Virus record (IMG/VR): IMGVR_UViG_3300020439_001078
Coordinates: 1-29,340 of that record
Origin: a virus
DNA: 29,340 nt
Strand: one strand, 5' to 3'
Shown here: piece after piece, positions 1-29,340 of the stretch
Layout of the letters: each line of letters starts with the position of its first letter
Numbering within the stretch: the first letter of the stretch is position 1
Position numbers and translations under genes: made by a program
The notes under the pieces: generated by a model
Databases searched by the model: none
What the model was told of the DNA's origin: nothing
Seen by the model: the letters and a program-made list of their open reading frames with translations, nothing else

Positions 1-1130
1 GCAACACCACCATAGGCTGCCACATTTGAAAACCTTTTAGTCTTAATCTTAACACCACGCAACAAGTTTTCAGCATGACCAGCGGCATCTGAATCCGACC
101 TTCTTGAGAAGTAAGTGATATCTGAATCAAATTTACTAATTGGCAGATTATATAATGACCCTAAGAGAGTATTATCAGTTCTTAGATAGGCAGTCTTAAA
201 TCTTGACATCCTAGACCCACCTGCGGAGTCATTTCTGTGTTGACCAAATAATTTAGTTAGAGTCTTCTTGTCTGGTGCAAGAGAGAAATGTGAATTTACT
301 CCTGCACTATCTGAAGAGGTAGCATTTAAGAATCCTGCTACTGGTCTGAGAAGTAAATCACTTCTTTGGAATTGAAATGCAGGATTCAAACTACCTGCAC
401 TATCATGTGATGCAGTTGAATCCATGTAGAATCTAACATTAGGAACTGGTCTCTCATCACTATCACCTCTCTTAAAGAACACAGGTCTTTTAGCAGGCGG
501 TGTTGTAGTACCAGAAGTTCTTTGCCAAATACTATAATTAAGTGTGTTGATGGCATTAGAATCATTAGCATCTGAATCTCGAATAGTATCACCAAAGAAA
601 TCAGGTATAACTTCGGTATATCCTGATTGACTTCCACCACTAGAACTTCCAGTAGCAAGTTTATAAGAACCAATCAGGTCTTGGTCAATAATTTTACCAA
701 GAACACGGTCAGTAAAAGCATTATAGTTATCGTCAGACATTTCTGCGATGACCATTCTACCTTTACCATCTGAATCAGTAGATGCAGGATGAACATGATT
801 TGTACTACCGATTTGACTTGAAATCGGAACAGTAGATTGTCTGTTTGTTCTAAAAAGAGTAGTAGTGTCTGTTGTAATGGTAAGAGAACCATCACCACCT
901 GTACCTACTGCGGTAGTAAATCTTGTATTTGTGAGAGACCCAAGGTTTAGAGCAGTGCTATCATATTGGAATACACCCAATGCACCATGGTCATTAGAAT
1001 CGGACTGTAGTAAGGCAGGCCCTACTTTGTGGGCGATAAAATTTTCGTCAGATGAATCTAGTCTCTGGAAACCCTTAGTGACATCAGAAGAGTCCTTGAG
1101 TCTGATTGGAATGGCATTGCCATAACTCAT
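1..1130 (-). CDS. Virion structural / tail-fibre-type protein, partial (C-terminus outside window)
   Basis: The frame is open from an ATG at 1130 to the left edge (about 376 codons, no stop), so the C-terminus lies outside the window. A GGGG Shine-Dalgarno lies 6 bases before the ATG, just after the stop of the preceding gene. The product is rich in Ser, Asp, Thr and Gly, has no visible signal peptide or membrane segment, and carries many Asp-Ser motifs (STDSDGKGR, SDSAGVNS, NDSAGGSR, RSDSDAAGH). As the last readable gene of a baseplate operon, after wedge and fibre-type genes, it is probably a distal tail or fibre protein. I do not recognise a named family; the structural role is inferred from composition and position. 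Confidence 0.6.
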   Translation of the reverse strand, partial: MSYGNAIPIRLKDSSDVTKGFQRLDSSDENFIAHKVGPALLQSDSNDHGALGVFQYDSTALNLGSLTNTRFTTAVGTGGDGSLTITTDTTTLFRTNRQSTVPISSQIGSTNHVHPASTDSDGKGRMVIAEMSDDNYNAFTDRVLGKIIDQDLIGSYKLATGSSSGGSQSGYTEVIPDFFGDTIRDSDANDSNAINTLNYSIWQRTSGTTTPPAKRPVFFKRGDSDERPVPNVRFYMDSTASHDSAGSLNPAFQFQRSDLLLRPVAGFLNATSSDSAGVNSHFSLAPDKKTLTKLFGQHRNDSAGGSRMSRFKTAYLRTDNTLLGSLYNLPISKFDSDITYFSRRSDSDAAGHAENLLRGVKIKTKRFSNVAAYGGV

Positions 1131-1145
1131 AATTTGCCCCTGTCA

Positions 1146-1880
1146 TCAATTAAGTTGAGTGCCATTCTCATCAAAGATTAGTGCGATATCTGCCCTCAAT
1201 GCGTTTAGTGCGTTTACCATACTTGTTCTTTCTGTGCCAATAAACGCAGAGTCCAAGTTTGCGAGTGTACCCAGTCTTCCTTCAAGTGAAGTATTATCAC
1301 TGTCTAATAAAGATAAGTCTGCTCTTACATTATTAACAGCAGTTGTTAAGTCTACAACTGAAGCAGGGAATGTTGTTCCGAAAGCAAGATTACCTACTGC
1401 GGAGTCAAGATTTTCTAGAGACTCCATGACACCAACAGTATCTAGGTGTGCGTTTTTACCATCTGAATCTACATTAACAGAAGTAAATAATTCATTGATT
1501 GATGCAACGATACTTGATTTATCTGTTGTTGATAAAGATGCGATAACCCCTACATCACTGTCTAGTTCATTCAATGAACCTGTGATTGTCTTTGCAGTTG
1601 TAGTCAAAGTCGATGCAGGGTTTGCACCAATATCACTATCTAATTCGTTTATAGCATCAACTAAATTCTTTTTTGTTGTTGTTAAAACATTAGCAACGAG
1701 ACCAGTATTAGTACCACGAATAGCACTGTCATGTTCGTTGATTGCAGAGATAGTATCTGAATCTTGATTCGTCAGTAAACGACCAGTCGCACCTAAATCC
1801 AAAGATATAGTGTTAATCTTATCGACTTGTTGACTGAAAGTATCAGTAATGATTACTTGTGTTGGTGCGTTAGTTGCCAT
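1146..1880 (-). CDS. Repeat-containing fibre-type virion protein (244 aa)
   Basis: The protein is built from imperfect 25-30 residue repeats of the pattern L-x-T-T-x-K-x-x-(L/I)-V-x-(A/S)-I-N-E-L-D-S-(D/A)-(I/V)-G, seen at least four times in the first half and more loosely afterwards (NLDSAVGN, LLDSDNTS, NLDSAFIG). Repeats of this TTxKxxLVxAINEL type occur in phage fibre and neck proteins, where they are thought to form trimeric helical or coiled-coil shafts. It has no Cys and no signal peptide. The ATG at 1880 overlaps the stop of the preceding gene by one base (TAATG), so translation is probably coupled. A fibre-shaft or adaptor role is inferred from repeats and neighbours; the exact T4 counterpart is not recognisable. 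Confidence 0.65.
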   Translation of the reverse strand: MATNAPTQVIITDTFSQQVDKINTISLDLGATGRLLTNQDSDTISAINEHDSAIRGTNTGLVANVLTTTKKNLVDAINELDSDIGANPASTLTTTAKTITGSLNELDSDVGVIASLSTTDKSSIVASINELFTSVNVDSDGKNAHLDTVGVMESLENLDSAVGNLAFGTTFPASVVDLTTAVNNVRADLSLLDSDNTSLEGRLGTLANLDSAFIGTERTSMVNALNALRADIALIFDENGTQLN

Positions 1881-2083
1881 TATAGTTTCTCTACAAGTTT
1901 ATGAAGGAGAGTTTTGATATCCTCGACATCTTGTTTTAGTGTTTCAAACTCTTCTTCTTTTGCTAATCTCTTTCTTTTTGCTTCTTTTGCAGTGTTAATC
2001 TCTTCTTTATTTATATTAACAATGCCCCCAGATGGTGTTCTTGCGAGTCCATCATTTCCATCTACCATTACCAATTTTGACAT
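1880..2083 (-). CDS. Small coiled-coil virion-operon protein (67 aa)
   Basis: A short protein with a polar N-terminus (VDGNDGLARTPSGGIVNINK) followed by a highly charged helix (about residues 26-67) with leucine/isoleucine spacing that suggests a coiled coil (FETLKQDVEDIKTLLHKLVE). Small proteins of this layout sit beside the large DUF4815 protein in marine T4-like phages as far as I recall, but no function is established that I can name. Both ends overlap neighbours by one base (TAATG at each junction), giving a tightly coupled trio with the DUF4815 and repeat proteins. It may be a small adaptor or assembly factor; that is a guess. Confidence 0.6.
   Translation of the reverse strand: MSKLVMVDGNDGLARTPSGGIVNINKEEINTAKEAKRKRLAKEEEFETLKQDVEDIKTLLHKLVEKL
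2008..2015 (-). promoter_or_regulatory. Possible intragenic late-promoter core (TATAAATA)
   Basis: The minus strand reads TATAAATA inside the 67-residue gene, about 128 bases before the ATG of the repeat protein. Unlike the four junction copies in this window it is followed by A rather than G. In AT-rich DNA such an octamer is expected by chance a few times in 29 kb, so this copy may mean nothing. Confidence 0.2.
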
Positions 2084-5000
2084 TATGTTGCCATTGCGAT
2101 TACACGCAAGTCCTTAAATATTGGTATTCTAGATGTGTTAGTTGATTCCATCACAATCTTAACTTGATACTGAGTGAAGTCATCTAGTGTTCCACCATTA
2201 CCACCTGCTAAGAAACGATATTCTCTAAAGTTCTCTGCATCTGGTGCAATTGTTTGTTCTGCCGATTGCTCAATGAAATCTTTATCAATCAAATTCTCAT
2301 CTGAGGCGGCAGTTCTATAGAACAATCTAAAGTTTGCTTCACTAGGTCTCATACAAGATACAAGAATCTTCAGACCAACAGCAGTCTCTTCTAGAGTCTG
2401 AACTGTGGTCATATGTTTTGCTAGTGTAGACCCACCAAAGGCAGAAGTCTCTGCTTGATAGTTCAACGGAACATTTAATCCACTTCCTGCACTATTTGCC
2501 TGTTTATCAATTTGGTTGCCCTGAGTAGACAATGATGCTCTTTGTGCATCAATTACTGGAGATACACTACTTCTTGCAGAAGTCATATCAACCTTAAATG
2601 TGGTTGACCTAACACCTGCACCTAAGTTTGCAGTCTCGTTTGAATCTTTTGCAATCAATCTTGGAGCATCAAATCTATTCTCATCATTGATAACAATATC
2701 TGCACTATAGTTAGCATCCTTTTGATATCTTACTTGGTTACCAGTAACTTTCGCAAGAGATGTTCCAGTAGTAAACTTAGCATTATAGTTAAGTGTAGTA
2801 TCTTCAGGTATCATTGTAGTGAACTGAGGAATAGCAGTATCAAACTGAATCTGTCTGTCTACAGCAATATTAGTTCCACCAAATCTACCACTTGAAGTTC
2901 CACCTGATTGAGTAAACTGGAATCCAAATCCATCTACAGCAGTGATTGTTTTAGCACTACCAGTTAATGTATTTCCTGCAAGACCGAAGGTAGCATAGTT
3001 TTCACTATCTAGTTGTTCAATGTTGACTGTATCACCTACATCATATCCATGGTTAGGCATCAACACAGTCATCTTATTATTACTGTGGTCAAGGTATAGA
3101 CCATTATTTTCTAGAGCATCTTCTTCAACACTTGCGTTTTCGAATACTGCATAACCACCGTTAGTGTCAAAGTCTGCTCTGTAAATTCTGAACATCAAGT
3201 CTTTAGTCTGGTCAGGCTCCCATGTTGTTCCGTTCTGTGATTTGAACAATGAACCCATAGAAGGTTGTCTGCTAATTCTTTTCTCTGTTGAACCTAATTC
3301 AAAGGCATATGTTTCTGCCACATACGCATTATATTCAATTGATTCTGCCAACAGAACAATAGCATATTCTGTATCTGGATTCAAAAAGATTGGTTCATCA
3401 AAAGTAAACTTAGTTGGGTTAGCAACTACAGTTGCTTGTGTTGCACCAGATACGGCAGTTGTGTTTACACTACCAGGCGCAAGGAACTTAATCGCATTAC
3501 CGATAATATCAGTAGCAGATGGAGAACCATTTACCATAGGTCTGATTTGAAGTTCTACAGGAACATCAGCATCTTTACTTGCAAAGAAACATTCTACTGC
3601 GGTGACAAACATTCCACTAGGAGTAGTCACGGCAAAGGACTGAGCAAGTGGGTCTCTTCTTCTTACCCTTTGAGTCTCAGTCCATCTTCGTGTTCTTACC
3701 TGAGTAATACGAGTTGATGTAATTGTTTCCTGTCTTGTATCCAGAGTTCCCTGTGCAACATAGTTTGCAGATGCACTTGACAGTTCACTACCATTGTCCA
3801 CACTTACATCTAGAAGTTTGAACTCACGAGTTCCTGCACGGAATCTGTTTGTTTTTGACGAAGGAATAAAGAACGACCCTGCAATCTCACCATTACCGTC
3901 TGAGATTAGGTTAGATTTAGTCTGTGGGTGTTCTGTAGAATTTCTATACTTATTACCATACTTCAATTGGTTTGCTTGTTGTTGTGCTTCAGTATGTCTT
4001 TTGAAAGTTTCTTCTCTTACAAAGTTATCAACTGCTTTACCATCAAAGAATGGGAAGTATCTAGTGTTTGGTCTAAGACCTTCTGCCTTAAAGAATAGTT
4101 TTCTTGAACGGATAAACGGTAAGAATGTTAGAGATACAGACCTATCACCAACAACCTTTCTTACGGTTCTACTACCAACGACCACTCTTTGTTCGTAACT
4201 TCTTACTATGTTTCTACCAACTCTTTGAGTTCTTGTTTGAGAAACACCATTATTGTTCCATGTAATCCAGTTTGCCCAACCACCAAAAATATTGAGGCCT
4301 GGAATAAAACCAAATCCAATCAACGGAACAAAGGAGAATCCACTCCATGCCCATTGTCCAAATCCTCTGTTACGAGCAGTTCCTAATGCTAGATTACCTT
4401 CGTTAAGGTCTGGAAGTGTTTCTTCAGCAGTCTTATTAATTACATTTGCAGGAGCATATTTTGTTTGTGTCCATTCGTCAGTGGCAGGTGATAGAGTAAT
4501 ATTACCTTCACCAGTAATAACCGCAAATGGGTTTACATTCTCTGTTCCTGATACGAGTTCTTGTGCTATTGCTTGAACTTCAGTGTGCTTCAAGTATATT
4601 GTGTCACCTTTCAAGATAGTGTTTGATGACTTATCTGAGTCATATACTAAACCAATATTATCTTCAAAGGTAGCAGGTTGTAGTATTCCTCTTGAAGGGT
4701 CAATACCTGCTCTGTATTCTGAGTTAGTTGTATCTGAGAAGTTTCTGTCTACAAAGTTATCAACAAAGAATCCTGATTTAGTTCTGACATTACCAGAACC
4801 ATCCAATACCAACAATGAGTCAGTAGAGTTCTCAAGAAGACTTAGAGATGTTACTTCTTCTAGTTTATCAATTCTGTTTTCAATCTTCTCAATGTCTTGC
4901 ATTCTGAATCTTTTTGCTCTGATTGGTGTTGATACCAAGTCAGAGTCATGTAGACCATATGCATTTAATTCTAGGTCATACAATCCTAATGTATTCTCAG

Positions 5001-7302
5001 GAGTATCTGGAACTTGTGAACCGAATCCATCTTGTCCTTGAATATGTTTGATTACACCATCGGTAGTTACTACAATCTTATCAGCACGAGGTTGATAATA
5101 TTCGATATCTGCCTGAAAGAGGTCAGAACTTGTAGGTGGTTCAATAGCAATTGCTCTTGTTCCACTGAAGTTACCATCAGAATCAACAATTGGACGGAAG
5201 TCAATCACATCACGCAAATTGATAGTTTGTTTTCTAGGTGAAGAGAAGTTTGGAATATCTTCATAGTCTACTTGACCAGTATATGAATTAACTGACATGT
5301 AGTCACCATTACCATGTAAGAAATGCCTGAACTTATAGAAAGTTGTAGAAGGCATAGTCGAACCTGCGTTCAACTTCAATCTTGCATTGTCATAGAAACC
5401 TGCTCTCTGACCATTATCAATAGTAAAGAGGTTAGAGACATCAGTACCATTTGCCGAATCCTGTCTGATATATTCAACATCGAACAGGTCTGCTCTATGT
5501 AAATTGATTTCAGTACCAGTTGAGGTTATACCTGCTTCTACAGTGGTAAGTGTTTTTGTAATAAGTGTTGGTTGACTTTTCTGAACTTTTGCGTATACTG
5601 TATATGTCCCAGTCGAACCTGAAATAGCAGGAGTTCCCCCTGATATTGTAAAAGAGGTATTACCTGTAATAGTGATTGTAGGACTAACAACTGTTTGTCC
5701 ATTCGTACCATCACCTCTAATTACAACCCAAGAATCTTTTGATGCAAATGCTTCACCTGTAACAGATAATGAACTGGTAAGGTTACCACCAGTAGGTGAT
5801 AAGTCAGTAAATACTCTCTGAACTTCAAAGTCTACATCTGTAACAGACTTAGGTCTTGGATTAGGTGTAGGATATAATAGGTTTACTTTTTGTGATTCTT
5901 TTAGAACACACTTAGAATTCTCAAGTACAACCTTGGCAAACTGATTGGTCTCTCCAACCCTTGCAATCATTTTAGTATTACGGAATGATTTACCTGCATC
6001 CATTTGAATATCAAATAGATATGCTTTATGGTCAGTACCATCTTCTTCTAGATATCTTAATCTAGCAGTTCCGATTTTACCATCGTTACCTGACCCACCT
6101 AGTTTAGCATTTGTTCCTGCGGAATCGACCAATACTAACTGCTCGAATGTAGCATCTGACAAGTCACCAGAAATATCAGCACCACCTTCAACATTAATAT
6201 ATTGACCGTAGTTAATACCTACATTCTCATTGGTATTTGTGATAGTAGTTCTAGGTTTTGGAATGGTAAGTTTTGTGGGTTTCTCTGTAGCACCACGATA
6301 ACCATTAATATAGGCAACACCATCACCGATTGATGCGATGAGGTTTGTACCTGAATCAGCATAGTCAGCATCAAAGTTTTTAACGATGTAATTACCTGAT
6401 TCATCGAAAGTTCTTTGTGCTAGAAGTTCGTTAATTTTATTGTATTGGTCTGCACCAGTTACTTGGTCAACAATATTACCATCTACTACATCACAGTAGT
6501 AAACAAAGTTTTCATCATTTGCAATTTGGTCTTTTGTTGTTAAAGTAAGTTGAATTCTGTATCGGTCAGCACCAGGCGATGACAAGTTAGGCACTGCACC
6601 CTGATTATCAAATAGTGCATTATCGTCAGCAGAAGTAACAATGTCTTCTGTTATTTTGAAACCAACAACTTTAGTTGGGAATCTTGTATACTTAGAAAGT
6701 AGAATCTTTTGTGCTTTAGCAAAGACAAAGTGTCCACGAGCAAAGAAGTCACCTGCTCCGTTTGCAATCAAACAACCTCTACCAGTGGCAGGGTTTGCAG
6801 TTGTGTCTACTGATTGAACAGTAAGGTTACCAGATGCAGGCCCTGTTAGGGTTGCTCCTGAATTAAATCTTACTGGGTTAGCATTTGATTGTCCTGCACC
6901 AGAAGTATTAATATACTGAACATAAAGTGTGTCTGGGTCAGAACCTTCTGCTCCAACAAATTGTAGAATCTTTGCTTGAACTGTATCGTTTGTTCCACCA
7001 GATTGTGTAATAGTTGTACCAATCAGAGTTGATGTATCTGTAGGAATGTTTGTAGATGCAATTTTAACGAACTCATAATCACTAGTGATAGTAGGCCCGC
7101 CTGGGTTTACAGAAGCACCTTCCTTGAAGATATTACGACCAAATCGTGCAATCTCTTCTTGAATAATAGTCTGTAGTTGAGTTAACTCTCTTGCTTGTAA
7201 TGCTCTACCAGAATTAAATAGAATTCTGTGATAGTTATCACTATCAATAAAGTCATCTTTGTAAGTAGATGAGAAAACTGATTCTGTAAATGTCTTTGGC
7301 AT
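2083..7302 (-). CDS. Large DUF4815-type virion protein (1739 aa), baseplate/fibre-associated
   Basis: The N-terminus (residues about 20-65: DNYHRILFNSGRALQAREL, then TQLQTIIQEEIARFGRNIF) matches the conserved head of DUF4815 phage proteins, which are large virion components of marine T4-like phages. A hydrophobic, Trp/Gly-rich patch lies near residues 985-1017, followed by a segment reading PFIRSRKLFFKAEGLRPNTR and, near the C-terminus, a compact conserved block (LKILVSCMRPSEANFRLFYR). The rest is beta-rich and low in Cys, with several Asp-Ser motifs. It lies directly after gp8 (10-base gap, GGG Shine-Dalgarno), as expected for a peripheral baseplate or long-fibre-type component. The family call is fairly firm; the precise location on the virion is inferred. 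Confidence 0.8.
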   Translation of the reverse strand: MPKTFTESVFSSTYKDDFIDSDNYHRILFNSGRALQARELTQLQTIIQEEIARFGRNIFKEGASVNPGGPTITSDYEFVKIASTNIPTDTSTLIGTTITQSGGTNDTVQAKILQFVGAEGSDPDTLYVQYINTSGAGQSNANPVRFNSGATLTGPASGNLTVQSVDTTANPATGRGCLIANGAGDFFARGHFVFAKAQKILLSKYTRFPTKVVGFKITEDIVTSADDNALFDNQGAVPNLSSPGADRYRIQLTLTTKDQIANDENFVYYCDVVDGNIVDQVTGADQYNKINELLAQRTFDESGNYIVKNFDADYADSGTNLIASIGDGVAYINGYRGATEKPTKLTIPKPRTTITNTNENVGINYGQYINVEGGADISGDLSDATFEQLVLVDSAGTNAKLGGSGNDGKIGTARLRYLEEDGTDHKAYLFDIQMDAGKSFRNTKMIARVGETNQFAKVVLENSKCVLKESQKVNLLYPTPNPRPKSVTDVDFEVQRVFTDLSPTGGNLTSSLSVTGEAFASKDSWVVIRGDGTNGQTVVSPTITITGNTSFTISGGTPAISGSTGTYTVYAKVQKSQPTLITKTLTTVEAGITSTGTEINLHRADLFDVEYIRQDSANGTDVSNLFTIDNGQRAGFYDNARLKLNAGSTMPSTTFYKFRHFLHGNGDYMSVNSYTGQVDYEDIPNFSSPRKQTINLRDVIDFRPIVDSDGNFSGTRAIAIEPPTSSDLFQADIEYYQPRADKIVVTTDGVIKHIQGQDGFGSQVPDTPENTLGLYDLELNAYGLHDSDLVSTPIRAKRFRMQDIEKIENRIDKLEEVTSLSLLENSTDSLLVLDGSGNVRTKSGFFVDNFVDRNFSDTTNSEYRAGIDPSRGILQPATFEDNIGLVYDSDKSSNTILKGDTIYLKHTEVQAIAQELVSGTENVNPFAVITGEGNITLSPATDEWTQTKYAPANVINKTAEETLPDLNEGNLALGTARNRGFGQWAWSGFSFVPLIGFGFIPGLNIFGGWANWITWNNNGVSQTRTQRVGRNIVRSYEQRVVVGSRTVRKVVGDRSVSLTFLPFIRSRKLFFKAEGLRPNTRYFPFFDGKAVDNFVREETFKRHTEAQQQANQLKYGNKYRNSTEHPQTKSNLISDGNGEIAGSFFIPSSKTNRFRAGTREFKLLDVSVDNGSELSSASANYVAQGTLDTRQETITSTRITQVRTRRWTETQRVRRRDPLAQSFAVTTPSGMFVTAVECFFASKDADVPVELQIRPMVNGSPSATDIIGNAIKFLAPGSVNTTAVSGATQATVVANPTKFTFDEPIFLNPDTEYAIVLLAESIEYNAYVAETYAFELGSTEKRISRQPSMGSLFKSQNGTTWEPDQTKDLMFRIYRADFDTNGGYAVFENASVEEDALENNGLYLDHSNNKMTVLMPNHGYDVGDTVNIEQLDSENYATFGLAGNTLTGSAKTITAVDGFGFQFTQSGGTSSGRFGGTNIAVDRQIQFDTAIPQFTTMIPEDTTLNYNAKFTTGTSLAKVTGNQVRYQKDANYSADIVINDENRFDAPRLIAKDSNETANLGAGVRSTTFKVDMTSARSSVSPVIDAQRASLSTQGNQIDKQANSAGSGLNVPLNYQAETSAFGGSTLAKHMTTVQTLEETAVGLKILVSCMRPSEANFRLFYRTAASDENLIDKDFIEQSAEQTIAPDAENFREYRFLAGGNGGTLDDFTQYQVKIVMESTNTSRIPIFKDLRVIAMAT

Positions 7303-7312
7303 CTTCTATACC

Positions 7313-8776
7313 CTAAATTTGTATTACGACTTTGATATCTTCAGTTTGGTCACTTGCACGAGTCACCGATGCTCTATTATCAACATAGAGTATTTCACCG
7401 TCACGAGTATCAATCTCTGGTTTAACAAATGGTAAATCAGAAGCAGTTGAAGTTAAAGTTCCTGCTCCATTACCGTTTGTTTCTGTTATTGCTTCACCAC
7501 CACTAAAGTCACCATATCCAGTTGCCTTTGTTTGATGATAAAATATATTAGATGAATCCACTTTATCTATGAGTGCTTTTACACCACTAGTTCCACCAAC
7601 AATAGTATTATCAGCAGTAAAGGTTTGAGTTACTGCCGACAATTTAAGTTGTTTCAGTGCAAGACCTGTTGATTCGGTGTATCCAATACCATTAGCACCA
7701 GATGAATCCGTTTGAATTGGGTTTCTTATAATACCCACTTGTCTGAAGTCATTACCTATCACAAAGTCTGCTTGACCATCTGTAGTTTCTGAACCAGTTG
7801 CCTTAATAGACATCATAAGTCCAGTTGATTTCAAATCATCTCTTGGGTCAGCACCCATACCATCTGGACATCCGAAGATAGGTCTGATAGATGCAGGTTT
7901 GCTTGGTGTTCCACCACCTGTTACTGATACGGTTGCTTTTCTCATTCCACTTCCGAATGCGAGTGTTCCAGAGGAGTCAATGATTTCTGCTTTTACTACG
8001 ATACCACCAGAGATAGTTAACCCACCTTTAGCAACTTCAAGAAGTGTAGTTCCAGTAAGGTTAGCACCCCCACCTGCGGAATCAGTACCTCTGAATCCTA
8101 ATGCACTATCATATCCATATGCATTTACTGTTAGTGTTGGGTTTGAAGTATATCCTGCTCCACCTGAGTCAATAGCAAATCCAAGTATCTGTCCTTTTAC
8201 TGAATTATTCTGTACAGTGAACTGTTCGATATCAGATGCTTGTGAACTTGAGTCAGTAGCAAGTTGTTTCTTTACTGGAATAAAGTTTGCGGCGACAAAC
8301 TTGTTAGCATCAATCGCAGAGATTGAATAAGCAAACTTCCAGATATAACCATCTGCCGTAGCAAACGCAGTACCAGTTGTGTTACCAGTTGGTTGTACTG
8401 TTGATGGTTGAGAAGCACCTGTAGCATCTTTTGATTGTTGTAAACAAATGTAAACTTGGTTGTTGTCATTCATGACATAGTATGTCTGAGTAGGATATCC
8501 TACTTGCTTATCATCATATGCAGAATAAATCGCACCAGATGACCAGTTATATCTTGGCACAACAAAAGTTCTATCAACGACTTGCTTGATAGATTGCAAT
8601 CCATCTCTGAATGCTTCTTCTTCATACAAAGTAGAAAGAGTAGTTGGTGCTACATCTGAATCATTCCAGTCTTCTGACTTACCAATACCAATATAGTATT
8701 CATTTGCGGATGAATCAAAGTCTGCAATCAATTGTTCGATTGTCAGTTTTTTCTGTTTCGTTGTTAAAATTGCCAT
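7313..8776 (-). CDS. 8: Baseplate wedge protein gp8-like (487 aa)
   Basis: Two landmarks match T4 gp8: an internal GDGYVWE-type motif (here ADGYIWKFAYSI, near residue 145) and the C-terminus, where DGEILYVDNRASVTRASDQT followed by EDIKVVIQI parallels T4 GEMIYMENRPPIIMAMDQTE. The segment FRQVGIIRNPI also matches the T4 FRQISIITNPL block. gp8 bridges gp7 and gp10 in the wedge. The protein is about 150 residues longer than T4 gp8 (334), with glycine-rich insertions: one near residues 195-280 (GAGYTSNPTLTV and neighbours) and one near residues 380-440 containing a VGGTSGVKALI module. It follows the gp10-like gene by 10 bases, with an AGG upstream of the ATG. Confidence 0.85.
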   Translation of the reverse strand: MAILTTKQKKLTIEQLIADFDSSANEYYIGIGKSEDWNDSDVAPTTLSTLYEEEAFRDGLQSIKQVVDRTFVVPRYNWSSGAIYSAYDDKQVGYPTQTYYVMNDNNQVYICLQQSKDATGASQPSTVQPTGNTTGTAFATADGYIWKFAYSISAIDANKFVAANFIPVKKQLATDSSSQASDIEQFTVQNNSVKGQILGFAIDSGGAGYTSNPTLTVNAYGYDSALGFRGTDSAGGGANLTGTTLLEVAKGGLTISGGIVVKAEIIDSSGTLAFGSGMRKATVSVTGGGTPSKPASIRPIFGCPDGMGADPRDDLKSTGLMMSIKATGSETTDGQADFVIGNDFRQVGIIRNPIQTDSSGANGIGYTESTGLALKQLKLSAVTQTFTADNTIVGGTSGVKALIDKVDSSNIFYHQTKATGYGDFSGGEAITETNGNGAGTLTSTASDLPFVKPEIDTRDGEILYVDNRASVTRASDQTEDIKVVIQI

Positions 8777-8786
8777 TTTAATTTAC

Positions 8787-9821
8787 CTAGTTTACAAAAG
8801 TAGTTCCGTTATTACCGACCATAAACCACTTACCTTCTCCTGTGTTCCATACTAAGATACATCCTTCACCTTGGTCTATTTGAATATATCCACTACCTGT
8901 GCTAACTCCCTGAATATTAGATGATGCTCCTGAAGGAGTAACTCTTGCTTGTCCACTGTTTACATTACTCAAAAATAGTAAAGTTCCTGTTTCAGTTCCA
9001 TCTGCTAATGTAGGAACAATTTGTGAACCACTATTGAATACTGTGTGTGGTTGTGTTAATTGAATCGCAGTATTACCTGTGATGTCTGTTCCTTTCTCAA
9101 CAGAAGTAGCAGTTACTAAATGTATTGTCTCTGTTCCTTTACTTGCAAGTTCAAGTGAGACATTAGTATCGTCACCTACCGCACTAATTCTTGGACTATT
9201 AGTAGTTGAGTTGTTTTTGAAATCAATATGGTTTACCGCACTTGCAACTCTAGTGAATGTAAATGCTTCGTTTGATGCACTATCAAAGAATACTGAACCT
9301 AGATTGATACCACCAATCTTTGCGTTATTAAATGATAAACCATCGATAGTTTTGTTTGTTAGTGTTTGTGTTGTATTTGCTAATACAAATGTGTCACTGT
9401 CTGACAAAGAAGGAATATTAAGATTTGTATTAGCAGATAATCCACCCACTTGAATATTGTATGTATGACTTGAATCTACATCTCTAATTTTAGGTGTAGT
9501 AAGTGTGGGTTCTAAAATTGTTTTGTTAGTCAAAGTCTGAGCGCAAGAATCAAGAACTAATGTTCCAGAATCGTCAGCAATATAGACAAAGTTATCTTGT
9601 GTAGGGTTAATGGCATGTAAAGTGGTTTCATTAGAGTCAGCAGAACTTCCTTCGAATACTACCCCTTCGGCAGTCAAAGTTACTGTCGCACTGAGACTAT
9701 CTCCACCGAACTTAGCATAAAGTTCTGTGAAATTCTCGTTTATCTTCTGGGCGGCAACTCTGAGACTATCCCCAGTTCCGTCATTTGCCGTTGTCCCTCT
9801 ATTCAGATTTTGCTTTGCCAT
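8787..9821 (-). CDS. 10: gp10-like baseplate wedge / short-fibre attachment protein (344 aa)
   Basis: The N-terminus NRGTTANDGTGDSLRVAAQK followed by INENFTELY closely matches the first domain of T4 gp10 (DDGTGDYLRKGGIKINENFDELY). In T4, gp10 connects the wedge to gp11 and gp12. Here only this head is clearly gp10-like. The middle contains repeats of QTLTNKTI (near residues 85 and 150), typical of phage fibre shafts, and the end (LVWNTGEGKWFMVGNNG) resembles a small C-terminal cap. At 344 residues it is much shorter than T4 gp10 (602). It is preceded by a TATAAATAG late promoter and sits between the gp7-position gene and gp8. It could equally be called a gp10-headed fibre protein. Confidence 0.7.
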   Translation of the reverse strand: MAKQNLNRGTTANDGTGDSLRVAAQKINENFTELYAKFGGDSLSATVTLTAEGVVFEGSSADSNETTLHAINPTQDNFVYIADDSGTLVLDSCAQTLTNKTILEPTLTTPKIRDVDSSHTYNIQVGGLSANTNLNIPSLSDSDTFVLANTTQTLTNKTIDGLSFNNAKIGGINLGSVFFDSASNEAFTFTRVASAVNHIDFKNNSTTNSPRISAVGDDTNVSLELASKGTETIHLVTATSVEKGTDITGNTAIQLTQPHTVFNSGSQIVPTLADGTETGTLLFLSNVNSGQARVTPSGASSNIQGVSTGSGYIQIDQGEGCILVWNTGEGKWFMVGNNGTTFVN

Positions 9822-9847
9822 TTATAAACCTATAATATACTTTACTC

Positions 9848-9855
9848 TATTTATA
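9848..9855 (-). promoter_or_regulatory. Late promoter (TATAAATA) for the gp10-like/gp8/DUF4815 genes
   Basis: The minus strand reads TATAAATAG in the 42-base gap between the gp7-position gene and the gp10-like gene. It is the exact T4 late promoter core. Taking T4 spacing (core at -13 to -6), the start would be at about 9842, giving a 21-base leader before the ATG at 9821. Confidence 0.75.
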
Positions 9856-9863
9856 CTACTTTT

Positions 9864-10997
9864 CTAACTGAGATGACCTAAATTTAGTAGATATTGGTCA
9901 GAATCCGCACTATAGAATACATGTCTGTCTTGGTCTATAGTTTCGAAGTCAAAATTGTTAGAGAAATCTATACTTGTATCGTCCAGTGTCGGTGAAGATG
10001 CGATTTGTGCTTCACGAAGTGAACTATACTGTAAATTAATCTCATTAATTGTTTTACTAGACAATTTATTTAGGTTAAAGAATTCTGTTCTAATTCTAGA
10101 CTTAATACCTGCCGAATCCACATTGAAATCATCAACCAATGATGTTACATCTGATACTGCCGTGTCTGCCAATGATACAACCCCTGTAATTGCCACTGGG
10201 GGTGGTGGTTCAATAACAACATTAGGTGCAGTGATTGTATCTTCCTTAGATGATATAATCTGCACTTCCGAACCAATAAACATCCCAGCTGGATGAACAA
10301 ATAACTTATATGGTTGAATCCATTCACTCTGAGATAATTCAGAACGCACCAGAATAGCAAACTGTTGATACAGTTTATTGTTAGTTAAAAACTTCTGTGA
10401 GTTAAATCCAATTTGTGATGTTGCTCTATAATTATCTTTTAGGTAGGTTTGGTACTTCGTTCTTGCACCATCACTATCTAATTGACCGTATTCTGTAGCA
10501 GGAAAAGCAGGAGAACCCTTTGATGCTTCTTCAAGTGCTTCAAGTTCTATCTCCCTAAAGTCATCCCCACCATTCAGTTTGAATACTTGTTCCTTTGTGT
10601 ATATGACTTCTGGGTCAATACTAAAGAAAGTTCTAAAGAACTGTTCAATAGAATACTTAGTTCCCTTAGAACGATACAGTGTGTTCGAGTATTTGGCAGC
10701 TGCTCTTTTATCAGCAAATCCTTCGAAGTATGCTTGACCCAAAAGCAGTTCATCTTCAATATACTCAAGTAAATCTAAATCTGTTTGAGTGATGTCTCTA
10801 TTATAGAACAACTCATTGATTAGTCTTGTAGGTGAAGAATCATCATCTTGATAATGATAATACTCATCTAACAGAGTAATCAGTTTAGGATATTCAGTAC
10901 GAAAGAATTGCGGAAGAATCTCTTTAATAGAGTCTTTAGGAAAAGCAATCTCTCTCCTATTTAAGTCCTTGAGTGTATCGTCTTGTTTATGAGGCAT
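9864..10997 (-). CDS. Baseplate wedge protein in gp7 position (377 aa)
   Basis: The gene lies between gp6 and the gp10-like/gp8 pair, which is the place of gene 7 in T4. The N-terminal 240 residues (QFFRTEYPKLITLLDEYYHY near residue 30; LYRSKGTKYSIEQFFRTFF near 110; WIQPYKLFVHPAGMFIGSE near 232) are conserved-looking and rich in aromatic and acidic residues. After a Pro-rich linker (IEPPPPVAITG, about 260) comes a short variable tail. It would tie gp6 to the wedge periphery. It is far shorter than T4 gp7 (1032), so only the core function is likely shared; the gp7 label rests on position and general character. The ATG at 10997 is two bases after the gp6 stop (TAAGATG). Confidence 0.6.
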   Translation of the reverse strand: MPHKQDDTLKDLNRREIAFPKDSIKEILPQFFRTEYPKLITLLDEYYHYQDDDSSPTRLINELFYNRDITQTDLDLLEYIEDELLLGQAYFEGFADKRAAAKYSNTLYRSKGTKYSIEQFFRTFFSIDPEVIYTKEQVFKLNGGDDFREIELEALEEASKGSPAFPATEYGQLDSDGARTKYQTYLKDNYRATSQIGFNSQKFLTNNKLYQQFAILVRSELSQSEWIQPYKLFVHPAGMFIGSEVQIISSKEDTITAPNVVIEPPPPVAITGVVSLADTAVSDVTSLVDDFNVDSAGIKSRIRTEFFNLNKLSSKTINEINLQYSSLREAQIASSPTLDDTSIDFSNNFDFETIDQDRHVFYSADSDQYLLNLGHLS

Positions 10998-10998
10998 C

Positions 10999-12825
10999 TT
11001 AACTTGTCACATTAGGGTCAACATCAACAATCTTAGTAAATGATTGTGATACATCGAACTCAATGATATCTTCTCTCAATGGTGTTACTGCACTCTGATT
11101 TGCAGGAGTTGCAGATAGTTTAATAAATTGGTCAGCACCAATAAAGTTATCAACAGTAAGACCAACGATATTTACAGTGTCACCACTAAAGTCACCTGCG
11201 TTATCAATTTCGATTTTCTTGTCTTCTGCATTGAATACTTCTAGTTTATTCGAACCTAGTTTGTTTCTAAGAATACAGTTTTTATTTTTGAAAGTAAATC
11301 CGTTTGATTCGATAACATATACTTTATCATCTGCTTCAGCAATCTCTGCGGCGTATCTAATTTTATGGTCTTGCTTTACTGTAAGTGTTGGAACAAATCT
11401 TCTCTGCATTCTAACTTCCATACGAGATGATAGGATTGCAGGAGAGGACTCATCAATCAATGATAATAGATTTGACCTTCTAAATGATTGTCCGAACCTA
11501 CCAGTATTAGTAGTAAAATAATTTGTAATAACTGTATTGACACTATCCTGAATTGTGTTACGAGATAATTGTGTTAGATTCTGATTGAACTGGAAGAATG
11601 TCTTACATTCTATAAATGTTTTGATTGGGTCAATAAATCTAAGTTTGAATGACGCAACTGATAATTGTCTTGCAAGGTCTTGTATCTGACTCTTTGTATC
11701 TGATATTGTTACTGCACTAACATCATCGTTAAACAATACAGAAAGGAATACTGCACCGAACTCTGGTTCAAGTGCATCTTCTCCACCAAATGCTTGAATA
11801 TCTTTAATTAGAGTTGAGAAGTTTTTCAACACCAATGCAGAGTAATCATTATTTGTTACCATTCTATTCTGTGATGCATATTGGAATGGAGCATTGAGTC
11901 GGATAGATTCAATACTCTCTTTGTCTCCACCACCCACTGCTTTTGCATGAGTTGTAACTGTTAAGTCATATCCAGTTCCTAGGACATCTACTTTAGATTG
12001 TGGTTCAAATACTTTTGCGGTATCTCCTGCGTCACCATTGGTAGCAATATAGGTAATAGTAATCTTACCACCATCACTAGGCGCACGACCAAGAGTTACA
12101 CCATTACCAAAAGATAATTCGTAATTACCATTAGGTGCTTCTTTTAGAATGTATACTGTTGAGTTTGCATTAATAGTAGTTGCTTTCAACAGGTTTGAAT
12201 ATGTAGTAAATGCAGAACTAGAAGGAGTATCGAATACCTTTACTACTGCGGTATCGATATCTAACTCTGTATCTTGAATTATGTAAACTGGATTATCTGT
12301 TGATTTCGAAACAAGAAAAGTCTTAGTTCTAGTTGTACCTTCAAAGACTTCAATGTTTTTACTACCAACTGCATTTTTGAATTCGTAGATACCATTACCA
12401 TCATCTGTGGCATTGATATCTGAAATAGTTTGGAATACATAAGTGACATCATCAACCACTGAATTAAATTTAAGTCCAGCTGGAATCTGTAATGTAGATG
12501 GTCTACCAGTCACACCAGATAGATTCAAACTCAGATTCAATACTGCTTTTGATGCAGTCTTTGAGTCTGGGATATATCCAATACCTTCGGCAAGGGATAC
12601 TAGAGAACTACGAAGTTGTGCAGTCCCTAGAAATGATTCGTTAAGAGCAAAGTTAGCAGTCAATGCATTATAATGAGTGTTATAAGCAAGAACATCCAGA
12701 ATATTAGACAGACCAGATGCTTCAAAGTTGTAATCATTAAACTCAGGTTTATCTGCTAAAAAGGTTTTTAGATTGTTCTTAATCGCATCGAATGATAGTG
12801 CGGTTGATTTTATTGTTGTTGCCAT
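10999..12825 (-). CDS. 6: Baseplate wedge protein gp6 (608 aa, baseplate J-like)
   Basis: Length (T4 gp6 is 660) and the N-terminus (STALSFDAIKNNLKTFLADK, then a NILDVLAYNTHYNALTANFA block) match T4 gp6, the subunit whose dimers form the continuous inner ring of the baseplate and which is related to gpJ of simpler contractile tails. The middle contains the glycine-rich beta block of the family (NYELSFGNGVTLGRAPSDGG, about residue 229) and YASQNRMVTNNDYSALV (about 314), the usual region following the J-like core. It directly follows gp25 (TAAGATG junction), the same order as gp25-gp6 type pairs in other contractile tails. Confidence 0.9.
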   Translation of the reverse strand: MATTIKSTALSFDAIKNNLKTFLADKPEFNDYNFEASGLSNILDVLAYNTHYNALTANFALNESFLGTAQLRSSLVSLAEGIGYIPDSKTASKAVLNLSLNLSGVTGRPSTLQIPAGLKFNSVVDDVTYVFQTISDINATDDGNGIYEFKNAVGSKNIEVFEGTTRTKTFLVSKSTDNPVYIIQDTELDIDTAVVKVFDTPSSSAFTTYSNLLKATTINANSTVYILKEAPNGNYELSFGNGVTLGRAPSDGGKITITYIATNGDAGDTAKVFEPQSKVDVLGTGYDLTVTTHAKAVGGGDKESIESIRLNAPFQYASQNRMVTNNDYSALVLKNFSTLIKDIQAFGGEDALEPEFGAVFLSVLFNDDVSAVTISDTKSQIQDLARQLSVASFKLRFIDPIKTFIECKTFFQFNQNLTQLSRNTIQDSVNTVITNYFTTNTGRFGQSFRRSNLLSLIDESSPAILSSRMEVRMQRRFVPTLTVKQDHKIRYAAEIAEADDKVYVIESNGFTFKNKNCILRNKLGSNKLEVFNAEDKKIEIDNAGDFSGDTVNIVGLTVDNFIGADQFIKLSATPANQSAVTPLREDIIEFDVSQSFTKIVDVDPNVTS

Positions 12826-12826
12826 C

Positions 12827-13276
12827 TTATCTTAACCTATTCAATATCGTAGTAAATTCTACTGTCTCTTCAGTGTTTACTACTTCGAATTTTATTGTCA
12901 CATTGAGTGAGTGTCTATCAGGTTGTAAATCTACCTTCAAATCCAGAATCTTTGCTCTGGGTTCATATGAGTTTATTGTCTTCTCAATGTTCTGTCGAAT
13001 AATACTCGACTTACCTTTATCTGCTAATTCAAACAGTTGTCCTCTTACATCTCCCCCAAAATCAGGAAGAAAGGGTTTTTCTAATACATCTGTCATAACC
13101 AAAGTTTTGACTGCTTGTTTTACGGCAGCTGCATCCTTCTTCTTAAAGATTTCTCCAGAAGATGGTTTTGCTTTGAAAGCAAGGTCAATATCTGAATATT
13201 GACGCACACGAGATGTTGCAACCGTTGCCGTTTGCAGATTACCGTCTTCTTGTGCGAATGCTCTTCGTGTTGCCAT
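12827..13276 (-). CDS. 25: Baseplate wedge protein gp25 (149 aa)
   Basis: Size (T4 gp25 is 132) and the signature EPR motif (NSYEPRAKI, near residue 107) identify gp25, the small core-bundle protein that links wedge to sheath in contractile tails. The block FLPDFGGDVRGQLFEL (residues 69-84) is the family's conserved GS/R-L-F segment. The C-terminus is a beta strand set (LNVTIKFEVVNTEETVEFTT). No Shine-Dalgarno precedes the ATG at 13276. Instead a TATAAATAG late promoter ends five bases before it, so its main transcript may be leaderless. Confidence 0.92.
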   Translation of the reverse strand: MATRRAFAQEDGNLQTATVATSRVRQYSDIDLAFKAKPSSGEIFKKKDAAAVKQAVKTLVMTDVLEKPFLPDFGGDVRGQLFELADKGKSSIIRQNIEKTINSYEPRAKILDLKVDLQPDRHSLNVTIKFEVVNTEETVEFTTILNRLR

Positions 13277-13281
13277 GATAC

Positions 13282-13289
13282 TATTTATA
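13282..13289 (-). promoter_or_regulatory. Late promoter directly before gp25 (leaderless spacing)
   Basis: The minus strand reads TATAAATAGTATCATG: the exact T4 late core, five bases, then the gp25 ATG at 13276. With T4 spacing (core -13 to -6) the predicted +1 is the A of the start codon. The core lies in the 18-base gap after the preceding gene. Confidence 0.75.
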
Positions 13290-13294
13290 AGGGT

Positions 13295-13900
13295 TTACGA
13301 ATCTTTTGGTAAAATTTCTATCAACTCACCTTTACTCTGAATGTGATTGTTGAATTGTGTTTCTACTTCTTTCTTAAACTGGACATCAAAGTCTTCTGGA
13401 ATACTTGGCATGAGCAATCCTATGGATGCAGTCAGACTCTCGTCTGTATTATACTCATCATAATCTAAAATAATCTTTTCAAACTGTATAAAGTCTTTCC
13501 AATATTCTGCAACCTCAAAGGTCTTTTCAAAGTCAATCAGTCCATCCTGTCCAATTACTTGATAGTATATCAACTCTCCTTTGGACTTTTGTAATGATAT
13601 ATCGTCAGCAAATCTATATGTGGGTTCTGTTGTATCCAGAACACCTTCACTGACAATCAATCGAACATCATTAAAATGTATCGGATTCTCAGTAATTGTC
13701 TTCATTGCCATAGCATGTAATACTAGATTTCTTGCTATCTGTCTTCGTACAAAATTAAATGATTCATGATTAAATGATGTTCTATCACCATATGCACCAA
13801 GAAACTTTGCCATCGTAATACCAGATGCCAGTTTAGTATTGGAGTTAATATCTACCTGAAACTGTGGATTATAGATTGGGTCAATTAATATTCTACTCAT
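13295..13900 (-). CDS. Conserved-looking baseplate-operon protein of unknown function (201 aa)
   Basis: I cannot assign a family. The protein starts MSRILIDPIYNPQFQVDINS, has a central helical block (FNHESFNFVRRQIARNLVLH, residues about 43-62), and a mixed acidic C-terminal half. It has no Cys, signal peptide or membrane segment, so it is soluble. It overlaps the spike gene by four bases (ATGA) and is followed after 18 bases by gp25, so it is embedded between hub and wedge genes and is probably a baseplate component or assembly factor. That role is inferred from position only. Confidence 0.55.
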   Translation of the reverse strand: MSRILIDPIYNPQFQVDINSNTKLASGITMAKFLGAYGDRTSFNHESFNFVRRQIARNLVLHAMAMKTITENPIHFNDVRLIVSEGVLDTTEPTYRFADDISLQKSKGELIYYQVIGQDGLIDFEKTFEVAEYWKDFIQFEKIILDYDEYNTDESLTASIGLLMPSIPEDFDVQFKKEVETQFNNHIQSKGELIEILPKDS

Positions 13901-15348
13901 GTTGTAAACCTCTTACCTCTATTTTGTATCGAATTACCTAGAGGTGTAAATCCAAATCTTTTTGCTTTTGTTTTGCCACTAGCAGTTCTACCAACTTTAG
14001 GTGGAATCTTACTATTGTATTTTGGATTAAGTTTTCCTTCTGCAACCAATCTAGATGCAACATCATCTCTGTTTACTGGAGACCTAAGTGCAGAACGAAT
14101 CTCTTGATTAGTTGGAACAAATCTAAACACATCATTATAATCATCTGTATGAGTGATACTATTCAGAATTCTGTCTCCTGCATCAACCACTACAGTCTTA
14201 ATCGCATATGTTCCAGTCGTACCAAAGTCCACAACATCTGGTGGAGTAATTGGTGCTTTACCAGTGATACTCGCTTGTGTCTTATCTGCGGCGACATGTG
14301 TAGTTCCAACTGTAGAACCAGAGGTTGCAGCCTCACCATATGACTGTGAATGTGCAAGGTCTGCTACTTCTGCGAATCCTGCTACATTAGCATTGTATGA
14401 TTCAACTGCTTCGTCAGCAATACCTTTGAATGTTCCATGGAAGATTGCACCAGATAGTTCTGCCGTTTCACCTTCATTACCCATGTATACTCTACCAGTA
14501 AAGTCAACTGTCTTACCACCAATCGAACCTGCTTGTCCCATAACAGATACATTATTCACACCTGTTAGGTTGGTTGATTTAGATATTGCGACCAGACTCT
14601 CTTTTGATGATAGATGCATACTGACTTCAGATGCCATGTCAATCGTACCTTCAACAAGGTTTGCCTGATTACCATTGACTGCCTGAACATTATCTGCTAA
14701 CATAAGGTTAACATTATCACCGATAGTTTTATGTGTCCTTGTACCATGTGTGGTATACTGGACATTTTTCAATACTGTTGTTCTATTGTTGTCCTTGATT
14801 GTGGTCTCTTTGTTACCTGCCACATTGACATTATAGTTACCACCGACATCGACATTATAATCACCTGATACTTTTAGATTCAGGTTTCCTTGATAGATAA
14901 GATTACCGTGTCCTTCGATGATAACGGTTTGGTCTCCACCTGTAACTTCCACTTTATTATTAACGGCAGAAATAACAACAGAACCATCAGCACGAACTTC
15001 AACACCTGCACCCTTACGGTGTTTGAGGAGAACTCTTTCACCGCCTGGCGTATCATCAAGTTCAATGACATGCCCAGATGATGTTTCTTGGACTTGGTTA
15101 TAAGGATATTGAGAAGGTCTCTGTGGTGTAATACCAAGAGGAACACCAAAATCCCCACCACCGATAAACAGTTCATTTACTTTTGTTCCTCGTGATGCTT
15201 TGTTTATTGATGACCCAAAGTTGTAGTCACGACTAGGATATGACCCAGTTGCGTCTTGTTGTCCCTGTTGAGGAACACCCAAAGACTCTTCTAGACCTTC
15301 ACCTAGTTTATCTTTTCTTATTTCAAAATTATCTTTTTTAGTTGTCAT
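13897..15348 (-). CDS. 5: gp5C-like beta-helical tail spike (483 aa)
   Basis: Residues 81-106 (YPYNQVQETSSGHVIELDDT, then PGGERV) match the T4 gp5 segment that opens its C-terminal beta-helix (YPYVHTMETESGHIQEFDDTPGQERY). They are followed by octapeptide VxGxxxxx repeats with Val at 160, 168 and 176 (VSGDYNVD, VGGNYNVN, VAGNKETT), which in T4 build the triple-stranded needle. The region beyond residue about 300 is unlike T4: an Ala/Val-rich stretch and a basic C-terminus (SGKTKAKRFGFTPLGN). There is no OB or enzyme domain; those lie in the two upstream genes. The ATG overlaps the amidase stop (ATGA). It should form the cell-puncturing tip with the 287-residue hub protein. Confidence 0.85.
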   Translation of the reverse strand: MTTKKDNFEIRKDKLGEGLEESLGVPQQGQQDATGSYPSRDYNFGSSINKASRGTKVNELFIGGGDFGVPLGITPQRPSQYPYNQVQETSSGHVIELDDTPGGERVLLKHRKGAGVEVRADGSVVISAVNNKVEVTGGDQTVIIEGHGNLIYQGNLNLKVSGDYNVDVGGNYNVNVAGNKETTIKDNNRTTVLKNVQYTTHGTRTHKTIGDNVNLMLADNVQAVNGNQANLVEGTIDMASEVSMHLSSKESLVAISKSTNLTGVNNVSVMGQAGSIGGKTVDFTGRVYMGNEGETAELSGAIFHGTFKGIADEAVESYNANVAGFAEVADLAHSQSYGEAATSGSTVGTTHVAADKTQASITGKAPITPPDVVDFGTTGTYAIKTVVVDAGDRILNSITHTDDYNDVFRFVPTNQEIRSALRSPVNRDDVASRLVAEGKLNPKYNSKIPPKVGRTASGKTKAKRFGFTPLGNSIQNRGKRFTT

Positions 15349-17201
15349 TGTATGTTAATCTCCGCAGGAGACAATGGAGCATCTGTTCCTTTACTTGTAT
15401 TCTTCTTATTAAAGATAGACTCAATATAATCTTCTACATCGAAGTATGGGTCTTCTTCATTCAAATCTGTATCTGCATGACCAAATACTTGACCGCCTGG
15501 AAATTTTCTATAGAATGATGCAAGAAACTTTTCTAGAGTATCAAACTGCGGTTGAGTAAATGACCCAGAAGATTTATTCTCTAGTGGGTTGATACTTCCT
15601 GCGGATGCTAGAAGACCACCTACCATTACAATACCTATTGAGTAAACATTGTGTCCATTGGTTGGAGCATGTTCACCCTTCTGGTCTACTGGTCTTCCTC
15701 TTTGTAGTCTACCATCTCTTCGTATAACATAATGGAATGCAATACCATCATGCCCTAGTGAATTGTGTATATTGTTAATCTCAATCGCACCAATGTTCTT
15801 ATTGTTTACTGTTTCGGTTGCATGAATAACAACTTCGGTAATATCTCTTGTTATTGAAGCAAGTTCAAAGTCAAGTTCCTCTACAGATGATACATAGGTA
15901 AATACATCATCGTCACTTGTTCTACCAGACCATTTATTTTTATCTGCGGTCAAACTAGTTTCTTCATCAAAAATACTTGCATCGACAACAAGAGTTCCAC
16001 TAATTGTGGTATCAAGGTCTTGTAATTTACTGTCAACTGTTGCAAACTCGTTGCTAGTTGCATCAATCTCACTTTGCTCGACTCCTTCTCTCTCTGCCCT
16101 TGTAACTACTGCATTCTTGAAGTCTTGATTGTTATTATGTTTTGCTCCCTCTTCCTCAATAATAGTTTTCATTCTATCAGAGACATTAGGAGATTTTGCT
16201 AGAATATCTTGAGTTGCTTTCTTTCTACCTTCCTCTGTGCCATCAGATTGATTCTTTAATACTTCTTTTTTCTTGTCTGCACTAAAAGCAACACCACCAC
16301 TGACTATGTTTCCTATGAAACCAGCGGCAAAACCAGTTACGGTTTCTGCTACATTCTGAATAAATCCACCCAGACCTTTGTCAAAAGTATCATTTACTCT
16401 ATCAGCAAAGTTATTAATTCCATTTTCTGCTTTCTTCAATGCACCTGCAATACTAGAGAATCCACCTTTCTTTTTCAAATCAGATGCACTCTTGATACCG
16501 TTCAAGGCATTCTTTGGTGCTAACTTATCAGGATTCATCCCACCTATGGCAGTAGCATCACTTACCTTATCAGCAATATCACCTGCTTTACCACTAATCT
16601 CAGCAACAGGAGATATATCTTCTACAACCTTTGTAATGTCTCCAAGGTCAGGAGATGGGAGTTGTGCAGTGATTGCAGATAGTTCGTCTGCGTCTGCAAT
16701 AGTCTGTGAGAAAGCAGATATCTCTCCAAGAGTCTTGGATGACTTATCTTTACTGACTGCTACTGCTTCTGCTATACCTTCAGCATTACCACTACTGATT
16801 GCTTCAATAGTAGACGATTTTTCTGGTGTAGGTAATCCAGTAAGAGTTACAGGGGCAGAAGTTGGAGTCTTGAGTCCTTTAATATCTGGCATCTTATCAG
16901 TAAGTTTACCGATTGCACCTGTAGTAATCTCATCTGCACCAAACTTTTCTACACCTAGAGTCTCTACTCCACCCAGAACTTCTCCTGCTTTACCACCAAT
17001 CTTGGTTGCAGTCTTTGCAAATTTTTCGTCTTGAAGATTTAGTGCGTTACCAAGTATCTCAGTATTACCCTCTACTTGGGGTAAAGATACTTTCTTTTTG
17101 AGACCGTCAACAGTGATTTCTTTTGTTCCAGTCTTGATAGCACCTTCTGCTTTCTTCTGAACGGCAAGAGTATTGTTTAGTGTTTCTTTATCCAGTGCCA
17201 T
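15345..17201 (-). CDS. Hub-region protein with C-terminal N-acetylmuramoyl-L-alanine amidase domain (618 aa)
   Basis: Residues about 450-595 form an Amidase_2/PGRP-type domain: EVVIHATET gives zinc ligand His460, FHYVIRRDGRLQRGRP is the typical substrate-groove block, HAPTNGHNVYSIGIVMVGG follows, and FGHADTDLNEEDP gives His575 and Asp584 (AmpD-type H-H-D triad). The domain should cleave the stem peptide from peptidoglycan during entry. The first 440 residues are Ala/Ser/Lys/Asp-rich and poorly conserved-looking, with a hydrophobic Gly/Ala stretch at about 277-305. The gene is wedged between the gp5-like hub gene (one-base overlap) and the beta-helix spike (four-base overlap), so the enzyme is probably virion-borne, replacing the T4 gp5 lysozyme. 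The N-terminal role is unknown. Confidence 0.85.
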   Translation of the reverse strand: MALDKETLNNTLAVQKKAEGAIKTGTKEITVDGLKKKVSLPQVEGNTEILGNALNLQDEKFAKTATKIGGKAGEVLGGVETLGVEKFGADEITTGAIGKLTDKMPDIKGLKTPTSAPVTLTGLPTPEKSSTIEAISSGNAEGIAEAVAVSKDKSSKTLGEISAFSQTIADADELSAITAQLPSPDLGDITKVVEDISPVAEISGKAGDIADKVSDATAIGGMNPDKLAPKNALNGIKSASDLKKKGGFSSIAGALKKAENGINNFADRVNDTFDKGLGGFIQNVAETVTGFAAGFIGNIVSGGVAFSADKKKEVLKNQSDGTEEGRKKATQDILAKSPNVSDRMKTIIEEEGAKHNNNQDFKNAVVTRAEREGVEQSEIDATSNEFATVDSKLQDLDTTISGTLVVDASIFDEETSLTADKNKWSGRTSDDDVFTYVSSVEELDFELASITRDITEVVIHATETVNNKNIGAIEINNIHNSLGHDGIAFHYVIRRDGRLQRGRPVDQKGEHAPTNGHNVYSIGIVMVGGLLASAGSINPLENKSSGSFTQPQFDTLEKFLASFYRKFPGGQVFGHADTDLNEEDPYFDVEDYIESIFNKKNTSKGTDAPLSPAEINIQ

Positions 17202-18064
17202 TATGTTGTCCTATCCATAAGTCTTCGTGCTTCAAGTTCAGACTGTTTAATAAATGATGCATCACTCTCTTTGATATAATACTTAGAGAAGATATGTGGG
17301 ACACCGTTTTCACCTTCCAATCTTTCTGATTGTAGAACACGGATATTTGCAGTCTTCTGTGTTCCTCTTAATTCAAATGCAATAAATGCTAACTGAGTAT
17401 TAAATGATAGGAACGATGAATCGAATCTTTTCAAATCTGTAAATCTTGCTACACTATATTTAGCAAGTCCTCTGGACTGGACATTCTCTCCAGTTCTCAT
17501 TCCAGATGCATGAGATAATGTTGCAACGATTCCTACTGATTGTTTCAAGGTATAACCAATATTCAGAAAGAAACGAATCGCAGTTTGTTGCCTTGCAAGT
17601 TTTACAAGATTATTAATGTTACCTGAATTAGTATCCTGAACATCAACCTCTTTTGGTTTGACTGCTTCAACTATTTTCTTAAAGAAGTTCTCTGGTGTTT
17701 GTACACCGACATCTTCTTCTGCTTGTCCTAATTGTACTTGTGTAGGAAATTCTATATGAGGAATCGAACCAAGAATCAAAGGTGTCTGTGAATGTTTACC
17801 ATCCATGAACATACCAAACACCAATGCATTAGGCATGAGTTGTGGCATTTTACCTATACCAGATACACCACCTTCGGTTGTTGGAAGGACACATTGCGCC
17901 CATGGCAAGTCTGCTTCTGGAATATCTACAGTAGATAGAGAATGCAATCCATGGATACGAATCTTAAATCTACCCTCAAATCCATCAGGGGCTGCATTGT
18001 CTACGACAGTTGCAATAAACCATCGTGACTCATCACCGTAATATTCTGTAGGTATTGCTCTCAT
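17201..18064 (-). CDS. 5: gp5-like hub protein: OB-fold plus tail-lysozyme-like domain lacking the catalytic Glu (287 aa)
   Basis: Residues 12-105 match the gp5/VgrG OB-fold (WFIATVVDNAAPDGFEGRFK, LPWAQCVLPTTEGGVSGIGK, VFGMFMDGKHSQTPLILGSI; compare T4 LPWMSVIQPITSAAMSGIGG). Residues about 152-270 resemble the phage tail lysozyme family (Phage_lysozyme2): AIRFFLNIGYTLKQSVGIVA, then TLSHASGM, SRGLAKYSVARF, FNTQLAFIAFELRG and IFSKYYIKES. The family normally has Glu in the NLxxESG position; here it is Ala186 (codon GCA at 17507-17509), so muramidase activity is doubtful. The protein ends before any beta-helix. It overlaps the gp27-like gene by four bases and the amidase gene by one. It likely caps the gp27-like hub and holds the spike. 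Confidence 0.8.
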   Translation of the reverse strand: MRAIPTEYYGDESRWFIATVVDNAAPDGFEGRFKIRIHGLHSLSTVDIPEADLPWAQCVLPTTEGGVSGIGKMPQLMPNALVFGMFMDGKHSQTPLILGSIPHIEFPTQVQLGQAEEDVGVQTPENFFKKIVEAVKPKEVDVQDTNSGNINNLVKLARQQTAIRFFLNIGYTLKQSVGIVATLSHASGMRTGENVQSRGLAKYSVARFTDLKRFDSSFLSFNTQLAFIAFELRGTQKTANIRVLQSERLEGENGVPHIFSKYYIKESDASFIKQSELEARRLMDRTT

Positions 18065-19401
18065 GATTCTCTTGCCAACTTCACTACATTCATTGATACA
18101 TTGTGGGTAGTATCACGGAAAATATGTCTTGTATCGAAAATAAGAAAATCACCTGATTTGTTTTTATCAAGTAATGTATCTGCATTTTCTGTTTTACCCA
18201 TTTCTGTATTATCGTTAATAATCCTTAAACGAACTAAGTCTCCAACACTTGCTTTACTAACAATAAACCCTACGCCTGGAACTACAACATTAAATTGATT
18301 CTTCATTAATGCAGACTTCAGTGCAGGTGCTTCTACTTTGTGTATAAACTTATGCTCTAGAAACTCATCACTATATGCTTTCTCTCTACCATATGTGCCA
18401 GTAGAATTTATTGTATGGAATCTTCTTCCCTCTAAGTCTCCAAGAGGTTGACCATTCAATAAGAAGTCATCATCATATACATTCTGTTCTGTGCCTTTTT
18501 GAATTATTTCTTGTGTGTTTAGTCTATCCAAAGTATTGGTCAAACTATAGTGTTCCATAAAGGTAAGACCAGTATTTAGATTGGTATTACAATAAGACGC
18601 ACCAGTAAGACCCATTTCTGCTAACTTCAAAGTGTTACCCATTCTAGCAGTTTTCATTCCTGCAATAGTAAAACTCTTCTGTCTTTCCCCTGCATCTTCT
18701 TGGGTTGCCACATTAGCAGGGTTATAGACATATGGTAATTTAGAATTAAATGGTTTCTGTGTCAACATTTTATCTAAATCACCCAGTCTTATATTATCGT
18801 CATGCATTGATGCGTAACAAAAATAAGGTGAACCGTTCTCTGTAGTTGCTCTATTGACCAACCAATGCAAGGCATCCATGACTGTCATGTTTGGAATAAT
18901 ACCTGTAATACCACCCTGAACCGCTTCTTGAGCAGAAAGATATGATAAATCGATATCCTTCTTCATCTCTTTGGCAATCAGTTTAGTCAGAATCTTATCA
19001 ATAGTTCCTCTGAATGACCTACTGATTTTCTTTGCACGAGCAGTAAATGCATGTTCTTCAATCAAATTAAATACATAAACACTACCTTTACCATTCTCGT
19101 TTGCCTTGGTAACCTTTTCAATACCAGACATAATAAACTCTCGTTCAAATACTGGAGTCAAAGATTTATCTACGGTAGCACAAGTAATCTTAATTCTTTC
19201 AGTTCCCTGAAAGTTTATCTTATCGAATACACCTTTGTCATCGTTAATAACAATCTGTCCAGTAAGATATGGTTTGTCTAGGGTTTCGAATATGTTCAGT
19301 TCAGCAATCTGAGTTCGAACATCGAACTTAGTTCTAAATAATCTGTCAGCACTAATTACTGCTTCAGTGAACTTAAACTGTTGTGACTGTGTGTTAGACA
19401 T
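18061..19401 (-). CDS. 27: Baseplate hub protein, gp27-like (446 aa)
   Basis: The gene directly precedes the gp5-like hub gene, and its character fits the gp27/gpD/VgrG-N hub fold: an N-terminal beta domain (RTQIAELNIFETLDKPYLTG, residues about 29-48, then a binding-strand block ERIKITCATVDKSL), a central GTIDKILTKLIAKEM helix segment and a domain reading PNMTVMDALHWLVNRATTEN (about 170), the usual place where such proteins evaluate as a late-control-gene-D-type hub. In T4, gp27 forms a trimeric torus that joins the tube to gp5. T4 gp27 is 391 residues. The identification rests on position and these blocks, not on a diagnostic motif. Confidence 0.75.
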   Translation of the reverse strand: MSNTQSQQFKFTEAVISADRLFRTKFDVRTQIAELNIFETLDKPYLTGQIVINDDKGVFDKINFQGTERIKITCATVDKSLTPVFEREFIMSGIEKVTKANENGKGSVYVFNLIEEHAFTARAKKISRSFRGTIDKILTKLIAKEMKKDIDLSYLSAQEAVQGGITGIIPNMTVMDALHWLVNRATTENGSPYFCYASMHDDNIRLGDLDKMLTQKPFNSKLPYVYNPANVATQEDAGERQKSFTIAGMKTARMGNTLKLAEMGLTGASYCNTNLNTGLTFMEHYSLTNTLDRLNTQEIIQKGTEQNVYDDDFLLNGQPLGDLEGRRFHTINSTGTYGREKAYSDEFLEHKFIHKVEAPALKSALMKNQFNVVVPGVGFIVSKASVGDLVRLRIINDNTEMGKTENADTLLDKNKSGDFLIFDTRHIFRDTTHNVSMNVVKLARES

Positions 19402-19402
19402 T

Positions 19403-20152
19403 CTATTGTCTCATAAGTTTATTGAATTCAGATACAACTTGAGCAACTGCATCTTCTCTCAATACAATAATCTCTTTCAATTCCTCGTTTCTTGATTCGA
19501 GTCTATCACGGTAAGTGATTGGTGTAAGCAATGGTGATGGATTAGCAAAATCAAATAAAGTTATGTCTTGTTGTACACCATCCGTATCTTCATAGTGATG
19601 CACCGCATTGTATTGTTCAGATTCTTTTACTGCCGTAAGTGTCTGGATATTTCCATCAGTATCAGTATATGATATGACTTCGGTAGAACCAAAGTTATCT
19701 AAATTGGGTTCTGCTCCAGTGTCAATTACTAATTGACCTAGTTCTAATATCTTTCTTTTAATAACACCAATTGTTCCTGAAGTGTTACCTGTCACAGTTT
19801 GTCCTACTGGAAAGGTTGTTGAGATATCTGTATTTGTTGTAACCATACGATATGGATACTTGGATTTAGCAGAGTCAAGGATATCGTAATTAGGTATAGG
19901 CCATCCAGAGATACGCAGATGGTCATTCATCAAAAAGAATGTCCAATAATAATCTACCGTATTATATAGTTTGTATGATAGAGTATCTGGACGGTCACCT
20001 GCTTGAATCGTATACTTGTTATAAAAAGAAACATTATCTTTTATCTGGTCAACAATATCTACATACGCAGATAGATTATTAAATAATACAGGTGATTCAT
20101 TATCACCAAATTTGTATGCTACTGTTGGAAAATTCTGAAAATACTTTGCCAT
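19403..20152 (-). CDS. 53: Baseplate wedge protein gp53 (249 aa)
   Basis: The segment YTIQAGDRPDTLSYKLYNTV, then DYYWTFFLMND (residues about 46-76), matches T4 gp53 (KGSPRPEELANAIYGNPQLYWVLLMCND), a LysM-like region, and GWPIPNYDILDSAKSKYPY continues the T4 block. The C-terminus (YRDRLESRNEELKEIIVLRE and onward) matches the T4 helix ending in the FMNDLIRIM type segment. In T4, gp53 completes the wedge and clamps neighbouring wedges. It is longer than T4 gp53 (196) because of a beta insertion near residues 110-190 with a TVTGNTSGTIGVIKRKI module. It overlaps the gp48 stop by one base. Confidence 0.88.
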   Translation of the reverse strand: MAKYFQNFPTVAYKFGDNESPVLFNNLSAYVDIVDQIKDNVSFYNKYTIQAGDRPDTLSYKLYNTVDYYWTFFLMNDHLRISGWPIPNYDILDSAKSKYPYRMVTTNTDISTTFPVGQTVTGNTSGTIGVIKRKILELGQLVIDTGAEPNLDNFGSTEVISYTDTDGNIQTLTAVKESEQYNAVHHYEDTDGVQQDITLFDFANPSPLLTPITYRDRLESRNEELKEIIVLREDAVAQVVSEFNKLMRQ

Positions 20153-21078
20153 TAGAAACCTTCCTGAATGTCAGTTCGAGACAATGTTTTTGTTTCTTGG
20201 AAATTCAAAGTCATTTCAATCTCAGAGAAACTACCATCTCTATGCATTGCCATTGTTTGGGGATTATAAGTCGTACCAACATCACGCAAAAAGCAAGGTT
20301 TGATTTTAGTAGCAACATGTTCATCATTATACTCTACAGATATCTGGAACTTATTAGGGAAGTTATAACCCAGTGATATTTTAGTATCACCGATAGTATC
20401 AAAGATTTCTGTAGGATATAACTCTTCACGGAAGAACTGAATAATGTTTTTTACTTCTTCTGCTTCTCTTTCTGATTGTGGAATAAACTTAAACTGAAAT
20501 GCAAACTCACGAATGTTTACTTGTTTGAACAAGGCACGAGTGTTTGGGTTAGTGGTAATCTGACCACCTTCACGAATTGCTCCTGCTACTTCGGCAGGAA
20601 GTTTTGATTGTAATCCTAGTACGGCAAGTTTTGCTTGTTGTGAACTTGCACCACTTGATAAACCTTCGGATGCAGTTTTTCCTAAAGCAGATGCACCACC
20701 TGCAATCGCCGCAACCTTTGTACTCATCATGTCAAAGTTTTCGTATACGACATTATCTCTATATTGTAAACCAATAGGTAAATATAAAGATACTTCTCTT
20801 TTAGGGTCTGCTAATTTAGGTGTTCTGTTCTTAAATGTTGATTCTATCAAACCATTGAATGAATCAAACATTCCACTCTTTTCTTCGTTAGTAACAGCAC
20901 CCACTGCTTCAGCAACAGCATTATCTGCCTTATTCCCAATTTCAGCAATCTCGTTGAAGTCTACTGGGTCATCTTGTAGAATAGAAAACTTAATCCGACC
21001 ACCATAATCTTGTACATTATGGATAGGATATTCTAAGTCTACTTTCTTTTTGGCAGTATTTACACCTTCTGTTGACAT
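20152..21078 (-). CDS. 48: Tail tube cap / initiator gp48-like (308 aa)
   Basis: The C-terminus (GSFSEIEMTLNFQETKTLSR then TDIQEGF) matches the T4 gp48 ending (PSTFTLEITMREIITLNRAS then LYTGTF). An upstream block with REFAFQFKFIPQSEREAEEV then KNIIQFFRE parallels T4 KVFTWDLTPRSTEDLMAIIN. gp48 sits on the hub and starts tail tube polymerisation with gp54. The middle (residues about 115-175) is an Ala/Gly/Ser-rich linker. It is the first gene of the minus-strand baseplate operon and follows a TATAAATAG late promoter with a 29-base predicted leader containing AGAG near the ATG. The fold is shared with gp54, which I place on the opposite strand at 22197. Confidence 0.82.
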   Translation of the reverse strand: MSTEGVNTAKKKVDLEYPIHNVQDYGGRIKFSILQDDPVDFNEIAEIGNKADNAVAEAVGAVTNEEKSGMFDSFNGLIESTFKNRTPKLADPKREVSLYLPIGLQYRDNVVYENFDMMSTKVAAIAGGASALGKTASEGLSSGASSQQAKLAVLGLQSKLPAEVAGAIREGGQITTNPNTRALFKQVNIREFAFQFKFIPQSEREAEEVKNIIQFFREELYPTEIFDTIGDTKISLGYNFPNKFQISVEYNDEHVATKIKPCFLRDVGTTYNPQTMAMHRDGSFSEIEMTLNFQETKTLSRTDIQEGF

Positions 21079-21088
21079 ATTAATCTCT

Positions 21089-21096
21089 ACTAAATA
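21089..21096 (+). promoter_or_regulatory. Possible divergent late promoter for gp4 (ACTAAATAG)
   Basis: The plus strand reads ACTAAATAG, six of eight matches to the late core plus the following G shared by the other junction copies. It forms a 7-base inverted repeat (TAAATAG/CTATTTA, 21091-21097 and 21112-21118) with the exact minus-strand core. Predicted +1 is near 21102, giving a 27-base leader with an AAGG five bases before the gp4 ATG. Confidence 0.4.
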
Positions 21097-21112
21097 GGTT
21101 TATCTATGAATC

Positions 21113-21120
21113 TATTTATA
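21113..21120 (-). promoter_or_regulatory. Late promoter (TATAAATA) for the gp48-led baseplate operon
   Basis: The minus strand reads CCTTATAAATAGATTC in the 50-base divergent gap. The exact T4 late core gives a predicted start at about 21107 and a 29-base leader before gp48. Confidence 0.78.
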
Positions 21121-21128
21121 AGGTTTTT

Positions 21129-21605
21129 ATGGCATATTCAGGACGATATAGAGTAAAAAATCCAAAGAAGTATAAGGGTGACCATACGAATGTCATCTAC
21201 CGTTCTCTATGGGAAAAGTATGCTTTCAAATGGTGTGATGACAATAATAATGTAAAAACATGGTCATCCGAAGAGACCATTATACCATACTTATATGAAG
21301 TTGACAAGAGATGGCACAGATATTTTGTTGATTTGAAAATAACAATGCGTGATGGAAAAACCTTTTTGATAGAGATAAAACCTCACAAAGAGACTCAAAA
21401 ACCCAAGGGACAACGCAGAACAAAGAAATATATATCAGAAGCAATGACATATGTCAAGAATATGAACAAGTGGGAATATGCATCTGACTATGCAAAAGAC
21501 CAAGGATATCAGTTTGTTATCTGGACTGAGAAGAATGAACCGTTAAAAAGTCTTATTCCAAAATCAACAAAACCGTTAAAACCTTTCAAGAAACCGTATA
21601 AATAG
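21129..21605 (+). CDS. 4: Head completion protein gp4 with PD-(D/E)XK-type nuclease motif (158 aa)
   Basis: The opening (GRYRVKNPKKYKGDHTNVIY then RSLWEKYAFKWCD) is characteristic of T4 gp4 (gp50/gp4), needed for the final step of head completion before tail joining. Candidate nuclease residues in TnsA-like order are Glu29 (SLWEK), Asp68 (RYFVDLK) and Glu82-x-Lys84 (LIEIKP), the E...D...ExK pattern of PD-(D/E)XK enzymes. The C-terminus is very basic (KSTKPLKPFKKPYK), suggesting DNA contact. An AAGG lies five bases before the ATG. The last codons and stop form the TATAAATAG late promoter of the next gene. Length is close to T4 (150). Confidence 0.88.
   Translation: MAYSGRYRVKNPKKYKGDHTNVIYRSLWEKYAFKWCDDNNNVKTWSSEETIIPYLYEVDKRWHRYFVDLKITMRDGKTFLIEIKPHKETQKPKGQRRTKKYISEAMTYVKNMNKWEYASDYAKDQGYQFVIWTEKNEPLKSLIPKSTKPLKPFKKPYK
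21597..21604 (+). promoter_or_regulatory. Late promoter overlapping the gp4 stop (leaderless spacing)
   Basis: The plus strand reads CCGTATAAATAGATGCATG. The exact T4 late core is formed by the last two gp4 codons and stop (TAT AAA TAG). Five bases separate it from the next ATG at 21610, so with T4 spacing +1 is the A of that ATG. Confidence 0.75.
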
Positions 21606-21609
21606 ATGC

Positions 21610-22197
21610 ATGAGTAATCTATTTCAAAGATTAGAATTACAGGCATTCCGTGCAGGGATAACTCCTCGTACTAAGGAATCTCGTGAATGGTTTCGAAAGA
21701 AAGCATCGAATCTTCGTTCTATTAATCGTGAAGACTTGATGAAAGAAGAACCATTGAAGACAGGTGCAAGGCAGATTGTTGGGTCTATGCAGATGTTTTT
21801 CTATGACCCAAAGACAAAGGATACCTTACCGTATTACGATAAGTTTCCTCTGGCAATCATAGTAGGCCCTGCCAAGGGTGGGTTTCATGGATTGAATATC
21901 CATTATCTACCCCCAGTATTACGAGCAAAGTTCCTAGATGCTTTGATGGATATTGCAGATAAAAAGATTACAGATAACTCAAAGTTTGATTTGACATATA
22001 AAACATTAAAGAATGCGTCTAAGATGAAATACTTTGCACCATGTTATAAGCATTACCTGACTGAACATGTCAAGAGTAAGTTTGCTAAAGTCCCTGCTCC
22101 TGAGTGGGAGATTGCTACATTCTTACCGACTGCAAGTTGGAGTAAAGCAAGTTCACAGAAAGTATTCAGTGACTCTAGAAAAATGATAGGTAACTAA
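21610..22197 (+). CDS. Conserved phage protein next to gp4, possibly gp2-like DNA end protector (195 aa)
   Basis: A soluble, basic protein with an N-terminal helix rich in Arg/Lys (ITPRTKESREWFRKKASNLR) and a well-defined core: SMQMFFYDPKTKDTLPYYDK then FPLAI (residues about 59-83) and GFHGLNIHYLPPVLRAKFLD (about 92-111). Proteins with this FxYDPKxKxTLPYYDxFPL...GLNxHYLPP pattern are common in large tailed phages, and I associate them with the DNA end protector (T4 gp2). T4 also keeps gene 2 near gene 4, but I am not certain. Translation would start without a Shine-Dalgarno, because the late promoter predicts an mRNA beginning at the ATG. Its stop overlaps the next ATG (TAATG). Confidence 0.6.
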   Translation: MSNLFQRLELQAFRAGITPRTKESREWFRKKASNLRSINREDLMKEEPLKTGARQIVGSMQMFFYDPKTKDTLPYYDKFPLAIIVGPAKGGFHGLNIHYLPPVLRAKFLDALMDIADKKITDNSKFDLTYKTLKNASKMKYFAPCYKHYLTEHVKSKFAKVPAPEWEIATFLPTASWSKASSQKVFSDSRKMIGN

Positions 22198-22916
22198 TGA
22201 CTAGTAGAATAGATGATTTCAAATCACAAGCAAGTAGAGCAGGTGGATTCTCTGCCCAGAACTTGTTTAAGGTTACCCTGCCCAGAATAGCAGGCGCACC
22301 TCTTGGTGGTAGTAATCCAAGAGAACTGAATATGTTATGTCGAGCAATGAATATCCCAGGCCGACAAGTACAGTCTACAGAAAAAACAATCGGAACTGTG
22401 GTCAAGAAAGTAGCAAATGGATATGTTACAGATGATGTATCTCTAACATTTTATGCCATGAATGATTATGGAGTAAGACAATACTTCGAAGCATGGCAAT
22501 CATTAGCACATGACCAAGATACATATACAATAGGATACTATAAAGAATACACATATCCTGTAACATTACAGGCATTGAAAAAAGGAACATCCTTTCCTAT
22601 CAAGAAAAGACAAATCTTTGATGCAGGAAAGATACCATCAAGTATCAGAGGAAGACTCCCAAGGTTAGGCCCAATCGACCTAGCACAAGGTGAGTTTGAC
22701 CTCAGTGCGGTATTTGGTGACCAGATTGCTTATACATGTACATTGGAAGAATGTTATCCAACAACATTACAGGCAATTGAATATAATAACGACCCTGACG
22801 GAATATTAGAAATTGGGGTGCAGTTATCATATAAGGACTGGAAGTCCGAAAAAGGAGATGTGTCCAGTGGACTCGTTGAGGGTCTTGCAGGACAATTGAT
22901 TCGAAAATTAATATAG
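22197..22916 (+). CDS. 54: Tail-tube-fold protein, probable gp54-like tube initiator (239 aa)
   Basis: The protein has tube-fold features: an N-terminal helix followed by NLFKVTLPRI, a strand block CRAMNIPGRQVQSTEKTIGT (residues about 48-67), VSLTFYAMNDYGVRQYFEAW (about 81-100) and a C-terminal YPTTLQAIEYNNDPDGILEI then GVQLSYKDW. The pattern of a peptide-exchange strand, a 'mutual wedge' helix and a closing strand is shared by T4 gp19, gp48 and gp54. The N-terminus (SRIDDFKSQASRAGGFSAQN) resembles T4 gp54 (LEEFNNQAINADFQRNN), and the location next to gp26 and the tape measure fits gp54. The main alternative is a gp19 tail tube protein. T4 gp54 is 320 residues. Confidence 0.65.
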   Translation: MTSRIDDFKSQASRAGGFSAQNLFKVTLPRIAGAPLGGSNPRELNMLCRAMNIPGRQVQSTEKTIGTVVKKVANGYVTDDVSLTFYAMNDYGVRQYFEAWQSLAHDQDTYTIGYYKEYTYPVTLQALKKGTSFPIKKRQIFDAGKIPSSIRGRLPRLGPIDLAQGEFDLSAVFGDQIAYTCTLEECYPTTLQAIEYNNDPDGILEIGVQLSYKDWKSEKGDVSSGLVEGLAGQLIRKLI

Positions 22917-22930
22917 CATAGGATAAAATT

Positions 22931-23635
22931 ATGGCACTACCTAAGTTGAATGAAAACCTAAAGTATGAACTTGTTATTCCTTCATCGGAACAAACGGTCA
23001 CCTTTAGACCTTATCTGGTTAAAGAAGAGAAAGTTCTTCTGAATGCTTTTGAGCAACAAGACCAGAAACTAGCAATGAGAGCAATGGTTGATACTGTTGT
23101 CTCATGCGTATATGATGAGATAAACCCAAAGGATTTATCTACATTTGATGTTGAATATATGTTCACCCAGATACGAGCAAAGTCTGTGGGTGAAACAGCA
23201 ACAATTAAAATTAAATGTGAGAGTTGTGAACATGAGAATGAACAGACTATCGACTTGACTCAAGCACAAGTAGAGAAAGAAGAAGTTGATACTATCATTC
23301 CAATCACAGATAATATTTCAATTGAAATGAAATATCCATCATATGAATCGTTTGTTAATCATTTCGTTGACGGAATGAGTGAAGCAGAATTTGGATTCGC
23401 AATGTTATCAGAATGTTTGGTTTCTATTATGACCGAAGAAGAAAACCATCTTGTTTCTGAAGTGAGTAAAAAGGAACTGAATGAGTTTATTGATTCAATG
23501 ACCAATGCACAGTTTGCAAAGATTGGTGAATTCTTTAACACAGTTCCAGTAATGAGAAAAAATGTAGAATTTACTTGTTCCAATTGCGGTCATGAGAACA
23601 AAACGAAGTTAGAGGGACTTCAAGATTTTTTTTAG
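22931..23635 (+). CDS. 26: Baseplate hub assembly protein gp26-like (234 aa), zero-frame product of a candidate frameshift pair
   Basis: Length (T4 gp26 is 208), position before a small partner and the tape measure, and the N-terminus (YELVIPSSEQTVTFRPYLVK, then EEKVLLNAFE) match the T4 gp26 baseplate family. Two CxxC pairs, Cys96/Cys99 (KCESCEHEN) and Cys216/Cys219 (TCSNCGHEN), probably form one zinc-ribbon. In T4 it acts in hub assembly. Here the gene ends GAT TTT TTT TAG; the T run and the -1 frame continuing without a stop suggest that part of the ribosomes may read into the next ORF, as in tail assembly chaperones upstream of tape measure genes. An AGG lies shortly before the ATG. Confidence 0.85.
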   Translation: MALPKLNENLKYELVIPSSEQTVTFRPYLVKEEKVLLNAFEQQDQKLAMRAMVDTVVSCVYDEINPKDLSTFDVEYMFTQIRAKSVGETATIKIKCESCEHENEQTIDLTQAQVEKEEVDTIIPITDNISIEMKYPSYESFVNHFVDGMSEAEFGFAMLSECLVSIMTEEENHLVSEVSKKELNEFIDSMTNAQFAKIGEFFNTVPVMRKNVEFTCSNCGHENKTKLEGLQDFF

Positions 23636-23649
23636 TGTGCCTTTCGCAC
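23626..23649 (+). promoter_or_regulatory. Candidate -1 ribosomal frameshift site (T TTT TTT + stop + hairpin)
   Basis: Eight T residues at 23626-23633 place the heptamer T TTT TTT (23626-23632) exactly in the gp26 frame, immediately followed by the stop TAG. Four bases later GTGC-CTTTC-GCAC (23637-23649) can form a short GC-rich hairpin. After a -1 slip, reading continues TTA GTG TGC into the 63-residue ORF, giving a fusion of about 298 residues. Confidence 0.55.
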
Positions 23650-23826
23650 GATAGTTTGTTTAATCATTTTCAAACAAACTTTGCATTGATGCAACACTTT
23701 CATTATTCGTTATATGACATAGAGCATATGCAACCGTGGGAAAGGGAGATATATTTAACACTCCTCACTGCACACTTGGAGAAAGAAGAAGAGAGAATGA
23801 AACAGGAAAAAGCAAGGTATAGTTGA
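23635..23826 (+). CDS. Small gp26-partner protein / frameshift extension (63 aa)
   Basis: The only start is GTG at 23635, overlapping the gp26 stop by one base (TAGTG), and there is no Shine-Dalgarno because the preceding bases are the T run. The product (LSHDSLFNHFQTNFALMQHF, then HYSLYDIEHMQPWEREIYLT, then a charged helix) has the look of small proteins following gp26 in T4-like phages, comparable in position to gp51 (hub assembly) and in layout to the T half of tail assembly chaperones. It lies in the -1 frame of gp26, so it may be made mainly as a gp26 fusion, by stop-start coupling, or both. The next ATG overlaps its stop (TGATG). Confidence 0.6.
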   Translation: MCLSHDSLFNHFQTNFALMQHFHYSLYDIEHMQPWEREIYLTLLTAHLEKEEERMKQEKARYS

Positions 23827-25472
23827 TGGCAGAAGCAACAATAGGACATCTGATTGAGGTAGTTCGTGAAGAGAACGATATTACTCGTTCTGATACCAAG
23901 GAAAATACTAAGCAGTTGATATCACTCAACAAGACTTTTAGTGCTTACTTTAAGTCCTTGAAGGCGGATGACCTCGATGAAGCAGAAGATAAACGAGAAG
24001 AGAAAAGGAAGAAAGTATCTGGTGATGACTTCTCATCTAAGATAGGTGAGATGAGTAAAGATGCAGGTGGATTCGGTTTTCTTGGTATCGTTGGTGCTAT
24101 CCTATTTGCTATCACTGGACTGGTTGCAGGTGTCATTTCAGGTATCGTTGACAGTTTCAAACTATTAACTGCTCTAACAGATAAAGCATTTGGTAGAAGA
24201 ATTACCGCATTTAAGAAAGGACTCAGTGCTAGAGTCAGTGCATTATTCCGACCAATCACAGGATTCTTTGATGCCGTTGCAGATGCATTTCGTAAGGCAG
24301 GAACAGGAAAGTTTATACGAGGTAACCAATACTTAGGTAGGTTGGTCAAACCTCTTACTGATTTCTTTGCTTTTATAAAACGAGTCGGTGATAGTTTCAG
24401 ACAAATGGGAAGAAGTTTCAAGGCATTCTTCCTCAGTTTCAGTGTCATTCGTAGTCAACTTAGAAACTTTAGAAGTGTTTTTGATGCCTTTACTCCAATA
24501 GCAAAAGAAGGTGGAAAGGTTGGTAAGTATCTTGCAGAACTAGGAAAGGTTGTAAAACCATTCTTTAGTGTCTTCCAGAGACTAGGTAAATTCCTTGGTG
24601 GGCCTATTGTACTGGCAATATTTTCTATTGTTGATGGTATCTTTGGTGCATTCAGAGGATTTAAGGAACAAGAAGGGGGAATATTTGCAAAACTAACAGC
24701 AGGTCTTGCAGGATTTGTAGGTGGAGTCGTATCAGGATTTGTTGGTGGTCTTTTAGACTTAGCAAAAGGACTTGTTGGTTTCTTAGCAGGACTTCTTGGG
24801 TTTGATGGAGTCAAAGAAGCATTAGCATCATTCTCATTCAGAGAAATGATATTCGAAGGATTCATGGCGCCGTTCCATGCCTTCCTAAATCTCTTTAAGG
24901 GTGACGGTAATATTTTTCAAAACTTTGCAGAGAATATTTTCAGTGGTATAACAAGTATCTTCGATGCTATCACAAACTTTATTAAAGAGAAGTTTAGTGC
25001 AGTAGGTAGTGCAATTGCAAATTTCTTTGGATTCGGTGGTGGAGATGAAACAGAATCTACTGCTCCTGAACCTCTAAAAGAACAACCAGTCAAGTTAGAA
25101 GCACCAAAAGAAACCATACCTGAAGAACAGCCTGGTGGTATGACCGTTGCAGAATTAGATGAGAGGATTAAGAAAGCAGAGATAGCACAAAGATTACACG
25201 ATAATAAACTCGACCTAATTCAGATGGGTGAACAAGGTAGAGGTAGATTTGCTAGAATGTCAGAGGATGAAAGAGATAAAGCATTCGACAAATCACTAGA
25301 TAGAAGAAATGATTTAGAGTTAGAACTTGCAAACCTCAGACAAATGAGATTTGACCAGACAGGAAGTTTTGGTGGTTCTAATATTAATGTTCAGAACTCT
25401 ACGAATACTGCTTTACTTGATGATACACCATCCGCAATGGATAGTATGGATAGAAGTTACGCACCTGCGTAA
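23826..25472 (+). CDS. 29: Tape measure protein, gp29-like (548 aa)
   Basis: A charged, helical N-terminus (residues 1-75), then a long stretch of Gly/Ala/Phe/Val-rich hydrophobic segments between about 80 and 400 (FGFLGIVGAILFAITGLVAG; GGPIVLAIFSIVDGIFGAFR; LAGFVGGVVSGFVGGLLDLA), and a polar C-terminal coiled-coil region (about 440-510). This is the composition of tail tape measures; T4 gp29 has 590 residues. The protein sets tube length and is thought to be ejected ahead of DNA. I prefer the ATG at 23826, which overlaps the previous stop, over a TTG one codon earlier; AAGG lies nine bases upstream. The T4 neighbourhood is 26-51-27-28-29-48-54, so association with gp26 fits. Confidence 0.82.
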   Translation: MAEATIGHLIEVVREENDITRSDTKENTKQLISLNKTFSAYFKSLKADDLDEAEDKREEKRKKVSGDDFSSKIGEMSKDAGGFGFLGIVGAILFAITGLVAGVISGIVDSFKLLTALTDKAFGRRITAFKKGLSARVSALFRPITGFFDAVADAFRKAGTGKFIRGNQYLGRLVKPLTDFFAFIKRVGDSFRQMGRSFKAFFLSFSVIRSQLRNFRSVFDAFTPIAKEGGKVGKYLAELGKVVKPFFSVFQRLGKFLGGPIVLAIFSIVDGIFGAFRGFKEQEGGIFAKLTAGLAGFVGGVVSGFVGGLLDLAKGLVGFLAGLLGFDGVKEALASFSFREMIFEGFMAPFHAFLNLFKGDGNIFQNFAENIFSGITSIFDAITNFIKEKFSAVGSAIANFFGFGGGDETESTAPEPLKEQPVKLEAPKETIPEEQPGGMTVAELDERIKKAEIAQRLHDNKLDLIQMGEQGRGRFARMSEDERDKAFDKSLDRRNDLELELANLRQMRFDQTGSFGGSNINVQNSTNTALLDDTPSAMDSMDRSYAPA

Positions 25473-25571
25473 GGGGTGAGAGGACTTTGGTTTATAGACT
25501 GAAGCCCCCTCAAAAAAAGTCTGGTGACCTGTAAGTAGGTCAAACTCCATACCCAAATGTATGGTATTTCT
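25473..25571 (+). terminator. Convergent-gene spacer with hairpins, probable transcript ends
   Basis: The 99-base gap between the tape measure and gp32 stops, which point at each other, contains two perfect inverted repeats: TGACCT-GTAAGT-AGGTCA (25525-25542) and CCATAC-CCAAAT-GTATGG (25547-25564). A weaker AGACT...AGTCT pair (25496-25500, 25518-25522) also occurs. On the plus strand the second hairpin is followed by TATTTCTTT. On the minus strand the first hairpin is followed, after a few bases, by a run of seven T. Neither is a textbook intrinsic terminator, but both directions have stem plus T-rich tail. Confidence 0.45.
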
Positions 25572-26492
25572 TTACTCTTCGTTTGCTAGTTTAGCAAAGT
25601 ATGAAAGAGTGTCATCATCATCATCCTTAGATGTGATTTCTGGTTCTGGTGCAGAAGGAACTACTTTTGGTTCTGCTTCTCTAGGTGAGACTGCTTCTGC
25701 CGTTTTATTGAGTGATTCATTCTTGACAGTTGAACCACCACCAGTTGCCTGACCAAGGACTACCTCAAGACGAGACTTGAGTTCATCGTAAGACTTGTAG
25801 GTCTTAGGGTCAGTGAACTCTGTTACTTCATGTAAAGAGTTATAAGTTGCTTCGAGTTTTGCTTCGTCTGCTTCGAAGAGTGCAGAAGGTTCTTTGAACT
25901 CTGACTTATCATAGTTCCTGTAACCTGCAACATTGCGGATTTTCAATTGAAAGTCTGCACCTGCCCAGAAGTCAAAAGGATTGACTGGTTCTTCGCCTGG
26001 AAACTCAGGTTGCATTTTATCCATAATCTTGTCAAAGATTTTCTTACCGTAATCATAAAGGAATACCTTTCCTTCATTCTCAGGTTTAGCAGGGTCACTC
26101 ACGACCAAGATGTTGGAAACATAGTGAAGTCTGCGTTTTTGTTTTCTAGCAGTTTCCTTATCTTCCTCAATCCCAGAGTTCCACAATCTACTATTGTGTT
26201 CACTCACAGGGTCTTTCTCATTGAGAGTAGTCAGTGACTTCTCCACATACCACTGCCCAGTTGGGCCTTTGAAGAAATGGTCAAAGTATCTTACCCATGG
26301 TAAGTCTTGTCCTTCTCCTTGTGGTAGAAAACGAATCTGTGCGAAACCGTTCCCACTCTCATCGACAGTAGGTTTCCAGAATCGTAGGTCTTCGTATTTG
26401 TTTACAGTCTGCTTAGTACCAGACATCTCTGCGGCTGCAGATGCGAGTTTGCTAACATCAGTTCTGTTAGACTTTAGATTTGCAAAAGACAT
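25572..26492 (-). CDS. 32: Single-stranded DNA-binding protein gp32 (306 aa)
   Basis: The OB core is clear: [15 protein letters not shown] (T4 GNGQAVIRFLPSKN), [16 protein letters not shown] (T4 FKKNGKWYIETCSST), [20 protein letters not shown] then [17 protein letters not shown] (T4 [36 protein letters not shown]) and [13 protein letters not shown]. The C-terminus is an acidic tail ([19 protein letters not shown]), the usual site for contacting replication partners. It coats ssDNA in replication and repair. The protein contains no cysteine, so the T4 zinc site (His64, Cys77, Cys87, Cys90) is absent. A GGAG lies seven bases before the ATG at 26492, and a consensus sigma70 promoter with a palindrome precedes the gene, so it is separately expressed from the genes upstream. 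Confidence 0.95.
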   Translation of the reverse strand: [306 protein letters not shown]

Positions 26493-26554
26493 ATGTATTC
26501 TCCGTATTTTTGCGTATTATGTGTATCCACTTTATTCATAATATAATGTTGTGT

Positions 26555-26583
26555 ATTATACCCTAATGGGTATGCAATGTCAA
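26555..26583 (-). promoter_or_regulatory. Consensus sigma70 promoter for gp32
   Basis: The minus strand reads TTGACA (26583-26578), 17 bases, TATAAT (26560-26555): perfect -35 and -10 hexamers at optimal spacing, just after the stop of the gp33-like gene. Transcription would start near 26548, leaving about 56 bases of A/T-rich leader before gp32 with a GGAG Shine-Dalgarno at 26503-26500. Confidence 0.88.
26558..26573. promoter_or_regulatory. Palindromic candidate operator inside the gp32 promoter
   Basis: A perfect inverted repeat ATACCC-TAAT-GGGTAT (plus-strand reading) fills most of the promoter spacer and half of the -10 hexamer. A protein bound there would block RNA polymerase. The same arms could form a hairpin only in DNA or in transcripts coming from upstream, because the site lies before the predicted +1. 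Confidence 0.5.
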
Positions 26584-26589
26584 GCGTTT

Positions 26590-26859
26590 TTATTCTGGTA
26601 ATGACTCCCCAGATTTTGGAAGGAAATTGAGATTCATTGCTTCTAACTCAATCTTCTCCTTGATAGATGTAGAGATATACTTCTTTACATCCTCAACTTC
26701 TATTGTGTTCTCTTCACACAAATAAATGACTGCATCCATGTAAGTCATTACTTTCTGCCTTACAGTGTCTTCAATCATTTTAGAAAACTTTTTCTTTGAT
26801 AGAAAGGATGCAGTATCACCACTGCTATCCACTCCACCCATAATCATATCAACCTTCAT
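26590..26859 (-). CDS. 33: Late transcription coactivator gp33-like (89 aa)
   Basis: A small acidic protein whose second half (MTYMDAVIYLCEENTIEVED, then VKKYISTSIKEKIELEAMNL, then NFLPKSGESLPE) matches my recollection of gp33 proteins of marine T4-like phages. T4 gp33 (112 residues) bridges host RNA polymerase and the sliding clamp gp45 to activate late promoters together with gp55. The neighbourhood supports this: gene 33 lies beside gene 32 in T4 (32-59-33). The presence of several TATAAATA late promoters in the window fits a phage using the gp33/gp55 system. The start overlaps the preceding gene by 11 bases. Confidence 0.72.
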   Translation of the reverse strand: MKVDMIMGGVDSSGDTASFLSKKKFSKMIEDTVRQKVMTYMDAVIYLCEENTIEVEDVKKYISTSIKEKIELEAMNLNFLPKSGESLPE

Positions 26860-27421
26860 CTTCTTCTGCCCATAATTCTTCTAGTTCTTTTGTCCATACT
26901 GTGCCAATGTCTGGATACCAAGTATTGTAACTCCTTTTAGGATTACCATCCTTGTCGTATGCCATTGCCAAACAGACTTTCTGAACTCTATGTTCACGAT
27001 TCTCACCGTATCTGAAGTCTAACCACACACCGTGTGTTAAATACTTCTTCATATTATGTATATAAGTTGAAAGGTCTTGATATTCCATTCGTTCTTTGGA
27101 ACTACTAGATGTCCTATAACTCCTTATACCTTTAAGTTGTGCTTCGCACTCCTTTAACCATCCCTTTACTTTCTTCCAGTGTATCCAATGGTCTTCTGGC
27201 ATGTCGAGAAGAGAAGGGTGAACAGATTTACTACCATCCATTCCCCTTGCTTCTCTTGCTTTGGCAAGTCTCTCAGATGCAGCCTTCCTTTGCTCTTCAG
27301 ACATTGGTTTGCGTTTGCGAGTAACTTTCTTTCTCTCAAACCCAAGGTCTTCCATCGCCTTAGATAGTTTGGCATCACGAGTTGCTTTTGCCTTTTCAGC
27401 AGGGGTCAGTTTCTTAGACAT
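26849..27421 (-). CDS. Basic hypothetical protein upstream of gp33 (190 aa)
   Basis: I do not recognise a named family. The N-terminal 65 residues are a very basic, Ala-rich helix (PAEKAKATRDAKLSKAMEDL; KRKPMSEEQRKAASERLAKA, then REARG), which could contact nucleic acid. The C-terminal 125 residues look like a compact domain (HWIHWKKVKGWLKECEAQLK; YIHNMKKYLTHGVWLDFRYG; YDKDGNPKRSYNTWYPDIGT). In T4 the gene beside 33 is dsbA or 59, but neither resemblance is clear. The start has no Shine-Dalgarno: the whole upstream gap is an 18-base palindrome. It overlaps gp33 by 11 bases. Confidence 0.6.
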   Translation of the reverse strand: MSKKLTPAEKAKATRDAKLSKAMEDLGFERKKVTRKRKPMSEEQRKAASERLAKAREARGMDGSKSVHPSLLDMPEDHWIHWKKVKGWLKECEAQLKGIRSYRTSSSSKERMEYQDLSTYIHNMKKYLTHGVWLDFRYGENREHRVQKVCLAMAYDKDGNPKRSYNTWYPDIGTVWTKELEELWAEEDEG

Positions 27422-27447
27422 AATATACTATATAGTATATCTTAGAC
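27412..27447. repeat. 18-base perfect palindrome flanked by 8-base direct repeats
   Basis: ATATACTATATAGTATAT at 27423-27440 is a perfect palindrome that occupies the gap between two minus-strand genes. It is bracketed by direct repeats TCTTAGAC at 27412-27419 and 27440-27447; on the coding strand these include the stop of the SH3-fold gene (GTC TAA) and the start of the next (ATG TCT AAG). Confidence 0.6.
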
Positions 27448-27717
27448 TGCGACAAAAGTCAACAGTGTATCTGGTCTAAAACTTCTCCACTCATTCAAGT
27501 CTAAGTCAAAGACTTTTACAACAGATTCGTTCTTTGTTTCAGAACCTTCTGTCTTAGGTCTCTTCTCAGACGGTATTAACTCTGACTTCAGAGTTGCTTT
27601 CATCTCACGAACACCACCATCTTTCACCTTAGTAAAAGATAGGTTAACAGTATTCTCTCGTAAGATGTTTACGATTTGGTCGTATGTCAATTCAAGATAA
27701 GTGCTAGTCCCAGTCAT
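27442..27717 (-). CDS. Small SH3 beta-barrel-fold (DUF2693-like) protein (91 aa)
   Basis: The pattern ELTYDQIVNILRENTVNLSF then TKVKDGGVREMKATL, and later VVKVFDLDLNEWRSFRPDTL, is that of small SH3-fold proteins common in T4-like phages (start helix, x-V-x-F-T-K-x-D-G-x-x-R-x-M-x-A-T-L strand, closing V-x-D-x-x-x-x-x-W-R-S-F-R). Their role is not established. Three in-frame ATGs exist (27738, 27723, 27717). Only the last has a well-spaced Shine-Dalgarno (GAGG at 27728-27725, seven bases), so I choose 27717; it overlaps the preceding 53-residue ORF by 14 bases. Confidence 0.7.
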   Translation of the reverse strand: MTGTSTYLELTYDQIVNILRENTVNLSFTKVKDGGVREMKATLKSELIPSEKRPKTEGSETKNESVVKVFDLDLNEWRSFRPDTLLTFVAV

Positions 27718-27865
27718 TGTCATACCTCGTAGTTTCATGATAAGTTTCTGTCACACCGATTTGGTCAAAATACTCATCAGTATCTTGCCAGTGCAATGCA
27801 GAATTATCATCGTAATCCTCGAAGGGTAAATCCTCAGAGATTACTTTCTTCTTTCTTCCAACCAT
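27704..27865 (-). CDS. Small acidic ORF between the receptor and the SH3-fold gene (53 aa)
   Basis: The ORF runs from ATG at 27865 to TAG at 27704-27706. It has a strong Shine-Dalgarno (AAGGAG, five bases before the ATG) and begins nine bases after the stop of the TonB-dependent-receptor-like gene. The product starts with a basic patch (MVGRKKKVISED) and is otherwise acidic (LPFEDYDDNSALHWQDTDEY). No family is recognisable. The good ribosome site and tight fit between two genes make it likely real. Confidence 0.6.
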   Translation of the reverse strand: MVGRKKKVISEDLPFEDYDDNSALHWQDTDEYFDQIGVTETYHETTRYDNDWD

Positions 27866-27874
27866 AATCACTCC

Positions 27875-29340
27875 TTATAATATAGTGTTGAAACTAAGTT
27901 TAAGTCTGCGTCCCCCAGAGTTGTAGTCTGGAATGAACTCATACTTGTTATCCAATAAATCCTCTACCTCAACTTTTATCTCTGTGGCAAAGCCTGGATA
28001 CCAACTGAAACTGATATTGAAAGTATTGACATCATCAATCTCTCTGCCATCAAAGTCAGCACCTTTATCGAATTCTCCAAGATACTCAACATTGAATCCT
28101 GCATACTTATAAGACACCTTAGTCCTATAGTCAGGAACTCTTAGTTTATCCGAATCAGTGAACTCACTATACACGAACAAACTACCTTTGTCAAGCGAAA
28201 TCTGATTTTGAAATCTAATTCCTTTGGATATGTAACTTCCAGTATTGATATAAGAATAAGAGTTCATATCAAAATCTATTCCTTCACTAAACTCATAGTA
28301 ATATAAAGACAACCAGTCGTTGCCTATCTCTGCTCCATATCCTTGTTCTGGTAACAAGTCTGGATTAGCAGATACCCATGAGTCCCCAAACTGTTCGTAC
28401 AGATTGGGTAATCTATAACTGTTACCTACGGAGAATCTCAATCCGTCATTCTCTAATCCTAGTCTTACAATGTGTTCGTCCTCTTCGTATCGATAACCAA
28501 CACTCACATTATCATTTGACCAGATGTAATAGGCAGAGTATGTTTCTCTCTCCCTTTCTCCGTAGGTCTCCTTCTGTCCACTAATGCCTAGTTCGTGACC
28601 AAGCATATCTACCAAAGTAATGTCAGCATAAGTTCTGTCTGATTCCATATCATATCCAGTATTATGCGTTGACTTATTATTAGTATAACCCAATGTAAAT
28701 CTATCATGGTCAAGAGAGACATTTAACTTCTCACCTTCCACATTGCAATCATCACTGACTGCAAAATTAGTGTCATAACAAGTGTCATACTCATAGTAAT
28801 AATCAATCAGTTCAATATTGAAAATGTCATACCCTGCTTTGAATGTCTTGTTTTCATACCAATCCTTCTCAGTGTTGGTTGACTTTACTGAACCTTGAGT
28901 TCCTTTATAGTAGGCAAGTTGAACATAATCATATTCAAGTATTGCTTTGGTTTCATCTTCTGCTACTTGAGTAAATAGATTCCTGCCAAAGTTCTCTTCT
29001 AAAAGAACCACACCTGCCATAGAACCACTACCAAATCTTACACTGTTTGCTCCAGTGATTACAGTTATTTTCTGTCCAGTAGATAAGTCATGACCAAAGT
29101 CATACCATCCAGAACTGGGGTCATTTACTGGAACACCATTCTTAAATACTCCAGTGTGTTTAGTGTCTGTTCCTGATAACTGAATACCATTAAACCCACC
29201 AAGTATAAATGTCTTAGTAGGTTGAATGGTTTCTAAAAGGTTATCTTCGGTTGGGTCTGTATTATCTTCTGCAATATATGCCCCAACAACAACTACTTCT
29301 TCGATTTCTTTTGCTTCTATTGTTACAGAAAACAATAGTG
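27875..29340 (-). CDS. TonB-dependent outer-membrane receptor-like protein, 5' end outside window
   Basis: Residues are numbered from a TTG at 29335. The frame is open to the right edge and its first residues (LLFSVTIEA) look like the end of a signal peptide, so the true start lies outside. IEEVVVVGA (11-19) is a TonB-box-like motif. A shortened plug follows: VFKNGVPVNDPSSGWYDFGH (63-82), then ITVITGANSVRFGSGSMAGV (90-109), the classic IExxxGxxSxxYGxGAxxGV signature. About 380 residues of alternating aromatic beta strands form the barrel, with YRLPNLYEQFGDSWVSANPD then LLPE (307-330) matching the N-P-x-L-x-P-E barrel motif. VEDLLDNKYEFIPDYNSGGR (457-476) is the standard penultimate block before the last strand (LKLSFNTIL). 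Cys186 and Cys197 could form a loop disulphide. It would lie in the host outer membrane. Total length is below BtuB (about 594), so it is a compact receptor. Its stop is nine bases before the 53-residue ORF, in the same direction as gp33/gp32. Confidence 0.85.
   Translation of the reverse strand, partial: LLFSVTIEAKEIEEVVVVGAYIAEDNTDPTEDNLLETIQPTKTFILGGFNGIQLSGTDTKHTGVFKNGVPVNDPSSGWYDFGHDLSTGQKITVITGANSVRFGSGSMAGVVLLEENFGRNLFTQVAEDETKAILEYDYVQLAYYKGTQGSVKSTNTEKDWYENKTFKAGYDIFNIELIDYYYEYDTCYDTNFAVSDDCNVEGEKLNVSLDHDRFTLGYTNNKSTHNTGYDMESDRTYADITLVDMLGHELGISGQKETYGERERETYSAYYIWSNDNVSVGYRYEEDEHIVRLGLENDGLRFSVGNSYRLPNLYEQFGDSWVSANPDLLPEQGYGAEIGNDWLSLYYYEFSEGIDFDMNSYSYINTGSYISKGIRFQNQISLDKGSLFVYSEFTDSDKLRVPDYRTKVSYKYAGFNVEYLGEFDKGADFDGREIDDVNTFNISFSWYPGFATEIKVEVEDLLDNKYEFIPDYNSGGRRLKLSFNTIL

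Follow-up and report, generated by a model that had tools for sequence, protein, structure and literature searches.

The window, 29,340 bp in length, is a whole IMG/VR viral record, and its right edge is therefore the end of the contig. At this edge lies an intact open reading frame (27875-29338, minus strand) of 487 codons that ends in a stop at 27875-27877; it lacks only its beginning, about nine N-terminal codons being cut off by the contig end. Judged from its sequence and predicted structure, the product is a compact BtuB-type TonB-dependent outer-membrane transporter, and not a certified BtuB. The features of the locus are as follows.

27875..29338, minus strand: putative compact BtuB-like TonB-dependent outer-membrane transporter (ORF, Plug PF07715, BtuB profile, AlphaFold2 model, VIA)
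29312..29338, minus strand: C-terminal part of the signal peptide, LLFSVTIEA (complete in L002/L011; start codon outside the window)
29279..29302, minus strand: TonB-box-like segment EEVVVVGA, the best-conserved region of the family
28994..29281, minus strand: plug domain with a shortened N-terminal side (PF07715, conservation, superposition on BtuB)
27881..28984, minus strand: predicted 22-stranded beta-barrel (AlphaFold2 strand list, loop conservation)
27704..27871, minus strand: 55-aa ORF of the same operon, after a 3-bp gap; relatives in the same place in L002, L011 and L146-L153
27442..27738, minus strand: 98-aa WYL_2 domain protein (phrog_1086)
26849..27421, minus strand: 190-aa phage protein, conserved and of unknown function, which served as bait for orthologous loci with and without the transporter
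26590..26859, minus strand: gp33, late-transcription coactivator (PF16805, E 7.8e-25; phrog_254)
25572..26492, minus strand: gp32, single-stranded DNA-binding protein (PF08804, E 2.9e-40; phrog_224, E 9e-109)

The first-pass annotation, made from the letters of the window alone, had described a single intact frame with a TonB-box-like start and a signal peptide running past the window edge, and both ends of this description are borne out by the close relative L002 (95% identical), in which the missing 5' end reads VKYLIIMFALLFSITIEA and then KEIEEVVVVGA, establishing a signal peptide followed by the TonB box. The signal peptide is also complete in L011 (VKYLIIMFALLFSITIEA, then K), and every full-length relative has a hydrophobic N-terminus, with a ribosome-binding site at the start, a hydrophobic core and an A-x-A-like site, by inspection the marks of a cleavable signal peptide. 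The TonB box near the mature N-terminus, recognized by motif, is present as EEVVVVGA/EEIVVTAQ variants in all full-length relatives. The plug matches PF07715 at profile positions 43-107 only, which indicates that its N-terminal part is shortened, as had been supposed. Within the barrel, the motifs NPDLLPE and DLLDNKYEFIPDY fall in extracellular loops 7 and 11, respectively; the NPDLLPE and LLDNKYE blocks singled out earlier are thus located, and they are conserved across the family, as are Cys187 and Cys198, which flank loop 3.

The identification of gp33 and gp32 as neighbours is confirmed by their domain and PHROG matches, and so are the common orientation and tight spacing, the next co-directional ORF being 3 bp away. 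The remainder of the window codes for a T4-like baseplate and tail. The window's gp6 is 41% identical to that of Phage C48C1 (Kyanoviridae), 37% to that of Pelagibacter phage HTVC008M and 34% to that of Methylophilales phage Melnitz; by gp6, an OM43 phage, at 34% identity, ranks as the closest phage of known host.

Fold and closest relatives

The Pfam Plug model PF07715 recognizes the window protein at E 1.7e-6 (28.9 bits versus a curated cut-off of 23.9) and all 27 of the 27 relatives; the barrel model PF00593 does not match the window protein and scores 50.3 bits (versus 27) with the relative L066. When relatives of 35-95% identity from IMG/VR were built into a profile and compared with all PDB chains, the best matches were all E. 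coli BtuB (E 5.6e-22), followed by other receptors at 0.003 or weaker, so that the profile search proposed for the nearest homologue places BtuB first. Only the family profile found such matches; single proteins run against the PDB with phmmer gave none. The 22-stranded barrel with a plug, which structure prediction had been expected to reveal, is predicted at high confidence by an AlphaFold2 model built with 58 homologues (pLDDT 90.1, pTM 0.89, exactly 22 barrel strands). By VIA the closest solved structure is E. coli BtuB 2gsk (Z 36.0, 2.6 Å over 475 residues), with a superposition that spans residues 6 to 487 of the model, plug included, and Foldseek also returns BtuB as its top match (E 7.6e-20). 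In the structural ranking, E. coli BtuB (Z 32.5-36.0) is followed by Bacteroides BtuB (31-32), with other TonB-dependent receptors at about 30 or less.

A third line of evidence is given by NCBIfam, in which three of the five family members tested have TIGR01779 (TonB-B12) as their top match, at E values down to 9e-16 and scores far below the equivalog cut-off (57.5 bits for the best relative versus 599.7); the window protein itself has no match to TIGR01779. By three independent routes, then, namely PDB profile, predicted structure and NCBIfam, the closest relatives of the family are cobalamin receptors, and its sequence family and fold are established. With BtuB (TIGR01779; PDB 1nqe, 1nqh, 2gsk) the phage protein shares the plug and 22-strand barrel, the TonB box and the signal peptide. 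It differs in its mature length of about 477 residues, compared with 594 in BtuB, in an identity of only ~17-18%, in shorter loops and plug N-terminus, and in being the gene of a lytic-type phage rather than of a cell. The Bacteroides BtuB1-3 proteins with their BtuG lipoproteins (8blw, 8bmx, 8p97) are the second-best fold matches (Z 31-32), and no BtuG-like partner was identified for the phage transporter. Full-size versions of 660-680 residues, located before the helicase gene (L216 3953-5986, L224, L233, L240 4004-5986, L251) and carrying TonB boxes EEIVVTAQ or EEVVVVGQ, may bridge the family to cellular receptors.

Among viral proteins, the only strong structural match is A0A8D9FQQ5, a TonB-dependent receptor SusC from an uncultured marine phage (E 2.5e-13), which differs from the transporter in its length (805 aa) and is 13% identical to it. 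The PHROG family phrog_5687 (unknown function) is matched by 42 of the 58 family members (best E 1.8e-11); since this profile has 760 positions and only ~105 plug residues align, it is probably a larger receptor type that has gone unannotated. A TonB-dependent receptor annotated in pelagiphage Skadi was interpreted by its authors as adsorption-related (PMC10504331) and, unlike the transporter described here, is encoded among the structural genes of a pelagiphage that is not T4-like. ExbB has been reported from Lentisphaerae phages (PMC11361711). In the open-access literature we found no description of the present family, and the Skadi annotation was the one previous mention there of a TonB-dependent receptor encoded by a phage. 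What would be new is a miniaturized BtuB-type transporter family resident in mostly marine T4-like phages, phage TonB-dependent receptors as such having been annotated earlier.

Distribution, genomic sites and expression

Over 100 contigs of IMG/VR, drawn from many metagenomes and reaching 170 kb, hold relatives among phage genes, which establishes a wide distribution in phages; each of the 30 records tested has a single plug gene. The carriers, uncultured T4-like phages that form a large family, are mostly marine, a habitat judged from phage kinship. An artefact of assembly or binning, in which host DNA was fused to phage DNA at the contig edge, is suggested by a transporter that runs past the contig end and by its host-like annotation, and such a join had been named as one result that would overturn a phage-borne gene. 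However, in L002, L011 and L012 the transporter has phage genes on both flanks, it is carried by phage contigs of 103-170 kb, lying inside those of 149-170 kb, and orthologous loci that lack it show an empty site between c14 and the WYL gene. Together with the breadth of the distribution, these observations rule out a host-phage chimera for practical purposes, and the claim of a phage-borne gene holds.

In the window's lineage, the transporter is a sporadic insert at two sites near gp32/gp33. Loci retrieved through the 190-aa neighbour mostly lack it and represent the natural empty site, in which c14 (phrog_624) is followed by the WYL gene directly, or by the 55-aa ORF and then the WYL gene. 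In L013/L029, contigs of 103 and 149 kb, the transporter lies just downstream of gp32. In a second lineage the transporter is flanked by a phrog_1250 gene and the gene of a UvsW-like helicase; here it is present in 67 loci, the junction is empty in 8 and 5 loci are uninformative, so that with 67 of the 75 informative loci occupied the transporter is close to fixed, which argues for its importance in this lineage. Wherever the flanks are long enough in a third lineage, the transporter has a ClpP or a small secreted protein on one side and a peptidase/CobS-like pair on the other. The position upstream of gp33 and gp32 given in the first-pass annotation therefore stands for the window's sublineage and does not extend to the rest of the family, which occupies at least five other sites; the proposed survey of related phages has shown the gene to be occasional at the window locus and widespread elsewhere. 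On a maximum-likelihood tree, six position changes are required, the minimum possible for seven positions, which indicates largely vertical inheritance within each lineage.

A search of 50,697 phage records revealed no homologue beyond suspect bacterial contigs, and no INPHARED record matched the transporter family. BtuB-type matches in Acinetobacter and Salmonella 'phage' records were set aside, as they look like mislabelled bacterial DNA; the INPHARED entries CAKLQH020000002, AGRM01000004 and AFYI01000005 carry host btuB and look to be bacterial sequence misfiled as phage. When 84,980 cellular genomes were scanned twice with seeds, no subfamily member came up; these scans relied on conserved peptides and are uninformative on ordinary distant BtuB.

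In none of 47 loci is a T4 late promoter (TATAAATA) found within 150 nt upstream of the transporter. In seven loci a sigma70-like promoter with 0-1 mismatch lies within 120 nt upstream (background 3.3%), and in several a terminator-like hairpin precedes the gene. In the window's lineage, as read in L002, the GTG start of the transporter directly follows the stop codon of c14, an arrangement that couples the two genes. The lack of late promoters, the sigma70-like promoters and the coupling to c14 suggest early or middle expression, in time for insertion into the outer membrane. A strong terminator-like hairpin (GGGGAGACTTCGGTCTCC then T8, ~9930-9974 of the locus) separates gp32 from the transporter in L013/L029, where the transporter may thus depend on read-through.

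Function, ligand and significance

For 15 pairs of sequences dN/dS is 0.11-0.24, which establishes purifying selection. Conservation within the phage family, scored over 38 sequences after reduction to 85% identity, is highest in the TonB box (mean 0.82) and the plug (residues 47-115; 0.76), followed by the extracellular loops (0.66), strands (0.56) and periplasmic turns (0.42), and the loops exceed the rest of the barrel with a circular-shift p of 0.016. In TonB-dependent receptors the loops are usually the most variable part. This distribution of constraint is better matched by a conserved ligand with TonB coupling than by a decoy, and in combination with the low dN/dS favours a working importer over a degenerate one; that the protein imports some ligand we consider quite probable. 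Of the two roles weighed in the first-pass annotation, nutrient import is therefore preferred, with the strongest constraint on the TonB box, the plug and the extracellular face, and its lean towards exclusion or decoy from the small size of the protein finds no support. The best explanation, which we hold to be somewhat more probable than its alternatives combined, is a phage-encoded working BtuB-type importer of a scarce small ligand, most likely a corrinoid, during replication. The transporter would be transcribed along with replication-stage genes, or elsewhere in the family from a sigma70-like promoter of its own, and would be exported and inserted into the host outer membrane by the host Sec and BAM machinery. 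With its TonB box retained, it would draw energy from host TonB-ExbB-ExbD and carry the ligand to the periplasm during phage replication; its insertion and activity, the identity of the ligand and the benefit to the phage are what we infer from the features described above.

Two other functions have to be weighed. The receptor could remodel the cell surface, masking or displacing a host TonB-dependent receptor or acting as a decoy and so excluding competing phages or colicin-like toxins, for TonB-dependent receptors are frequent points of phage adsorption and receptor-blocking proteins are known from phages, T5 Llp with FhuA (PDB 8a60) being among the structural matches; a small secreted glycine-zipper protein encoded directly upstream in some lineages points the same way. 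A decoy, however, requires neither a TonB box nor a conserved plug, and both are the most constrained parts of the protein; the outward loops are conserved rather than fast-evolving, receptor-blocking phage proteins are mostly small, and a functional receptor risks mopping up sibling virions, so that we regard surface remodelling as improbable. The same machine could also carry other cargo, such as a ferric siderophore, heme, PQQ, nickel or an oligosaccharide. The BtuB-like fold serves other receptors as well (ChuA, FhuA, PqqU and ZnuD, Z 28-30 against the model), NCBIfam heme/transferrin receptor families also score, weakly, no B12 riboswitch was found in the window and three near relatives, and the phage RNR is not of the B12-dependent type. 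Against this, BtuB is clearly first by profile and by structure, and cobalamin receptors from two phyla outrank all others, which makes other cargo a rather unlikely alternative.

The small secreted proteins upstream of the transporter (L049 9360-9953, L050 9468-9935, L056 9513-9953, L063 9507-9950 and others) contain a conserved glycine-zipper segment, ADTSDVI(A/G)(G)IIFGGxLGSEIQK, plus cysteines. In nine c39 loci of one lineage the gene lies 8-23 nt upstream of the transporter, and similar proteins occur in L030, L041 and possibly L039/L042/L060. The representative from L063 has no Pfam or PHROG match, and the protein may be a partner of the transporter or an envelope-modifying protein.

Within the preferred reading of a working importer, the first rank of BtuB by profile and structure makes a corrinoid (vitamin B12 or a precursor) the likeliest ligand, and if something is indeed imported, we consider the case for a corrinoid evenly balanced. 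In one lineage the transporter directly precedes a phage peptidase and CobS-like ATPase pair, an adjacency that is only suggestive because CobS-like ATPases are common in T4-like phages. A radical-SAM protein with a B12-binding-like domain is encoded in 6 of 19 phage records with the transporter and in 0 of 11 relatives without it, a weak association (one-sided p about 0.05) in which phylogeny is a confounder; this protein adjoins the transporter in L030, L049 and L054. The radical-SAM genes (L053 9210-10766, L049 11524-12972, L056 15685-17244, L029 16080-17810, L012 15235-16938) encode PF04055 with a sub-threshold PF02310, a weak B12-binding N-terminal domain, have no PHROG match, and occur also in two near relatives of the window phage. 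The low identity to BtuB weighs against a corrinoid. So does the riboswitch search: a cobalamin riboswitch is often found upstream of cellular btuB, and none reached the Rfam threshold in the window, L002, L011 or L012. A B12-dependent RNR of the phage as the reason for import was rejected, since a class I small subunit is present and NrdJ_Z falls below its cut-off, and the phages' own RNR thus does not need B12. MetK was found nearby at 38 of the 67 loci that have the transporter and at 3 of the 8 that lack it, frequencies that are uninformative on a link to methionine; in many helicase-lineage phages an S-adenosylmethionine synthetase gene (L072 14333-15436 and relatives) is located a few kilobases downstream.

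Large and coherent as it is, the family has hardly been annotated (PHROG 'unknown function'), and at about 477 mature residues it offers a very small natural TonB-dependent transporter useful for structural work. Known phage auxiliary genes act mostly inside the cell; a phage-made outer-membrane importer would change what the infected cell can take up, and the findings suggest that these phages refit their host cell for the uptake of a cofactor in short supply. More tentatively, lytic marine phages might widely encode a miniaturized corrinoid importer that rewires the outer membrane of the infected cell to scavenge vitamin B12 or a precursor, the imported corrinoid perhaps feeding B12-dependent radical-SAM or methionine chemistry. 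If so, vitamin transport across a membrane would be phage-encoded and near-core in at least one major phage lineage. B12 is often scarce in the sea and is traded between microbes, and phage-driven uptake would tie infection to the flow of this vitamin.
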